DNA of 64,000 nucleotides from Flavobacterium hankyongi. Lineage in GTDB: Bacteria > Bacteroidota > Bacteroidia > Flavobacteriales > Flavobacteriaceae. Below the pieces are notes generated by a model that worked only from the letters and a program-made list of their open reading frames with translations, ran no database searches and was not told where the DNA came from. Shown one piece after another: positions 1 to 64,000 of the stretch; the first letter of the stretch is position 1; each line of letters begins with the position of its first letter. The stretch spans positions 496,001 through 560,000 of the forward strand of contig NZ_CP085725.1 in assembly GCF_036840915.1 (NCBI RefSeq), given 5' to 3'. A program made the position numbers and the translations under genes.

Positions 1-133
1 GAAACATATAAAATGCCTCGATAAATTCTCCTTTAGAAAGTAAAAGCAGTGATCTTTGTGTCCCACAGCCCATACATTCAACTCCAAATAAGGATTTGTT
101 CATGCAAGGAATCATATAATCTTCAGCTCTCAT
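1..133 (-). CDS. DUF2752 family membrane protein (partial, cut by window edge)
   Basis: Only the N-terminal 44 residues lie in the window; the gene runs off the left edge. The reading frame opens at an ATG at 133 and contains the motif GVECMGCGTQRSLLLL followed by a G-E-F-x-x-A segment, the hallmark of DUF2752 proteins (Cys-x-x-Cys-Gly-x-Gln-Arg). These are small inner-membrane proteins of unknown function, common in Bacteroidota. It is divergent from the small membrane protein gene at 224, with about 90 bases of shared upstream DNA. The family call is firm for such a short piece because the cysteine motif is distinctive; the role is unknown. Confidence 0.75.
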   Translation of the reverse strand, partial: MRAEDYMIPCMNKSLFGVECMGCGTQRSLLLLSKGEFIEAFYMF

Positions 134-201
134 TGTTTTTATTTTTAGTCAATTTTACAAAATATTATATTGATTTAAAAATATAAAACGTTGAAAGTTG
201 T

Positions 202-209
202 TATTTTTG
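202..209 (+). promoter_or_regulatory. putative -7 box TATTTTTG for the 224 gene
   Basis: TATTTTTG fits the Bacteroidota primary sigma-factor -7 consensus TAnnTTTG and lies 14 bases before the ATG at 224. It argues against the earlier in-frame TTG at 191 being the start, since that codon would lie upstream of the transcript. No good -33 TTTG is seen at the usual distance. Confidence 0.4.
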
Positions 210-223
210 AAAAAAGAAATTAC

Positions 224-403
224 ATGAAAAAGTTTATCATATTGATTTTAATGATAGTTGTGGTTGGAGTTTTATTTTGGCAGCAAAATTCTGACAAACC
301 AAATGTGTGGGTTCAGGTGATGGGCTTTGTATTACTTTTTTATGGTATGATGCGTTTAAGTAGAAAAGTACCAAGTAAAAATAATGAACAAGACGAAGAA
401 TAA
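224..403 (+). CDS. small two-TM membrane protein (59 aa), unknown function
   Basis: I do not recognise this protein. It starts with a hydrophobic segment (MKKFIILILMIVVVGVLFW), has a short polar stretch, then a second hydrophobic segment (VWVQVMGFVLLFYGMM) and a charged C-terminus rich in Lys, Asp and Glu. This suggests two membrane helices. A TTG at 191 would give an 11-residue longer product, but the ATG at 224 follows a -7-like box and begins a good membrane segment, so I chose it. Its stop codon overlaps the ATG of the Smr-domain gene by one base (TAATG), which implies translational coupling and a shared transcript. Confidence 0.6.
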   Translation: MKKFIILILMIVVVGVLFWQQNSDKPNVWVQVMGFVLLFYGMMRLSRKVPSKNNEQDEE

Positions 404-954
404 TGTTTACAAGAGGAGATAAAGTTTCGGTTTTAGATGATAATATTAATGGAGTTGTAATAAAAGTTATTTCCAATCAAATAACTATTGATACCGATGA
501 AGGTTTTGAATTGACTTTTAATGAAAAAGAATTGATATTGATACAATCTTCTAACGATTTGATGAATAATTTTGCAAACACAAATTTCTCTTCAATAAAA
601 AAAGAAAAGGAAATTCCTGCTCCAAGAAGTTTTGTAAAAGAAAAAAAATCTAAGAAAGATGAGTTTGTACTCGAAATAGATCTCCATATCGAAAAACTAG
701 TTCGAAATAAAAAAGGAATGAGTAACTATGATATTTTAACCCTTCAAATGGACACGGCAAAGAGACAAATGGAATTTGCAATGAGAAACAGAATTCCTAA
801 AATTGTTTTTATTCACGGTGTAGGAGAGGGTGTTCTCAAAGCCGAACTCGATTTTATGTTGGGCAGATATGATAATATAACTTTCCAAGATGCTAATTAC
901 CAAAAATATGGTTTAGGGGCAACTGAAGTGTATTTTATTCAAAAGAAAATTTAA
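403..954 (+). CDS. DUF2027/Smr-domain protein
   Basis: This 183-residue protein has an N-terminal small beta domain (about residues 1-60, beginning FTRGDKVSVLDDNINGVV, typical of DUF2027) and a C-terminal Smr domain. The Smr part shows the D-L-H-I-E motif near residue 92 and IPKIVFIHGVGEGVLKAEL near residue 130, where the HGxGxG-type loop matches MutS2-type Smr nuclease domains. Smr domains bind or nick branched DNA or cleave RNA; the exact substrate of stand-alone bacteroidotal members is not known. It is coupled to the small membrane protein upstream. Its stop interlocks with the stop of the convergent lipoprotein gene in the sequence TTAA at 951-954. Confidence 0.8.
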   Translation: MFTRGDKVSVLDDNINGVVIKVISNQITIDTDEGFELTFNEKELILIQSSNDLMNNFANTNFSSIKKEKEIPAPRSFVKEKKSKKDEFVLEIDLHIEKLVRNKKGMSNYDILTLQMDTAKRQMEFAMRNRIPKIVFIHGVGEGVLKAELDFMLGRYDNITFQDANYQKYGLGATEVYFIQKKI

Positions 955-1883
955 GGAGTATAATACACTCCAAAAACATAATCTCCATTTGGGTTTGGAC
1001 TATAATACTGAAAACCTTTCCTAAAAGTTGTTTTGTATAATGAAATAGTATGTTTGTATTGATTTGGCACAGAAGTAGTTTCGGTTACAACTCTGATGAT
1101 ACCGCTTACACTATTAACACCACTATCAGCAATCCATTCTTCAGTTAGAGTAGGGGAAGAAGGTGTAATAGCACTGCAAAAGAAGTTTTCGTTTAACCCG
1201 CCATTATAAACTCTGTAAACAACTTTGTTTGTAGTTGTATTTATTAATACTTCTCTTGGGCTTCCGGGTGTTGTTACGATATTGGGAAATAAAGTTGATT
1301 TATTAACGTCAAATAATAATACATTGTTTCCATTGTATTTGAAAATTAAATTATTTCCTGGACAATTTTTCGTTAGCGCTAAAGTGTAATCAAAATCTAA
1401 ATCAATGACATCAGTTCTGTAACTTCCATAAAAATAAGATTCATAAACAACCTGTTTGTCAGAAGCTTGAAAGGTAACATTTTTGAAAGTAATGTTATGG
1501 TTGTAGGCAACAATAGTAGTTCCATTAAGTATTTCTGTACTAATAATTTCTATAGATCCTCCTATGGCATTCCATTCATCAATAACTTGTAAAGTGGGAG
1601 TGTTACAAATATTTGATGTAGATGTAGTACTAGCAAATTTTCTATACATTATTGAATTCCCTGACCCAATAGTGTAAGTTTGTGTTTGTTCTTTGTTGGA
1701 AAAATAATCTTCAGGAGCATTAAACATTAAAGCTTCTTTATCATTTATTTTATATAAAACATTTGAATTTGAACATTTCTGGATTGTTTCATTTTCGAAA
1801 TTAAATGTATCTTCAATGATGTCTCCATCATCACAAGAAGTTAAAATCATTAAACTAAATAAAAGTGTCCAAAAATATTTCAT
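951..1883 (-). CDS. lipoprotein with internal duplication, unknown function
   Basis: This 310-residue protein begins with a type II signal peptide (MKYFWTLLFSLMILTSC), with the lipobox Cys at 17, so it is predicted to be a lipoprotein. The mature part seems to hold two related halves of about 140 residues. Each begins with a Cys, then a segment like NVLYKINDKEALMFN or NLIFKYNGNNVLLFD, then a Y-R-x-F/Y strand, a Cys, and a segment ending EEWIA or DEWNA. I recognise no enzymatic motif. Similar duplicated lipoproteins are common in flavobacteria and unstudied. It converges on the Smr gene with a four-base overlap and no room for a terminator. Confidence 0.7.
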   Translation of the reverse strand: MKYFWTLLFSLMILTSCDDGDIIEDTFNFENETIQKCSNSNVLYKINDKEALMFNAPEDYFSNKEQTQTYTIGSGNSIMYRKFASTTSTSNICNTPTLQVIDEWNAIGGSIEIISTEILNGTTIVAYNHNITFKNVTFQASDKQVVYESYFYGSYRTDVIDLDFDYTLALTKNCPGNNLIFKYNGNNVLLFDVNKSTLFPNIVTTPGSPREVLINTTTNKVVYRVYNGGLNENFFCSAITPSSPTLTEEWIADSGVNSVSGIIRVVTETTSVPNQYKHTISLYKTTFRKGFQYYSPNPNGDYVFGVYYTP

Positions 1884-1899
1884 GTTTCAAAATTTTAAA

Positions 1900-1907
1900 C
1901 AAAAATA
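1900..1907 (-). promoter_or_regulatory. putative -7 box TATTTTTG for the lipoprotein gene
   Basis: On the minus strand TATTTTTG matches TAnnTTTG and ends 16 bases before the ATG at 1883. The -33 element is not clear. Confidence 0.4.
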
Positions 1908-1974
1908 CTATTTGTTCTTAATAATTGAAGCGATTTTAAAAATTACTTTTATTAGATTGTAAAACTTTCACTAC

Positions 1975-1986
1975 AACGTTTTCGTT
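1975..1986. promoter_or_regulatory. palindrome AACG-TTTT-CGTT, possible operator
   Basis: AACGTTTTCGTT lies about 90 bases upstream of the sugar permease start. Its AACG/CGTT half-sites resemble LacI-family operators, which often control sugar uptake genes. No regulator gene is adjacent, so this is inference from shape only. Confidence 0.3.
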
Positions 1987-2076
1987 AATAACTTATTTTT
2001 ATTTGTTGTTTTTTGAAATTTTAAAAAAGTATTTTTAGCAGAATAAAAAACAAATTTATCAACCAAAACTAAATTT

Positions 2077-3735
2077 ATGAGTTTAGAATCAACAAAAACC
2101 AATTATCCCGCTCTATATACTCTAGTGACAGTATTTTTTTTCTGGGGTTTTATAGCAGCCGGAAATAGTATTTTTATACCTTTTTGTAAAAACTTTTTTT
2201 CATTAGATCAGTTTCAATCTCAGTTAATTGATTTTGCTTTTTATACAGCTTATTATATAGGAGCTCTTTTGCTGTTTGCTATGGGTAATTCAAGAGGGAA
2301 AGATGTTGTAGGAACATGGGGACATAAAAAGAGTATTGTTTATGGTTTACTGTTTTCAGCATTAGGAGCTGGAGCTATGATTATAGCGGTAGAAGCCAGT
2401 GTTTATGCAGGTATGCTTGTTGGTTTATTTATTGTAGCATTAGGTTTTTCATTACAACAAACTGCGGCGAATCCTTTTGCATTTTTATTAGGGGATCCAA
2501 AAACAGGAACAAGCCGTGTAAATCTTGGAGGAGGAATTAATTCTTTTGGAACAACAATTGGACCTATTATAGTGGCTTTGGCTTTATTTGGAACTACAGC
2601 TTCAGTATCTGATGAGCAAATTAAGCACTTAGAACTTGGTAAAGTTATATTCTTATATGTTTGTGTAGGTTTGTTATTTATTGGTTCTGCGGCAATGTTT
2701 TATTTTTCAAAAAAAGTACCATCTGGTATTTCTGATGAGCCAATGGAGAAAGCGAACAAAGCATTAACAACTTTAGTTGTAATGACAATATTGTTAGCTG
2801 CATGTTTTACACCAATTTTTAAAACATATCAATTAGACACAACAGCTTATACTCCTGAACAATTATTAGATTTGAATAAATATAGAATGAATTGGTTATT
2901 TGGTGCGTTAGTAGTGGTTGTAGGAGGCATCCTGTTTTCATATTCTTCTGCAAAAAAGAAGTCAGAAGGGTGGGGAGCAATGCAATATCCTCAGTTAGTA
3001 TTAGGGATGTTGGCTATTTTTGTTTATGTTGGAGTAGAAGTTGCCATAGGAAGTAATTTAGGAGAACTTTTAAAATTACCTGAATTTGGAAGTCATCAAT
3101 CTTCAGATATTGCACCATATATTTCAATGTATTGGGGAAGTTTAATGATTGGTCGTTGGGCTGGAGCTATAAGTGTTTTCAACTTAAAAAAATCTCAAAA
3201 AAACTTAGCATTAGTAATTGTTCCATTGATCGCTTTTGGAGTGATTTTAGGTGTAAATATTTTGTCAGAAAAAGATATGAAACCACTATACTATTATGTA
3301 GTTTGTGTATTGTTACAAGTTGTAGCAACTTTCTTATCAAAAGATAAACCAGCACGTACTTTGATGATATTTGGATTCTTTGGATTATCTGCTATGTTGA
3401 TAGGTTTATTTTCAACTGGAACTGTCGCAATTTATGCTTTCTTAGCAGGAGGTTTGGCATGTAGTATTATGTGGCCTGCTATTTTCAGTTTGTCAATTAT
3501 TGGATTAGGAAAATATACTTCACAAGGATCTGCATTTTTAATTATGATGATTTTAGGAGGTGGAATTATTCCTCCAATTCAAGGTAAAATCTCAGACATT
3601 ATAGGAATTCATCAATCTTATATTGTTGCAGTAGTTTGTTTTGCTTATTTGACACTTTTTGCTGTTTTGGTAAAAGGAATTTTGAAAAAACAAAATATTG
3701 ATGTTGATAGTATTGAAGCGGATGGAGCGCATTAA
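2077..3735 (+). CDS. sugar:H+ symporter of the FHS (FucP/GluP) major facilitator family
   Basis: This inner-membrane protein of 552 residues has about twelve or more hydrophobic helices. The N-terminal signature [18 protein letters not shown] and the motif [18 protein letters not shown] are characteristic of the fucose/glucose/galactose permease family, which imports sugars with protons. It is longer than the typical FucP (about 440 residues). The extra length lies around residues 235-330, where an additional hydrophilic loop and two hydrophobic segments are inserted between the two six-helix halves. This long form is familiar from flavobacteria. The gene appears monocistronic, with a strong hairpin right after it. 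The substrate cannot be assigned from sequence; no sugar catabolic gene is adjacent. Confidence 0.85.
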
Positions 3736-3763
3736 TAAACTCTTAAAGAAATATTAATATCAC

Positions 3764-3806
3764 AATCGGGGTAAAAGGAATTGAGTACTTTTATCCCGAT
3801 TTAATT
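3764..3806 (+). terminator. hairpin after the sugar permease gene
   Basis: A 14-bp stem with one G-T pair (AATCGGGGTAAAAG with CTTTTATCCCGATT) closes a 10-base loop and is followed by TTAATTTTTA. It ends only about 12 bases before the ATG at 3814, so it also sits in the leader zone of the next gene. Confidence 0.7.
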
Positions 3807-3813
3807 TTTAGGG

Positions 3814-5061
3814 ATGAAACATTTATATTTTCTACTGTTTTCCGTTGGACTATTAGCACAATCCCAAAAAGAAATTTATCAAGCTAGCACTAAAGTATAT
3901 TCAGATAAAGATTATACCACTTTTTTAAAACTTACAAAACAATTAGATAGTTTAAGACCGTCACACCCTACTTATACATACAATTTGGCTTGTGCTTACG
4001 CTCTGAATAATATGATTGATAATTCAATTATTCAGCTAAAAAAATGTTTGTTATCGAACTCAAACATTCCGTTTGAAAATGAATCAGATTTATCTCCAAT
4101 TCGAAATACAAAGGAATTTGAAGAGTTAATTGGTCTAAAGAAAAAACTGAATGAGTCTGTAGCCAATTCTGAAAAGTTTGTTGAACTATCCGAAAAAGAC
4201 TTGCATCCAGAGAGTTTGTTGTATTTAAAAAAATCAAAAATTTGGCTTGCGAATAGTATTAGAAATAAGAAAGTCATTTCGTTTGATGCTAAATCTGGTA
4301 AATGTTCCGATTGGTTTACCAATGACAACTTATATTCAGTTTTTGCTATGAAAGCAGATAAAGATGAAAAGTTTTTATGGATAACTACCTCTGCAATTCC
4401 TGAAATGAAAGGATATGTTTCTGCTTTAGAAGGAAAATCAGAAATTTTGAAAATTGATATTAAAACCAAAATTATTGTCAAAAGATTTTCGATTCAAGGA
4501 AATCATGTCTTTGGTGATTTAATAATAAATGATAAAGGAGAAGTTTTTATCTCAGATAGTGGTGAAACAGTTATCTATTCTATTAAAAATAATGAGCTTG
4601 CTATTTGGTTAGATTTAAAGAAAGAAGCTTTTAATCTGCAAGGGATTACTTTTGGTAAAACTCAAAACGAAATATTTGTTGCTGACTATTTAAAAGGAAT
4701 TTTAAAAATTGATATTCAGAATACTTCTAATAGAAACTGGTTGAAACTGCCTGAAGAATTTTCACAAAAAGGAATCGATGGATTGTTATATTATAAAAAC
4801 TCATTAATAACATTGCAAAATGGAATAAAACCACACCGTGTTGCTCAATTGTTTTTAAATGAAAGTGATTCAATTGTGAATTTTAAAGTAATTGATCATA
4901 ATAGAAATGAAATGATTGAACCAACAAATGGTTTAGTAAAAGATCATACATTATACTTCATTGGTAATTCACCCTGGAGTTTTTATGATAAAAAGTTTAA
5001 TCTTGATGCCAATTCAATCAATGCCCCAATCATTTATAAATACAACTTACATGCAAATTAA
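3814..5061 (+). CDS. exported TPR plus SMP-30-like beta-propeller protein
   Basis: This 415-residue protein starts with a Sec signal peptide (MKHLYFLLFSVGLLAQSQ), so it is exported. Residues 20-110 resemble a degenerate tetratricopeptide region, with a pattern such as HPTYTYNLACAYALNNM. The rest is built from short beta blades with repeats like GEVFISDSGETVIYSI and NEIFVADYLKGILKIDI, typical of SMP-30/NHL-type propellers. Such proteins bind ligands or act as lactonases, but no clear catalytic metal site could be verified. Its end overlaps the start of the rarD-like gene by 11 bases, so the two are likely co-transcribed. The function is unknown. Confidence 0.65.
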   Translation: MKHLYFLLFSVGLLAQSQKEIYQASTKVYSDKDYTTFLKLTKQLDSLRPSHPTYTYNLACAYALNNMIDNSIIQLKKCLLSNSNIPFENESDLSPIRNTKEFEELIGLKKKLNESVANSEKFVELSEKDLHPESLLYLKKSKIWLANSIRNKKVISFDAKSGKCSDWFTNDNLYSVFAMKADKDEKFLWITTSAIPEMKGYVSALEGKSEILKIDIKTKIIVKRFSIQGNHVFGDLIINDKGEVFISDSGETVIYSIKNNELAIWLDLKKEAFNLQGITFGKTQNEIFVADYLKGILKIDIQNTSNRNWLKLPEEFSQKGIDGLLYYKNSLITLQNGIKPHRVAQLFLNESDSIVNFKVIDHNRNEMIEPTNGLVKDHTLYFIGNSPWSFYDKKFNLDANSINAPIIYKYNLHAN

Positions 5062-5935
5062 CAAATACTTCTTATCTGCTTTTTCAGCCTTCTTCATCTG
5101 GGGTTTTTTCAGTTTAGCTTTAAAACCATTACATGATTATCCTTCTTTAGATATTCTTTTCTATAGAGTATTTTATGCTACTGTTTTATTATTGGTAATC
5201 AATTTATTTTTTAGAAAAGAAAAAATTAAAGCAGACTTAAAAGTCTATAATTCATTTGATAAAAAGGAAAAAACAAAAATTATCTCTCTTACTGTTTTAG
5301 GCGGATTTTTATTAGTATTCAATTGGTTTCTATTTATCTATTGTATTAATCATGTGAGTGTGCAATCAGCATCATTGGCTTATTTAATATGTCCAATTAT
5401 AACGACTGTTTTAGCATACTTTATTCTTAAAGAGCAATTGAGTAAATGGCAATGGTTAGCAGTATTTTTGTTTGTGATTAGCTGTGCCATCTTGTCTTAT
5501 GGTCATGTGAAGGATTTGATGTATTCATTAGTAATAGCCACAACATTTGCTTTATATTTGATAAGTCAGCGTAAAAACAATCAGTTTGATAGATTTGTGA
5601 TATTAACAGTACAATTGGTAATCGCATCGATTGTTTTATTGCCTTTCTTCCCATCTTATAAAGGAGAAACGCCAGAAGATTCTTTATTTTGGGTTTTATT
5701 GACATTAATAGTGGTTTTGTTCACCATAATTCCTTTGTTTTTGAACTTATATGCTTTAAAAGGAATGGATTCAGCAACTGTTGGAGTGTTAATGTATACC
5801 AATCCATTAATCAATTTTTTCCTTGCTTTATTTTATTTTAAAGAAGAAATTAACTTCGGGCAAATGATTGCTTATGCAATTATTCTGCTTGCGATTGTAG
5901 TTTTTAACGAAAAATTAATCTTAAAAAGAAATTAA
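5051..5935 (+). CDS. rarD: EamA/RarD family transporter
   Basis: This 294-residue inner-membrane protein has about ten hydrophobic helices and the RarD/EamA pattern. The N-terminus reads FFIWGFFSLALKPL and is followed by DILFYRVFYATVLLL; the second repeat has SATVGVLMYTNPLINFFLALFY. RarD-type proteins are drug/metabolite-superfamily exporters whose physiological substrates are mostly unknown. I chose the ATG at 5051 because it starts just before the first helix; an earlier in-frame ATG at 4961 lies inside the upstream gene and adds non-homologous residues. It overlaps the upstream gene by 11 bases. No clear terminator follows. Confidence 0.8.
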   Translation: MQINKYFLSAFSAFFIWGFFSLALKPLHDYPSLDILFYRVFYATVLLLVINLFFRKEKIKADLKVYNSFDKKEKTKIISLTVLGGFLLVFNWFLFIYCINHVSVQSASLAYLICPIITTVLAYFILKEQLSKWQWLAVFLFVISCAILSYGHVKDLMYSLVIATTFALYLISQRKNNQFDRFVILTVQLVIASIVLLPFFPSYKGETPEDSLFWVLLTLIVVLFTIIPLFLNLYALKGMDSATVGVLMYTNPLINFFLALFYFKEEINFGQMIAYAIILLAIVVFNEKLILKRN

Positions 5936-5989
5936 GTCAATCTTAAATTATTTTTTGTTGTTTTAAATAAATCTCTTTTTACGTATTTT

Positions 5990-6003
5990 GTTACGTATGT
6001 AAC
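5990..6003. promoter_or_regulatory. inverted repeat GTTAC-GTAT-GTAAC, possible operator
   Basis: This short palindrome lies about 150 bases upstream of the metalloprotease gene. Twenty to fifty bases further down, TCGATGAA occurs twice (6021-6028 and 6042-6049) with a 21-base period, about two helical turns. A TATTTTTG box at 6034-6041 lies between the two copies and could be the promoter -7 element. All are inferred from sequence pattern only. Confidence 0.3.
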
Positions 6004-6150
6004 TGTTTTTTAGGTTATTATCGATGAAATGTTTATTTTTGTCGATGAATAACACTTTACAGATATAAGTATTTTGTAAGATTAACTTTATTAAATTTTT
6101 AAATTAAAACTTTTTTAAATTTGACATAATTAACTTTTAACCAAACAATT

Positions 6151-7059
6151 ATGAAACAAATTAAAAAAAGTGCATTTATTTTAAGTGCAGTTGCATTAGT
6201 AACAATCTATTCGTGTACTAAAGATGAAAACGAAGTTCCTGTTGAGAACTTAGATGCAAAAACAATTGAACAGCCACATGGACTTGAAAAGGAATGTATG
6301 TATGTAGATGCATATTGGCCTTCATCTGCTGTTTTATCAACTACGCTATCTGCTGGTGCTGGAACATCTTCAGATGTAACTTTAATGAACAATCAAAATA
6401 CGGCGATTAAAACATTTTGGAGAGGAACTTCTGTAGCAGCACCTTTGTTTAGATTTGTATACAATGGAACTAATTGGAATTCAACTTATAATGCAATTTC
6501 TTACAGCACAGGAAGAATCTATTATGGAGAAGGTATTTTTAGAGATGCAAAAGCTAAAGATGCTTCAAACTTAATAAACGTAATGATTTTAGCTCATGAA
6601 TACGGACATCAATTACAATATGCTTTTGGACTTCCATCTGTGAGTGAATCAACAGCAAGACCAAATGAGTTAGAAGCAGATGGTATGGCAGGATACTATT
6701 TACGTAGAGGATATGGAAAATCAACTTTTGCTTCTATAGCAACTGGTTATGAATTTGCGTATGCAATTGGTGATTATCAAACAACAAGTTCAGGACACCA
6801 TGGAACGCCTCCACAACGTCGTTCAGCAGTTCGTTTAGGCTTCTTATTGGCAGATCCTGCTAATGCAAAATTAACAGCATCTCAATTTGATTATAATTTC
6901 TTCTATTATTATAGTGGTGTTTTAGCTGGAACCTATCGTTTAGCTAAACCTGCTAACATATCTAAAGAAACTCATGCATATATCATGTTACACATGGAAG
7001 AGTTAAGAAGAATTCAGTCGGGAGAAATGTCAGATGAAGAATACTTCAACCTACAATAA
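6151..7059 (+). CDS. lipoprotein zinc metalloprotease (HExxH)
   Basis: This 302-residue protein has a type II signal peptide (lipobox ending at Cys22) and is predicted to be anchored in the envelope. The catalytic zinc motif is HEYGH at residues 149-153, and the likely third ligand is Glu175 or Glu173 in the segment ELEADGMAGYYL (173-184). The arrangement HEYGHQLQ followed by ELEADGMAG resembles the neutral zinc metallopeptidase (YpfJ-like) group. A segment HHGTPPQRRSAVRLGF further on fits the conserved substrate-side region of that group. The gene stands alone, with a long upstream region containing repeats and a clear terminator behind it. The substrate is unknown. Confidence 0.8.
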   Translation: MKQIKKSAFILSAVALVTIYSCTKDENEVPVENLDAKTIEQPHGLEKECMYVDAYWPSSAVLSTTLSAGAGTSSDVTLMNNQNTAIKTFWRGTSVAAPLFRFVYNGTNWNSTYNAISYSTGRIYYGEGIFRDAKAKDASNLINVMILAHEYGHQLQYAFGLPSVSESTARPNELEADGMAGYYLRRGYGKSTFASIATGYEFAYAIGDYQTTSSGHHGTPPQRRSAVRLGFLLADPANAKLTASQFDYNFFYYYSGVLAGTYRLAKPANISKETHAYIMLHMEELRRIQSGEMSDEEYFNLQ

Positions 7060-7080
7060 GTTAGAATTCAATTACTTTAA

Positions 7081-7107
7081 AAACCGTCATCTAGACGGTT
7101 TTTTTAT
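7081..7107 (+). terminator. rho-independent terminator after the metalloprotease gene
   Basis: The stem AAACCGTC/GACGGTTT with loop ATCTA is followed by a run of T. It lies 22 bases behind the stop codon. Confidence 0.85.
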
Positions 7108-7124
7108 TTTGTATAGTTTTAAAT

Positions 7125-7137
7125 TGACATTTTGTCA
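7125..7137. promoter_or_regulatory. inverted repeat TGACA-TTT-TGTCA upstream of dnaK
   Basis: TGACATTTTGTCA is a perfect 5-bp inverted repeat with a 3-base spacer. A half copy (TGACATTTT) recurs at 7157. It is about 45-60 bases upstream of the sigma-54-like promoter, a plausible place for an enhancer-binding activator site. Confidence 0.45.
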
Positions 7138-7180
7138 CATCTGGTTTTGTAAAAACTGACATTTTAATAATATTTTATCC

Positions 7181-7196
7181 TTGGCACAATCCTTGT
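7181..7196 (+). promoter_or_regulatory. putative sigma-54 (-24/-12) promoter of dnaK
   Basis: TTGGCACAATCCTTGT matches the sigma-54 consensus TTGGCACG-N4-TTGC in all key positions except the final C of the -12 element, and has the correct 12-base distance between the two invariant G positions. Transcription would begin near 7208, giving a leader of about 70 bases. No convincing TAnnTTTG box is seen upstream of dnaK. Confidence 0.5.
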
Positions 7197-7279
7197 CATT
7201 TTGCAAATCGTGTTACAAAAACACTGCTCACTCATAGAGGAGTAATCAAAAAGAAATAAAAATTAAGGAGAATTATATT

Positions 7280-9166
7280 ATGAGTAAGATTATTGGAATC
7301 GATTTAGGAACAACCAATTCATGTGTTTCGGTTATGGAAGGTGGAGAGCCTGTAGTAATCGCAAATGCTGAAGGTAGAAGAACTACACCATCTGTAATTG
7401 CATTTGTTGAAGGTGGAGAAATTAAAGTAGGAGATGCTGCTAAACGTCAGGCAGTAACTAACCCTACTAAAACTATCGCTTCAATTAAGCGTTTTATGGG
7501 GAATAAGTATTCTGAAAGTGCTAAAGAGGCATCAACAGTTGCTTATAAAGTAGTAAAAGGAGACAACGATACGCCACGTGTAGATATCGATGGTCGTTTG
7601 TACACTCCACAAGAATTGTCAGCAATGACACTTCAAAAAATGAAAAAAACTGCGGAGGATTATTTAGGACATTCAGTTTCTGAAGCAGTAATTACGGTAC
7701 CGGCTTATTTTAATGATGCACAACGTCAGGCTACTAAAGAAGCAGGTGAAATCGCTGGTTTAAAAGTTATGCGTATCATTAACGAGCCTACAGCTGCAGC
7801 GTTAGCGTACGGTTTAGATAAAGCTGCACATGACAAGAAAATTGCAGTATACGATTTAGGAGGAGGTACTTTTGATATTTCTATCCTTGAATTAGGTGAT
7901 GGTGTATTTGAAGTATTATCGACTAATGGAGATACTCACTTAGGAGGTGATGATTTTGATCAAGTAATTATTGATTGGTTAGCTAATGACTTTAAAGCTG
8001 CTGAAGGTGTTGATTTACGTCAAGATCCAATGGCTTTACAAAGATTAAAAGAAGCTGCAGAGAAGGCAAAAATTGAATTATCATCTTCTGCACAAACAGA
8101 AATTAACTTACCTTACGTTACAGCTACGGCTTCAGGACCTAAGCACTTAGTTCAAACGTTAACTCGTGCTAAATTTGAACAATTAGCAGATACTTTAGTA
8201 AAACGTTCTATGGAACCAGTTGCTAAAGCGTTGAAAGATGCAGGTTTGTCAACTTCTGAAATTGATGAAGTAATCCTTGTAGGAGGTTCTACACGTATCC
8301 CTGTAATTCAGGAGCAAGTGGAGAAATTCTTTGGTAAAAAACCATCAAAAGGAGTTAATCCTGATGAAGTTGTAGCTATCGGTGCTGCTATCCAAGGAGG
8401 AGTTTTAACTGGTGATGTAAAAGACGTATTATTATTAGACGTTACACCACTTTCATTAGGTATTGAAACTATGGGAAGTGTAATGACTAAATTAATTGAG
8501 TCTAATACAACAATTCCAACAAAAAAATCACAGGTATTCTCAACAGCTGTTGATAATCAACCGTCAGTAGAAATTCACGTATTACAAGGTGAGCGTCCTA
8601 TGGCTGGTGACAATAAAACAATTGGTCGTTTCCACTTAGATGGTATTCCACCAGCACCAAGAGGAGTTCCTCAAATTGAAGTTATTTTTGATATCGATGC
8701 AAATGGTATTATCCATGTGACTGCTGTAGATAAAGGAACTGGAAAATCACATGATATCCGTATCGAAGCCTCTTCAGGATTAACTCCAGAGGAAATCGAA
8801 AAAATGAAAAAAGAAGCTGAATTAAATGCAGAAGCAGATAAATTAGCTAAAGAAAAAGCAGATAAATTGAATGAAGCTGATGGTATGATTTTCCAAACAG
8901 AAAAACAATTGAATGAGTTTGGTGATAAATTGTCAGAAGGAAATAAATCAACAATTGAAGCAGCTTTAAATGAATTAAAAGCAGCTTACGAAACAAAAGA
9001 AATTTCTGCAATTACTCCAGCTTTAGATAAAATCAATGAAGCGTGGAAAAATGCTTCTGAAGAATTATACAAAGCTCAATCTGAAGGACAAGCACAAGGT
9101 GCTCAACCGCAGGCTGACGCTAATGGTGATTCAACTCAAGATGTAGAGTTTGAAGAAGTGAAATAA
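7280..9166 (+). CDS. dnaK: molecular chaperone DnaK (Hsp70)
   Basis: This 628-residue cytoplasmic ATPase binds and refolds unfolded proteins together with DnaJ and GrpE. The N-terminal ATPase domain shows [18 protein letters not shown], the phosphate loop [18 protein letters not shown] and the adenosine motif [14 protein letters not shown]. The substrate-binding domain has [13 protein letters not shown], and the acidic tail ends DVEFEEVK, as in bacterial DnaK. The length fits the family. The start is preceded by AAGGAG about 11 bases away, one of the few SD-like sequences in the window. dnaJ and grpE are not adjacent. Upstream lies a sigma-54-like promoter with an inverted repeat, which suggests stress control by an activator rather than by CIRCE/HrcA. 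Confidence 0.98.
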
Positions 9167-9190
9167 TCTAAAATTATATTTTGAATAATA

Positions 9191-9224
9191 AAAAACCCGA
9201 GTAATTAATTACTCGGGTTTTTAT
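9191..9224. terminator. bidirectional terminator between dnaK and ridA
   Basis: A near-perfect palindrome (AAAAACCCGAGTAA / TTACTCGGGTTTTT around TTAA) carries T runs on both strands and serves the convergent dnaK and lptD-ridA transcripts. Confidence 0.9.
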
Positions 9225-9250
9225 ATTTTATTATGATAGTCAAAAAAAAA

Positions 9251-9631
9251 TTACTTAACAGCAATCATAGAAATTTCGATATTAACATTTTTAGGTAATG
9301 TTGCTACCTGAACTGTTTCACGAGCAGGAGCTGTCGTTTCGCTGAAGTATTTACCATAAACTGAATTAATTCTAGCAAAATCTCCCATATTCATGATAAA
9401 TATAGTTGATTTAACAACATTCTCAAAAGTCATGTCAGCAGCTTCTAAAATAGCTTTTAAGTTTTTCATGACTTGATCAGTTTCTGCTTCAATGTTATCT
9501 AAAATTAAATTGTCAGTTCCAGGAACAAAAGCTACTTGTCCAGAAATATAAAGTGTATCACCAGCTAAAACGGCTTGATTGTATGGACCAATAGGAGCAG
9601 GTGCCTTTTCGGTAAAAATTATTTTTTTCAT
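9251..9631 (-). CDS. ridA: RidA family enamine/imine deaminase
   Basis: This 126-residue protein belongs to the YjgF/YER057c/UK114 family, which hydrolyses reactive 2-aminoacrylate-type enamines and imines from PLP enzymes. It shows the typical N-terminus APAPIGPYNQAVLAGDTLYI with SGQ next, and the conserved Arg in APARETVQVATLPKNV near residue 106. The ATG at 9631 is chosen because it gives the standard RidA length; a longer frame to 9706 would run into the upstream lptD-like gene. It lies 28 bases behind that gene and is probably co-transcribed with it. Confidence 0.92.
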   Translation of the reverse strand: MKKIIFTEKAPAPIGPYNQAVLAGDTLYISGQVAFVPGTDNLILDNIEAETDQVMKNLKAILEAADMTFENVVKSTIFIMNMGDFARINSVYGKYFSETTAPARETVQVATLPKNVNIEISMIAVK

Positions 9632-9659
9632 ATAAATTGTATGTTTAGAAATATGATGA

Positions 9660-12380
9660 TTAAAGTCTTCTGTCAGGTAAACTACGTTTGTCCCATTTAA
9701 TATCACTAAGAACTGATGAGCTAATTCCTATGAAAAAATACCAAGATGCTCTATCGCCAATAGGATTCCAGTTGAAATCCATTCGCCAACTTAATAAATC
9801 TCTTTCAAATCTTAATTGAGTGTATGTTACTCCATTTTGCACAAAGTCGTATCCAGAAGATAGTCCAGCTTTCCAGCGTGGAGATATATCAACATTACCA
9901 GAAAACATTAAGGAGCTTTGAGATATTTTGTTTTCTCTATTATTGTTAGTGTAGGTTAGTGAATAGGCAAGTTTTAAATCCCAAGGAAGGCTTGCATTGA
10001 AAAATTCATCAAACTTAGTTTCTTCGTCTTTCCCAAATTGGCTTTTTTGTCTGTCACTAAAATCGGTTGTAGTACCAAACAAATCATCTGCGCGACCTCC
10101 ACTACGTAATCCTTTATTGTTTAATGAGTTTTCTTTTCCATCTTTATTACCATTAAAGTCTTTGCTCGAAAAAGAATAATTAATAGTCATATTAGCACTT
10201 GTCATTCTAAATAAACTTCCGCCATTATTAATATTAAATACATCTACCATTTGACCTTTATTGTTTATAGCATATGGATTTAAAGTCATACCAAAATTTA
10301 CATTCATTTTGTCTTTTAGTAAATTTGTTCCTCCACTTACTCTAAGAGGTGTCCAACGCAATGAATCTGCACTAATATTATAACCAGTTGATAGATTGAA
10401 GTTATTAAGTAGCATTATTTTTTTTGGTTCAACTTTAGTTGAATCTTTATCTCTTACTTTTGCTTCAAAGGTATTGTTTAAAGCAAAGCTAAGGATATTA
10501 TTATTTTGTTTACCTGGAGCACCAAAAATTCCTTTTTCAAATCGAGTATAGGTTTCCATTCTACCACTTCCATCTGCAGCATAAGTATCATAGTATCTTT
10601 CAAAACTTGGTGTATAAGAGTAACTCACATTAGGTCTCATTACATGTCTAATGGCTTGTATCTTTTTATCTTTACTAATGTTGAATGTTCCATAAATTGT
10701 AGTTCCCACGCCTGAAGAAAAATCATATGTTCTAAAAGCATCAAATCCAGATTTTTCAATATCTTCAACTTTGTTCGTCAATGAATTATATTTCTTTTCA
10801 GTAGTTTTTAAATACCAAGTTTCAAGATAATTAGTTGAAGCAGTTACACTAAAATATTTGAATACTTTAAAGTTTGTGCTTAAAGGAATTGAATGCTGTA
10901 ATCCATTTTTTGCTTGCTTAAACATCTCAGATTTAAAAAATAAAGAATCATTTGTTTCAAATCTATTTTCTCCTCTTAAACTATATTGAAAATTAATGTT
11001 TTTGATTAATCCTTTTTTTGTTCCATTTTTTGGGGCAAATGGAAAAATTCTATCAACACTAGCTTGTAAGGTTGGCAAAGTCATATTTATAACACCAGTA
11101 TTCGTGTTTTGAGAATGTGATGCAGTTAATGACATGTTTACCTGAGGGATGCTATTAAAGGTTTTGCTATATGAAATTGAAGAACTTAATGTATTATTTA
11201 AAAAATTTGCGGTATTAAGCTGGTTAAAAGAACTTTGGTAATATTTTGAACTTCCTAAATTCACTGAAGCAGAAAATCTTGAGTTTGGAGTTGCTTTAGC
11301 ATCAGGTGAATGAGTCCATTGAATATTATATAAATTTGTTTTACCATATCCAGGTAAACCTCTTTCTCCTGTTATTTGATTTTCATATCTAAAATTGAAA
11401 TTTCCTCTGAATTTGTATATGTTGGCATAGCTTGTTTCTGCTCTAAAAGCATAGCTTCCATTAGTGTAATAATCACCTAATAGTGCTAAATCATAATGTT
11501 TATTTAGTGCAAAATAGTAACCTCCATTTTGAAGGAAATAACCTTGAGCATTAGTTTGTCCAAAAGTAGGTGGAATTACTCCCGAGGTACTTTCTTCAGT
11601 CATTGGAAAAAAGGCAAATGGGAGTCCAATAGGAGTAGGGACATCTGCAATTACCATGTTTGTTAGTCCAGTAACTACTTTCTTTTGAGGGACTAATTTA
11701 ATTTTTCTTGCAATAAAATAATATTCTGGATTTTCAATGTTTTTTGAAGTCGTAAAACGAGCATTTTTTATGAAATAAACAGAGTCATTTTCTCTCTTAG
11801 TGATTTCACCTTTTACTTTAAATTCTCCTTGATCTGTTCTTGAGTTCCAGATTAATGCCTTCTTGGTTTTGAAATTAAAACGAATTGAATCAGGTTCTAC
11901 AACATTTTGCCCCTGTTTGAATACAGGATATTGTATGTAAGTACCTGAACTATCTTTTAATCTACCAGCATAAACTTCATCTTTTTCATAATCAATTACA
12001 ATGATTCCCGATTTTAATTCGATGTCTTTGTAGTAGACTTCAGCTTCGTCATGTAAAGTGATTTGCTTTTTCTTTTGATTGATTTTTGCGTATTCTTTAG
12101 ACTTATAATGGATTTTTCCATCCAGTAAAGCCTTTTTTTTCTTTACAGTGTCAGTTTTTGTAGAATCTTGAGGTCTTGTAGTATTTTTTCTACTTATCAA
12201 TATCTTATCTTCTTGTTTATCAGTAGATATTGAAATATTCTTTTTTGGTAACTCTTGCGAAAAAGTTTTTAAACTGCTAAGAGTTAATAAAAAAGGCAGT
12301 AAAACGATATGAAATAAGTTTGTACGCAACGCTATAAATACTATTTTTGTAAAAGTATGGCTTAATTTTTGAAGTGACAA
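9660..12380 (-). CDS. lptD: LptD-like LPS assembly outer-membrane protein
   Basis: The product of about 906 residues begins with a hydrophobic export signal around residues 22-42 and contains an OstA-type beta-jellyroll region (about residues 85-250, with AEVYYKDIELKSGIIVIDYE). A very long beta-rich barrel follows, with alternating aromatic strands. This is the architecture of LptD, which inserts lipopolysaccharide into the outer membrane with LptE. The segment PIGLPFAFFPMTEESTSGVI is typical of bacteroidotal members. No ATG exists near the N-terminus; the frame opens with TTG at 12380, and another TTG at 12329 is possible. It precedes ridA by 28 bases. Confidence 0.85.
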   Translation of the reverse strand: MSLQKLSHTFTKIVFIALRTNLFHIVLLPFLLTLSSLKTFSQELPKKNISISTDKQEDKILISRKNTTRPQDSTKTDTVKKKKALLDGKIHYKSKEYAKINQKKKQITLHDEAEVYYKDIELKSGIIVIDYEKDEVYAGRLKDSSGTYIQYPVFKQGQNVVEPDSIRFNFKTKKALIWNSRTDQGEFKVKGEITKRENDSVYFIKNARFTTSKNIENPEYYFIARKIKLVPQKKVVTGLTNMVIADVPTPIGLPFAFFPMTEESTSGVIPPTFGQTNAQGYFLQNGGYYFALNKHYDLALLGDYYTNGSYAFRAETSYANIYKFRGNFNFRYENQITGERGLPGYGKTNLYNIQWTHSPDAKATPNSRFSASVNLGSSKYYQSSFNQLNTANFLNNTLSSSISYSKTFNSIPQVNMSLTASHSQNTNTGVINMTLPTLQASVDRIFPFAPKNGTKKGLIKNINFQYSLRGENRFETNDSLFFKSEMFKQAKNGLQHSIPLSTNFKVFKYFSVTASTNYLETWYLKTTEKKYNSLTNKVEDIEKSGFDAFRTYDFSSGVGTTIYGTFNISKDKKIQAIRHVMRPNVSYSYTPSFERYYDTYAADGSGRMETYTRFEKGIFGAPGKQNNNILSFALNNTFEAKVRDKDSTKVEPKKIMLLNNFNLSTGYNISADSLRWTPLRVSGGTNLLKDKMNVNFGMTLNPYAINNKGQMVDVFNINNGGSLFRMTSANMTINYSFSSKDFNGNKDGKENSLNNKGLRSGGRADDLFGTTTDFSDRQKSQFGKDEETKFDEFFNASLPWDLKLAYSLTYTNNNRENKISQSSLMFSGNVDISPRWKAGLSSGYDFVQNGVTYTQLRFERDLLSWRMDFNWNPIGDRASWYFFIGISSSVLSDIKWDKRSLPDRRL

Positions 12381-12454
12381 ACTTACATCTATTTTTAAAA
12401 ATAATTAAGCATTTAGTAAAATTATAACCTTTTGGTCATTATAAAATTTTTAGT

Positions 12455-13600
12455 ATGAAGTTTACTCTTAAAATCAAAGAAGTTTTTGTTTTAGTATCAT
12501 TACTTATTGTTTCTTCAGCATTTGCTCAAGGTAAGTTTAAAGTTACTTTAGATGCAGGTCATGGTGATCATGATTTTGGAGCTACTTATCATGGTTTTGT
12601 AGAAAAGAATATTGCTTTAGGTGTAGTGCTTAAAGTTGGAAAAATATTAGAGCAAGATCCAAGTATCCAAGTAATTTACACGAGAAAGAATGACACTTTT
12701 GTTGATCTTGTCGAGCGTGCTAATATAGCGAACAGAGCTGATGCCAACTTGTTTGTATCAATTCACTGTAATGCCAACAAAAATCAAGAAGCTTATGGAA
12801 CAGAAACCTATGTAATGGGACTTTCTAAAAGTGCTTCAAGTTTAGAAGTGGCTAAGAAAGAAAACCAGGTAATTGAGATGGAGAAAGATTATAAAACAAA
12901 ATATGCAGGATATAATCCAAATTCTCCTGAGTCATTAATTAGTGCGACTTTGGCGCAAGAAGAATATTTAGATCAAAGTATTGAGTTTGCTAGTAGAATT
13001 CAAGACAATTTTGATATAAAATTAAATCGTAAAGTAAGAGGAGTAAAACAAGCTCCGTTTATGGTCTTACATAAAGCCTTTATGCCAAGAGTTTTAATTG
13101 AGATGGGATTTATTTCAAATAAAGAAGAGGGCGCTTACTTAAACTCTGAAGAAGGACAATTAAATGTTGCTAAATCAATTGCAGATGCAATTTTTAGAAT
13201 GAAAGTGGAGCACTTTGGTGGTACTATGCCAGTTATTGAAATTCAAAAGTCTGAAAGACCAGTTGTCAAAAAAGATACAGCAAAAACAACAGTTAAAGAT
13301 TCTACACCTAAAACAAACGATTCTAGACCTGTTGACTCTAATAAAGTTATTTATAAAGTCCAACTTAAAGCTAGTGCAACACAAGTAGAAACTAAGCCAG
13401 AGAACTTTAATGGTCTAAAGAAAATATCATTTATTTCAGAAAAAGGTTACTTTAAGTATATGTATGGCGAAACTAATGATTACAACGAAGCAAAAATGCA
13501 ATTGCTTGAAGCTAAAACCAGAGGTTATGATTCGGCATTTATTGTACCCTTTAAAAATGGTCAAAAAATCAGCTTAAACGATGCTTTAAAGAGCAAGTAA
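12455..13600 (+). CDS. N-acetylmuramoyl-L-alanine amidase (Amidase_3)
   Basis: This 381-residue exported enzyme cleaves the amide bond between muramic acid and the stem peptide of peptidoglycan and is normally used in daughter-cell separation. A signal peptide (about residues 1-25) precedes the zinc-dependent Amidase_3 domain. Its motifs are TLDAGHGDHDFGA (first His), VEKNIALGVVLKVG (Glu), LFVSIHCNANKNQ (second His) and VLIEMGFISN (catalytic Glu). After about residue 245 comes a Lys/Thr/Asp-rich linker and a C-terminal SPOR-like segment (KVIYKVQLKASATQVE) that may bind denuded glycan. It is divergent from the lptD-like gene and lies 54 bases upstream of the mlaD-like gene. Confidence 0.92.
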   Translation: MKFTLKIKEVFVLVSLLIVSSAFAQGKFKVTLDAGHGDHDFGATYHGFVEKNIALGVVLKVGKILEQDPSIQVIYTRKNDTFVDLVERANIANRADANLFVSIHCNANKNQEAYGTETYVMGLSKSASSLEVAKKENQVIEMEKDYKTKYAGYNPNSPESLISATLAQEEYLDQSIEFASRIQDNFDIKLNRKVRGVKQAPFMVLHKAFMPRVLIEMGFISNKEEGAYLNSEEGQLNVAKSIADAIFRMKVEHFGGTMPVIEIQKSERPVVKKDTAKTTVKDSTPKTNDSRPVDSNKVIYKVQLKASATQVETKPENFNGLKKISFISEKGYFKYMYGETNDYNEAKMQLLEAKTRGYDSAFIVPFKNGQKISLNDALKSK

Positions 13601-13625
13601 TTTACTTACATATCTATTAAATTAG

Positions 13626-13633
13626 TACTTTTG
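13626..13633 (+). promoter_or_regulatory. putative -7 box TACTTTTG for the mlaD-like gene
   Basis: TACTTTTG fits TAnnTTTG, and a TTTA about 21 bases upstream could be the -33 element. It ends 21 bases before the TTG start at 13655, so the MlaD-to-GH3 run may have its own promoter besides read-through from the amidase gene. Confidence 0.4.
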
Positions 13634-13654
13634 TCTTTTTAAAAACCATACATT

Positions 13655-14599
13655 TTGAAAATTACTAGAGAAATTAAAACAGCTATACTTGTTATCGCTT
13701 CATTATTATTGTTTATTTGGGGATATAGTTTTTTAAAAGGCTCAAATCTATTTAATGATCACAAAAGACTTTTTGTAGAGTATGATAACGTAGAAGGGTT
13801 GGCAGTTTCTGCTCCTGTAACCGTTAGCGGAAAAATTATAGGGAAGGTTGATAAAATAGAATTAACATCAAGCGGAAAATTATTAGTTGAACTTCAAATT
13901 AATGAAGAAGATTTTCCAATTTCAAAAACAAGTGTCGCGGAAATTTATGAGCCTGGTTTCATTGGAGGTAAACAAATAGCAATTGTTCCTAATTATAAAG
14001 ATAAATCAGTTGCTGTTTCTGGAGATAAATTAATAGCGGGAGTAAAATTAGGATTAACATCTTCATTAGGTGAAAAACTTACACCTTTACAACATAGGTT
14101 AGATAAAGTTCTTGTAAGTGCTGATGGACTTTTAACAAATGTTAATAATGTCCTTGATACAGAAACTCAGGCCAATCTTAAAAAAGCAATAAATGAGTTA
14201 AATAAAACACTTTCTAATTTTACAAAAGTTTCTGCCGAGTTAGATCAACTTTTAGCGCAAAACAAAGATAAATTAGGTAGTGCTGTTTCAAATTTAGATC
14301 AGACTACTCAAAATTTTTCTAAAATTTCTTCTGATTTAGAAAAGGCTCAATTAGGGCAAACAGTTAAAAACTTGGAAACTACTCTTGTAAATGTTAATAA
14401 AATAATGACTGATATTGAGTCTGGAAAAGGTACAATGGGTAAACTTATGAAAGATGAAACAATGTATAACAACTTCGCAAAAGCTTCTAAAGAGCTTGAA
14501 CTGTTGTTGCAAGATTTAAGATTACATCCAACTCGCTATGTTAACGTATCGCTTTTTGGAAAAAAAGAAAAGCCATACACAGCACCAGAACAAAAATAA
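13655..14599 (+). CDS. MlaD/MCE family lipid transport protein
   Basis: This 314-residue protein has a single N-terminal membrane helix (about residues 9-27) and an MCE domain (about 38-115), with VEYDNVEGLAVSAPVTVSG and EIYEPGFIGGKQIAIVPNY. A coiled-coil region follows from about 140 to 285. MCE proteins form hexameric rings in the periplasm that shuttle phospholipids between the membranes. The start is TTG; no Met codon is available upstream of the helix. It follows the amidase by 54 bases and precedes the Fe-S protein by 30. The permease and ATPase subunits (MlaE, MlaF) are not in this window. Confidence 0.88.
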   Translation: MKITREIKTAILVIASLLLFIWGYSFLKGSNLFNDHKRLFVEYDNVEGLAVSAPVTVSGKIIGKVDKIELTSSGKLLVELQINEEDFPISKTSVAEIYEPGFIGGKQIAIVPNYKDKSVAVSGDKLIAGVKLGLTSSLGEKLTPLQHRLDKVLVSADGLLTNVNNVLDTETQANLKKAINELNKTLSNFTKVSAELDQLLAQNKDKLGSAVSNLDQTTQNFSKISSDLEKAQLGQTVKNLETTLVNVNKIMTDIESGKGTMGKLMKDETMYNNFAKASKELELLLQDLRLHPTRYVNVSLFGKKEKPYTAPEQK

Positions 14600-14629
14600 A
14601 AACAAACAAATCAACCAATTATAACCATT

Positions 14630-15970
14630 ATGAATTATTTAAGCAGTATACTATTTCTTGTTATTCTTATAGTAGGAGGAGGTTTTTTTGCTAAAAATGT
14701 CAAAAAAATTATTCGAAACATCAAATTAGGAAAAGATGTAAATCGTTCTGACCGTTCTTCTGAAAGATGGAAAAATATGGCACTTGTTGCTTTTGGTCAA
14801 AAGAAAATGTTTTCACGACCAATTCCGGCTTTACTACATTTTGCCTTATATGCTGCTTTTATTATCACTCAAATAGAATTATTAGAAATTCTTGTTGATG
14901 GTATTTTTGGTACTCATCGTTTTTTTAAACCAGCTTTAGGAGGTTTCTATACTTTCTTAATCAGTTTCATCGAAATATTATCAGTTTTAGCTTTAACAGC
15001 AACTGTTTTGTTTTTAGCTAGAAGAAACTTATTAAAGTTACCACGCTTAAATAAAGCAGAATTATTAGGATGGCCTAAAAAAGATGCAAATTTGATTCTA
15101 ATTATGGAAATCATTTTGGTATGTTGTATTTTCACAATGAATGGTACTGATGAAGTACTATACAATATGGGTAAATCTCATTTTGAAGGACAAGGCTCAT
15201 TTGGTTTCGCAGTTTCACAACATGTAGGTCCAGCAATATTTGGCGGGATGTCAGAAGGAGCTTTGCATATTTTAGAAAGAATAGGATGGTGGGGTCACTT
15301 TATGATGGTGATGGCATTTTTGAACTATCTATATTATTCAAAACACTTACATATCATATTAGCATTCCCAAATACTTATTTTGCCGATTTGAATCCACTA
15401 GGAAAATTTGACAATCTAGAAAGCGTAACAAACGAAGTAAAATTAATGTTGGACCCAAATGCTGACCCTTTTGCGGCGCCAGCACCAGACGCTAATGCAG
15501 CACCAAGTAAATTTGGAGCTTCAGATGTTCAGGATTTAAACTGGGCGCAATTATTAAACGCTTATACTTGTACAGAGTGTGGTCGTTGTACTTCATCATG
15601 TCCAGCAAATCAAACAGGTAAAAAATTATCTCCACGTAAAATAATGATGGACACTCGTGACCGTATGGTTGAAGTAGGGGATAATATGGATAAAAACAAT
15701 GGTGTTTTTGTTCCAGATGGAAAATCACTATTAAATGATTACATCACACAAGAGGAACTTTGGGCATGTACATCATGTAATGCATGTGTTGAGGAATGTC
15801 CTGTAAATATTAGTCCGTTATCTATTATTATGGATATGCGTCGTTACTTGGTTATGGAGCAAAGTGCTGCACCTCAATCATTAAATGCAATGATGACAAA
15901 TATTGAGAACAATAGTGCGCCTTGGCAATACAACCAATTGGATAGATTAAACTGGAAAGACGAAAATTAG
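14630..15970 (+). CDS. membrane-bound (Fe-S) oxidoreductase subunit with two 4Fe-4S clusters
   Basis: This 446-residue protein has about five membrane helices in the first 260 residues, then a ferredoxin-like domain with two cysteine motifs: CTECGRCTSSCP near residue 312 and CTSCNACVEECP near residue 381. It resembles a fusion of a NarI/HdrE-like membrane part with a HdrC/GlpC/GlcF-type Fe-S part, and likely passes electrons to the quinone pool. The partner with CCG domains is encoded at 16541. The pair is interrupted by a repeat element and a HAD gene. The electron donor is not known. Confidence 0.85.
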   Translation: MNYLSSILFLVILIVGGGFFAKNVKKIIRNIKLGKDVNRSDRSSERWKNMALVAFGQKKMFSRPIPALLHFALYAAFIITQIELLEILVDGIFGTHRFFKPALGGFYTFLISFIEILSVLALTATVLFLARRNLLKLPRLNKAELLGWPKKDANLILIMEIILVCCIFTMNGTDEVLYNMGKSHFEGQGSFGFAVSQHVGPAIFGGMSEGALHILERIGWWGHFMMVMAFLNYLYYSKHLHIILAFPNTYFADLNPLGKFDNLESVTNEVKLMLDPNADPFAAPAPDANAAPSKFGASDVQDLNWAQLLNAYTCTECGRCTSSCPANQTGKKLSPRKIMMDTRDRMVEVGDNMDKNNGVFVPDGKSLLNDYITQEELWACTSCNACVEECPVNISPLSIIMDMRRYLVMEQSAAPQSLNAMMTNIENNSAPWQYNQLDRLNWKDEN

Positions 15971-15979
15971 AATAATTTT

Positions 15980-16040
15980 GGCGTGCCCCTTCGGGTCGGG
16001 CTATTCGCACTACATGGTAGTTTGCTTCTATCCCTCACGC
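15980..16040. repeat. REP-like GC-rich palindromic element
   Basis: This block is visibly richer in G and C than all its surroundings. Outer arms GCGTG (15981) and CACGC (16036) pair with each other. Inside are a CCC-CTTC-GGG hairpin and an ACTAC-ATG-GTAGT hairpin, so it can fold as a branched structure. I recall very similar short elements scattered in flavobacterial genomes. Only one copy is in this window. It lies between the first Fe-S gene and the HAD gene, where it could affect mRNA stability or expression balance. Confidence 0.65.
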
Positions 16041-16056
16041 AACACAACACACAACA

Positions 16057-16506
16057 ATGGAAAACCAAGATTTAGATAAAAATTTAATTGCAGCTTCAGA
16101 AGATGGACAAACTATTAGTCCTATTCTTCCTCCAGGAATCAAAAACTATTTGATTGATATTGATGGAACTATTTGTGATGATATTCCAAATGAAGAGCCA
16201 GAAAGAATGCTAACAGCCGAAGTATATCCTGACGCACTAGTAACTTTGAACAAATGGTATGATGAAGGTCATATTATTTTCTTCTTTACATCAAGAACTG
16301 AGGAGCATAGAGAATACACTGAAATTTGGTTAAAAAAACACGGTTTCAAATATCACGGAATGATAATGGGAAAACCAAGAGGAGGAAATTATCATTGGAT
16401 TGATAATCATTTGGTAAAAGCGACTCGATACAGAGGAAGGTTTACAGATTTAATTGAGAAACAGGTTACTATCGAAGTTTTTGATGACGAAAAAGATAGT
16501 ATTTAA
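16057..16506 (+). CDS. small HAD-superfamily phosphatase-like protein
   Basis: This cytoplasmic protein of 149 residues shows the HAD motifs in order: motif I IDIDGT (nucleophile Asp34, acid Asp36), motif II TSR (78-80), motif III Lys106 in GKPRGG, and motif IV WIDNHLV with Asp116. A long cap domain is absent, so it is a minimal HAD. Flavobacterial homologues are often labelled phosphoheptose isomerase or LNS2-like, but no sugar isomerase motif is visible. It sits between the two Fe-S oxidoreductase genes, 34 bases upstream of the second, so it is likely co-transcribed. The substrate is unknown. Confidence 0.75.
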   Translation: MENQDLDKNLIAASEDGQTISPILPPGIKNYLIDIDGTICDDIPNEEPERMLTAEVYPDALVTLNKWYDEGHIIFFFTSRTEEHREYTEIWLKKHGFKYHGMIMGKPRGGNYHWIDNHLVKATRYRGRFTDLIEKQVTIEVFDDEKDSI

Positions 16507-16540
16507 AAACAAACAAGACCAACGAATAAACATATAGATT

Positions 16541-17332
16541 ATGTCAGAAAATTTAGTAGTGCCTACAATGGCCGAAATGTTAGCTCAAGGCAAACAACCA
16601 GAAGTGTTATTTTGGGTAGGATGTTCTGGAAGTTTTGATGATAGAGCAAAAAAAATAACTAAAGCTTTTGTACGTATTTTAAATAAAGCCAATGTCGAAT
16701 TTGCAGTATTAGGAACTGAAGAAGGTTGTACTGGTGATCCTGCAAAAAGAGCTGGAAACGAATTTTTATTCCAAATGCAGGCTTTCATGAACATTGAGGT
16801 GTTGAAGGCTTATGAAACAAAAAAAATTGTAACAGCTTGTCCTCATTGTTTTAATACTTTAAAAAATGAATATCCTGAGTTAGGAGGAAACTTTGAAGTA
16901 GTGCATCATACTCAATTCTTAAAAGAATTGTTGGATGCTGGCAGACTTACAATTGAAGGGGGTCAGTTTAAAGGGAAAAAAATCACATTCCATGACCCTT
17001 GTTACTTAGGTCGTGCTAATAAAATATACGAAGCACCTCGTGAACTTATTCAAAAGTTAGATGCTGAATTAGTAGAAATGAAGCGTTCAAAAGCAAACGG
17101 ATTATGTTGTGGAGCTGGAGGAGCGCAAATGTTTAAAGAACCTGAAAATGGTGATAAGGATATTAATGTAGAGAGAACCGAAGATGCTTTAGAGACAAAT
17201 GCTGAAATTATTGCAGCTGGTTGTCCTTTCTGTAATACAATGTTAACAGATGGAACAAAAGCAAAACATCGCGAGCATGATGTAAAAGTTCTTGATGTTG
17301 CTGAGTTAATTGCAAACGCACAAGATTTATAA
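16541..17332 (+). CDS. (Fe-S)-binding protein with two CCG domains (GlcF/HdrB-like)
   Basis: This 263-residue soluble protein has two cysteine-rich CCG-type domains. The first has VGCSGSFDDRAKK and TACPHCFNTLKNEYPEL. The second has FHDPCYLGRANKIYEAPREL and GLCCGAGGAQMF followed by AGCPFCNTML. CCG domains of HdrB, GlpC and GlcF hold non-cubane Fe-S clusters or zinc and handle electron transfer. It is the natural partner of the membrane Fe-S protein at 14630. It is 8 bases upstream of the PAP2 gene. Confidence 0.88.
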   Translation: MSENLVVPTMAEMLAQGKQPEVLFWVGCSGSFDDRAKKITKAFVRILNKANVEFAVLGTEEGCTGDPAKRAGNEFLFQMQAFMNIEVLKAYETKKIVTACPHCFNTLKNEYPELGGNFEVVHHTQFLKELLDAGRLTIEGGQFKGKKITFHDPCYLGRANKIYEAPRELIQKLDAELVEMKRSKANGLCCGAGGAQMFKEPENGDKDINVERTEDALETNAEIIAAGCPFCNTMLTDGTKAKHREHDVKVLDVAELIANAQDL

Positions 17333-17340
17333 TTAAAAGA

Positions 17341-18105
17341 ATGAAAAAGAAAGAAATATTATCAGTTTTTTTATTGTTTATGTTCCTTTCTTTATTTTCT
17401 CAAGAAAATGAAATTGTTGTTAAACAAGATTCTGTTTCTTTAGAAAAAAGTAAAATTAATTATAAGCAATTCATTATTCCTTCGGCTCTAGTAATTTATG
17501 GGGTTGTTGGTTTAGAAAGTCATCAGCTTTTAGATCTTAATACTGAAGTAAGGGAAGAAATAAGAGAACACATCGATAAAAAACTAACCATTGATGATTT
17601 TTCACAATATGCGCCATTAGTTTCTATTTATGCACTCGATGGATTAGGAATAAAAAGTAAGCATAGCTTTAAAGACAAAGCTATTATAACGGCTACGTCA
17701 TATTTAATTATGGGAGCTGTTGTAAATACTTTAAAAAGTACCACTGTTTCTGAAAGACCAGATAGAACGTCAAATAATTCTTTTCCTTCGGGACATACTG
17801 CTACAGCATTTATGGGTGCCGAATTATTGCATCAAGAATATAAAGACAAATCACTTTGGTATAGTTTATCAGGGTATGCAGTAGCATCGGCTACTGGTTT
17901 TTTTAGAATGTACAACAATAGACATTGGTTTAGTGATGTTGCGGCCGGTGCAGGAATAGGGATGTTGAGTACAAAAATTGCTTATTTTCTCTATCCATAT
18001 ATAAATAAATTGTTTTTCAAGGAAAATTTGACAAAAACAAAAATATCATTACTTCCTTATTATGGTAATAAAGAAGTTGGATTTGGATTAGTTTCAAAAT
18101 TTTAA
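17341..18105 (+). CDS. PAP2 family lipid phosphatase
   Basis: This protein of 254 residues starts with a signal peptide or first helix (KKKEILSVFLLFMFLSLFSQ). It has the PAP2 phosphatase signature: TTVSERPDR near residue 138, NSFPSGHTATAFMGAE near residue 145, and RMYNNRHWFSDVAAGAGIGM near residue 190. These three blocks form the active site that removes phosphate from isoprenyl or phosphatidyl lipids. The catalytic face is expected to be periplasmic. It lies in a tight run with the Fe-S gene (8 bases) and the following gene (10 bases). The substrate could be undecaprenyl diphosphate or a lipid A phosphate, but sequence does not decide. Confidence 0.85.
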   Translation: MKKKEILSVFLLFMFLSLFSQENEIVVKQDSVSLEKSKINYKQFIIPSALVIYGVVGLESHQLLDLNTEVREEIREHIDKKLTIDDFSQYAPLVSIYALDGLGIKSKHSFKDKAIITATSYLIMGAVVNTLKSTTVSERPDRTSNNSFPSGHTATAFMGAELLHQEYKDKSLWYSLSGYAVASATGFFRMYNNRHWFSDVAAGAGIGMLSTKIAYFLYPYINKLFFKENLTKTKISLLPYYGNKEVGFGLVSKF

Positions 18106-18115
18106 AAATATAATT

Positions 18116-18598
18116 ATGTATCTTCCTTTTGAAGAATTGCCAATAGAATCAAGAATTTGGATTTATCAGTCCAATAGAAAATTCACGGATGAAGAAATGA
18201 CTGAAATTGAATCTTTGGTTAAAGATTTCGTCGAAAATTGGTCAGCTCATGGAGCAAGTTTAGAAGCTTCATTTATAACAAAATACAATAGATTTATTGT
18301 TTTGGCAGTAAATCAAGAAGTACAAGCTGCTACAGGTTGTTCAATAGATTCATCAGTTTCGTTTATCCAAGAATTAGAGAAAAAATACGAAGTAGATTTA
18401 TTGGATAAAATGAATGTTACTTTTAAAAATGGTGAATTTATTGCTCATAAATCTTTAATTGATTTCAAAAAAATGGCTAAAGAAAAGGCTGTTTCAGGAA
18501 CAACAATTGTTTTCAATAATTTGGTAAACACTATTCAAGAGTTTAACGAAGCTTGGGAAGTGCCCGCAGAGGATAGCTGGCATAGTCGTTTCTTTTAA
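18116..18598 (+). CDS. conserved bacteroidotal protein, unknown function (not an ABC ATPase)
   Basis: This soluble 160-residue protein starts MYLPFEELPIESRIWIYQSN and ends in DSWHSRFF. It has a Cys in QAATGCSIDSSVSFIQELE. Homologues are widespread in Bacteroidota and are often labelled ABC transporter ATPase, but no Walker A, Walker B or signature motif is present, so that label has no support. The compact alpha/beta look and the G-C-S-I-D-S-S segment are its only recognisable landmarks. It is in close series with PAP2 (10 bases) and the GH3 fusion (9 bases). Confidence 0.75.
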   Translation: MYLPFEELPIESRIWIYQSNRKFTDEEMTEIESLVKDFVENWSAHGASLEASFITKYNRFIVLAVNQEVQAATGCSIDSSVSFIQELEKKYEVDLLDKMNVTFKNGEFIAHKSLIDFKKMAKEKAVSGTTIVFNNLVNTIQEFNEAWEVPAEDSWHSRFF

Positions 18599-18607
18599 AA
18601 AAATATA

Positions 18608-21600
18608 ATGAAAAATCTCGGAATAAATATTTCTCTCCTTTTATGTATAATTGCCTTTACAGTAAATTGTTCTGTAAAGAAAAAACTCCCTGTAAAAGGC
18701 GATGATGTTGCTATTGCCGAAAATCCAAATATCGAAAAATTTAAAGATCCTTCATTAGAAGGATTTAATTTGTTTGAAGATTCTCCAGCTGAGAAAAAAT
18801 GGGTAGATAGTGTTTATTCAACATTATCTTTCGAAGAAAAAATAGGTCAATTATTCATGGTGGCGGCTTATTCTAACAAGGATACTGTACATTTTAATGC
18901 TATTGAAAAACTTGTTAAAAATTATAAAATAGGAGGACTAATTTTCTTCCAAGGAGGCCCTGTACGTCAAGCAAGATTAACCAATAGATTTCAGTCTAAA
19001 TCTAAAATACCAATGTTTATTGGTAATGATGCCGAGTGGGGATTGAGCATGCGTTTAGATTCAACGTATAAATATCCTTGGAACATGACACTTGGTGCCG
19101 TTCAGGATATGAAATTAATTGAAGAATTAGGAGGTCAAATGGCTAAAGAAGCTAAACGTCTCGGACTTCAGTTTAATTTTGCACCAGTTTTAGACATCAA
19201 TACAAACCCAAATAATCCTATCATTGGAAATCGATCTTTTGGAGAAAACAAGGAAGAAGTGGCTAAAAGAGCTGTTGCTCTAATGAAAGGAATTCAAAAT
19301 GAAGGGGTTTTTGCAACAGGTAAACATTTTCCTGGTCATGGTGATACCGAAACTGATTCACATCATACACTCCCTATAGTAAACTTTTCAGAAGAACGAA
19401 TAAATGAAGTTGAGTTTTATCCCTACAAAAAGATGTTTCATTTAGGATTAGCTTCCGTTATGGTTGCTCATTTAAATGTGCCAAGTTTGGAACCTCGTGA
19501 GAATTACCCAACATCTATTTCATACCATGTTGTAAATGACATACTTAAAGAACAACTAAAGTTTAAAGGATTAATTTTTACAGATGCACTGAATATGAAA
19601 GGAGCCAGTAGTTTTAAAAAACCTGGAGATATAGATTTTGAAGCTTTTATGGCTGGTAATGATATTTTGCTTTTTGCAGAAGATGTTCCTAAAGCGGTAG
19701 AAAAATTCAAACAAGCTTATACAGATTCAATTCCAAAAATTACAGATGAAAGGATTGAATTTTCAGTGAAGAAGATTTTAAAATATAAGTATAAGGCAGG
19801 TTTAAACAATTACAAGCCAATTCAAATAGATGGATTATATAGCGAAATTAACAAACCAGAAAGTACATCATTACAATACAAATTGTATGAAAATGCAATA
19901 ACTGTCATTAAAAATAATGATGAAATACTTCCAATTAAAGATTTGACAAAATCTAAATTGGCTTATGTCAAAATAGGTGATGATAATAATACAGCATTTT
20001 TATCTACCTTAAAAAAATATGCTGAAGTAACGGAAGTCTCTCATAAAAATGTAGACAGTTTAAATCAGGAGTTGAAGAAATATGACAAAGTAATTATCGG
20101 TTATCATGTTTCTGATAAATCTTGGTGGAAGAAACATGAATTTACATCCAAAGAGCTTGAATTAGTTAACAAAGTGGCAGAGCATAATGATGTGATTTTA
20201 GATGTTTTTTCTAAACCTTATGTACTTTTACCAATTAAAGATTTTGACAAGTTTGAAAGTATAATTGTTTCGTATCAAAATGGAGATATCCCTCAGGAAA
20301 TTTCAGCTGAAATAATTTTTGGTACTGTTCAGGCTAAAGGAAAATTACCAGTTTCTATTAATGAAGATTTTAAAGTAGGCGATGGATTGTCTACTGATTT
20401 AATTAATAGATTAGGTTTTACTAACCCAGAGAGTGTTGGAATGGACTCAAAAATCTTGTCTAAAATTGATGGAATTGTAAAGAAGGCCATAGATGGAGGA
20501 ATGACACCAGGAGCACAAGTTTTAGTGGCTAGAAAAGGTAAAGTTATTTATCAAAAATCTTTTGGATATCACACTTATAGGAAGGATGTGAAGGTGAAAA
20601 ACTCAGATATTTATGATATTGCTTCATTATCAAAAATTGTTGGAACTTTGCCAAATGTAATGCTGGATTACGATCATGGAAAGATAAGTCTAGATACTCA
20701 TTTAGGACAAATGGTCCACAAGGCTAAAGGAACAAATAAAGATTCTATTACTTTTAAAGATTTACTTTCACATTACGCTCGTTTGCAAGCTTGGGAACCT
20801 TTTTATAAAAGTACTTTAGATTCAGTAACTAAGCTTCCACTTAAAAAATATTATAAAAAAACAAGTGTAAAACCTTTTACTACACAAGTTGCAGAGAATT
20901 TATACATCACAAATGCCTATAATGATACTATCATTAGTAAAATAATGAAAAGTAAGCTGTTGCCTAAAAAAGAATACAAATACAGTGACTTTACATTCAT
21001 TTTGCTTAAAGAATATTTAGAAACACACCATAAAAAAGGATTGGATGTTTTGGCTAATGAAAATTTCTTTTCAAAGTTAGGAATGAGTAGTACAATGTAC
21101 AATCCGTTAAGAAAGTTTTCCGAAGATGTAATTCCACCAACAGAAAAAGACAAATATTTTAGACATCAGGAAGTTCATGGTTATGTACATGATATGGCTG
21201 CAGCAATGCAAGGTGGAGTTGCGGGACATGCTGGTGTTTTTTCTAATAGTATAGATATTGCCAAAATAATGCAAATGTATTTGCAAAAAGGCAATTATGG
21301 AGGAATTCAGTACTTTTCTGAAAAAACATTAGATGATTTTAATACATGCTATTTCTGTGCTGAAGGTAATAGAAGAGGTTTAGGTTTTGATAAACCACAA
21401 TTAGCTGGGACTTCAGGGCCAACATGTGGTTGTGCTTCTATAACTAGTTTTGGACATACAGGTTTTACTGGAACGATGACTTGGGCAGATCCTGAAACAG
21501 AAATTATATACGTTTTTCTGTCTAATAGAACTTATCCTGATGGTAATGCTCCAAACAAACTTTCTAAGGAAAATATACGTGAGGATATTCAAAAAGTTAT

Positions 21601-21622
21601 CTACGAAGCAATTATCAAATAA
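18608..21622 (+). CDS. GH3 beta-N-acetylglucosaminidase fused to a serine beta-lactamase-like hydrolase
   Basis: This 1004-residue envelope protein has an N-terminal hydrophobic segment ending in VNC, so it is probably a lipoprotein. Residues 65-400 form a GH3 domain of NagZ type, with KHFPGHGDTETDSHH (239-253, His/Asp dyad) and FTDALNMKGAS with nucleophile Asp326. A GH3 C-terminal-like alpha/beta domain follows (about 400-600). Residues 615-1004 are a class C beta-lactamase/DD-peptidase-like domain with the S-x-x-K motif SLSK at 673-676 and GHTGFTGT near the end. The fusion suggests one protein that removes N-acetylglucosamine and trims peptides in peptidoglycan turnover. It fits its neighbours, the amidase and PAP2 genes. 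bshA follows 59 bases downstream. Confidence 0.9.
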   Translation: MKNLGINISLLLCIIAFTVNCSVKKKLPVKGDDVAIAENPNIEKFKDPSLEGFNLFEDSPAEKKWVDSVYSTLSFEEKIGQLFMVAAYSNKDTVHFNAIEKLVKNYKIGGLIFFQGGPVRQARLTNRFQSKSKIPMFIGNDAEWGLSMRLDSTYKYPWNMTLGAVQDMKLIEELGGQMAKEAKRLGLQFNFAPVLDINTNPNNPIIGNRSFGENKEEVAKRAVALMKGIQNEGVFATGKHFPGHGDTETDSHHTLPIVNFSEERINEVEFYPYKKMFHLGLASVMVAHLNVPSLEPRENYPTSISYHVVNDILKEQLKFKGLIFTDALNMKGASSFKKPGDIDFEAFMAGNDILLFAEDVPKAVEKFKQAYTDSIPKITDERIEFSVKKILKYKYKAGLNNYKPIQIDGLYSEINKPESTSLQYKLYENAITVIKNNDEILPIKDLTKSKLAYVKIGDDNNTAFLSTLKKYAEVTEVSHKNVDSLNQELKKYDKVIIGYHVSDKSWWKKHEFTSKELELVNKVAEHNDVILDVFSKPYVLLPIKDFDKFESIIVSYQNGDIPQEISAEIIFGTVQAKGKLPVSINEDFKVGDGLSTDLINRLGFTNPESVGMDSKILSKIDGIVKKAIDGGMTPGAQVLVARKGKVIYQKSFGYHTYRKDVKVKNSDIYDIASLSKIVGTLPNVMLDYDHGKISLDTHLGQMVHKAKGTNKDSITFKDLLSHYARLQAWEPFYKSTLDSVTKLPLKKYYKKTSVKPFTTQVAENLYITNAYNDTIISKIMKSKLLPKKEYKYSDFTFILLKEYLETHHKKGLDVLANENFFSKLGMSSTMYNPLRKFSEDVIPPTEKDKYFRHQEVHGYVHDMAAAMQGGVAGHAGVFSNSIDIAKIMQMYLQKGNYGGIQYFSEKTLDDFNTCYFCAEGNRRGLGFDKPQLAGTSGPTCGCASITSFGHTGFTGTMTWADPETEIIYVFLSNRTYPDGNAPNKLSKENIREDIQKVIYEAIIK

Positions 21623-21681
21623 TAGTTAATTTTGTCTAAAAGTGACTGCTAATATCATCTGTTTTTAAGTATTTTAGTAGT

Positions 21682-22830
21682 ATGAAAATAGCCATTGTTT
21701 GTTATCCAACTTTTGGGGGTAGTGGTGTGGTAGCCACAGAGTTAGGCCTTGAATTAGCCCGAAGAGGACACGAAATTCACTTTATTACATATCGTCAGCC
21801 AGTACGTTTAGCACTTCTTAATCCAAATGTACATTATCACGAGGTAAATGTTCCTGAGTATCCTTTATTTCATTATCAACCGTATGAATTAGCATTGTCA
21901 AGTAAATTAGTTGATATGGTTAAATTGCACAAGATTGATTTACTTCATGTGCATTATGCTATTCCTCATGCTTATGCAGGTTATATGGCAAAACAAATGT
22001 TAAAAGACGAAGGAATAAAAATTCCTATGGTAACTACGCTACATGGAACCGATATTACTTTAGTAGGAAATCATCCTTTTTATAAACCTGCTGTTACCTT
22101 TAGTATCAATAAATCTGACATAGTGACTTCGGTATCACAAAGTTTAAAAGATGATACGCTTAGATTATTTAATATTAAAAATGAAATACAGGTAATACCT
22201 AATTTTATTGAATTAGACAATAGAATAGAAGATAATATACATTGCAAAAGATCTGTAATGGCAAGACCTGAAGAGAAAATTATTACACATATTAGTAATT
22301 TCAGAAAGGTGAAAAATATTCCTGATGTTGTTAAGGTGTTTTATAAAATTCAACAAAAAGCACCTGCTAAATTGATGATGGTAGGTGATGGACCAGAAAA
22401 GATAAAAGCAGAGGAATTGTGTGAGGAATTAGGAATTACTGACAAAGTAATTTTCTTTGGTAACAGTACAGAAGTAAATCAAATATTAAGTTACTCAGAT
22501 TTATTTTTATTACCATCAGAAACTGAAAGTTTTGGTTTGGCCGCTCTTGAAGCCATGGCTTGTAGTGTACCAGTAATTTCTAGTAATTCAGGAGGTTTGC
22601 CAGAAGTTAATTTCCACGGTATTTCAGGTTATCTAAGTAATGTTGGAGATGTAGACGATATGGCTAAAAATGCTTTAAAAATACTTTCTGATGAAAAAGA
22701 ACTTCAAAAGTTTAAAGACAATGCCTTTGAAACGGCCAAACAATTCTCAATAGAAAAAATTGTTCCTATTTATGAAGAACTCTATTCTAAAGTAGTAAAA
22801 AAACAAAATAAAAAACACCTTAAAAGTTAA
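21682..22830 (+). CDS. bshA: N-acetyl-alpha-D-glucosaminyl L-malate synthase BshA
   Basis: This 382-residue cytoplasmic GT4-family glycosyltransferase catalyses the first step of bacillithiol synthesis, joining GlcNAc from UDP-GlcNAc to L-malate. Strong marks are the N-terminus IAIVCYPTFGGSGVVATELG, HVHYAIPHAYAGYMAKQ, TTLHGTDITLVGNHPFYKP and the C-terminal donor-binding ESFGLAALEAMACSVPVI. The length matches the family. The other bacillithiol genes (bshB, bshC) are not in the window. A strong terminator follows at once. Confidence 0.95.
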   Translation: MKIAIVCYPTFGGSGVVATELGLELARRGHEIHFITYRQPVRLALLNPNVHYHEVNVPEYPLFHYQPYELALSSKLVDMVKLHKIDLLHVHYAIPHAYAGYMAKQMLKDEGIKIPMVTTLHGTDITLVGNHPFYKPAVTFSINKSDIVTSVSQSLKDDTLRLFNIKNEIQVIPNFIELDNRIEDNIHCKRSVMARPEEKIITHISNFRKVKNIPDVVKVFYKIQQKAPAKLMMVGDGPEKIKAEELCEELGITDKVIFFGNSTEVNQILSYSDLFLLPSETESFGLAALEAMACSVPVISSNSGGLPEVNFHGISGYLSNVGDVDDMAKNALKILSDEKELQKFKDNAFETAKQFSIEKIVPIYEELYSKVVKKQNKKHLKS

Positions 22831-22841
22831 GGTGTTTTTTA
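22811..22841. terminator. terminator after bshA (bidirectional)
   Basis: AAAACACCTTAA and TTAAGGTGTTTT pair around AAG, with T or A runs on both sides, between bshA and the convergent outer-membrane protein gene. Confidence 0.9.
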
Positions 22842-22860
22842 TTTTTAAACTTATTTATTA

Positions 22861-23415
22861 TTAGAAACGATATCTAGCACTGATTCCAAAATCAGGTCCA
22901 AAGTTGCCATCTCTTAAGTCTCCATAATCATCACTAATGTAAATTTCAGGTCTAAAATCAAATGATAATTGTAAAGGGAAATCAAAATTATATTCAATTC
23001 CTATATCACCAGCAAGAACAAAGAAAGCTCCTGAATCACCTTTGTAGTTATATCTACCATCGTTGTAATCTTTAGAACTCCAAATACCAACTCCTGCTCC
23101 AGGACCAGCATACCATTTAAAGCCATTATCAATATTCCAAACCCATTGATATAAACCAACTAATTTTGTAGAACTAGATTTATATCTATAACCATAGTTA
23201 TATCCAGCATAATAATAATCATGATTAAAATCATTATTTCTAATTCCTAAATCTAACTCAAGGCGATTTGACTTTCCTAAATATCTTTGGTAGGAAACTT
23301 CTCCTCCAAATCCATCATTATCACCTAATCGAATACCAATAGCATTTTTTTCCTGAGCTTGAGAGTTAAATGCTAACCCTAAAATCATAAAAGCCGATAA
23401 AAATATTTTTCTCAT
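22861..23415 (-). CDS. outer-membrane beta-barrel protein (opacity-like, small porin family)
   Basis: This 184-residue protein begins with a clear Sec signal peptide (RKIFLSAFMILGLAFNSQAQ). The mature part has alternating hydrophobic and polar strands, many aromatic residues and a C-terminus ending in GISARYRF with a final Phe, which is typical of small 8-stranded outer-membrane barrels. The segment VWNIDNGFKWYAGPGAGVGI is one strand-turn-strand unit seen in such proteins. No enzymatic motif is seen. Short direct repeats GTTTAACGTTTAACG lie about 15 bases upstream of the gene (23430-23444) and may be regulatory. Confidence 0.75.
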   Translation of the reverse strand: MRKIFLSAFMILGLAFNSQAQEKNAIGIRLGDNDGFGGEVSYQRYLGKSNRLELDLGIRNNDFNHDYYYAGYNYGYRYKSSSTKLVGLYQWVWNIDNGFKWYAGPGAGVGIWSSKDYNDGRYNYKGDSGAFFVLAGDIGIEYNFDFPLQLSFDFRPEIYISDDYGDLRDGNFGPDFGISARYRF

Positions 23416-23490
23416 AGTTAAAAAATTTTGTTTAACGTTTAACGAGAATAAATATACAAATATTATATTGATTCATATTTTTTTTTGACT

Positions 23491-24306
23491 TTAAACTTGA
23501 ATCGAACTTATTAAATTCTCCATTTCAAATAGATTTTCTTCTTCATTTTCTAAATTTGAAATTGTACTTTCCTGATAATTAAATAATTTCCATCTTTTGT
23601 TGTTGTATTCCAGAGAAGTTAAATTTTCAATCCAATCTCCTGAATTTAAGTATAAAGTTTTTCCGAATTTATTTTCTACTTCTTTAATTTTTGGCTCATG
23701 AATATGTCCGCAAACTACATAATCGTAATTTTTATCAATAGCTAAATCAGTAGCAGTAGTTTCAAAATCGTTGATAAACTTTACCGCTTTTTTTACACTG
23801 GCTTTTATTTTTTTGGAAAATGAATAGGATTCTCTTCCCATTTTATGCAAGCACCAATTTATAAATCTATTGATTAGAATAAGGTAGTCGTAACCAAAAC
23901 CTCCAAGTTTAGCAATCCATTTAGAATGTTGTACAGAGGCATCAAATACATCTCCATGAAAAATCCATGTCTTTTTTCCGTCTAAGTCAAGTACTAATTT
24001 ATCTAATAGTGAAAAATTTCCCATGAATGTGTCACTAAACTTGCGAAGTGCTTCGTCATGATTTCCTGTAATATAATATACTTTTGTACCTTTAGAAGCC
24101 ATCGTGATTATTTTTTTTATGACTTGTAAATGCGATTTTGGAAAGTATGATTTTCTAAATTGCCAAATATCTATTATATCACCATTTAGGACTAAAGTTT
24201 TAGGCTTTATAGTAGATAAATAATTTGATAATTCCTTTGCGTGACAACCGTAAGTGCCTAAATGAATATCAGATATCACAACGAGTTCAACTTTTCTTTT
24301 TTTCAA
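23491..24306 (-). CDS. LpxH-like metallophosphoesterase (UDP-2,3-diacylglucosamine diphosphatase family)
   Basis: This 271-residue protein has the calcineurin-type motifs in order: ISDIHLG (metal site), LNGDIIDIWQF, ITGNHDEALRKF, IFHGDVFD and VCGHIHEPKI. This order and the spacing fit the LpxH-like group, which cleaves UDP-diacylglucosamine in lipid A synthesis at the inner face of the membrane. Whether this copy is the lipid A enzyme or a paralogue cannot be told from sequence. The frame opens with a TTG at 24306, as no ATG precedes the first motif. Confidence 0.8.
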   Translation of the reverse strand: MKKRKVELVVISDIHLGTYGCHAKELSNYLSTIKPKTLVLNGDIIDIWQFRKSYFPKSHLQVIKKIITMASKGTKVYYITGNHDEALRKFSDTFMGNFSLLDKLVLDLDGKKTWIFHGDVFDASVQHSKWIAKLGGFGYDYLILINRFINWCLHKMGRESYSFSKKIKASVKKAVKFINDFETTATDLAIDKNYDYVVCGHIHEPKIKEVENKFGKTLYLNSGDWIENLTSLEYNNKRWKLFNYQESTISNLENEEENLFEMENLISSIQV

Positions 24307-24436
24307 AATATAGATTCATTTGAAGTTTAACAAATAAAAAAAAATGATATTAACTAATTAGAAATTTATCGTTAAGAAATCAATGCTAATCTTTCAACTT
24401 TTCAATATTTAACTTTTAATCTTTCAACATTAATCT

Positions 24437-24444
24437 TACATTTG
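24437..24444 (+). promoter_or_regulatory. putative -7 box TACATTTG for aroC
   Basis: TACATTTG fits TAnnTTTG and ends 16 bases before the aroC ATG. Upstream, TAATCTTTCAAC occurs twice, 30 bases apart (24387 and 24417). Confidence 0.5.
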
Positions 24445-24460
24445 TTTCAAACTACTTAAA

Positions 24461-25528
24461 ATGGCAGGAAACAGTTTCGGAAACCTTTTTAAAATAACCA
24501 CTTTTGGTGAATCTCATGGAGAAGCTTTGGGCGGAATTATAGACGGTTGTCCTGCAGGAATCACAATAGATTTTGATGCAATTCAAAATGAAATGCAGCG
24601 TCGAAAACCCGGGCAATCTTCAATTGTAACACAACGTAAAGAAGAAGACGAAGTTCAATTTTTATCAGGCTTATTCGAAGGAAAAACTACAGGTACTCCA
24701 ATAGGTTTTATAATTCCTAATACAAATCAAAAGTCAGATGATTACTCGCATATAAAGGATACCTATCGTCCTAGTCACGCCGATTATGTTTATGAAAAGA
24801 AATACGGAATTCGTGATTATCGTGGTGGTGGACGTAGTTCTGCTCGTGAAACGGCGAGTAGAGTAGTTGCTGGAGCTGTTGCAAAACAAGTCATTCCAGA
24901 TATAAAAATTAATGCTTTTGTTTCTTCTGTTGGAGAAATATTTATGGATAAACCATATCAGGACTTAGATTTTTCAAAAATAGAATCAAATCCTGTGCGT
25001 TGTCCTGATGAAGTTTCAGCAGCAAAAATGGAAACTTATATTAAAGAAATAAAAAAACAAGGGGATACCGTTGGTGGTACAGTTACTTGTGTTATTCAAA
25101 ATGTACCAATTGGCCTTGGAGAACCAGTTTTTGATAAACTACATGCTGAATTGGGTAAAGCGATGCTTTCAATAAACGCAGTACACGGTTTTGAATATGG
25201 AGGAGGTTTTTGTAGTGCAAAAATTAAAGGAAGTGATCATAACGATTCATTTAATCCTGATGGTACTACTAAATCAAATCTTTCAGGAGGTATTCAAGGA
25301 GGTATAAGTAACGGAATGGATATTTATTTTAGAGTTGCTTTTAAACCTGTTGCTACGTTACTTCAAAAACAAGAAGTACTAACAAATAAAGGAGAAATTA
25401 TTGAACAACAAGGGAAAGGACGTCATGATCCTTGTGTTGTACCTCGCGCTGTTCCTATTGTTGAGGCAATGGCAGCTCTTGTTATTACAGATTATTTTTT
25501 ACTAAACAAAATCTATCAAACTAAATAA
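24461..25528 (+). CDS. aroC: chorismate synthase
   Basis: This 355-residue cytoplasmic FMN-dependent enzyme converts 5-enolpyruvylshikimate 3-phosphate to chorismate, the last step of the shikimate pathway. The family signatures are all present: [20 protein letters not shown] at the N-terminus, [20 protein letters not shown] around residue 127, and the C-terminal [20 protein letters not shown]. The length is normal. Its stop overlaps the ATG of the symporter gene by one base, so the two are translationally coupled. pabB, a chorismate-using gene, lies elsewhere in the window on the other strand. Confidence 0.98.
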
Positions 25529-26787
25529 TGGAAATTACAAATACACCAAACGAAAAAAAGTCACTTTTTTCAAATTTAACTGTTCAAATTTTAGTTGCTA
25601 TGATTCTGGGTGCAGTACTTGGAATTTTTATTCATAATAATTATTCAGCTGATGCTGCCAAAGAGTTTAGCGGCTATATAAAAATGTTGGCGACAATATT
25701 TATTCGTTTAGTGCAAATGATTATTTCTCCTTTGGTTTTTACAACATTGGTAGTTGGAATTGCTAAACTTGGTGATATTAAAGCGGTTGGAAGAATTGGT
25801 GGTAAAGCATTAGGTTGGTTTTTAACGGCATCTTTAATTTCACTTATAATAGGAATGTTTTGGGTAAATATTTTGGAACCTGGAACTGGATTAAATTTAA
25901 GTGGAGTAGATGTGTCTGCAGCAACTGAAGTTACAGAAAAAACTCAAAATTTTTCGGCTCAAAACTTTGTAGAACACATTATACCTAAGAGTGTTGTTGA
26001 AGCAATGGCAACTAATGAAATTTTACAGATTGTAATTTTCTCTATCTTTTTTGGTTTAGCTGCAGCTTCTTTGGGAGACTATACAAAGGCTGTTGTTAAT
26101 GCTTTAGATAAAACATCACACATCATCTTAAAAATGGTGAATTATGTAATGAAATTTGCCCCACTTGGGGTTTTTGGAGCTATTGCTGGTGTTTTTGCTA
26201 TTCGTGATTTAGGTGAATTATTATTGACTTATGCTAAATACTTTGGTTCGTTTTTGGTAGGTATTTCATCATTATGGATTGTTTTATTATTGATAGGTTA
26301 TTTGTTCTTAAAATCAAGAATGACTGTTTTATTAAAACATATTATCTCTCCTTTAGTAATTGCTTTTGGTACAACAAGTAGTGAGGCTGTTTTTCCTAAA
26401 TTAACAGAAGAATTAGAACGTTTTGGTGTAAAAGACAAAATAGTATCATTTATGCTTCCTTTAGGATATTCTTTTAATCTTGACGGAAGTATGATGTATA
26501 TGACTTTTGCCAGTATTTTTATAGCTCAAGCTTACGGCGTCCATTTAGATTTAGGTACACAAATGACAATGCTTATTGTGTTGATGTTAACCAGTAAAGG
26601 TATTGCAGGTGTTCCAAGAGCAAGTTTAGTGGTTGTAGCTGCTACTTGTGGTATGTTTGATATTCCAGTCGAAGGAATAGCTTTGATTTTACCAATAGAT
26701 CATTTTTGTGATATGTTTAGAAGTGCTACAAATGTATTAGGAAATGCATTAGCAACTTCGGTAGTAGGGAAGTGGGAAAAAGATTAA
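25528..26787 (+). CDS. dicarboxylate/amino acid:cation symporter (DAACS family)
   Basis: This 419-residue inner-membrane protein with eight or more helices and two hairpin loops imports dicarboxylates or acidic amino acids with protons or sodium. Family marks are QMIISPLVFTTLVVGIAKLG in the N-terminal half, the serine-rich hairpin FGTTSSEAVFPKL near residue 288, LGYSFNLDGSMMYMTFA near residue 310 and LTSKGIAGVPRASLVV near residue 350. It is coupled to aroC by a one-base overlap, although no metabolic link is obvious. A strong terminator follows. Confidence 0.93.
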   Translation: MEITNTPNEKKSLFSNLTVQILVAMILGAVLGIFIHNNYSADAAKEFSGYIKMLATIFIRLVQMIISPLVFTTLVVGIAKLGDIKAVGRIGGKALGWFLTASLISLIIGMFWVNILEPGTGLNLSGVDVSAATEVTEKTQNFSAQNFVEHIIPKSVVEAMATNEILQIVIFSIFFGLAAASLGDYTKAVVNALDKTSHIILKMVNYVMKFAPLGVFGAIAGVFAIRDLGELLLTYAKYFGSFLVGISSLWIVLLLIGYLFLKSRMTVLLKHIISPLVIAFGTTSSEAVFPKLTEELERFGVKDKIVSFMLPLGYSFNLDGSMMYMTFASIFIAQAYGVHLDLGTQMTMLIVLMLTSKGIAGVPRASLVVVAATCGMFDIPVEGIALILPIDHFCDMFRSATNVLGNALATSVVGKWEKD

Positions 26788-26812
26788 ATATCATATCATT
26801 TATATGGATATT

Positions 26813-26841
26813 AAAAAAGCGACCTTTAGGTCGCTTTTTTT
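26813..26841. terminator. bidirectional terminator after the symporter gene
   Basis: AAAAAAGCGACC pairs with GGTCGCTTTTTT around TTTA. It lies between the symporter gene and the convergent AIM24-type gene. Confidence 0.92.
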
Positions 26842-26845
26842 GTTA

Positions 26846-27640
26846 TTAGAATCTGTTATCACCATCTAGTAAGTTCCCCAAACCTCCTAGTAAACTTCCT
26901 TCTTCTTTTCCTCCTGCCATTCCAGAAGCCATAATTATTCTGCCAGCTAAACGACTAAAAGGTAATGATTGAATATAGACCACGCCAGGACCTCTTAAAG
27001 TAGCATAAAACATTCCTTCACCGCCAAAAAGTGTATTTTTGATTCCACCAATGAACTCAATGTCATAGTCTACATCTTTAGTGAAGCCAACAATACATCC
27101 AGTATCAACTTTTAAAACTTCTCCAGATTGTAATTCTTTGCGAGCCAAAGTTCCACCAGAATGCACAAAAGCCATTCCATCTCCTTCAATTTTTTGCATG
27201 ATAAAACCTTCTCCTCCAAATAATCCTCTCCCTAATTTTCTTGAGAATTCAATGCCTACAGAAACTCCTTTTGCTGCACAAAGAAATGAATCTTTTTGAC
27301 ATATAAATTTCCCTCCGTATTTCATTAAATCAATGGCTACAATTTTTCCCGGATATGGAGCAGCAAAAGATACTTTTTTCTTGCCAGATTCTTGATTTTG
27401 GTATGCGGTCATGAATAGACTTTCCCCAGTAAGCATTCTTTTTCCAGCATTTAGAAGCTTTCCTAACATTCCAGATTGTTGTCCAGAACCGTCACCAAAA
27501 ATGGTTTCCATTTTGATTCCGTTATCCATCATCATGAAGCTTCCTGCTTCTGCAACAACCACTTCTTGAGGATCAAGTTCTATTTCTACATATTGCATTT
27601 CTTCACCATAAATATGGTAATCTATTTCATGTGCTTGCAT
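26846..27640 (-). CDS. AIM24 family protein (TIGR00266)
   Basis: This 264-residue soluble protein is of the TIGR00266/AIM24 family, with a glycine-rich beta-helix-like fold. Marks are VVVAEAGSFMMMDNGIKMET near the N-terminus, RGLFGGEGFIMQKIEGDG in the middle and NTLFGGEGMFYATLRGPG near the end. A very similar short motif (FGGEG) recurs at both places. The biochemical role is not known; the mitochondrial relative AIM24 is linked to inner-membrane organisation. The ATG at 27640 is the natural start. It ends five bases from the terminator shared with the symporter gene. Confidence 0.88.
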   Translation of the reverse strand: MQAHEIDYHIYGEEMQYVEIELDPQEVVVAEAGSFMMMDNGIKMETIFGDGSGQQSGMLGKLLNAGKRMLTGESLFMTAYQNQESGKKKVSFAAPYPGKIVAIDLMKYGGKFICQKDSFLCAAKGVSVGIEFSRKLGRGLFGGEGFIMQKIEGDGMAFVHSGGTLARKELQSGEVLKVDTGCIVGFTKDVDYDIEFIGGIKNTLFGGEGMFYATLRGPGVVYIQSLPFSRLAGRIIMASGMAGGKEEGSLLGGLGNLLDGDNRF

Positions 27641-27694
27641 TTCTTTAGTTTTTTAAGTTTGATTTATTAGAGTTTCAATTAAAAAAAATGTTAC

Positions 27695-27722
27695 AAAAAA
27701 AGCGTTCAAATTTGAACGCTTT
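27695..27722 (-). terminator. terminator after miaE
   Basis: A perfect 24-base palindrome (AAAGCGTTCAAA/TTTGAACGCTTT), read on the minus strand, is followed by a T run. It stands six bases behind the miaE stop. Confidence 0.9.
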
Positions 27723-27727
27723 AATTT

Positions 27728-28309
27728 TTATCCGTGAATGGTTTCTTTTTTACCAAAGTTTACAATAATGCTTTCTTCATATTCAATCCATTGTTTCCAG
27801 CGATTGTCCACATATTCTCTTTCGCCATATTTTCTGGCAAAATTTAAAAACGTTGTATAATGATTCGCTTCAGATATCATTAGTTCTCTATAAAATTTTG
27901 ATAGTTCTTCGTCATTTATGTTCTCAGAAAGGACTTTAAAACGTTCGCAACTTCTTGCTTCAATCATCGCAGCAAAAAGTAAACGATCTATCATCGATTG
28001 ATCTCTACTGCCGTCTTTTTTTAAAAATTTTGTCAGCAATCCTACATAATCATCTTTACGCTCACGAGTAAATTCAAAATTTCTTGCTTTAATAATGTCA
28101 TGAACCATTCTGAAATGGTCCATCTCTTCAATAGCAATTTTAGTCATCTCGGTTACTAAATCTTCCTTTTCAGAATTGTTTATTATCAAATTGATTGCAT
28201 TTGTAGCTGCTTTTTGTTCACACCATGCGTGATCAGATAAAATTTCAGACAAATTATCCTCAGCAATGTTTGCCCATCTTGGGTCGGTTTTTAATTTTAA
28301 TCCTAACAT
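27728..28309 (-). CDS. miaE: tRNA-(ms2io6A)-hydroxylase MiaE
   Basis: This protein of 193 residues is a diiron monooxygenase that hydroxylates the isopentenyl group of ms2i6A37 in tRNA. The four-helix bundle carries the iron ligands in DHAWCEQKAATNAINLI, IAIEEMDHFRMVHDII (E-x-x-H), AAMIEARSCERFKVL and LMISEANHYTTFLNFA (E-x-x-H). Both E-x-x-H pairs are intact. The ATG at 28309 fits the family N-terminus (MLGLKLKTDPRWANIAEDN); a TTG three codons earlier is less likely. It is divergent from the glycosyltransferase gene. Confidence 0.93.
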   Translation of the reverse strand: MLGLKLKTDPRWANIAEDNLSEILSDHAWCEQKAATNAINLIINNSEKEDLVTEMTKIAIEEMDHFRMVHDIIKARNFEFTRERKDDYVGLLTKFLKKDGSRDQSMIDRLLFAAMIEARSCERFKVLSENINDEELSKFYRELMISEANHYTTFLNFARKYGEREYVDNRWKQWIEYEESIIVNFGKKETIHG

Positions 28310-28328
28310 GTTTTTCAAGATTGAAGTG

Positions 28329-28336
28329 CAAAATTA
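28329..28336 (-). promoter_or_regulatory. putative -7 box TAATTTTG for miaE
   Basis: On the minus strand TAATTTTG fits TAnnTTTG and ends 19 bases before the miaE ATG. Confidence 0.45.
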
Positions 28337-28342
28337 CATTTT

Positions 28343-28363
28343 ATTTATGATTTATGATTTATA
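28343..28363. repeat. heptamer tandem repeat ATTTATG x3 in divergent promoter region
   Basis: Three adjacent copies (the last is ATTTATA) lie between the two opposed -7-like boxes of miaE and the glycosyltransferase gene. Confidence 0.6.
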
Positions 28364-28365
28364 TC

Positions 28366-28373
28366 TATTTTTG
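28366..28373 (+). promoter_or_regulatory. putative -7 box TATTTTTG for the glycosyltransferase gene
   Basis: TATTTTTG fits TAnnTTTG and ends 17 bases before the TTG start codon at 28391. The heptamer repeat lies where the -33 contact should be. Confidence 0.45.
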
Positions 28374-28390
28374 TTTAAAAAATATATTTT

Positions 28391-29608
28391 TTGAAAACAC
28401 TCTTAGTTATAGGTTTAGTTTTTCCGGAACCAAATTCCTCGGCTGCCGGAATCAGAATGTTACAGTTAATTGAATTATTTCAAGAGCAAGATTATAAAGT
28501 GGTCTTTGCATCTTCGGCTCAAGAAAGTGAATTCTCATTTGATTTAAATTCCATTAATATTGAAAAGAAAAATATTGAATTAAATAATTCAAGTTTTGAT
28601 TTATATATTAAAGATTTAAATCCTGATATAGTGTTGTTTGATAGGTTTATTTCTGAAGAACAATTTGGCTGGAGAGTTGTTGAAAATTGTCCAAATTCTA
28701 TTAGAATTTTAGATACAGAAGACTTACATTGTTTGCGTTATGCTAGGCAAAAAGCAGTCAAAAAAAGTCAAAAATTTGAGTTAGAAGATTTATTACAAGA
28801 AGAAACAGCAAAGCGAGAAATTGCAAGTATTTATCGTTGCGATTTATCACTAATGGTTTCAGATTTTGAAATGGTTGTTTTACAGGATGTTTTCAAAATA
28901 GATTCTTCATTGTTATTTTATTTGCCAATGTTCTTTGACGTTAAAAACAGTTTTAAACCTTTTAAAGAAAGAAAAGACTTTGTTTTTATTGGTAACTTTT
29001 TACATGAGCCTAATTACGATGCTGTTTTACAATTGAAGTCTTTTTGGTCCGTAATTAAAAAGAATCTGCCTGAAGTTAATTTGAATATCTATGGAGCGTA
29101 TAGTTCGCAAAAAGTAGAACAATTGCATAATGCTAAAGAAGGTTTTTTAATAAAGGGTAGGGTAGATAATGCTTTGAAGGTGATCGAAAATGCTAGGGTA
29201 TTATTAGCACCTTTACGATTTGGAGCAGGAATAAAGGGAAAACTATTAGAAGCAATGCAAGTTGGAACCCCAAGTATTACTACACAAGTTGGAGCAGAAG
29301 GAATTACCAGTCAGGAAGAATGGAATGGCTTTGTGCAAGACAATTTTGCTGAATTTTCTGAAAAAGCAATTCGTTTATATTCTGATGAAAAAACTTGGAA
29401 TGAAATGCAACAAAAATCAATGGGCATTTTGTTTAAAAGATTCAATAAGAAAGATTATGAGTCTAATTTTAAGCTAAAAATAGAACATCTTACGAGATAC
29501 ATTACGACCCATAGAATTAATAATTTTACAGGAAATCTATTGCTTCAAAATCAATTTGCTTCAACAAAATTTATGTCAAAATGGATTGAAGAGAAAAATA
29601 AAGGGTGA
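28391..29608 (+). CDS. glycosyltransferase family 4-like protein
   Basis: This cytoplasmic GT-B-fold protein has 405 residues. The N-terminal half is an acceptor-binding domain with VFPEPNSSAAGIRMLQLIEL, which suggests a membrane-associated glycosyltransferase. The C-terminal donor site has VFIGNFLHEPNYDAVLQLK and VLLAPLRFGAGIKGKLLEAM followed by GTPSITTQVGAEGI, as in Glyco_trans_1_4 proteins. The start is a TTG, since no ATG exists before the conserved N-terminus. The donor sugar and acceptor are not known. No other polysaccharide genes are adjacent. Confidence 0.82.
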   Translation: MKTLLVIGLVFPEPNSSAAGIRMLQLIELFQEQDYKVVFASSAQESEFSFDLNSINIEKKNIELNNSSFDLYIKDLNPDIVLFDRFISEEQFGWRVVENCPNSIRILDTEDLHCLRYARQKAVKKSQKFELEDLLQEETAKREIASIYRCDLSLMVSDFEMVVLQDVFKIDSSLLFYLPMFFDVKNSFKPFKERKDFVFIGNFLHEPNYDAVLQLKSFWSVIKKNLPEVNLNIYGAYSSQKVEQLHNAKEGFLIKGRVDNALKVIENARVLLAPLRFGAGIKGKLLEAMQVGTPSITTQVGAEGITSQEEWNGFVQDNFAEFSEKAIRLYSDEKTWNEMQQKSMGILFKRFNKKDYESNFKLKIEHLTRYITTHRINNFTGNLLLQNQFASTKFMSKWIEEKNKG

Positions 29609-29690
29609 TTATTTCAAAAAATATAGTTTTTTAACAAATTTCTATATAACTTTAATGGTCGGCTATAACTATTCTATCAAATTTTTGTTG

Positions 29691-32600
29691 ATGCTTAAAA
29701 AGTACTTCTACTTTATAATCTTATATTTTATTACCATTCATGTATCTGGTCAGATATATGATTTTAGACGCATAGATCAAGAAGACGGATTATCATCTGC
29801 TAACATAAATGTTGTTTTTCAGGATAGTAGAGATTATTTATGGATTGGTACCGATGGTGGTGGCTTGATTAAGTATGACGGAATATCTTATGAGATTTTT
29901 GATCAAAATAAAGGTTTATCAGGCGAATTTATTACAGATATTGTAGAAGATCAGCGTGGTAATCTAGTTATTGGGACAAAATATAACGGTGTATACATTT
30001 ATGATGGGTTGCATTTTTTTAAAGAATTTAATGAAAGTAATAACAAAATTACTTCAAATTTAGTTTTTAAAGCTATAAATACAAGAAAAGGTATTATAGT
30101 TGTTACTTCCCATGAACTATTTTTAATAAAACCGAATTATGAAATAAATACTCTTTTAAAATTCTCCAAACCCTTTAAACAAATCAATGCTGCAGTGGAA
30201 GCAAAATCGGGACAACTTTTACTAGCGTCTGAAAATGGGGTATTTAGTTTTGAAAAGGGTATATTAACTCCTTTTTTTCCAAATGAAGTAAATGGAAGAA
30301 CTACAGTTAGTAAAAGCCCAAACGGAAAAGTTTTTATTGGTACAGATAAAGCAGAACTTTTTACTTATGAAAATGATAAATTATCGAAACCAGATATAAT
30401 TAAAGATAATAATGGTAAACCGTTTTCTATTAAAAATGTTTATGTAACTAAGCGTGAAAGTAAATGGTTAAGTAGTTATGACACTAAAGGTGTTTGTTTA
30501 AGCCATGGTAGTTTTCACGTTTTCTTTGATAAATCTAATGGTTTTGATGGAGATCTTGTTAACTCTTTTTTTCAAGATAAAACTAAAAACTTATATATAG
30601 CCACAAGCGCTACTGGACTTTTTGTTACTTCCCCTCAACAATTTATAAATTTTTCAAATATAGAAGCACTAAGCTCGTCTTCTGCATTTTGTGTTTTTAA
30701 AAATAATGACAAATTATATTTTTCTCAAGATAGTAAGTTTGTAAATGAAGTACTATTTAAGGGTACAAATGAAATTAAATTACTTAGAAAACTTCCAGTT
30801 CAAGATTCACGTGCAGGTTTCATTGATAATAATAAAAAATCTGTTTTTGGTTGTTCAGAAGGATTGGCTATTCTTGAAAAAGGAGGAATAAGAAAAATAG
30901 ATTTAAGGAAGTTTGTAAATAATGAAGATTTAAAAGTTACTTCATTATTTCAAAATAAAGAAGGAGAATATTTTGTTGGAACCTTTGGACATGGCTTATT
31001 TATATTAGATAAAAACTTCAGACTCGTAACAAGAATCAAAAGAAACATGAATTTTAGCGATAATGTTTCTACAATTTTAGAGTTAAGTAATAATAATTGG
31101 TACTTAGGATCAAGTGATGGATTATTTATTTTAAAAAGAAAGAAACGAAAGTTTTATTTAACAAAAAAAATATTTGCAGATGTAATATCAGTAGGAACTA
31201 AAGATAGCTATGGGAATTTTTGGTTCTCTGGTGATAAAAAGTTAATATTTATAGATAAAAATTTTAACAAGAAGATTTATACTGAAAAAAATGGACTTTT
31301 ATCAACATTAATTTATACACTTATCGCTAATAATGAAGGTGATCTTTTGATAGGTACAAATTTTGGATTGGCTAAAGTAAAAATAGATGGAGAGGGAAAA
31401 ATTATTTACATTAATAATTATAATTCTAAAAATGGTTTCACTGGGCTTGAAACTAATATGAGAGCTCAATATAAAGATGAAGAAGGTGATATTTATTTGG
31501 CTACCGTAAAAGGATTGTATCAATGCTTAGGTAGTTATAGAACCAACTTTAATGAAAATGTGAAGGTTAAAATTACAGGCTTAGCTTTATTTAATGATTC
31601 AAAAAAATGGGAAGCTTCAAAAAATCATTGGGAAAATTTACCTCCTCAAGGCTATATATTTGATGAAAATGACGACGATTTAACTTTCACTTATTTAACA
31701 ATTAATAATAATATTTCAAAAAATGCTTCATATTCGTACATACTTGAAGGTTTAGAAAAAGCAAAATGGTCTAAGCCAACACAGCAGCGATCTATTAATT
31801 ATTCAAATTTAAGTTTTGGAAATTATACTTTTAAGGTTAGAGTTGTTGATAATATAGGTCGCCCAATTAGTCCTATTGCGAGTTATGCATTTAGAATTGA
31901 AAAACCTTTCTACTTAAGTTGGTGGTTTATTATTGGAGGAATTGCAATTATTTATTTGGTGATTTCTTTGATTTTTACCAAAACAGCTAAATACAACAAA
32001 GATTTTGTAAAAAACTATGCTGAGGCTGATTCTTCAAATGAGCAATTTGGCTTATACTTTCTCTTTTTAGGAATATTAATTCCTCTAATAGATTTTATAA
32101 TAGAAATCACAAATGTTAGAGAAGTAGAAACACTCCAGTTTAATATATTAGTTGGTATTATCCTTATTGGGGTTTATTTGCTAAGTAAAAAAATTAAAAT
32201 CATACAAAATAATCTAAGATATTTATTTGCATTATTTCTTTTTATTTACGCAGTTGAGACTGTTAGGAAAATGATTTTTTTTCCAAATAATATTGCAGCA
32301 TTTCTTGATTTTTTAGTTGCATTTTTCCTTTCCTATAGTGTGTTTAAAACAATACGATACTATTGGTTGTATGTTTTTTTAGTTTTTGGACTTATTATAG
32401 CACTTTATACCTCAAATGCTATAACTAGAGAAGTTATGGTTGCTTTTTTATATAGTTGTTTCATAATAGCGATTCTTAATCAGGTACGATATATTGTAAA
32501 TCTAAATGCAAAAGATAAATTTTTATTTGCAGATAATATTGTAAATAAAGGAACTTCTCTTGTTTTGGCAGTAAATAAAAAAGGAGAAGTTGTTTATTGT

Positions 32601-35600
32601 AGCGAAACTATTCAACAAATTTTAGGATATAATGTTTATGAAGTTAAAGGAATGAATTATTGGAAATTAACTGAAGATGATGAATTTTCAACAATTAATT
32701 ATAAAATAAGTGAAGGACTTTATATCAGAAAACTAAAATGTAAAGATGGAAGTTATAAATTCATTCAATGGAAAGACTCTAAATATTCTGATGATTTATA
32801 TGTAGGTATTGGACAAGATGTTACAGAACAAGTTGAAGTTCAAAATCAATATAAAAAGCTTATAGAATCTGCTTCAGATATGATCTATGAAACAGATATT
32901 AAAGGTTATTTTACTTTCATTAATAAGTTTACAGAAAAGCTTTTGGGATTTTCAAGAGAAGAATATATAGGCAAGCATTTTACCTCATTAATTCATCCAG
33001 ATTACACAGAACAAGTTATTCAATTTTATGTAAATACATCTTTAGATGGAGATGAGATACCATTTTTAGAGTTTCCAGTTCTTAAAAAGTCAGGAGAGAA
33101 ATTATGGGTATCACAAAAAGTTTCTTTATCCCGTAATACAGACGGAAAAGTAATAGGATATGCAGCTATTGCTCGTGATATAACCATTCTGAAAAATATA
33201 GAAAAAGAACAAAAAAACAGACAAGAAAAAAACGAATTATATAACAAAACAATTAATAAATTAGTAACAAAAATTTATCCTGAAGAGACAAGTTTTGTTG
33301 ACATTCTTAAAGAAATTCTTAAGTCATCTGCTATAGGAGCCAATATTGACCGAATTAGTTACTGGAACTATAGTAGAACAGCTCTGGATTGCATTATTTT
33401 ATATAAACTTTATGAAGATTCTTTTATTGGAAATTTTACAACTAATCTTTCAGAATGTCCTAATTATTTTAAGGCTTTAGAAAATGATAATATTATTATA
33501 GCTTCAGATGTTTATAACACAGAAAGTGTTAGAGAGTTTGTAGATGAATATTTGCCTCAAAATGATATAAAATCAATGCTAGATGTTCCTATTATTTTTA
33601 ATGGAGAAATTGCTGCAATTTTATGTTTTGAGATAACGCATGAATTTAGAAAATGGGACAATGATGATATAAATTTTGCTCGTTCAGTTGCGGATGTTAT
33701 CGCAATTGCGATAGAGTCACAAAAGCGTTTAGAAACAGAAGAAAAACTTAAAATAAAAACAGAAATATTATCTGCAATCGCTATTTCAACAGAAAAATTA
33801 TTAAAAGGAAAAGATTTAAATACAATTTTTGATGATATATTTCCAATCATTGGTAAGGCCTCAAAAATTGATAGAGTATATTATTTTCAAGACGACCCAG
33901 CCACCAAAACTTTAAGTCAAAAAAATGAATGGGTAAATGCTAACATTTCTGTACAATTAGATAACCCATTGTTGCAAAACCTTCCATATGAAAAATCACA
34001 AGAATTTCTGGATTTTATAATGGAAAACAAAGTGTATAATGCAGTTGTTGATGAAGTTAAAAATCCAGATATAAAAAAACGCTGGAAAGATCAAGGAATT
34101 TTGACCATTTTAATATTTCCAATTTTTGTAAAAAATCAATTTTATGGATCGATAGGTTTTGATGATTGTACAAATGGTAGAAAATGGTCAGATGATGAAA
34201 TTGGCGTACTTCAAATTTTAGCAAATAACATATCAACAGCAATTGAAAGAGTCCAAAATGAAGGATTGTTGCAAGAAAGTGAACAACGATTTAAATTATT
34301 AACCAATAATATTCCAGGAACAGTTTATTTGTCTGAAAACGATGAAAATTGGACTAAAATTTTCTTAAATGATGAAATTGAAGTTCTTACTGGTTATAAA
34401 AAATCACTCTTTTTAGACAAACAAATTTCTCTTATTGATTTAGTTCACCCAGATGATCGACAAAATTTAAAAGAATATACCACAGAACGTATCGAAAATC
34501 ACTCATCTTTCCATGTTGTTTATAGACTCAGAAAAAGTAGTGGCGATTATATATGGGTTGAAGAATTTGGTGATGTAATTTTAAGAGATGGAAAAATAGC
34601 CTTCATCGAAGGAATTTTGTTTGATATCACAGCAAAAAAAGAAATCGAATCTGAAATCAAAGCAAGAGAGTATGCTGAAGCCTCTAGTAAAGCTAAATCT
34701 GAATTTTTGGCAAATATGAGCCATGAAATACGTACACCTTTAAACGCTATCATTGGTTTTTCAAGTATATTAAAGGAAACACAACTTGATAATTCTCAAC
34801 AGGAATATTTAGCAACAGTTAATCATTCAGCAGACATTTTATTAGATGTAGTTAATGACATTCTGGATTTTTCTAAAATTGAAACAGGTAAGTTAGAGTT
34901 AGAGTATAAAAAGACAAACCTTTATGAACTTTCACATCAAATTATCGATATTATTCGATTTGATTCGGAACAAAAAAATATTTCATTATCATTAAAAATA
35001 GATAAAGAAGTACCTAAGTATATTGTGACAGATGCATTAAGAATTAAGCAGGTATTACTTAATTTACTTTCTAATGCTGTAAAATTTACTAACAAAGGTA
35101 AAGTTCAATTTCAAATTGAATTTATTGGTAAAACGGAAACAAACGCTAAACTTAAATTTTCAGTGATAGATAGCGGAATTGGTATTAAGAAAGCAAATCA
35201 AGAAAAAATATTTGAACCTTTTTCACAAGAAGATAATTCAACTACCAGAAAATATGGAGGAACTGGTTTGGGTCTGGCAATTTCTAATAAAATCCTGAAA
35301 TTAATGTATAGTAAATTAGAGTTGGAGAGTGAGATAAATAAAGGTAGTACTTTTTATTTCGAATTGGAGGCTAAATATTTTGAAGATACAATTGATTCAG
35401 AATATGATATCGATGTTAGAGAAATGGAAGTAAATTATGAAGATATTAGTTTGATTCATAAAAAATCTGTTTTCAGTTCATCCAAAAGAGTATTAGTCGT
35501 TGAAGACAACAAAATTAATATGCTTTTAGCAAGGACTATGATTAAGAAAATTATTCCAGATGCAATAATTTTTGAGGCAAGTAATGGTAAAATTGGTGTT

Positions 35601-35849
35601 GAAAAATGTAGCGAAGTAAATCCAGATTTAGTACTTTTAGATATTCAAATGCCAATCAAAAATGGATATGAAGCAGCATTAGACATAAGAAAGTTTAATC
35701 CAAAAGTGCCTATAGTTGCACTAACAGCAGGTACAATAAAAGGAGAGAAAGAAAAATGCATTGAGTCTGGTATGAATGATTATATATCTAAACCAATTGA
35801 TAAGGATATTTTCGAAAGTATTTTGTTTAAATGGTTACAGCAAAATTAA
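29691..35849 (+). CDS. giant hybrid histidine kinase: propeller, Y_Y_Y, 6TM, PAS/GAF array, HisKA-HATPase, receiver
   Basis: This 2052-residue membrane sensor starts with a signal peptide (MLKKYFYFIILYFITIHVSG). Residues 25-670 are two-component regulator propeller blades (such as DYLWIGTDGGGLIKYDG), then a Y_Y_Y domain (about 675-735) and a membrane helix (744-765). An unusual second block of about six helices spans 785-935. Then come PAS (943-1040), PAS (1057-1167), two GAF-like domains (1200-1343, 1360-1520) and PAS (1530-1650). The HisKA has NMSHEIRTPLNAIIGF with His1678; HATPase boxes are LLNLLSNAVKFT, DSGIGI and GTGLGLAI. The C-terminal receiver has phospho-acceptor Asp1984. There is no AraC-type DNA-binding domain at the end. 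ATGs at 29655 and a TTG at 29556 are also in frame, but 29691 gives a clean signal peptide. Confidence 0.88.
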   Translation: MLKKYFYFIILYFITIHVSGQIYDFRRIDQEDGLSSANINVVFQDSRDYLWIGTDGGGLIKYDGISYEIFDQNKGLSGEFITDIVEDQRGNLVIGTKYNGVYIYDGLHFFKEFNESNNKITSNLVFKAINTRKGIIVVTSHELFLIKPNYEINTLLKFSKPFKQINAAVEAKSGQLLLASENGVFSFEKGILTPFFPNEVNGRTTVSKSPNGKVFIGTDKAELFTYENDKLSKPDIIKDNNGKPFSIKNVYVTKRESKWLSSYDTKGVCLSHGSFHVFFDKSNGFDGDLVNSFFQDKTKNLYIATSATGLFVTSPQQFINFSNIEALSSSSAFCVFKNNDKLYFSQDSKFVNEVLFKGTNEIKLLRKLPVQDSRAGFIDNNKKSVFGCSEGLAILEKGGIRKIDLRKFVNNEDLKVTSLFQNKEGEYFVGTFGHGLFILDKNFRLVTRIKRNMNFSDNVSTILELSNNNWYLGSSDGLFILKRKKRKFYLTKKIFADVISVGTKDSYGNFWFSGDKKLIFIDKNFNKKIYTEKNGLLSTLIYTLIANNEGDLLIGTNFGLAKVKIDGEGKIIYINNYNSKNGFTGLETNMRAQYKDEEGDIYLATVKGLYQCLGSYRTNFNENVKVKITGLALFNDSKKWEASKNHWENLPPQGYIFDENDDDLTFTYLTINNNISKNASYSYILEGLEKAKWSKPTQQRSINYSNLSFGNYTFKVRVVDNIGRPISPIASYAFRIEKPFYLSWWFIIGGIAIIYLVISLIFTKTAKYNKDFVKNYAEADSSNEQFGLYFLFLGILIPLIDFIIEITNVREVETLQFNILVGIILIGVYLLSKKIKIIQNNLRYLFALFLFIYAVETVRKMIFFPNNIAAFLDFLVAFFLSYSVFKTIRYYWLYVFLVFGLIIALYTSNAITREVMVAFLYSCFIIAILNQVRYIVNLNAKDKFLFADNIVNKGTSLVLAVNKKGEVVYCSETIQQILGYNVYEVKGMNYWKLTEDDEFSTINYKISEGLYIRKLKCKDGSYKFIQWKDSKYSDDLYVGIGQDVTEQVEVQNQYKKLIESASDMIYETDIKGYFTFINKFTEKLLGFSREEYIGKHFTSLIHPDYTEQVIQFYVNTSLDGDEIPFLEFPVLKKSGEKLWVSQKVSLSRNTDGKVIGYAAIARDITILKNIEKEQKNRQEKNELYNKTINKLVTKIYPEETSFVDILKEILKSSAIGANIDRISYWNYSRTALDCIILYKLYEDSFIGNFTTNLSECPNYFKALENDNIIIASDVYNTESVREFVDEYLPQNDIKSMLDVPIIFNGEIAAILCFEITHEFRKWDNDDINFARSVADVIAIAIESQKRLETEEKLKIKTEILSAIAISTEKLLKGKDLNTIFDDIFPIIGKASKIDRVYYFQDDPATKTLSQKNEWVNANISVQLDNPLLQNLPYEKSQEFLDFIMENKVYNAVVDEVKNPDIKKRWKDQGILTILIFPIFVKNQFYGSIGFDDCTNGRKWSDDEIGVLQILANNISTAIERVQNEGLLQESEQRFKLLTNNIPGTVYLSENDENWTKIFLNDEIEVLTGYKKSLFLDKQISLIDLVHPDDRQNLKEYTTERIENHSSFHVVYRLRKSSGDYIWVEEFGDVILRDGKIAFIEGILFDITAKKEIESEIKAREYAEASSKAKSEFLANMSHEIRTPLNAIIGFSSILKETQLDNSQQEYLATVNHSADILLDVVNDILDFSKIETGKLELEYKKTNLYELSHQIIDIIRFDSEQKNISLSLKIDKEVPKYIVTDALRIKQVLLNLLSNAVKFTNKGKVQFQIEFIGKTETNAKLKFSVIDSGIGIKKANQEKIFEPFSQEDNSTTRKYGGTGLGLAISNKILKLMYSKLELESEINKGSTFYFELEAKYFEDTIDSEYDIDVREMEVNYEDISLIHKKSVFSSSKRVLVVEDNKINMLLARTMIKKIIPDAIIFEASNGKIGVEKCSEVNPDLVLLDIQMPIKNGYEAALDIRKFNPKVPIVALTAGTIKGEKEKCIESGMNDYISKPIDKDIFESILFKWLQQN

Positions 35850-35875
35850 TTACTATAAACTAAACTTATAAAACT

Positions 35876-36730
35876 ATGAAATGGCAAGGTAGACGTCAAA
35901 GTGATAATGTTGAAGATAGAAGAGGAATGTCAACTGGTGGCAAAGTTGTTGCTGGAGGAGGTGCAATCGGAATCATCATTTTATTACTAAACTTATTTGG
36001 AGGGGAGACAGGTCAAAATATTGGTAATTTGCTTGAACAAACTCAAACTCAACAAACAACAACTCAAACAGAACAAAGGGAATTAACACAAGAAGAAAAA
36101 GTCGTTGGCGAATTTGTATCAACAATGTTTGCTGATAATGAAGATACTTGGCAAAAAATATTTCAAGAGAATAATATGGAATATCGTTTTCCAAAAATGG
36201 TTATGTTTACGGATGCAGTAGAAACTGCTTGTGGAAGTGCATCGGCTGCTTCTGGGCCATTTTATTGTCCTGGTGATGAGAAAGTATATATGGATTTGGC
36301 ATTTTTTAATGAATTACAAACACGTTTTGGAGCCAAAGGAGGAGATTTTGCTATTGCATATGTTATTGCACATGAAGTTGGACATCACATTCAAACGGTT
36401 TTAGGAACTTCGAATAAAGTTCGTCAATTACAGTCTAAAATGAATCAGATTCAAGGTAATAAACTTTCTGTGGCTTTGGAATTACAAGCTGATTTTTATG
36501 CGGGAGTTTGGGCAAGATATAATCAGCAAAATTTAGACGCTGATGACATAGATGAGGCATTAAGTGCTGCTGAAGCAGTTGGCGACGATGCTATTCAGGA
36601 AAGAATGCAAGGACATGTCGAACCAGAATCATTTACTCATGGTACTTCTGAACAACGAAAATATTGGTTCATGAAAGGTTATAAAACGGGTGATATTAAG
36701 CAAGGTGATACTTTTACAGAATTAGAATAG
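35876..36730 (+). CDS. YpfJ family neutral zinc metallopeptidase
   Basis: This 284-residue protein has a Lys/Arg-rich start (MKWQGRRQSDNVEDRRGM), a membrane helix at about 30-42 and a large extracytoplasmic domain. The zinc motif HEVGHH starts at His166, and the third ligand is the Glu of the LELQADFYAGVWARY segment. Signature blocks FVSTMFADNEDTWQKIFQEN and ACGSASAASGPFYCPGDEKV are those of the YpfJ/KPN_02809 family. The physiological substrate is unknown. It lies 26 bases behind the hybrid kinase gene and may be co-transcribed. A strong terminator follows. Confidence 0.93.
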   Translation: MKWQGRRQSDNVEDRRGMSTGGKVVAGGGAIGIIILLLNLFGGETGQNIGNLLEQTQTQQTTTQTEQRELTQEEKVVGEFVSTMFADNEDTWQKIFQENNMEYRFPKMVMFTDAVETACGSASAASGPFYCPGDEKVYMDLAFFNELQTRFGAKGGDFAIAYVIAHEVGHHIQTVLGTSNKVRQLQSKMNQIQGNKLSVALELQADFYAGVWARYNQQNLDADDIDEALSAAEAVGDDAIQERMQGHVEPESFTHGTSEQRKYWFMKGYKTGDIKQGDTFTELE

Positions 36731-36746
36731 AAAATTTAGTTTATTC

Positions 36747-36771
36747 AAGCCGGTATTTACCGGCTTTTTTT
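36747..36771 (+). terminator. terminator after the YpfJ-type gene
   Basis: AAGCCGGTA pairs with TACCGGCTT around TT, followed by a T run; it lies 16 bases behind the stop. Confidence 0.9.
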
Positions 36772-36854
36772 GGTTTCAATTTTATTTTTGTTTAAATTTA
36801 TTAAAAAATAATTAAACAAAATTTTAATTTTCAGTATTTTATTTATTAGTAATC

Positions 36855-38282
36855 ATGAACATACTACTAACAGGTGCTAATGGATATGTGGGAAGAAGAT
36901 TGCTTCCTGAATTAATTCTTGAAGGTCATAAAGTGGTTTGCTGTGTTCGTGATCGAAACCGATTAGGAATTGATGCTGAACTTGCTAAAAAAATTGAGAT
37001 TTTAGAAATAGATTTTTTAAATCCACCAAAAAGTATCAGTTTAGCTTTTGCCATTGATGTCACTTATTATTTAATGCATTCAATGTCAAGTACGACCTCA
37101 AATTTTGATGAACTTGAAGCAAAAACTGCAGAAAACTTTAATACACTCATGTCATCTATTAAAGTAAAGCAAGTTGTTTATTTAACCGGAATTGTTAACG
37201 ATGTAAATCTTTCAAAGCATTTGCAATCGAGAAATAATGTCGAAAATATACTTTCTACTGGGCCATTTCATTTGACGGTTTTAAGAGCAGGTATTATTGT
37301 TGGTTCAGGGAGTTCTTCATTTGAGATTATTCGTGATTTATCTGAAAAATTGCCAGTAATGGTGACTCCTAAGTGGGTCCTCACTAAAACACAGCCTATC
37401 GCAATTCGGGATGTAATAAAATATCTGATTGGAGTGTTGCAAAGAGGTGAGTGTTATGATAAATCATATGATATTGGAGGTCCTAATGTATTAACATACA
37501 GACAAATGCTTCAGTTATACGCTAAAGTAAGAGGCTTTAAAATCTACATGATTACTGTTCCTTTTATGACACCAAGATTATCTTCTTATTGGTTATATTT
37601 TGTGACATCAACAAGTTATAAACTAGCAGTGAATTTAGTTGATAGCATGAAAGTGGAAGTGATTTGTGGGAAAAATGATCTTAGAGAATTATTGAGAATT
37701 AAGCCAATTTCATATACTGATGCTATTAAATTAGCTTTTAAAAAAATAGAACAAAATTTGGTTGTTTCGAGTTGGAAGGACAGTTTGGCGAGTTCTAATT
37801 TTAAATCTGATTTTAAAAATTACATTCAAGTCCCTAAATATGGTTGCTTAAAAGATGTAAAAAAGATAAAACTCAATCAAAATAATAATGCTTTAGAGAA
37901 TATATGGTCAATAGGAGGTTATAAAGGTTGGTATTATGGTACTTGGATGTGGGAAATAAGAGGTTTTATTGATAAGCTTTTTGGAGGTGTAGGGTTAAGA
38001 AGAGGTCGTACAAGTCCAACACATTTAGATAATGGAGATTCTCTCGATTTTTGGAGAGTAATACTAGCCGATAAAGACAAAAAAAGACTGCTCCTCTTTG
38101 CTGAAATGAAATTGCCGGGTGAAGCATGGTTAGAGTTTAAAATCGATGAAAATAATACACTACATCAAATAGCAACCTTTAGACCTAAAGGTCTTCTCGG
38201 AAGACTATATTGGTATAGTATGCTGCCATTTCACTTTTTTATTTTTAAAGGAATGATAACTAATATTGCTAATAATAACTAG
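36855..38282 (+). CDS. SDR family NAD(P)-binding protein with C-terminal DUF2867
   Basis: This protein of 475 residues has an N-terminal atypical short-chain dehydrogenase domain with the Rossmann motif [18 protein letters not shown] and NmrA-like features ([26 protein letters not shown]). The C-terminal part (about 320-475) is DUF2867, with [26 protein letters not shown] and [20 protein letters not shown]. The function of these fused proteins is unknown; they may be NAD(P)-linked lipid or cofactor modifying enzymes. It converges on comM with a four-base overlap of the stops. Confidence 0.82.
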
Positions 38283-39814
38283 CCTAACCACCCCTCTCTG
38301 TCTAAACTACGGTATTGGATAGCTTCTGAAATATGATTAGACTCTACAGTTTCAGAATTGTCTAAGTCGGCTATTGTTCTTGAAACTTTTAATATTCTGT
38401 CGTAAGCTCTAGCAGAAAGATTTAATCTTTCCATGGCAGTTTTAAGTAGTTGTAACGATGTGTCATTCAGTTTGCAATGTTCTCTAATTTGTTTAGTTGT
38501 CATTTGAGCGTTGTAATGAATATGCTCATGATTTTCAAATCTTTTTGACTGAATTTCTCTTGCTTTTGTAACTCTTTTTCTTATTTCAGAACTGCTTTCA
38601 GATGATCTAGTATCTGAAAGTTTTTCAAAAGGAACGGGTGTGACTTCAATATGAATATCTATTCGATCCAGTAAAGGCCCTGAAATTTTTCCTAAATATC
38701 TTTGCATTTCGTTAGGAGAGGAGCTAACAGGTGCATTAGGGTCATTAAAATAACCACCTGGGCTAGGATTCATACTGGCAACAAGCATAAAAGAAGAAGG
38801 GTAGGTGATTGTGAATTTTGCTCTCGAAATAGTTACTTCTCTGTCTTCTAATGGTTGGCGCATTACCTCTAAGACTTCTCGCTTAAATTCAGGTAATTCA
38901 TCTAAAAATAAAACACCATTATGTGATAACGAAATTTCACCAGGTTGTGGATAACTTCCACCTCCAACTAATGAAACACTTGATGCAGAGTGGTGAGGTG
39001 CTCTAAAAGGCCTTTGATTCATTAATCCTGAGTCTTTCACCTTTCCTGCCACACTATGGATTTTTGTAGTTTCTAATGCTTCTTTTAAAGTCATAGGAGG
39101 TAAAATGCTAGGTAAGCGTTTAGCGAGCATTGTTTTACCTGCGCCAGGAGGACCAATTAAAATTACATTATGACCACCAGATGCTGCAATCTCCATACAA
39201 CGTTTTATAGATTCTTGTCCACGAACTTCTGCAAAATCAAATTCAGGAAAGTCTAAAGTTTTATAAAATTCTTCTCTAGTGTTAATTGTTGTAGGCTCAA
39301 TTGTTCCTTTTCCTTCAAAAAAATTAATGATTTCAGATACGTTTTCAATGCCATAAACATCAATACCTGAGACAATAGCAGCCTCTTTTACATTTTGCTT
39401 AGGTAAAAAGAAACCCTTAAAACCGTCCTCTTTTGCTTTTATTGCTATTGAGAGTGCTCCTTTAATTGGTTGTAATCCTCCATCAAGAGATAGTTCTCCC
39501 ATGATGATATATTTGCCAACTTCATCAGATTTTATTTGTCCAGATGCGGCTAAAATGCCTATGGCGATTGTCAAATCGTAAGCAGAGCCTTCTTTACGTA
39601 AATCGGCAGGAGCCATGTTTACGGTAATTTTTTTACCAGGAAAATTATAATTGTTGTTTTTGAGAGCTGCTGCAATACGGTAATTGCTCTCTTTTATTGT
39701 ACTGTCAGGAAGTCCTACCAAATGATAACCTATACCTTTTTCGACATTAACTTCTACAGTAATAATTGTGGCATCCACACCAAAAACGGCGCTTCCAAAT
39801 ACTTTAACCAACAT
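38279..39814 (-). CDS. comM: YifB/ComM family Mg-chelatase-like AAA ATPase
   Basis: This 511-residue protein has an N-terminal Lon-protease-like ChlI domain ([58 protein letters not shown]), an AAA+ domain with Walker [20 protein letters not shown] and Walker [10 protein letters not shown], and the C-terminal Mg_chelatase_C part ([17 protein letters not shown]). ComM is a hexameric helicase promoting branch migration in natural transformation; in genomes without competence genes its role is unclear. The ATG at 39814 matches the conserved N-terminus. A TATTTTTG box lies 32 bases upstream on the minus strand (39847-39854). Confidence 0.93.
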
Positions 39815-39977
39815 GGCTTATAATTTTTTAATGGCTTAATACGAAACAAAAATAACAAAATAATCTTGAAAACGGAATGCTGTAACAAGTTCTTAAAAAA
39901 ATGTTAAAGACAAGGCTCTTGATGTTTTTAGATGAAATAATATAAGTATTTTAGATGGCTAATCAACCAAATATGAA

Positions 39978-42977
39978 ATGAGAAAAATCTTACTAATATT
40001 AATTTGGAGTGTTTTTATAATCCAAAAAATTAATGCTCAAGAGTATTTTCCTAACAATGAAAGTACAAAAAACAAATCATCTGTTTTTATAGCATTGTCA
40101 AATGCTAAAATCTACGTTTCTCCAAATCAAATCATTGAGAAAGGGACGATGTTAATAAAGGACGGTAAAGTTGTTTCTGTAGGTACGTCAGTGGCTATAC
40201 CTAAAAATGCAATGGAAATCAACTTAGATGGAAAGTCTGTATATCCTTCATTTATTGATATGTATACTAATTTTGGAATTGAAGTTCCTAAGATTTCTAG
40301 AGAAGGAAACAATCCTTTATACGATACAAAAAGAAAAGGATATTATTGGAATGAACACATTAAGACCGAAGTTAATGCTAATGAACTTTTTAAATTTGAT
40401 CAATCCAAAGCTGAAGAGTTTTTAAAAGCTGGTTTTGGTGTTGTTGGAACCCATATTCCTGATGGAATTGCAAGAGGTACAGGAGCATTGGTTTTACTTA
40501 ACAATGAAAAGGAAACAAATAAGTTTTTATCACCTGTTGCCACAAATCATTTTGCTTTTACAAAAAGTGTCACTTCTAATCAAGCCTACCCATCATCATT
40601 AATGGGAATGTTAGCTTTGTTAAAACAAATGTATCATGACGCAAGTTGGTACAAAGGAGGAAATTCAGATTATAAAGACGCCTCATTAGAAGCATTGATA
40701 AAAAATGAAAAAATAGTTCAAATTTTTGCCTCGGAAGACAAACTAAATAGTTTGAGAGTTGCCAAATTAGGCAATGAATTTGGAATCAATTATATATTAA
40801 AAGGATCAGGAAATGAGTTTGAACGAATTGATGAAATAAAAAAGACTAATGCAAAATTCATTATTCCTATAAATTTTCCTGAAGGTTATGATGTTTCTGA
40901 TCCTTATCAAGCAAATCAAATGGAATTGGCCGATTTACGTTTTTGGAATCAAGCTCCAACTAATCCAAAATTATTATCAGATAACGGAATAGTTTTCGCG
41001 TTGACTACAGATAAATTAAAAAAGTTAGAAGATTTTAGAACAAATCTTTTAAAGGCAATAAAATATGGTTTTGATAAAACCAGAGCATTAGAGGCTCTAA
41101 CTACAATACCAGCCTCTTTACTAGGAAAATCGAATGAAATTGGTAGTCTTAAAAATGGAGCTTATGCCAATTTTCTAATTACTTCGGGAGATATTTTTGA
41201 TGCTAAAACAACAGTTTATGAAAATTGGGTGCAAGGAAATAAGTTTATAATTAATGATATGAATTTGAAAGATGTTCGAGCAGAATATCAATTGACTCTT
41301 GGGCAAGAAACTTATAAGTTAAAAGTTGAAGGAGAAGTATCCTCTCCTAAAGTGGAGGTGAAAACTTCTCAAGATAAAAAAGTAAACTCTAAATTAACGT
41401 TGGCTAATAATTGGATGAATTTACTTTTAAAAACTGCTGATAGTACAAAAACTGAATTTCATCGTTTAACTGCTTTTGTTTCAGATCCAAATTTAATTTC
41501 TGGTAAAGCAGTATTAGCAAGCGGACAAGAAATTTATTGGTCGGCTAAAAAAGTACCTGCTTCAGCGGAAACTAAAAAGGAAGAAGAAAAGAAAAATGAA
41601 ATCAATAAAGTTTTTCCAGTTACCTATCCTAATCTACCATACGGTAACCTTCAAAAACCTGCACAAAAAACTATTTTGTTTAAAAACGTCACAGTTTGGA
41701 CTAATGAGAAAGATGGAATTTTAGAAAATACAGATGTTTTAGTAAAAAACGGAAAAATAGCTGCAGTTGGTAAAAATATTTCAGATCCTTTGGCGACGAT
41801 TGTCGATGGAAAAGGAAAGCATTTAACAAGTGGAATTATTGATGAACATTCACATATTGCTATTTCAAGAGGTGTAAATGAAGGTGGACATAATTCATCA
41901 GCAGAAGTAACTATCGAGGATGTAGTAAATTCAGACGATATAAATATTTATAGAAATCTTGCAGGTGGGGTTACAACTTCACAATTATTGCATGGATCTG
42001 CAAATCCTATTGGTGGTCGTTCAGCAATTGTTAGATGGAAATGGGGATTATCTCCAGATGAAATGATTTTTCAGAATTCTCCTAAATTTATAAAGTTTGC
42101 CTTAGGAGAAAATGTAAAACAATCTAATTGGGGAATTCAAAATCCAACTCGTTTTCCACAATCACGTATGGGAGTAGAACAGGTTTTTATAGATTATTTT
42201 ACAAGAGCTCAAGAGTATGATAAGATTTGGAAAGCTTTTAATTCTCAAGGAAAAAAAGGTAGCTTAAAACAACCAAGAGTTGATTTAGAGCTGCAAACTT
42301 TAGCAGAAATTATCAATAAAAAACGATTCATATCTTGTCACTCCTATGTACAATCAGAAATTTTGAACTTAATGCGTGTTGCTGAAAAATTCAACTTTAA
42401 TGTAAATACATTCACTCATATTTTAGAGGGATATAAAGTAGCAGATGAAATGAAGAAACATGGAGTTGGAGCTTCAACTTTTTCAGATTGGTGGGCTTAT
42501 AAGTTTGAAGTAAATGATGCCATTCCTTATAATGCAGCTTTGATGCAAAAACAAGGTCTAACAGTGGCAATAAATTCTGATGATGCTGAGATGTCTCGTC
42601 GTTTAAATCAGGAAGCTGCTAAAGCGGTAAAATACGGAGGAGTATCTGAAGAGGATGCTTGGAAAATGGTTACATTAAATCCTGCAAAATTATTGCATTT
42701 AGATGATAGAGTGGGAAGTATTAAGGTTGGAAAAGATGCTGATATAGTTTTATGGAGTGATAATCCATTGTCAATCTATGCAAAGGCAGAAAAAACTTTA
42801 GTTGAAGGTGTAGTATACTTTGATAAAGATTCTGACGAAGCAAAACGCAAAGAAATTGCAAAAGAGAGAGCTGAATTGATTATGCAAATGCTTCAAGAAA
42901 AAAACCAAGGGATGGCAACACAACCAGTTTCTAAAAAAGAAAAAGTACTTTACCATTGTGACACTTTAGAAGAATAG
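39978..42977 (+). CDS. exported double-module amidohydrolase
   Basis: This 999-residue protein has a signal peptide (RKILLILIWSVFIIQKINAQ) and two amidohydrolase-like modules. In the first (about 30-430) the expected HxH metal motif after the strand VYPSFID is replaced by MYTN, so it looks inactive. In the second (about 570-970) the motif is IIDEHSHIAISRG, further ligands are in ISCHSYVQSEI and NTFTHILEGYK, and the Asp is in AINSDDAEM; this module looks catalytic and is nearest to imidazolonepropionase/prolidase-like members. The likely site is the periplasm. The next gene, 3 bases away, is a paralogous inactive-looking module. The substrate is not known. Confidence 0.83.
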   Translation: MRKILLILIWSVFIIQKINAQEYFPNNESTKNKSSVFIALSNAKIYVSPNQIIEKGTMLIKDGKVVSVGTSVAIPKNAMEINLDGKSVYPSFIDMYTNFGIEVPKISREGNNPLYDTKRKGYYWNEHIKTEVNANELFKFDQSKAEEFLKAGFGVVGTHIPDGIARGTGALVLLNNEKETNKFLSPVATNHFAFTKSVTSNQAYPSSLMGMLALLKQMYHDASWYKGGNSDYKDASLEALIKNEKIVQIFASEDKLNSLRVAKLGNEFGINYILKGSGNEFERIDEIKKTNAKFIIPINFPEGYDVSDPYQANQMELADLRFWNQAPTNPKLLSDNGIVFALTTDKLKKLEDFRTNLLKAIKYGFDKTRALEALTTIPASLLGKSNEIGSLKNGAYANFLITSGDIFDAKTTVYENWVQGNKFIINDMNLKDVRAEYQLTLGQETYKLKVEGEVSSPKVEVKTSQDKKVNSKLTLANNWMNLLLKTADSTKTEFHRLTAFVSDPNLISGKAVLASGQEIYWSAKKVPASAETKKEEEKKNEINKVFPVTYPNLPYGNLQKPAQKTILFKNVTVWTNEKDGILENTDVLVKNGKIAAVGKNISDPLATIVDGKGKHLTSGIIDEHSHIAISRGVNEGGHNSSAEVTIEDVVNSDDINIYRNLAGGVTTSQLLHGSANPIGGRSAIVRWKWGLSPDEMIFQNSPKFIKFALGENVKQSNWGIQNPTRFPQSRMGVEQVFIDYFTRAQEYDKIWKAFNSQGKKGSLKQPRVDLELQTLAEIINKKRFISCHSYVQSEILNLMRVAEKFNFNVNTFTHILEGYKVADEMKKHGVGASTFSDWWAYKFEVNDAIPYNAALMQKQGLTVAINSDDAEMSRRLNQEAAKAVKYGGVSEEDAWKMVTLNPAKLLHLDDRVGSIKVGKDADIVLWSDNPLSIYAKAEKTLVEGVVYFDKDSDEAKRKEIAKERAELIMQMLQEKNQGMATQPVSKKEKVLYHCDTLEE

Positions 42978-42980
42978 TTT

Positions 42981-44279
42981 ATGAAAAAATATATAAAATC
43001 GGCTTGTATAATATTCTCTTTTGTGAGTATGCAAGCACAACAAATTCCAGCTCCAAAACAGACTAAAGCAACTTTAATACTTAATGCGACAGCACATTTA
43101 GGGAATGGAAAAACTATAGAAAATGCTGCGATAGGATTTAAAGATGGAAAACTGACACTTGTGGCTGATGCTACAGTGATTCGTTTAGATATGTCTGCCT
43201 ATGAAAATGTAATTGAAGCTAAAGGAAAACATATATATCCAGGATTTATAGCACCTAATTCTACAATAGGATTAGTAGAAATTGATGCAGTTAAAGCTAC
43301 TGATGATGAGAGCGAAATAGGAGGTATGACACCAAATGTTCGAAGTATTATTGCTTATAACTCAGAATCTAGAATTATTGAAACGGCACGTATAAATGGT
43401 GTTTTAATGGCTCAAGTAACTCCCAGAGGTGGCCGAATAACTGGAACATCGTCTATTGTTCAATTTGATTCTTGGACTTGGGAAGACGCCATCATTAAAG
43501 AAAATGATGGTATACATTTAAATTTTCCAGCTACTTTCAGACGTTCTGGATGGTGGGCAGAACCAGGTACAATAGAAGCTAATAAAGATTATACAAAGCA
43601 AGTTGATGAAATCAATTCATTTCTTGCAAGATCAAAAGCTTATTTAGCTGAAGTTTCCCAAGAAAAAAATTTAGTTTATGAGTCTATGAAAGGATTGTTT
43701 GACGGAAGTCAAATACTTTATATCAATGCCAATGAAGAAAAGCAAATTATTGACGCAATAAGAGTTGGAAAAGATAACGGAATTAAAAAGATAGTAATTG
43801 TTGGAGGATATCAAGCAGATAAAGTAGCAGATTTACTTAAATCAAACCAAATAAGTGTATTGATAGGAAGAACACACAGTATGCCTAATCTAAATCAGGA
43901 TGATATTGACCAACCATTTAAATTAGCTAAAATCCTGACTGATTTAGGGATTGTTGTTGGTTTAGAAAATAGTGGAGATATGGAACGTATGAATACTCGT
44001 AATCTTCCTTTTCAAGCTGGAACGACAGCGGCTTATGGTTTAACCAAAGAACAAGCACTGCAAACTATTACCTTAAATACAGCTAAAATTTTAGGAATTG
44101 ATGATAAAGTAGGATCATTAGAAATTGGTAAAGATGCTACACTTTTTATATCTGAAGGTGATGCACTAGATATGAGAACGAATCAGCTTTCTAAAGCATT
44201 TATTCAAGGTCGTGAAATCACATTGGAATCACATCAAACAGAATTATATAAAAAATACAAAGAGAAATATCATCAATAA
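42981..44279 (+). CDS. exported amidohydrolase-like protein lacking the HxH motif
   Basis: This 432-residue protein has a signal peptide (KKYIKSACIIFSFVSMQAQQ) and the amidohydrolase composite-domain sandwich (LILNATAHLGNGKTIENAAI at the start; GSLEIGKDATLFISEGDAL at the end). At the place of the metal-binding HxH after IYPGFI the sequence reads APNSTIGLVEI, so ligands are missing. It resembles the first, also ligand-less, module of the preceding protein. The pair probably forms one complex, with a single active centre in the upstream protein. It is three bases behind that gene. Confidence 0.8.
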   Translation: MKKYIKSACIIFSFVSMQAQQIPAPKQTKATLILNATAHLGNGKTIENAAIGFKDGKLTLVADATVIRLDMSAYENVIEAKGKHIYPGFIAPNSTIGLVEIDAVKATDDESEIGGMTPNVRSIIAYNSESRIIETARINGVLMAQVTPRGGRITGTSSIVQFDSWTWEDAIIKENDGIHLNFPATFRRSGWWAEPGTIEANKDYTKQVDEINSFLARSKAYLAEVSQEKNLVYESMKGLFDGSQILYINANEEKQIIDAIRVGKDNGIKKIVIVGGYQADKVADLLKSNQISVLIGRTHSMPNLNQDDIDQPFKLAKILTDLGIVVGLENSGDMERMNTRNLPFQAGTTAAYGLTKEQALQTITLNTAKILGIDDKVGSLEIGKDATLFISEGDALDMRTNQLSKAFIQGREITLESHQTELYKKYKEKYHQ

Positions 44280-44306
44280 AAAAGGCCCTCATTTGAGGGC
44301 CTTTTT
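44280..44306. terminator. bidirectional terminator between the amidohydrolase and dsbD genes
   Basis: AAAAGGCCCTCA pairs with TGAGGGCCTTTT around TT. It begins directly after the plus-strand stop and touches the stop of dsbD on the minus strand. Confidence 0.93.
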
Positions 44307-46333
44307 TATTTAAAGTTTTTAATTCCGTTTTCTAACCAAGTTTTGTATTCTTGAATATCAGAAGTGTAAGCAACAGGTTCTGATAAGTCGTTGCCTTCGT
44401 TGTCTAGAATTACGTATAAAGGCTGAGAATTACTTTTATATCTTGTAATTTGTAAATCACTCCATTTGTTACCAATTGTTACAACTTCTTTACCAGTAGT
44501 TTTTGAAACATACTGTTGTTCTTTTGGTAATTCAATTTTTCTATCACACACTAAAGAAATTACTACTAGCTTATCTTTTAGGATAGATAAAACTTCAGAA
44601 TTTGACCATACGTTATCTTCCATTTTGCGACAATTAGCACATGCATCACCGGTAAAATCTAATAAAACAGGTTTGTTTACTTGCTTTGCATAAGCAAGCC
44701 CCGTCTCATAATCATCAAAAGTTACAATTCCATGAGGACCAAAATGAGCATGTTCTGGTAAATCAGATTTTATACTTGTATTAGAACTGCCTAAACCATT
44801 AGGAATTTCACTGTAAGTTGAAGGAGGAGTTAATCCACTTAAAATTTTTAAAGGGGCTCCCCATAGACCAGGAATCATATAAAATGTGAATGCAGTTACT
44901 ATAATAGCCATTGAAAGTCTTCCTACTCCAATTTTATCAGCTTTTTCATAATCATGTGGTAACATATATCTGCCAAATAAATACAATGCCCAAGCACCAA
45001 AAATGGCAATCCAAATAGAAATAAATAATTCTCTTTCTAACCAATGTTTTTGTAAAACTAAATCTGCATTTGATAAAAATTTAAAAGCAAAAGCTAATTC
45101 TAGAAAGCCTAAAGAAACTTTAACTGTATTTAACCATCCGCCCGATTTTGGAAGTGAATTTAACCATCCTGGGAACATAGCAAATAACATAAATGGTAAA
45201 GCAATCGCTAATGAAAAACCAAGCATTCCAATAATAGGCGCAATGCCACCTTTTGATGCCGATTCAACTAATAATGTTCCTACAATTGGACCAGTACATG
45301 AAAATGAAACTACTGCTAGTGCAAGAGCCATAAAAATGATTCCTATAATACCTCCTTTATCAGCTTGTGAATCAAGTTTTGTAGCCCAAGAGCTAGGTAA
45401 AACAATTTCGAAAGCTCCTAAAAATGAAAGTGCAAAAATGATTAGCAGCCCAAAGAATATTAAATTGAACCAAACGCTTGTTGATAATTCATTTAATGCT
45501 TCTGCACCAAAAACACCAGTAATTATTGAACCTAAAATTACATAGATGGCAATGATTGATAAACCATAAATAACTGCATTTTTAATCCCTTCACTTTTTG
45601 TTTTACTTTGTTTTGTGAAAAAGCTTACTGTCATAGGAATCATTGGAAAAATACATGGCATTAGCAATGCTGCAAAACCTCCAATAAATGCTAAAATAAA
45701 AATTGACCACAAGCTTTTGCTGTTTTTAGATGAGTCTTTTTCAATAGGATTAGCACTTGATTTGCTTATGTCAGATGGTCTGTTTTCATCGGTTATTAAA
45801 GGAACAGCAATCACTTTTGATGTATCCTCTACAATAGTTGTTGCGTTTTTTTCATCTTCATTAGCTTGTATTTCAGTTGTAGAAGAAACAGGTAATTTAA
45901 TATCAAAAGTTTTGTCCTGTTGAATACAAGCCTCTTTACAAACTTGGTATTCTATGTATACTTTTGCCGAAGTTACTTTAGGATTTGTAATTTTTATTGT
46001 TTGACGAAATTGCGCTTTGTTCTCAAATAAATATTCGTCTACTTCAAAAATATCGCTATATACTTTTTTGTACGGACTCTCTTTAGTTTTACCTACTAAA
46101 TCGTAATTGCCTTTTGCATTTTTGTATTGAATAACAGTTGGTAAAGATGCTCCGTCTGGCGTAAATTGAGAAAACATATGCCATTCATGTTCGATTGTGG
46201 CATCGAGTACTAATACAAATTCGGTATCCGATTTTTTTTCAACAGATGTTTTCCAAGAAACTGGATCTAAAATTTGGGATGTTCCTATAAAGCTTGTTAA
46301 AACTAAAAGAATTGAGGCGAATAGTTTTTTCAT
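44306..46333 (-). CDS. dsbD: thiol:disulfide interchange protein DsbD
   Basis: This 675-residue inner-membrane protein carries reducing equivalents from cytoplasmic thioredoxin to the periplasm. The signal peptide is KKLFASILLVLTSFIGTSQ. The N-terminal DsbD-alpha-like domain has the Cys pair in EYQVCKEACIQQ. The central eight-helix domain has GGFAALLMPCIFPMIPMTVS and SFSCTGPIVGTLL, with the two transmembrane cysteines. The C-terminal thioredoxin-like domain has DFTGDACANCRKMEDNVW (CANC). All three redox pairs are present. Its ATG overlaps the tilS stop by one base. Confidence 0.93.
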   Translation of the reverse strand: MKKLFASILLVLTSFIGTSQILDPVSWKTSVEKKSDTEFVLVLDATIEHEWHMFSQFTPDGASLPTVIQYKNAKGNYDLVGKTKESPYKKVYSDIFEVDEYLFENKAQFRQTIKITNPKVTSAKVYIEYQVCKEACIQQDKTFDIKLPVSSTTEIQANEDEKNATTIVEDTSKVIAVPLITDENRPSDISKSSANPIEKDSSKNSKSLWSIFILAFIGGFAALLMPCIFPMIPMTVSFFTKQSKTKSEGIKNAVIYGLSIIAIYVILGSIITGVFGAEALNELSTSVWFNLIFFGLLIIFALSFLGAFEIVLPSSWATKLDSQADKGGIIGIIFMALALAVVSFSCTGPIVGTLLVESASKGGIAPIIGMLGFSLAIALPFMLFAMFPGWLNSLPKSGGWLNTVKVSLGFLELAFAFKFLSNADLVLQKHWLERELFISIWIAIFGAWALYLFGRYMLPHDYEKADKIGVGRLSMAIIVTAFTFYMIPGLWGAPLKILSGLTPPSTYSEIPNGLGSSNTSIKSDLPEHAHFGPHGIVTFDDYETGLAYAKQVNKPVLLDFTGDACANCRKMEDNVWSNSEVLSILKDKLVVISLVCDRKIELPKEQQYVSKTTGKEVVTIGNKWSDLQITRYKSNSQPLYVILDNEGNDLSEPVAYTSDIQEYKTWLENGIKNFK

Positions 46334-47640
46334 TACTGTAATTCTATTTTTAATATTTGTTGTGTGTTATTATTTGCTAAAAAACGTTGATCTGCACGAT
46401 GGTTTATAATCCAAACTACTTCATTATCTGAACATAAAAGCCAAGTATCTTCTTTCTCTAATAACGAGAATTTTTCATCTTTAAAGTATTTACTTACCTT
46501 CTTTTTTCCCTGCATTCCTGATGGGTAAAAATAATCACCTTCTTGCCATTTTCGAAGCTTTAAAGGAAACTTTAACTTTTCTTTATTGACAAAAATACAT
46601 GACTTACTAGGTTTAGAAATGTAACTTTGGTTACAAATAGATAAATTTAACGGTTTTAGTATACTGTTTTCGTCTTTATTTATTAAAAAAACGTCCTCTT
46701 CATTATTGATTTCTGTTTTTGTAAGTATAAGTTGATTTCTATCTTTTAGAAGACGATAATTTTCTGAAAAAATTTGTTTACCAGATTGACTATGAATTAA
46801 ATCATATATCGATTGCCAATCTGAAAAGTCAAATGGTTTTAGCCATTCATACAAGTATGATTTGTAGTTTTCGAGTTTAATTAATTTGTCGATATCAAAA
46901 TATATTGCATCATTTTTTTTATTAGCAATGTTTTTAAAATTAGAAGTTAGAGTGTTTTTAACTAAAAAATTTGTTTTAGATAGATTTTTAACTGTATTTT
47001 CAAATGATTCTAATAAACTAGGATTTAATTCTTTTAATACTGGAACAACATGATGTCTTATTTTATTTCTGAAATATTTATCTGAACCATTGCTTGAATC
47101 TTCCCGCCAAGAAATATTATTTTTTTTGGCATAATTTTCAATTTCCTTTCTTGAAAAAATTAACAGAGGTCGTAAAATTTTTCCATTTTGTTCTGGGATA
47201 CCGGTTAATCCATCAATACCAGTTCCTCTTGTGAAATTGATTAAAAAAGTTTCTAAAGAATCGTCTAAATGATGAGCTGTAAGTAAATAATCAAAACCTT
47301 CTTTTTCTAACAAATCATTAAACCAATCATACCGAAGTTCACGTGCAGCTTGTTGAATTGATAGTTTATTTATGTTTACATAAGTTTCTGTATCAAAGGT
47401 TTTTATAAAAGTAATTATATTGTATTTTTCTGACTGTGTTTTAACAAATTCTTCATCCTGTTTGCTTTCGTCTCCTCTTAATTGAAAATTGCAATGAGCA
47501 ACACTAATTTCAAAATTGAGTTTTGAAAATAAATCAACTAAAACCATACTGTCAATACCACCACTAACTGCCAAAAGCAGTTTTTTTCCTGACAGAAAAG
47601 GAAATTTTTTATGAATATGATTTTCTAATTGTTGAAGCAT
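46333..47640 (-). CDS. tilS: tRNA(Ile)-lysidine synthase
   Basis: This protein of 435 residues modifies C34 of the AUA-reading isoleucine tRNA to lysidine with ATP and lysine; it is essential in nearly all bacteria. The N-terminal PP-loop motif is LLLAVSGGIDSMVLVDLF, followed by SVAHCNFQLRGDES, LTAHHLDDSLETFLINFTRG and the RPLLIFSRKEIENYA block. The C-terminal TilS domain has FPLKLRKWQEGDYFYPSGM with GKKKVSKYFKD. I chose the ATG at 47640; a TTG two codons earlier overlaps a -7-like box. The gene is 17 bases behind pabB and one base overlapped with dsbD. Confidence 0.95.
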   Translation of the reverse strand: MLQQLENHIHKKFPFLSGKKLLLAVSGGIDSMVLVDLFSKLNFEISVAHCNFQLRGDESKQDEEFVKTQSEKYNIITFIKTFDTETYVNINKLSIQQAARELRYDWFNDLLEKEGFDYLLTAHHLDDSLETFLINFTRGTGIDGLTGIPEQNGKILRPLLIFSRKEIENYAKKNNISWREDSSNGSDKYFRNKIRHHVVPVLKELNPSLLESFENTVKNLSKTNFLVKNTLTSNFKNIANKKNDAIYFDIDKLIKLENYKSYLYEWLKPFDFSDWQSIYDLIHSQSGKQIFSENYRLLKDRNQLILTKTEINNEEDVFLINKDENSILKPLNLSICNQSYISKPSKSCIFVNKEKLKFPLKLRKWQEGDYFYPSGMQGKKKVSKYFKDEKFSLLEKEDTWLLCSDNEVVWIINHRADQRFLANNNTQQILKIELQ

Positions 47641-47643
47641 TCT

Positions 47644-47651
47644 CAAAAGTA
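47644..47651 (-). promoter_or_regulatory. putative -7 box TACTTTTG immediately before tilS
   Basis: On the minus strand TACTTTTG fits TAnnTTTG and ends three bases before the tilS ATG, so a transcript from here would begin at or next to the start codon (leaderless). It lies in the 17-base gap behind pabB. Confidence 0.4.
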
Positions 47652-47657
47652 TGAAAT

Positions 47658-48950
47658 TTAACTCAGTAGTACTTCATGCATTGCTCTAGCTTTTAAAAGA
47701 CACTCTTCATATTCTTTTTCAGGCTCAGAAAGAGCAGTTATAGCACTACCAACTGAGAAAGAAATGTATTTTTCTTGAGCATTGTATAAAATACTTCTAA
47801 TAACCACATTAAAGTCAAAATCGCCAATAGGAGTGAAGTAACCTATGGCTCCGCTGTACAAACCTCTTTTTGTTTCTTCTAGTTCTTCAATGATTTGCAT
47901 TGCCGAAATTTTAGGTGCTCCAGTCATGCTTCCCATAGGGAATGTAGTTTTTAAAATTTCTACAGGAGAGGTAGTATTGTCAATTTCTGAAATGATTGTC
48001 GAAATCATTTGATGAACTTGCTTAAAAGTATAAATACCACATAGTTCTTCTACTTTAACTGAACTTTTTGTTGCAGTATGTGATAAATCATTTCGGACCA
48101 AATCGACAATCATTATATTCTCAGAACGCTCTTTTGGATTTTGTTCTAATTCGGTTTTAGATTGTTCATCTAAATTGTTTTCTTCAAATCGTTTAGAGGT
48201 TCCTTTTATTGGTTGCGAAATAATTTTGGAGTCCTCTTTTTTAATGTATCTTTCGGGAGAAGCCGATAGTAAAAAATGCTGATTATTTTTGAAGAATACT
48301 GCAAAAGGTGGTTCTGATATAGCATTTAATTTTTCAAATGTCTGATTAGAATCAATAATGACATTTTCAGCATAAAATTCCATACAAAAATTAGCTTCAT
48401 AAATATCTCCACGATAAATATGAGACAACATTGTATTTATTTTTTCAATGTACTTTTCTTTCGAAATACGTTGTTCGATATTGACTTTTGACTTTTGGAT
48501 TTTGACTTTTAACTTTCGATATTGTTTAATATTTTCAAAATCTTCTTCCAACTCATCATCACACATCATCAAATAAGAAATTTCTAATTGATTTCCTTTT
48601 AGAAAAAATAGTTTTTTGGGCTGAAAGAAAAACAAATCAGGAAAATGCAAACCATCAAAATTGCTAGATTCTAGTTTTTCAATATCATTTTTTAAATCGT
48701 ATGATAAGTGACCAAATAGCCAATCTTTAGTTTGCTGTTGATATTGTTTTAAGTCCTCAAAGGCATTGTGATAATCGGTTTTAATCGATGTAAACGCATC
48801 AACTGCAAGTACCGCATCGTATGAAGAATATTTCTGGGGGTAATTGTTACTGTCTAAATATATGATTTCACGGAATTGCTGTGCCCAATCTAATAACTGT
48901 CTTTTAAATTCGTTTGGGTTTGAAATATGTTTTAAAACAGAAGTTCTCAA
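47658..48950 (-). CDS. pabB: aminodeoxychorismate synthase component I (PabB)
   Basis: This 430-residue enzyme belongs to the chorismate-binding family. The Lys-containing motif ISQPIKGTSKRF (P-I-K-G-T) is typical of aminodeoxychorismate synthase, whereas anthranilate synthase has P-I-A-G-T. Further conserved blocks are NIMIVDLVRNDLS, TFPMGSMTGAPKISAM and GLYSGAIGYFTPIGDFDFNVVIR. It makes 4-amino-4-deoxychorismate for folate synthesis. The frame starts with TTG at 48950; no ATG precedes it. The glutamine amidotransferase subunit PabA is not in the window. Confidence 0.9.
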   Translation of the reverse strand: MRTSVLKHISNPNEFKRQLLDWAQQFREIIYLDSNNYPQKYSSYDAVLAVDAFTSIKTDYHNAFEDLKQYQQQTKDWLFGHLSYDLKNDIEKLESSNFDGLHFPDLFFFQPKKLFFLKGNQLEISYLMMCDDELEEDFENIKQYRKLKVKIQKSKVNIEQRISKEKYIEKINTMLSHIYRGDIYEANFCMEFYAENVIIDSNQTFEKLNAISEPPFAVFFKNNQHFLLSASPERYIKKEDSKIISQPIKGTSKRFEENNLDEQSKTELEQNPKERSENIMIVDLVRNDLSHTATKSSVKVEELCGIYTFKQVHQMISTIISEIDNTTSPVEILKTTFPMGSMTGAPKISAMQIIEELEETKRGLYSGAIGYFTPIGDFDFNVVIRSILYNAQEKYISFSVGSAITALSEPEKEYEECLLKARAMHEVLLS

Positions 48951-48975
48951 TGATTATATTTTATTAGGTAAAATT

Positions 48976-49018
48976 AAAAAGAAAACCGTCTCTTTTAAAA
49001 TGAGACGGTTTTCTTTTT
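48976..49018. terminator. long-stem terminator between lpdA and pabB
   Basis: A perfect 17-bp stem (core AAAACCGTCTC/GAGACGGTTTT) with a nine-base loop and T run on both strands terminates lpdA on the minus strand, upstream of pabB. Confidence 0.9.
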
Positions 49019-49044
49019 ATCTAAAATGTAGCTTTATCTAAAAT

Positions 49045-50448
49045 CTAAACATGTAAAGCTCTTTTTCCGGTTGCATCAAGAGCTGCTTCTTTGATTGCTT
49101 CAGCAAATGTTGGGTGTGCGTGTGACATTCTTGAGATATCTTCTGCACTTGCACGGAATTCCATTGCTGTCACAGCTTCTGCAATTAAATCGGCAGCACG
49201 AGCTCCAATCATATGAATACCTAAAACTTCATCAGTAGCAGCATCTGCTAAAATTTTGATGAAACCATCATTATCAGCACTTGCACGAGCACGACCTAAA
49301 GCTTTGAATGGGAAACTACCTACTTTGTAATTTTTACCTTCAGCTTTTAATTGTTCTTCAGTTTTACCAACTGCAGAAACTTCTGGCCAAGTATAAACAA
49401 CTCCAGGAATTAAGTTATAATCGATGTGAGGTTTTTGACCTGCTAAATATTCAGCAATCAATACACCTTCTTCTTCTGCTTTGTGAGCTAACATTGCACC
49501 ACGTACAACATCACCAATTGCATAAATATTTGATACTGAAGTCTGTAAATGATCATTTACTTCAACTTGTCCTCTGTCAGTTAATTTAACACCAGCTTTT
49601 TCAGTATTTAAACCATCAGTATAAGGACGACGACCTACAGCTACTAAAGCATAATCCCCATCAAGAACAATCTCTTCTCCTTTAGCATTGTCTGCTTTTA
49701 CAACAACTGCATTTCCGTTGCGAGTAACTTCTTTTACTTTGTGAGAAGTATAGAATTTCATTCCTTGTTTTTTCAATACTTTAGTCAATTCTTTTGATAA
49801 AGCACCGTCCATTCCTGGAATAATTCTGTCCATGAACTCAACTACAGATACTTGTGCTCCTAAACGTAAATAAACTTGACCTAATTCTAAGCCAATAACT
49901 CCACCACCAATAATGATTAAGTGTTTAGGAACTTCTGGTAATTTTAAAGCTTCTGTAGAAGTAATAACTCTTTCTTTATCAATAGAGATGAATGGTAAAG
50001 AAGATGGTTTTGAACCAGTTGCAATGATTGTATTTTTAGCTTCAATTTTTTCTACAGAGCCATCAGCTTTTGTAATTGCTATTGAAGTAGCACTTTCAAA
50101 CGAACCAACACCATTAAAAACAGTGATATTATTTTTGTCCATTAAGAATTTTACTCCACCACTTGTTTGATCTACAACTGCTTGTTTGCGATCAATCATT
50201 TTTTGAAGATTTACTTTTACTTCTCCAGAAACTTCAATTCCGTGGTCTGCAAAATGTTGCAATTCTTCATAATGATGTGAAGAGGCTAATAATGCTTTTG
50301 AAGGAATACATCCTACATTCAAACATGTACCTCCAAGCGTTGAATATTTTTCAATAATGGCAGTTTTCATTCCTAATTGGGCACAACGAATCGCTGCTAC
50401 ATATCCGCCAGGACCTGAACCAATTACAACTACGTCAAATGAACTCAT
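49045..50448 (-). CDS. lpdA: dihydrolipoyl dehydrogenase (E3)
   Basis: This 467-residue FAD flavoprotein is the E3 subunit of the pyruvate and 2-oxoglutarate dehydrogenase complexes. It shows the FAD motif VVIGSGPGGYVAAIRCAQLG, the redox disulfide GGTCLNVGCIPSKALL, the NAD motif IIIGGGVIGLELGQVYLRLG and the C-terminal SHAHPTFAEAIKEA with the catalytic His-Glu pair. A TAATTTTG box lies about 37 bases upstream on the minus strand (50485-50492). It is a single gene here, without E1 or E2 neighbours. Confidence 0.96.
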   Translation of the reverse strand: MSSFDVVVIGSGPGGYVAAIRCAQLGMKTAIIEKYSTLGGTCLNVGCIPSKALLASSHHYEELQHFADHGIEVSGEVKVNLQKMIDRKQAVVDQTSGGVKFLMDKNNITVFNGVGSFESATSIAITKADGSVEKIEAKNTIIATGSKPSSLPFISIDKERVITSTEALKLPEVPKHLIIIGGGVIGLELGQVYLRLGAQVSVVEFMDRIIPGMDGALSKELTKVLKKQGMKFYTSHKVKEVTRNGNAVVVKADNAKGEEIVLDGDYALVAVGRRPYTDGLNTEKAGVKLTDRGQVEVNDHLQTSVSNIYAIGDVVRGAMLAHKAEEEGVLIAEYLAGQKPHIDYNLIPGVVYTWPEVSAVGKTEEQLKAEGKNYKVGSFPFKALGRARASADNDGFIKILADAATDEVLGIHMIGARAADLIAEAVTAMEFRASAEDISRMSHAHPTFAEAIKEAALDATGKRALHV

Positions 50449-50554
50449 AGTATATATTTTATGTTGTTTTTAAAAAATCAACTGCAAAATTAGTGAATTT
50501 TGTTTAGAAGGAATTGTCTTTTTGGAAAATATAGGTAGAAAGAAATTAAATAAA

Positions 50555-50580
50555 AAGCCCTGAAGAATTTCAGGGCTTAA
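50555..50580 (-). terminator. terminator behind the cysteine-rich peptide genes
   Basis: Read on the minus strand, AAGCCCTGAA pairs with TTCAGGGCTT around a short loop, followed by TTTTATTT. It begins 7 bases after the stop of the second peptide gene, supporting a short minus-strand transcript. Confidence 0.8.
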
Positions 50581-50586
50581 ATTTTA

Positions 50587-50778
50587 CTAAACTGCGTCGT
50601 TGCAAGTGTATACCTGAGGGCATCCAATGTAATCAGAGCAATACCATGGACCAGTTACAGCACCGCTACAAGAACAACCACAAAGTGATAAATCAATTTT
50701 AGCTTTACCATAGATTGTTTTTTGGCTTTCTTTTGATAATACCTCAGCCCCAGAAAGATTTAAAAGTTTTGATTTCAT
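50587..50778 (-). CDS. cysteine-rich peptide with conserved leader (RiPP/bacteriocin-like precursor), copy 1
   Basis: This 63-residue peptide starts MKSKLLNLSGAEVLSKESQK, a leader of the form LSKxxQKxI seen in bacteroidotal precursors, then TIYGKAK, where a Gly-Lys replaces the usual Gly-Gly cleavage site. The core has six Cys (residues 33, 35, 37, 47, 53, 59), beginning with CGCSC. Its leader and cysteine pattern match the peptide encoded just upstream (50805-50978), so they are paralogues in one operon with a 26-base gap. No modification enzyme or ABC transporter is near. The function is unknown: it may be an antimicrobial, a signal or a disulfide-rich exported peptide. Confidence 0.7.
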   Translation of the reverse strand: MKSKLLNLSGAEVLSKESQKTIYGKAKIDLSLCGCSCSGAVTGPWYCSDYIGCPQVYTCNDAV

Positions 50779-50804
50779 AATGATATAAATTAATGATTAT
50801 TAAA

Positions 50805-50978
50805 TTAAGAATCTTGTACTGAACATGGATCAATAAAACAAGGTGAACAATGCAGTGGAAGTGGTTTTCCGCAGGTACAATGACATTCTCCATCATTTGG
50901 AGCGCCTCCATTTATTGATTTTTGATTTTCTTTTGATAGTACTTCAACACCAATAATGTTTAAAAGTTTTGTTTTCAT
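50805..50978 (-). CDS. cysteine-rich peptide with GG leader (RiPP/bacteriocin-like precursor), copy 2
   Basis: This 57-residue peptide starts MKTKLLNIIGVEVLSKENQK and continues SINGGAPND, with a clear double-glycine at 24-25, the classic site for cleavage by a C39-type peptidase-transporter. The core has six Cys (32, 34, 36, 44, 47, 52), beginning with CHCTC. The leader differs from copy 1 at only six of the first 22 positions while the cores diverge, the normal signature of precursor paralogues. It is the first gene of the pair on the minus strand. A palindrome ATTACT-AA-AGTAAT lies about 30 bases upstream (51007-51020). Confidence 0.72.
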   Translation of the reverse strand: MKTKLLNIIGVEVLSKENQKSINGGAPNDGECHCTCGKPLPLHCSPCFIDPCSVQDS

Positions 50979-51006
50979 AATTTTTTAGTTTTGATTTAAA
51001 AATAAT

Positions 51007-51020
51007 ATTACTAAAGTAAT
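51007..51020. promoter_or_regulatory. palindrome ATTACT-AA-AGTAAT, possible operator of the peptide genes
   Basis: This perfect 6-bp inverted repeat stands 29 bases upstream of the ATG at 50978, where a repressor or activator could act. No -7 box of standard form is clear. In AT-rich DNA such a palindrome can occur by chance. Confidence 0.25.
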
Positions 51021-51208
51021 CTTTTACTTACAAATTGAAAAATAAAACTTTAATTTTTACTGTTTTAAAATTGAAAGCGAAAGCAATTTTAAGTTAAAAG
51101 GTCAAATTAAAATTAACATTTTGTATTTGTTGATACGTCAAATATTTTTTGAATTCCTTAACAGTTTCAATGTTATCATTTATTAAATTAGAGGCCAAAA
51201 CATAAATT

Positions 51209-53380
51209 ATGAAAAAATATATACTTAGTTTTTTATTAATAGGAAGCGTTTCATTTGCACAAAAGCTTACTATCGAAGAAACTGTTACTGGAGGAAGAAA
51301 ATACGCTCCAACTACTCAAGTAGCTCAACAATGGCGTAAGAATTCTAAATCGGTTGCTTATTTAAGTGCTGATTATGTTAATTTGTTAGAAAAAAGTGCT
51401 ACGAATGGATGGAAAGAAGCAACTTTGGCTACAAAATCTGATTTTGAAAATGCTTTAAAAGCAAAAATTACTTCAGATGAATTTTCAGTAAAAACTTTTC
51501 CAACTTCTATTGAGTGGAAGTCTACTAATGCATTTGAAACAGAGGTTTCAGGTAAAAAAAATAATTATAAGGTCATATTTGATGTTGTTTACAAACAAAT
51601 CACAAATGTAATTTCTTATTCAAATGAAGGAGAACAAGCAAAGTTTGCTAATAATGGAAATGTATCTTGGTTAAAAGAAAACAATATTAAAATTACTACT
51701 GCTTCGGGTAATGTTATAGATGTTACTAATGATACAGATAAAGGTATTGTGAATGGTTCTGATTATGTACACCGTCAGGAATTTGGTATCAAAGAAGGAA
51801 TGTGGTGGAATGAAGCTGGAACACAATTAGCGTATTACCGTAAAGATGAAACCATGGTTGCTAATTATCCTATAACCAATTGGAACGAACGCGAAGCAAT
51901 TAATAAGGATATCAAATATCCTATGGCTGGAATGACTAGCGAAAATGTAACTTTAGTGGTTTTTGATGTTGCTTCAGGAAAAAAAGTAACGATTCAAACC
52001 GGCGAGCCAAAAGAACAATACTTAACAATGGTTTCTTGGGAACCAACAGGAAAAAACATTTTCATCGGAATTTTAAATCGTGAACAGAATCATTTAAAAT
52101 TCAATAAGTATGATGCACAAACTGGTGCTTTTGTAAAAACATTATTTGAAGAAAAAGCATCAACTTGGGTTGAACCACAACATGCTTTAATATTTGTGCC
52201 AAATAATCCATCTCAATTTATTTATCAAACTGATTTTAATGGTTATAACCAAATGTATTTATACAATACTGATGGAAAACTATTGAAAAATTTAGGGTTT
52301 GGTGATGTAATTGTTAAAGATTTTTTAGGTTTTGATAACAGTGCTTCAAAAATCAACTACATAGGTACTGCTAACAATGGTTTAGACCGTCAGTTGTATC
52401 AAGTAGATTTAAAATCTGGAAAAACGATTCAGTTAACTTCGATTTCGGGAACGCATAATGCTTCAGTTTCTTCAGACGGAACTATGGTTTTAGATCAATA
52501 CAGTAATGTTACAACGCCAAATGAGATTTCAATTTTGAACATTAAAACAAAAATGGCGAACACAACTTTAGTTAAAGCTGATAATCCTTTTACTGGTAAA
52601 ATTGATATGCCAAAAATGGAATTGGTAACAATTACTTCAGCCGATGGGAAAACACCATTAAACGCACGTATTATCTATCCAGCAAATTTTGATGCTGCAA
52701 AAAAATATCCAGTAATGGTATATGTGTATGGAGGTTCACATGCTCAATTAGTGACTAACCGATGGTTAGGAGGAGCTGGTTATTTCGATTACTATATGGC
52801 ACAACAAGGTTATGTGGTTTTCACATTAGATAATAGAGGAAGTGATGCCCGTGGGAAAAAATTCTGTGATGTTAACCACCGTCAGTTGGGAGTAAACGAA
52901 ATGGCTGACCAAATGAAAGGTGTTGAATTTTTAAAATCTAAATCGTTTGTAGATCAGGATAAAATTGGAGTTTTTGGATGGAGCTTTGGAGGTTTTATGA
53001 CAACTACTTTAATGACTAATCAAACTGATACGTTTAAAGTTGGAGTAGCAGGTGGTCCAGTAATCGATTGGAAATATTACGAAATCATGTACGGTGAGCG
53101 TTATATGGATATGCCACAAGAAAATCCAGAAGGTTATGCAAAAGCTTCTTTATTGGATAAAGCTAAAAATCTAAAAGGACGTTTATTAATAATTCATGGA
53201 GCACAAGATCCTGTAGTAGTGCAACAAAACAGTATGAATTTTATCGAGTCTTGTATTAAAGCTGGTAAACAAGTTGATTATTTCTTGTATCCTAATCACG
53301 AACACAATGTAGCCGGTAGAGATCGTATTCATATGTATGCTAAAATTGCAGATTATTTTGATACATACTTGAAAAAATAA
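51209..53380 (+). CDS. exported S9 family prolyl peptidase (DPP IV type)
   Basis: This 723-residue enzyme has a signal peptide (KKYILSFLLIGSVSFAQ), a beta-propeller domain (about 40-470) and a C-terminal alpha/beta-hydrolase. The nucleophile is Ser592 in FGWSFGGFMTT, the Asp is Asp667 in GAQDPVV, and the His is in the NHEHNV segment (697-699). Residues VPNNPSQFIYQTDFNGYNQM in the propeller fit DPP IV relatives. Such enzymes remove dipeptides ending in proline or alanine in the periplasm or at the surface, for peptide nutrition. A split small gene follows three bases later. Confidence 0.93.
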   Translation: MKKYILSFLLIGSVSFAQKLTIEETVTGGRKYAPTTQVAQQWRKNSKSVAYLSADYVNLLEKSATNGWKEATLATKSDFENALKAKITSDEFSVKTFPTSIEWKSTNAFETEVSGKKNNYKVIFDVVYKQITNVISYSNEGEQAKFANNGNVSWLKENNIKITTASGNVIDVTNDTDKGIVNGSDYVHRQEFGIKEGMWWNEAGTQLAYYRKDETMVANYPITNWNEREAINKDIKYPMAGMTSENVTLVVFDVASGKKVTIQTGEPKEQYLTMVSWEPTGKNIFIGILNREQNHLKFNKYDAQTGAFVKTLFEEKASTWVEPQHALIFVPNNPSQFIYQTDFNGYNQMYLYNTDGKLLKNLGFGDVIVKDFLGFDNSASKINYIGTANNGLDRQLYQVDLKSGKTIQLTSISGTHNASVSSDGTMVLDQYSNVTTPNEISILNIKTKMANTTLVKADNPFTGKIDMPKMELVTITSADGKTPLNARIIYPANFDAAKKYPVMVYVYGGSHAQLVTNRWLGGAGYFDYYMAQQGYVVFTLDNRGSDARGKKFCDVNHRQLGVNEMADQMKGVEFLKSKSFVDQDKIGVFGWSFGGFMTTTLMTNQTDTFKVGVAGGPVIDWKYYEIMYGERYMDMPQENPEGYAKASLLDKAKNLKGRLLIIHGAQDPVVVQQNSMNFIESCIKAGKQVDYFLYPNHEHNVAGRDRIHMYAKIADYFDTYLKK

Positions 53381-53382
53381 TT

Positions 53383-53822
53383 ATGAAAATTGACGATGAA
53401 ATTTCTGAAAAAGAGAGTAATATATTAAGTTTTATTTTCTTTTTTTTGTTGTCTTAGTGATGCCTATAACTTATTTTATTTTGAAAGATCGTTTTGATAA
53501 CAAAGAAATTGAAAATAATAAAGGAATAACAGTAGCTAAGTATTCATTTTGTAAGCATGGTAATAAGAATACTACAACAGCCTTTTTTAAGTTTTATGTA
53601 AATGGAACTAACTATAGAATTAGTGTTGGAGGCTGCCCAGAAAATTCATCCGAAATGCTCAATAAATATTATGTTTTATATTACTCGAAATTGGATCCAA
53701 ATAAAGCTAAGATTGATTTTTCTAAAGAAGTAACTGACACAATTGAAATTATACAGGCTGGATTTAGTAAAAATGAGATTTTGGGCAAGCCATCAACTTA
53801 CGATTGGGATTGGCCTCAATAA
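53383..53822 (+). pseudogene. small membrane-anchored protein gene, frameshifted in a T8 run
   Basis: An ORF opens at the ATG at 53383, two bases behind the peptidase stop, and runs MKIDDEISEKESNILSFIFF before a TAG at 53455. A second ORF in another frame covers the rest (start GTG 53457 or ATG 53460 to stop 53820-53822). Eight T at 53440-53447 separate the frames. One extra T would join both into a single protein of about 146 residues with a helix SFIFFFFVVLVMPITYFILK followed by a soluble part with three Cys or more. The simplest reading is one gene broken by slippage or a sequencing error. The role is unknown. Confidence 0.6.
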
Positions 53823-53854
53823 TTGAATCAGTAATTTTTCAAAACTATATTTTA

Positions 53855-53884
53855 AAAAAGTTGACTTCAAGTCAACTTTTTTTA
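53855..53884 (+). terminator. terminator behind the split gene
   Basis: AAAAAAGTTGAC pairs with GTCAACTTTTTT around TTCAA and is followed by a T run. Confidence 0.9.
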
Positions 53885-53891
53885 TTTCCAC

Positions 53892-53899
53892 TATCTTTG
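53892..53899 (+). promoter_or_regulatory. putative -7 box TATCTTTG directly before the RluA-type gene
   Basis: TATCTTTG fits TAnnTTTG and ends four bases before the ATG at 53904, so the transcript probably has no leader. It stands immediately behind the terminator of the previous unit. Confidence 0.5.
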
Positions 53900-53903
53900 C
53901 GCC

Positions 53904-55574
53904 ATGCCTACATCTTTATTTCAAAACTTTAAAGCCAATATTTCAGGAATTGCTTTACCTGAAAAATTCAATTTTCCTTTTTATTATGAGCCACATGAGT
54001 TAAGTCAAATAGCAGCTCAAGAATTACAGTCTTATCTTGAAACACAATCTGATTTTGAGCATAATTTTGGGTTAAATGACGAACAGGAAGGTTTAGTAAT
54101 TGGAAAAATGTTTGGCGTTTTAGTTTGCCAAAATCAACAGGGAGAGTTAGGTTATTTATGGGCTTTTTCGGGAAAATTAGCAGAGCAAAATCATCATGAT
54201 TATTTTGTTCCTACTGTTTTTGATATGTTGGATGAAAATAGTTTTTTTAACCTTGAACAAGATAAAATCAATGCTATAAATAGAGAAATTGAACGGTTAG
54301 AGTCTCAAAGTGATTATCAAAAGGCTTTATTAGATTTAGAGACAATTAAAACCGAAGCCGAACAAGATATTTCAAGACATAAAGCAAACTGTAAAATTCA
54401 AAAAGCAGATAGAAAAGAAAAACGTGCTCAAGCTGAGCAAAATTTAACTCCAGAAGAATTTCAAAGATTGATTCAAGAATTAAATGAACAAAGCCAGCAG
54501 GAAGGAATTTTATTAAAGAAAATGTCAGCTTATTGGAATTATAAACTTGTTGATACACAAAAAGTTGTTACTTCTTTTGAAGATAAAATAATTGCGTTGA
54601 AAGAGTTGAGAAAAGAAAAATCGGCGGCTTTACAACAAAGACTTTTCGCAGAGTATTCGTTTTTAAATCAGTTCGGAAAATCTAAAAGTCTCGGTGAAAT
54701 ATTTAATGATAATCCGCCAGCAGGAGCAGGGGAGTGTGCAGCTCCTAAATTACTACATTACGCATTTCAACATCAATTGAAACCTATTTGTATGGCCGAA
54801 TTTTGGTGGGGACAATCACCAAAATCTGAAGTCAGAAAACACAAACACTTTTACCCATCATGTAAAAGCAAATGCGAGCCTATTTTATTGGGACATATGC
54901 TAGAAGGCATCAAAATGGATGATAATCCATTTTTAGAAAATCCAGCTGAAGGAAAAGATATTTCAGTGATTTTTGAAGATGAGTTTTTAGCTGTGATTAA
55001 TAAACCAGCCGAATTTTTATCGGTACCGGGAAAAGAAATTCAAGATTCGGTTTATCAAAGAGTAAAAACGCTGTACTCAAATGCAACGGGTCCTCTTATT
55101 GTACATCGTTTAGATATGTCGACTTCTGGTTTAATGTTAATAGCCAAGACTGAAAAAGTATATGTAATGCTTCAGCATCAATTTATAAAACCTACTGTTA
55201 AAAAATGTTATGAAGCGCTTCTTGATGGAGTTTTAGTTGATCAAGAAGGAACCATTGATTTACCTCTCCGAGTAGATTTAGATGACAGACCTCGACAATT
55301 GGTGTGTTATGAGTACGGTAAATCCGCAAGAACTAAATGGGAAACAATTTCTGTAGAAAATGGAAAAACGCGCGTTCATTTTTATCCTATAACTGGTAGA
55401 ACACATCAGTTGCGAGTTCACGCTTCACATCCTTTAGGATTAAATACTCCAATTGTTGGGGACGATTTATATGGTGAAAAAGCTGACAGATTGCATCTTC
55501 ATGCCAAATCATTAACGTTTATACATCCTATTACAAAAGAAGTTGTTACGCTAGAAGTTAATGCAGAATTTTAA
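53904..55574 (+). CDS. RluA family pseudouridine synthase with long N-terminal extension
   Basis: This 556-residue cytoplasmic protein has a catalytic RluA-type domain in its C-terminal 200 residues. The catalytic Asp lies in IVHRLDMSTSGLMLIAKTEK (HRLD), with VINKPAEFLSVPGK before it and YPITGRTHQLRVHASHPLG after it. The first 350 residues contain a coiled-coil (about 125-240, rich in Glu, Lys and Gln) and a Cys-containing region (PSCKSKCEPI) absent from standard RluA. This long form is known in Bacteroidota and some gammaproteobacteria and is annotated as an rRNA pseudouridine synthase; the target base is not known here. Confidence 0.88.
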   Translation: MPTSLFQNFKANISGIALPEKFNFPFYYEPHELSQIAAQELQSYLETQSDFEHNFGLNDEQEGLVIGKMFGVLVCQNQQGELGYLWAFSGKLAEQNHHDYFVPTVFDMLDENSFFNLEQDKINAINREIERLESQSDYQKALLDLETIKTEAEQDISRHKANCKIQKADRKEKRAQAEQNLTPEEFQRLIQELNEQSQQEGILLKKMSAYWNYKLVDTQKVVTSFEDKIIALKELRKEKSAALQQRLFAEYSFLNQFGKSKSLGEIFNDNPPAGAGECAAPKLLHYAFQHQLKPICMAEFWWGQSPKSEVRKHKHFYPSCKSKCEPILLGHMLEGIKMDDNPFLENPAEGKDISVIFEDEFLAVINKPAEFLSVPGKEIQDSVYQRVKTLYSNATGPLIVHRLDMSTSGLMLIAKTEKVYVMLQHQFIKPTVKKCYEALLDGVLVDQEGTIDLPLRVDLDDRPRQLVCYEYGKSARTKWETISVENGKTRVHFYPITGRTHQLRVHASHPLGLNTPIVGDDLYGEKADRLHLHAKSLTFIHPITKEVVTLEVNAEF

Positions 55575-55677
55575 TAGATCTTACGTTTTATCTCTTCCAA
55601 TAAATCGCCCTTTGCTCAATAAAAATTAATAGCTTTTGCTATGCTTTTCTTTTAAATGTGATGAATGATAGCAACTG

Positions 55678-55716
55678 TTACAATTTTTGTTTGCAAAACA
55701 AATATTAAAATTGTAA
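55678..55716. repeat. inverted repeat in the 206-base gap behind the GH9 gene
   Basis: TTACAATTTT at 55678 pairs with AAAATTGTAA at its far end, with a smaller inner repeat (TTTGTTT/AAACAAA). No T run follows the stem on either strand, so a terminator role is unclear. The rest of 55575-55780 holds nothing recognisable. Confidence 0.4.
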
Positions 55717-55780
55717 AGTTATTTTAGTTGTTTTTAAATTTATATTATTAATTAGAAAGATTTGCTAATTTTTTTTGGTT

Positions 55781-57874
55781 TTATTTTTCTCCAATAATTA
55801 TCTTTTGAGTAGATATTGAACCATTATCGAACTCTATTTTCAACCAAAATACTCCTTTCCTATCAATATTGTACTGTTGTTTGTTTAGAGAATTTATTTT
55901 TATAGATTTTCCTAAAATATCGTAAGCAGTAACCTTTGCAATTGTTTTTGGTGCATAAATTTGGAAAGTACCTGTTGAAGGATTTGGAAATACACTAATG
56001 TTTTCGGATATATTAGTGATATTATTTGTATTTAGTGTTGTATCGTAATTCGCGATTACTCCTGATAATAATCGAATATAAGCCGCTTGATAATAGATGG
56101 CAGGTTCGGAAACTTCCCAACTGTTGTTTGGATAGCCGTCGTTAAAATCTAGATACGATTTAGAAGCAGGTTGTCCATAAGGAGGAGAAACTGTTGTAAC
56201 GGTGAAATCTTTATTAGGACCTCCAACCACAAAGCCTGGAGCAGGTCCATTGGAAGAAAGCAGTGCATTATCATAGATAGAACCGTTGGCAAACCATGTG
56301 TGGTATATTTCATTAATAGAATAGTCGGCACCAAAGGCGTACATGTTAGAAAGTTGTACAATGCCAAGTGGGTTTACTCCGTGAAAACTGTGGACAAATT
56401 CTTTGGCTCTATTTTTTAATCCACTCGGATTAGATCCAATATTATTTTTGGCATATAGCAAGTTTAAATTTCCATAACTGGCTTTTGCTTTGTTACTTCC
56501 CCAATAGTAAGACCAAGAAGGGAGAAAGTCGCGGTATAAACCTAGATTACTACTTCCGTAATAATTATTCCAATTATTGGTTACATCGGTTTGCACCGAA
56601 TTTCGGATAGAATTTACCAAACTACTATTTGCATTGGATAAGGTAGTGTAATATAACAAAGCATCTTGCATTACTGTATAGTCGGCTCCCCAGTTAGAAT
56701 CTGATAAAGGCGTTATTAATGGAGCATTTGTGGTAACAAAGTTGTGGTAAGTATTTTGATTGGTTAATTGAAACAAATAAATCGCAGCACTTACCATCAT
56801 GGTTTTTTGATTTGTAACACTAGTATCTGCATCTCCAGAAACTATTTCGCCATTATCACAATTGGTTTGCAAGGTATTTGTGTTAAAATAGGGAAGTGTA
56901 TAATTATAACAAGCAATGGCACGATTTTGTAATTGGGTCGCATAAGCGGTATTTCCAATAGCATTAAAGATAATGGCAGCATGCGAGAATGTACTTGCAA
57001 TAGTTGCAGAGGCCGAAGTACATAAATTACCATAATAGCGGGGATTGGTATTGGCGCTTGGAGGATAATTACTATTGTCGGAATAGTTTTTACTACCCAT
57101 TTTGATATAAGCAGAACCATCTGCGTTTGACATTTTGTATAACCAATCTAGTTCGTACTTGATTTCATCGAGTAGATCAGATGTCCCGTTGCCACTTTCT
57201 GGAATATTCCAATTGTCTCCAAAAATAGCAGGATTGCTTTCATATGCCATCAATAAATCGTGAATAACACTATACGTAAAGGTTACATATTTGTTGTAAT
57301 CGCCTGCATCAAACCAACCGCCAGATAAATCTTTTTCGGTAGCAGCATTTCCTTGTGCAAAAACAGATCGAGCATTATAATCCTGTAGGTTGTTATTAAA
57401 GTTCATTCCATCGGTCCATTTGGAATTAGCATAAGGAACCACTTTGGTAAAGTTGCAACGGTTATAGTAAAACATTTTGGTCGCTGCTTTTAGTACTTCG
57501 GTATACGGATTAGTTCCAATGACAAAAGAGGCAGAACTTTTATTGTTAGTCGCATCATAAATGTAGTAAGTTCCTGGAGTGGTTACACTTGTAAAGTCAA
57601 ACCACCAACCTTTATCACCTGAAAAAGTATCTGTTGCACCACTATTCCATGAAGTTATAACTCCTGTATATACTACGATGTTGGAACTGTTCTTTACTTG
57701 AAGTGTTGCTGGAGGGGCATAACTTTCGGCAGCATTGAAACCAGTTTGAGGGTCACGTAAGACTGCTACTTTGGGTGCATTGGTAAAATAACCAAATTGA
57801 TCTACTTCTATAAATGGATTTTGTGCTACCGTAAGGTTATAAATGAATAGAAATATTAATATCGTTTTTTGCAT
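55781..57874 (-). CDS. glycoside hydrolase family 9 cellulase with T9SS sorting domain
   Basis: This 697-residue protein is exported (QKTILIFLFIYNLTVAQ), with an N-terminal cellulase Ig-like domain (FIEVDQFGYFTNAPKVAVLR), a GH9 (alpha/alpha)6 domain and a type A sorting tail. GH9 marks are GGWFDAGDYNKYVTF near residue 190, HSFHGVNPLGIVQLSNMYAF near residue 500 and WEVSEPAIYYQAAYIRLL near residue 595 with the acid Glu. The tail SVFPNPSTGTFQIYAPKTI and the ending with Lys-rich strands fit T9SS C-terminal domains that anchor the protein at the cell surface. The enzyme cleaves beta-1,4-glucans (cellulose or mixed-linkage glucan). It is the 3' end of the minus-strand block. Confidence 0.92.
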   Translation of the reverse strand: MQKTILIFLFIYNLTVAQNPFIEVDQFGYFTNAPKVAVLRDPQTGFNAAESYAPPATLQVKNSSNIVVYTGVITSWNSGATDTFSGDKGWWFDFTSVTTPGTYYIYDATNNKSSASFVIGTNPYTEVLKAATKMFYYNRCNFTKVVPYANSKWTDGMNFNNNLQDYNARSVFAQGNAATEKDLSGGWFDAGDYNKYVTFTYSVIHDLLMAYESNPAIFGDNWNIPESGNGTSDLLDEIKYELDWLYKMSNADGSAYIKMGSKNYSDNSNYPPSANTNPRYYGNLCTSASATIASTFSHAAIIFNAIGNTAYATQLQNRAIACYNYTLPYFNTNTLQTNCDNGEIVSGDADTSVTNQKTMMVSAAIYLFQLTNQNTYHNFVTTNAPLITPLSDSNWGADYTVMQDALLYYTTLSNANSSLVNSIRNSVQTDVTNNWNNYYGSSNLGLYRDFLPSWSYYWGSNKAKASYGNLNLLYAKNNIGSNPSGLKNRAKEFVHSFHGVNPLGIVQLSNMYAFGADYSINEIYHTWFANGSIYDNALLSSNGPAPGFVVGGPNKDFTVTTVSPPYGQPASKSYLDFNDGYPNNSWEVSEPAIYYQAAYIRLLSGVIANYDTTLNTNNITNISENISVFPNPSTGTFQIYAPKTIAKVTAYDILGKSIKINSLNKQQYNIDRKGVFWLKIEFDNGSISTQKIIIGEK

Positions 57875-57963
57875 GGCTAATATGTTTTTATGATTTTCAT
57901 ATTTTATACGGTGAAGTTATCTCTTCTTCCTTAAAAAGAAAATAGTAAAAGAGATAATTTGAA

Positions 57964-58665
57964 TTAATGAGAACTACTTTTAGAAACTTGTTGTATAAAC
58001 GTATCGAAATCGGGTAAATTTTTATTCTCGTAAATTTCTATAAATTGTTTGAATTGCATATAGCCATATACATAAGGGTTAGCGGATGCTTGCTCATAGT
58101 TTTTGCTAAAATATTCTTCTATCGTTGCGCCTGCAGGAACCGGATTTGGTAATTTTGCCCAGATTTTTTTGGCAGCTTCATAGCATTCTTTTAGTTCTTT
58201 TTCTCGATGGTGTTTTTTCCACCAAAGCATGGCAACAGTATTGGCAAAATATTCTCCTTTATAAGAACCTTCCAATTGTCCTTTTATCAGGAATTCGTAG
58301 GCATGTCCTAGTTCGTGCGACAAATAAAATCCGTTAAAAAATAATCCGAAAATTCTTTTGCCTTCGGCCTCACTTCCTGCAATTTCGTAAAAGAATTGTT
58401 TTTGTTCCGGAATTACTTGTTCCCAAAGCGGAATGTTAGCGGCATCTTTGTAAAAATAAATCAGATACGGTGTGGTATGTAAAACGGTTTTAATGTTGAA
58501 CTTGATTTTTTTATTGTTTTTGTGAATGTCTTTAGTAAAAGATTTGGTGATGGTGTTGGCATCTTTTACTAATGCAATAGAGTCGGAGTAGGTCGTAAAC
58601 CATTTTTTTTGCGCCATGCTAATTTGTATCGAAAAAATTAGCAAAAGAAAGAGTGTTTTTTTCAT
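57964..58665 (-). CDS. secreted HExxH zinc peptidase-like protein
   Basis: This 233-residue protein begins with a signal peptide (KKTLFLLLIFSIQISMAQ). It has HELGH at 117-121 and a likely third ligand Glu138 in GEYFANTVAML, a gluzincin-type arrangement. The Ala-Asn after the Glu resembles the E-x-x-A-D of the other two HExxH proteins in this window. I do not recognise its family beyond this. The ATG at 58665 is chosen because it starts a clean signal peptide; an in-frame ATG at 58701 adds 12 polar residues. It lies 42 bases behind the SMP-30-like gene and 89 bases before the GH9 gene. Confidence 0.7.
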   Translation of the reverse strand: MKKTLFLLLIFSIQISMAQKKWFTTYSDSIALVKDANTITKSFTKDIHKNNKKIKFNIKTVLHTTPYLIYFYKDAANIPLWEQVIPEQKQFFYEIAGSEAEGKRIFGLFFNGFYLSHELGHAYEFLIKGQLEGSYKGEYFANTVAMLWWKKHHREKELKECYEAAKKIWAKLPNPVPAGATIEEYFSKNYEQASANPYVYGYMQFKQFIEIYENKNLPDFDTFIQQVSKSSSH

Positions 58666-58707
58666 ATTGTTTTTGTTAGGGAATAATTGTTTTAAATGCA
58701 ATATTGG

Positions 58708-60081
58708 TTATGGAATAATGACTTTTTTTGTGATAATAGTCCCGTTTTCCATTTCTAATTGTAAAAAATAGATGCCAGAATTTTGTATAGAATACTTATT
58801 ATCTTGGGTTATGGATAACGGAATTTGTTTTCCAATAGGATCGTAAACGGTTATTTTTTGTATGGCTAATGAAGAATCGATTTGAAAGGTTCCTGAAGAA
58901 GGATTGGGATATACAGAAACGGTAACGGACTTAGAATCTACTTCCTTTCGATTTAAAATTTGGGTTGAAGTTGCCAAATAAATGCCACCATTGCCAGGAT
59001 TTGTAGAAGTTATTGGTAATTGATAGGTAGTAAAGTTGTTGGCTATATTGGAAAGTGTTGCAATATCTAACCACATGCCGGATCCGCTTACTTGTTCGTT
59101 CACATATATTCTATCTATGGCAGTATCTATTTGCATTCCGCCTAATTGTCCACGACCAGTAACAGAGGAAGGCAAATTCCATACTTGATAACCACTAGTA
59201 CTGTTTGTTAAATTAGGATTTGCCTCTGTACTGGCAGTATTTAAAATTACACTTTGTAGTTGCGTACTAATTCGAACTAAGGTTGGCGCTGCATTCGTAC
59301 CCGAATCATTATTGTTGGCCACCCATAATTTACCAGTACTATCTATAGCAATTCCTTCTGGTTGGGCAAAAGCACTACTTACAGCTAAATTTTGTAAGCT
59401 AGCGATAGTGTTTTCTACATGTCCGCCATTCGCGCTCCAAGAAGTACTGTTGGTCATAAAAGAATGAAAAGTAGTATTTGTCGTATTTAAATCGGTGCTT
59501 TTTATACCAATTACTCTGTTGTTTCTATAATCGGTAGCCCAAAGATTGCCACTTCCATCTAATACAAAATTGGCAAAATAAGAAAGAGAACCACCATTTC
59601 CTAGATCTATACGGGTAGCATAATTGGAAGCGGCGGTATATTTTACAATATGCGTATCTAGATAACTTCCTTCGGAAGTGTATATGTTTCCAGAAGCATC
59701 TGCCGTTATTCCTACATAATCATTTCCAATATTAGTAATTTGGCTAACGTTAGCAATAGCATTGGCGGGATTATTGCCATAACCAGGAAATCGGTAAATT
59801 CTTTGGTTAGCAGAGGTCAGCGTTACGAATAAATCATTGCCATACATCACAGTGCAATTTGGACTTGCAGTCGTAGCCAAACCATTTGGTAAACTATTCA
59901 AATTAATAGTATATGCGGGATTTACTGCGATAGTGGAAGTTGTTGTTGGAAAATAAGTTTTAATAGTGTTATTACCAAATTCGGGAACCACCAATGCTCG
60001 GTTTATTAATTGGGCATTTCCTGCGAAAAAGCAAAAAAGAGCACCTAATACATAGATTTTTGAAGTAATTTTTTTGTTCAT
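58708..60081 (-). CDS. SMP-30/NHL-like beta-propeller protein with T9SS sorting domain
   Basis: This 457-residue protein has a signal peptide (about 1-23) and a propeller made of NHL/SMP-30-like blades, for example GNLWATDYRNNRVIGIKSTD, PEGIAIDSTGKLWVANNNDS and DRIYVNEQVSG. The tail SVYPNPSSGTFQIDSSLAIQ followed by an I-Y-F-L-Q-L-E-M strand is a type A T9SS sorting domain. It is therefore probably surface-attached. The blades may bind a ligand or have lactonase-like activity, but no active site is certain. It is 12 bases behind the DUF5829-like gene and shares its tail type with the GH9 protein. Confidence 0.8.
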   Translation of the reverse strand: MNKKITSKIYVLGALFCFFAGNAQLINRALVVPEFGNNTIKTYFPTTTSTIAVNPAYTINLNSLPNGLATTASPNCTVMYGNDLFVTLTSANQRIYRFPGYGNNPANAIANVSQITNIGNDYVGITADASGNIYTSEGSYLDTHIVKYTAASNYATRIDLGNGGSLSYFANFVLDGSGNLWATDYRNNRVIGIKSTDLNTTNTTFHSFMTNSTSWSANGGHVENTIASLQNLAVSSAFAQPEGIAIDSTGKLWVANNNDSGTNAAPTLVRISTQLQSVILNTASTEANPNLTNSTSGYQVWNLPSSVTGRGQLGGMQIDTAIDRIYVNEQVSGSGMWLDIATLSNIANNFTTYQLPITSTNPGNGGIYLATSTQILNRKEVDSKSVTVSVYPNPSSGTFQIDSSLAIQKITVYDPIGKQIPLSITQDNKYSIQNSGIYFLQLEMENGTIITKKVIIP

Positions 60082-60093
60082 ATGTTTAGTTTT

Positions 60094-60945
60094 TTAGGAT
60101 TGGAATAGTAGTTTGGCAGTATCTTTAGAAATCGAAATAGATAGATTTGCCGATATGGGTATAATTCTGTTGGAGAAATTTTGGTTTAGCTGCACCGTAA
60201 TTTCTTTTAAAAGTGTTTTTGGTAGCTTTTTATTTTTTGTGTAATAAATTTGGAAGCCATCACATTGTAAATAATCTTGGTGTAAAGTATATCCAAGAGT
60301 AGCAGCAACTTTTTTTAGATAATGCCATCCTTGTGTATTAACTTCTATAGAAATGGTTGTAATAGATTGAAATTTTCTAGGATATTTAGAAGTACCGTAT
60401 ACTATTTTGTTAAATTCTGCTGGGGAAATGGATAAAAGAAGTTGTTCTTCTGTAAACCCTAACATTTTTAGATAATCGGCACTATATTCTATAATAGAAA
60501 TTTCTGAATTGGATTTATTTCCGGTTGTTTTTACGGCAGAATACCATAAATCTGAGGTATTACCAGAATCTAGATACGTTTTTTCTAATACTAATTTAGT
60601 ATCCTTTTTTTGCTTTTGGATACTGTCTAGATATCCAATTTTTCTGGCTTTAAATTCGATTCCGAAATCCTGCAGATTATCTCCGAATTTTTTATTTCCG
60701 TTGGGCTGGAAAAACTCCAAGGTTGCAAATTCTCCAATATAATATTTGCCAGTATATTCGTCTTTGTTGGTTTTGGTGGTATTTTCTTTACAAACAAAAA
60801 GAGTATCTTTTATAAAAGAATTGGAAAATAAGGCCGCATAATCTTCTTTCGGAATACAAACAAAAATGGTATTTGCATCCGTTTTGGATTGCCCGTTGGT
60901 TAGCAGGGAAATGCTATAGAAAAAACAAAATAAAAGCCATTTCAT
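60094..60945 (-). CDS. exported DUF5829-like protein
   Basis: This 283-residue protein has a signal peptide (KWLLFCFFYSISLLTNGQ). Its segment NTIFVCIPKEDYAALFSNSF with TGKYYIGEFATLEFF and GIEFKARKIGYLDSI after it resembles DUF5829 proteins, which have a glyoxalase/VOC-like first strand pattern. No metal-binding set can be confirmed. A putative -7 box TATCTTTG lies about 20 bases upstream on the minus strand (60966-60973), after a 118-base gap, so this is a likely transcript start for the 60.9-55.8 kb genes. The family call is tentative. Confidence 0.5.
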   Translation of the reverse strand: MKWLLFCFFYSISLLTNGQSKTDANTIFVCIPKEDYAALFSNSFIKDTLFVCKENTTKTNKDEYTGKYYIGEFATLEFFQPNGNKKFGDNLQDFGIEFKARKIGYLDSIQKQKKDTKLVLEKTYLDSGNTSDLWYSAVKTTGNKSNSEISIIEYSADYLKMLGFTEEQLLLSISPAEFNKIVYGTSKYPRKFQSITTISIEVNTQGWHYLKKVAATLGYTLHQDYLQCDGFQIYYTKNKKLPKTLLKEITVQLNQNFSNRIIPISANLSISISKDTAKLLFQS

Positions 60946-60965
60946 ATTTTACAATATTTATGGAT

Positions 60966-60973
60966 CAAAGATA
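60966..60973 (-). promoter_or_regulatory. putative -7 box TATCTTTG in front of the DUF5829-like gene
   Basis: On the minus strand TATCTTTG fits TAnnTTTG and ends 20 bases before the ATG at 60945. A TTG about 27 bases upstream is slightly too far for a standard -33 element. Confidence 0.4.
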
Positions 60974-61063
60974 TTTGACCATCTTGTTTTTTTAATGGGA
61001 CAATTCGTGAACTGTGAGTTTGAATGCGTTAACTGTAATTTTTACTCCGTAAGATTCTGTATG

Positions 61064-61498
61064 TCAGAAAATATATTCCTTGCCGATAATCAAAGAGAGT
61101 ATTCCCAAACCCAATAGCAATAGTAATCCTGGTATTTCTTTCCAAGAAATTACTATTGCTTTTTGTGCATGGTTGATAGGATAGGCGATGGTAATTTTTT
61201 CACCTATTTCATAATTAGACAACATAAAGAGTTGTGGCAAATTACTATATGCTTTTACACTTTGATTTTTGGAGGTACGGAATGCAAAATAGGGACTTCT
61301 TCCGGACAGTGTTTTGTTGTTTTGCACCATACGCGCACCGTTAGAACTAACTTTAAATCCTATGACTGTAGCGGTGTTTACTTCTCCTTTTTGGGAGTAC
61401 AGGAACATTTTATACACAAAACTGGAAGCATATAATGTGAGCCCAAAGCCAAAAAGGAGCAGGATACAACCCATTGTCTTTTTGTTTTTAATTTGCAT
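61064..61498 (-). CDS. DUF3592 membrane protein
   Basis: This 144-residue protein has a first helix (MGCILLLFGFGLTLYASSFV), a beta-rich extracytoplasmic loop and a second helix (GLLLLLGLGILSLIIG). The middle reads TATVIGFKVSSNG, YFAFRTSKNQSVKAYSN and YEIGEKITIAYP, the typical order of DUF3592, which is a two-helix protein of unknown function. The ATG at 61498 fits. It lies between the LGFP-repeat gene and the DUF5829-like gene on the same strand. Confidence 0.75.
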   Translation of the reverse strand: MQIKNKKTMGCILLLFGFGLTLYASSFVYKMFLYSQKGEVNTATVIGFKVSSNGARMVQNNKTLSGRSPYFAFRTSKNQSVKAYSNLPQLFMLSNYEIGEKITIAYPINHAQKAIVISWKEIPGLLLLLGLGILSLIIGKEYIF

Positions 61499-61537
61499 TT
61501 TTCTTGGTTTTATTAGAAATCAGAATGTCTGAATTTT

Positions 61538-62707
61538 CTATCTTTTTTGTTCAAAAGCACCTAAACTTTTGGAATAGTAAATGGTTCCTCCTTCAAAATT
61601 TTGGTAGATAGTGCCATCGGAAGCTTTGCCCTCATCCGAAATTGGAAAACCCAAAGAACCTGTTTCCCAACCTTTTTTTGCATAGTAATCAAAAATAGGT
61701 CCTTTTAAAATCACAAATGCCGTTATTTGATTGTTGATTACTAGTTTTGGATTTTCATAAATAAAGCCTTTTTGAAATTCTGCGAAATGATATCTAAAGT
61801 TTTTAGGATAATTTTTATTAGGAGTCACCAAGTCTCCCAAGTAAGAGTCTACGCCACCTGTGCTTTTCCACTTGGTGTAAATTCCATTTTTTTCACGAAA
61901 GGTATTGTAAATAACTTTGTACGGAGAAGCTTTACAGGAAATTACAGCACCAAATTCAAAATATTGCACCGAATTGTTGTTTTTTATGATTTCATCACTT
62001 ATCGGATAGCCTAAATTTCCTTTTTCCCAGCCTTCTTTTTTCCATACTTCGGTAATCATTTTCGGAACGGCAAAAGTTCCTAAGTTAGGATGATAGTAGA
62101 TGGCACCTCCTTGAAAAAAATTGAAACGACCATAACCATCAGGAGTCGAAGTTTCATCTGTAACAGGAAAACCTAAAAAAGAATTTTCCCAACCCAAGGA
62201 AGCCCATTTATCTTTGATACTTCCATGAACTTCAAATGCTCCCGAGGTTGGACTCCAATAAATGCTTCCTCCTTCAAAATGTTGTCCTGCACCATTTTTT
62301 TGTGGGGTTTTAAATTCATCGGAAATAGGAGCCCCTAAAAAATACTTTTGGTTCACTTGTACTCCTCGTCCGTTTTTTTCTTTTATAATATCCCCTTCAA
62401 GCAATGCCGTATATTTTTTATAAATTTCCCCCCAAACCGCAAAGGCATCGGCATTTTGGGACTTACAATATATGGCTGCAGTCATGTCTGAAAAGTTCAC
62501 ATAGTACATAAATTTACCTTGATCGGGAGTTGACAGTGGTTGGTAATTTAAATCATAACGCGGACTTACAGGTCGAAGCTTGAGCTTGTCTGCTTTTTCA
62601 ATAATTTTAATTCGTATATCCTCTACGTTTGATTTTGATTTTCCTTGTGCTATTACAGTGGGATGGTATGCCAAGAAAAGCATCATCCAAAATATTATTT
62701 TTCTCAT
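61538..62707 (-). CDS. secreted LGFP-repeat protein
   Basis: This 389-residue protein has a signal peptide (RKIIFWMMLFLAYHPTVIAQ) and about five LGFP repeats, a module of about 50 residues that binds cell-wall or surface glycans in actinobacteria and others. The repeat cores are FLGAPISDEFKTP, FLGFPVTDETSTP, NLGYPISDEI, a weaker YLGDLVTP and SLGFPISDEGKAS, each followed by a GGxIYxxP/S-x-x-GAF strand. No catalytic domain is seen. It is two bases behind the beta/gamma-crystallin gene, so the two are almost surely co-transcribed. Confidence 0.85.
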   Translation of the reverse strand: MRKIIFWMMLFLAYHPTVIAQGKSKSNVEDIRIKIIEKADKLKLRPVSPRYDLNYQPLSTPDQGKFMYYVNFSDMTAAIYCKSQNADAFAVWGEIYKKYTALLEGDIIKEKNGRGVQVNQKYFLGAPISDEFKTPQKNGAGQHFEGGSIYWSPTSGAFEVHGSIKDKWASLGWENSFLGFPVTDETSTPDGYGRFNFFQGGAIYYHPNLGTFAVPKMITEVWKKEGWEKGNLGYPISDEIIKNNNSVQYFEFGAVISCKASPYKVIYNTFREKNGIYTKWKSTGGVDSYLGDLVTPNKNYPKNFRYHFAEFQKGFIYENPKLVINNQITAFVILKGPIFDYYAKKGWETGSLGFPISDEGKASDGTIYQNFEGGTIYYSKSLGAFEQKR

Positions 62708-62709
62708 AA

Positions 62710-63189
62710 TTATTTCATTTTATAAATTTGAATACTACTTATTTTGTCATTAAAATCGTAGGAAATACCGGGCACTACTTGAAGCTGTGGATAGCCTTCA
62801 TAACGCCATCTCTGATTGGTTGTGCCAGGTTGCCAGTACCCATCTAAGGAAATAGTTACTCCTTTAAAACCATCCTCTGCAAATATCTGCACCTGATAGT
62901 TTTCGGGAATTAAGACACTACTTATAATATCATTCCAAGAGCTTCCCATTTTGTCTAATGTATAGATTCCTTCTTTCAGAACTAATCGTTTTCCTTGGAA
63001 GTTTTCGTGTTCAAAAAACCAAATTTCATCTCCTTTAGAATGGAAAGAAGCTACAAGAATATCGTTTTTCTTTACGCTTTTTATGGTGTTGTTTTTTAAA
63101 TTTTGGTTGCTCGCAGATCTTGGAAGTTGTGCATATTGGCTGTATACCAGAAAAAGTGTGGTAACCAATGCTAGCGGTTTTAGTTTCAT
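62710..63189 (-). CDS. secreted beta/gamma-crystallin-like Ca2+-binding protein
   Basis: This 159-residue protein has a signal peptide (about 1-20). The rest is one beta/gamma-crystallin domain of two Greek-key motifs: IWFFEHENFQGKRLVLKEG and VQIFAEDGFKGVTISLDGYW. Each is followed by the Ca2+-binding clamp (N/D)(N/D)xx(S/T)S: NDIISS at 86-91 and NDKISS at 147-152. Both clamps are intact, so calcium binding is likely. Such domains occur in extracellular bacterial proteins and confer stability. It is two bases upstream of the LGFP-repeat gene. Confidence 0.85.
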   Translation of the reverse strand: MKLKPLALVTTLFLVYSQYAQLPRSASNQNLKNNTIKSVKKNDILVASFHSKGDEIWFFEHENFQGKRLVLKEGIYTLDKMGSSWNDIISSVLIPENYQVQIFAEDGFKGVTISLDGYWQPGTTNQRWRYEGYPQLQVVPGISYDFNDKISSIQIYKMK

Positions 63190-63263
63190 ATGTTTTTATG
63201 TAAAAATTACTTGTATAATAAGAGGTCTGTTTCTCCAGAAGTATTGGTTACTATTTTTAAGAG

Positions 63264-63737
63264 CTAGTTTTGAAAGTTTCCTTGGATAACCCCAGAAGTT
63301 TGATCGGAGGCTTTGGCTTTATTATTCGGTATTTCAAACAGTTCTCCAATAAAAGAACCGGATATTTTTTTACCAGAGATGTTTACGGTTATATTCCCTC
63401 GAATTTGATACACTTTTCCGTTTATGACGAGTACTCCAGATTTTTTATCTTCAATACTGTACGACCCAGATTTTTTAGACGGAATCACAAAACTAATGCT
63501 AGAATCTGGCGTCGAGTCTAAAGTTAAATGCGAACTTATGACAAATCTTTTTTTGGTATCTTCCATGAAAGAGCCAATCTCAGTGTAGGTTTTGCCTTTC
63601 ATTTTAAAAGTAATTTTTCCGGGAGCTTTTTGCTGTTCTTTTAATTGTTGCAGTAAAGCATCCACCTTAGGATCCCCAGATTGCGCGATAGCCATACCGG
63701 TGAGTAGAAGTAAAATTAGTTGCAATATTTTTTTCAT
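63264..63737 (-). CDS. small secreted protein, unknown function
   Basis: This 157-residue protein begins with a signal peptide (KKILQLILLLLTGMAIAQ), then SGDPKVDALLQQLKEQQKAP and a beta-rich body with strands such as KITFKMKGKTYTEIG and GVLVINGKVYQIRGNITVNI. I do not recognise a family. The pattern of short alternating strands with Gly suggests a small beta-sandwich or jellyroll. It is 74 bases upstream of the crystallin gene and 21 bases behind the cut lipoprotein gene. Confidence 0.65.
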   Translation of the reverse strand: MKKILQLILLLLTGMAIAQSGDPKVDALLQQLKEQQKAPGKITFKMKGKTYTEIGSFMEDTKKRFVISSHLTLDSTPDSSISFVIPSKKSGSYSIEDKKSGVLVINGKVYQIRGNITVNISGKKISGSFIGELFEIPNNKAKASDQTSGVIQGNFQN

Positions 63738-63758
63738 AAGAAGTAGAATTAGAGTTGT

Positions 63759-64000
63759 TTATCGTTCGGAAGGAATAAGACTTAGTCGGAACTGAATGGT
63801 TTTATCGGTATCAATGAATCGAATATAGTTGCAGTTTTTTTCTTTAGCATCCATTTTTTTATAGACGCCAGCATAGTTAGATTCTATCCCAAAAATGTTA
63901 TTTTTAGAAAGTATTCCAGAACAAGATTCGTCTTTATGATGCATTTGCAATTGCAGGTTTTTTTGAGCAAGTTCTTGTTCTTCTATACAGGCAACAATGT
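63759..64000 (-). CDS. probable lipoprotein (partial, N-terminus beyond the window)
   Basis: The reading frame is open to the right edge, so the start lies outside. Its first visible residues read IVACIEEQELAQK, which looks like the end of a lipoprotein signal peptide with Cys at the lipobox. A polar region follows with Cys in SCSGIL and a stretch FGIESNYAGVYKKMDAKEKN. It ends FRLSLIPSER. A TTG at 63950 could give a 63-residue product, but the frame continues upstream with coding character. No family is recognised. Confidence 0.55.
   Translation of the reverse strand, partial: IVACIEEQELAQKNLQLQMHHKDESCSGILSKNNIFGIESNYAGVYKKMDAKEKNCNYIRFIDTDKTIQFRLSLIPSER

What the first reader, a model, noticed from the sequence alone, without database searches (positions are those of the whole stretch)
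50587..50978. Orphan pair of six-cysteine leader peptides (RiPP/bacteriocin-like)
Two adjacent minus-strand ORFs of 63 and 57 codons share a leader (MK(S/T)KLLN..G.EVLSKE.QK.I) and six Cys in the same order, starting CxCxC, while the rest of the cores differ. Copy 2 has a perfect Gly-Gly site; copy 1 has Gly-Lys. They have their own terminator. No lanthionine synthetase, radical SAM enzyme, C39 transporter or immunity gene is visible, so the maturation system must be elsewhere, or these are unmodified disulfide-rich peptides. The leader type is established for bacteroidotal GG-leader precursors; the specific peptide class is inference.
Basis: partly seen in the sequence, partly recalled or inferred. 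Interest (0 to 1): 0.75.

Follow-up and report, generated by a model that had tools for sequence, protein, structure and literature searches.

The report
Orphan peptides with remote oxidase partner
Two neighbouring small genes in a Flavobacterium-type chromosome encode cysteine-rich peptides of two conserved families with no export gene found nearby, and they are likely cut, exported and predicted to be cross-linked by disulfides by a transporter-and-oxidase gene set that lies 1.7 million bases away in the same genome.

Summary
In detail: two minus-strand ORFs, A (50805-50978, 57 aa, Gly-Gly) and B (50587-50778, 63 aa, Gly-Lys), share a leader, have six Cys each and their own terminator. Both are real families: A has 8 homologues, B 163 hits. 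B's core is more conserved than its leader, the reverse of the usual bacteriocin pattern, and keeps its chromosomal place: beside lpdA in 10 of 10 same-genus loci, beside an MFS gene in 25 of 25 loci of a second genus. The machinery is elsewhere: the genome's only intact C39 ABC exporter, with HlyD, more Gly-Gly Cys peptides and a ~520-aa fusion of degenerate C39-like domain, VKOR oxidase and thioredoxin. All 37 B-positive genomes examined carry exporter and VKOR, side by side in 34. Precursors beside such cassettes usually have even Cys numbers (82 of 85). Exported disulfide-bonded, bacteriocin-like peptides matured in trans is the best reading; trans-processing, disulfides and activity are inferred. 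Lanthionine or radical-SAM modification is poorly supported. Against: B lies mostly in one clade of its genus, leader matching fails in one of three genera, and Gly-Lys/Gly-Gln sites are atypical for C39 peptidases.

The parts
50805..50978 (-). ORF A, 57-aa precursor, six Cys, Gly-Gly site
   Evidence: 8 homologues; alignment
50904..50978 (-). leader of A (residues 1-25), Leu-12 and Ile-4 before the site
   Evidence: translation; C39 recognition positions from PMC6363468; cleavage point inferred
50808..50903 (-). predicted mature core of A (32 aa)
   Evidence: translation; CHCxCGKP...CSPCFIDPC kept in homologues
50587..50778 (-). ORF B, 63-aa precursor, six Cys, Gly-Lys at the site
   Evidence: 163 hits; Cys spacing fixed in 116 of 120
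50704..50778 (-). leader of B (residues 1-25)
   Evidence: translation; scores best with same-genus cassette leaders; cleavage point inferred
50590..50703 (-). predicted mature core of B (38 aa)
   Evidence: translation; per-column conservation
50555..50578 (-). intrinsic terminator after B
   Evidence: 10-pair stem and T run, fold z -4.5; like sequence in G098
51014..51029 (-). AAGTAA-AAGA-TTACTT inverted repeat upstream of A, nearly the same in G098; role unknown
   Evidence: read
49045..50448 (-). lpdA-type gene (dihydrolipoyl dehydrogenase-like), the fixed neighbour of B in this genus; context, not part of the pathway
   Evidence: beside B in 10 of 10 other loci examined

Best explanation
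Genes A and B encode leader-bearing six-cysteine peptides that are likely cut and exported by the genome's only intact C39-peptidase ABC transporter, encoded 1.7 Mb away, and are predicted to receive three disulfide bonds from a fused C39-like/VKOR/thioredoxin oxidase encoded with it. Steps: (1) the leader, with Leu-12 and Ile-4, would dock in the C39 groove; (2) the transporter would cut after Gly-Gly (A) or Gly-Lys (B) and export the core, HlyD acting as adaptor; (3) the VKOR module would pass disulfides through the thioredoxin module to the peptide, and the degenerate C39-like domain could hold the leader; (4) the folded peptide would act outside as a bacteriocin-like antagonist. Shown: the genes, the families, leader type, core conservation, the cassette and its catalytic motifs. 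Inferred: processing in trans, disulfides, secretion. Least certain: the activity.
For: One intact C39 exporter in the genome by PF03412, beside HlyD, three Gly-Gly Cys peptides with the same leader type and a VKOR fusion. All 37 B-positive genomes have exporter and VKOR, adjacent in 34. B lies inside VKOR-positive genomes in 8 of 8 (genus) and 30 of 30 (order), and by genus in 3 of 3, p 5e-4. B leaders fit the cassette leaders of their own genus in 10 of 10 and 21 of 22 loci. 49 of 49 fusions have exactly two CxxC motifs. Core Cys counts beside cassettes are even in 82 of 85 precursors. B residues 31-50 model at pLDDT 88-91. Precedent: bacteroidetocins.
Against: No expression, mass or activity data. 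The lpdA tree puts the 7 B-positive genomes among the 30 nearest in one weakly supported clade of 9, so the same-genus co-occurrence is not independent. Leader fit fails in 2 of 2 g2 loci. Gly-Lys is not a described C39 site, and 46 of 120 B homologues have Gln, Glu or Lys there. Position -7 is Gln here where C39 prefers Leu. Three precursors beside cassettes have odd Cys counts, one of them beside this genome's second fusion. The C39-like match of the fusion is below Pfam's cut-off in two of four tested and absent in one.
Confidence: 0.58

Rival explanations
1. The peptides are enzyme-modified RiPPs: LanB/LanC of the cassette locus, or a radical-SAM enzyme, modifies them in trans before export.
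For: The genome has LanB, LanC and a class I lanthipeptide precursor between exporter and fusion and one SPASM match; 15 of 41 B homologues match TIGR04149 at E up to 0.1.
Against: A's homologues keep one core Ser (S45) and no invariant Thr beside six Cys; B swaps Ser for Asp or Ala at two positions; LanB in 1 of 36 regions of other B-positive genomes, partial; SPASM in 3 of 10 same-genus B-positive genomes; TIGR04149 scores seen are below cut-off.
Confidence: 0.1
2. Exported disulfide-rich peptides with a signalling or housekeeping role rather than a killing one.
For: B's core is fixed across genera and its place fixed within genera; stronger constraint on core than leader; no local immunity gene recognised among the ORFs listed.
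Against: Bacteroidetocins also lack an immunity gene and have related cores; no receptor or regulator is linked in all genera.
Confidence: 0.25
3. Metal-binding Cys/His peptides, kept reduced, rather than disulfide peptides.
For: CHCxCG...C..C in A; a non-significant profile match of B to a zinc-binding protein chain (E 0.23).
Against: Leader type and VKOR link point to export and oxidation; A's His is absent from B; no MNIO enzyme in the genome.
Confidence: 0.07

Closest known systems
Bacteroidetocins (PMC6671954; passages and section 7 seen)
   Same: Bacteroidota peptides with a Gly-Gly leader, even Cys number, a thiol oxidoreductase and a C39 exporter, no immunity gene
   Different: There the four genes are together and cores have four Cys; here precursors are far from the machinery and have six Cys. 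Whether that thiol oxidoreductase is related to the VKOR fusion was not tested
NCBIfam NF047798 leader_Chryseo, 'bacteriocin-like protein'
   Same: Leader motif; weak match of A (15.5 bits) and of 8 of 41 B homologues at E up to 0.1
   Different: A is below the 23.5-bit cut-off and B gives no match; the model covers 18 leader positions and says nothing of the core
TIGR04149, rSAM-modified Gly-Gly precursors of Bacteroidota
   Same: Leader resemblance in 15 of 41 B homologues
   Different: Window B gives no match; the two scores seen are below cut-off; no consistent SPASM protein
VKOR/thioredoxin disulfide-forming enzymes
   Same: VKOR domain with CxxC and thioredoxin-type CxxC in one chain
   Different: Extra N-terminal C39-like domain without catalytic residues, and placement among leader-bearing precursors

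Membership tests
C39-exported Gly-Gly-leader peptides | Leader with hydrophobic -4 and Leu -12 (and -7) | tested here: inconclusive
   Leu-12 and Ile-4 present in A and B; -7 is Gln. In 120 B homologues: Leu-12 in 115, Ile or Val -4 in 117, -7 Gln 66 / Leu 54 (rule from PMC6363468)
C39-exported Gly-Gly-leader peptides | Gly-Gly, Gly-Ala or Gly-Ser before the cleavage point | tested here: inconclusive
   A: Gly-Gly, met. B: Gly-Lys, not met; B homologues 74 of 120 meet it (GG 58, GS 13, GA 3)
C39-exported Gly-Gly-leader peptides | C39-peptidase exporter in the genome | tested here: met
   One intact in this genome; 37 of 37 B-positive genomes
Bacteroidetocins | Exporter, oxidoreductase and five-TM gene next to the peptide gene | tested here: not met
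   Neighbours of A/B are lpdA and a peptidase-like gene; no C39 or VKOR in the window
Bacteroidetocins | Antibacterial activity | not testable with these tools
   needs peptide and target strains
Lanthipeptides (class I) | Ser/Thr partners for the core Cys and a LanB linked to the peptide | tested here: not met
   Too few conserved Ser/Thr for six Cys; LanB/LanC exist 1.7 Mb away but LanB is not general beside these cassettes
TIGR04149 rSAM-modified RiPPs | Score over the NCBIfam cut-off | tested here: not met
   No match for window B; 19.5 and 16.8 bits against 25 for two homologues
NF047798 leader_Chryseo | Score over the NCBIfam cut-off | tested here: not met
   A 15.5 against 23.5 bits; B none

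The most novel reading that the evidence does not exclude
The C39-like/VKOR/thioredoxin fusion is a leader-guided disulfide installer: its dead peptidase domain reads Gly-Gly-type leaders, so that one oxidase serves many precursors scattered over the chromosome, including the orphan families A and B, whose leaders drift with the host's cassette while their cores stay fixed across genera.
Probability: 0.32. Interest if true: 0.8.

Novelty: new variant of a known kind. Interest (0 to 1): 0.56.

Why it matters
It ties unnamed peptide families of several Flavobacteriales genera (annotated hypothetical, natural product or bacteriocin) to a candidate maturation system that cluster-based genome mining would miss, because precursors and enzymes lie far apart. 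It proposes a testable new job for a dead C39 domain: bringing an oxidase to leader-bearing peptides. A core fixed across genera suggests a conserved target or partner.

Tried and rejected
Lanthipeptide and radical-SAM readings were tested and disfavoured. MNIO-type modification: no enzyme in this genome. Structured RNA: no Rfam match in 50300-51300. Plasmid origin: no plasmid match for B. Fold of B: no Foldseek match in the PDB, none significant by sequence; the A model is too poor to search (mean pLDDT 54.9). Pfam: nothing usable. A modifier beside B in relatives: the recurring neighbours are lpdA, an Lrp-type regulator and others in Flavobacterium, MFS and other genes in g25. A sigma-70 promoter scan gave fewer sites than shuffles.

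Mended on the way: the first count of site dipeptides was off by one for Gly-Gly and is replaced by the alignment count. The first parse of B leaders took 30 of 37 loci and misplaced one site; one search repeats it with 34 of 37, three of them (L066, L077, L078) read from a second B copy nearby. The genus-level co-occurrence (p 6e-5) lost weight when the lpdA tree showed one main clade. A recount added the odd-Cys peptides that the first parity count had left out.

Full report
WHAT IS THERE. A (50978-50805) is followed after 26 bases by B (50778-50587), a terminator (fold z -4.5) and, on the same strand, an lpdA-type gene. They share the leader type over 25 residues and have six Cys each. At the curated cut-offs Pfam and NCBIfam name neither; A reaches 15.5 of 23.5 bits for 'leader_Chryseo'.

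BOTH ARE FAMILIES. A has 8 homologues with the core CHCxCGKPxPxxCSPCFIDPC. B has 163 hits at E up to 1, own protein included; the 120 listed reach 1.8e-17 and are, where named, Flavobacterium, Aquimarina, Tenacibaculum, Kordia and Chryseobacterium. Cys spacing is 2-2-10-6-6 in 116 of 120. In an alignment of the 120, C33, G34, C35, C37, V41, G43, C53 and C59 never vary, nor does leader G24; the residue after G24 is Gly 58, Gln 39, Ser 13, Glu 4, Lys 3, Ala 3. The word-based search favours members with a conserved core, so part of the contrast between leader and core may come from it. Among ten loci of the same genus (45 pairs) pN/pS is 0.20 in the core and 0.45 in the leader.

PLACE. In 10 of 10 same-genus loci examined, F. 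endophyticum (L017) among them, B sits beside lpdA; in 25 of 25 loci of a second genus (g25) it sits beside an MFS gene; the two g2 loci have neither. G098 has the A-B pair with a similar upstream stretch and terminator. By score, clear A hits occur in G000 and G098 only, of 199 genus genomes. No plasmid record matches B.

THE MACHINERY ELSEWHERE. In this one-contig genome PF03412 finds three places: a 730-aa exporter with peptidase, membrane and ATPase domains at C1:2255382, and two ~520-aa proteins. These two have a VKOR domain and a C-terminal thioredoxin-type CxxC; the C39-like match is 17.6 and 19.7 bits, below the cut-off of 22 (in the genome search the second reaches 22.4). Two relatives tested gave 28.0 bits (L020) and no C39 match (L019). 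Around the exporter lie HlyD, a hydrolase, LanB, LanC, a precursor over the NF038158 class I lanthipeptide cut-off, three Gly-Gly Cys peptides and one fusion. The second fusion stands beside a 78-aa Gly-Gly peptide with seven Cys. Two further orphan precursors of this type lie near C1:833,500 and C1:2,972,300, and one copy in the cluster has an in-frame stop. So one intact exporter faces precursors at several places; that it serves them all is inference.

CASSETTE IN RELATIVES. I fetched fusion regions from the 36 other B-positive genomes plus three more; with L012, L016, L019 and L020 that is 43 loci. Fusion and exporter are on one strand in 37 of 43, gap -10 to 6917 bases. Of the other six, three are second copies (L016, L118, L119), two end at a contig edge (L102, L111), and in one (L089, G378) no exporter lies in the 17 kb fetched. 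Counted by B-positive genome, 34 of 37 are adjacent. All 49 fusions have exactly two CxxC; the column of the catalytic Cys holds Cys in 1 of 49, that of the catalytic His never holds His, that of the Asp holds Asp in 7 of 49; 36 of 36 exporters keep all three.

CYSTEINE PARITY. In 41 loci (L012, L016, L081-L119) a leader pattern found 71 precursors in 27 loci; 66 have two or more core Cys and 65 of these an even number. L019 and L020, left out there, add 17 even of 18; the 78-aa peptide of L016, missed by the pattern, has seven Cys; in all 82 of 85 are even. These are related peptides chosen by a pattern, so the binomial p (2e-18 for 65 of 66) is only indicative.

LINK BETWEEN B AND THE CASSETTE. 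Exporter and VKOR are present in 37 of 37 B-positive genomes. Genus sample: B in 8 of 199, VKOR in 61 of 199 (60 over the cut-off), all 8 inside, p 6e-5. Order sample: B in 30 of 296, VKOR in 49 of 296 (48 over the cut-off), all 30 inside, but 25 of the 30 are one genus; by genus B 3 of 91, VKOR 8 of 91, all 3 inside, p 5e-4. Exporter frequency in B-negative genomes was not measured. Among the 30 nearest genomes by lpdA, B is in 7 of 13 with VKOR and 0 of 17 without, p 8e-4. The tree of 29 puts the 7 in one clade of 9 (support 69); the other two lack B, one with VKOR and one without. B leaders, scored with profiles made from cassette precursors only, fit their own genus in 10 of 10 Flavobacterium and 21 of 22 g25 loci but 0 of 2 in g2, which fit the Flavobacterium profile. 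So similar cores ride on lineage-specific leaders.

WHY DISULFIDES. Mostly even Cys counts, an oxidase with two CxxC modules beside such precursors, and a B model with pLDDT 88-91 at residues 31-50 and 75 at 51-60 fit three disulfides; the PDB holds no similar fold by Foldseek, and A's model is poor. Lanthionines would need Ser/Thr partners that A largely lacks and B replaces. Bacteroidetocins are the precedent: Gly-Gly leader, four Cys, thiol oxidoreductase, C39 exporter, no immunity gene (PMC6671954).

WEAK POINTS. PMC6363468 (passages) gives Gly-Gly, Gly-Ala and Gly-Ser as C39 sites and positions -4, -7 and -12 as the contacts; B has Gly-Lys, and both peptides have Gln at -7. Either this exporter tolerates that, or another protease cuts. 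The activity is a guess by analogy.

LITERATURE. Eight searches of the held library listed no paper that I recognised as describing a VKOR fusion with leader-bearing precursors; lists were capped and I saw titles and abstract starts. In PMC4555120 the words C39, peptidase, bacteriocin and Bacteroidetes do not occur. PMC13289728 was seen in passages. Databases call fusion homologues 'vitamin K epoxide reductase family protein', 'hypothetical protein', 'thioredoxin' or 'uncharacterized membrane protein'.

VERDICT. A true observation with a half-right reading: disulfide-type leader peptides, orphaned from their likely machinery and with fixed cores.

Noticed in passing
L012:8895-13414 (G000:C1:2256894-2261413): LanB, LanC and a 67-aa class I lanthipeptide precursor sit inside the cassette between exporter and Gly-Gly Cys peptides; one exporter may serve two chemistries.
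   Followed up: partly
L016:6909-8799 (G000:C1:1820908-1822798): Second VKOR fusion beside a 78-aa Gly-Gly peptide with seven Cys and near a TlpA-like thioredoxin protein, with no exporter in the 16 kb fetched.
   Followed up: partly
L081:8104-8304, L081:12523-12747, L084:7871-8137, L089:9582-9842: Cys-free peptides rich in Gly, Pro, Thr or Asp with a different Gly-Gly-like leader beside fusions.
   Followed up: no
L056-L080: B is linked to an MFS transporter gene in 25 of 25 loci of genus g25; some of these genomes have a second B copy nearby.
   Followed up: no
window 51014-51029: AAGTAA-AAGA-TTACTT inverted repeat upstream of A, one mismatch in G098; possible operator.
   Followed up: no
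L020:5777-10242: Flavobacterium sp. KMS has 15 leader-bearing Cys precursors in a row between fusion and exporter, all with four or six core Cys.
   Followed up: no
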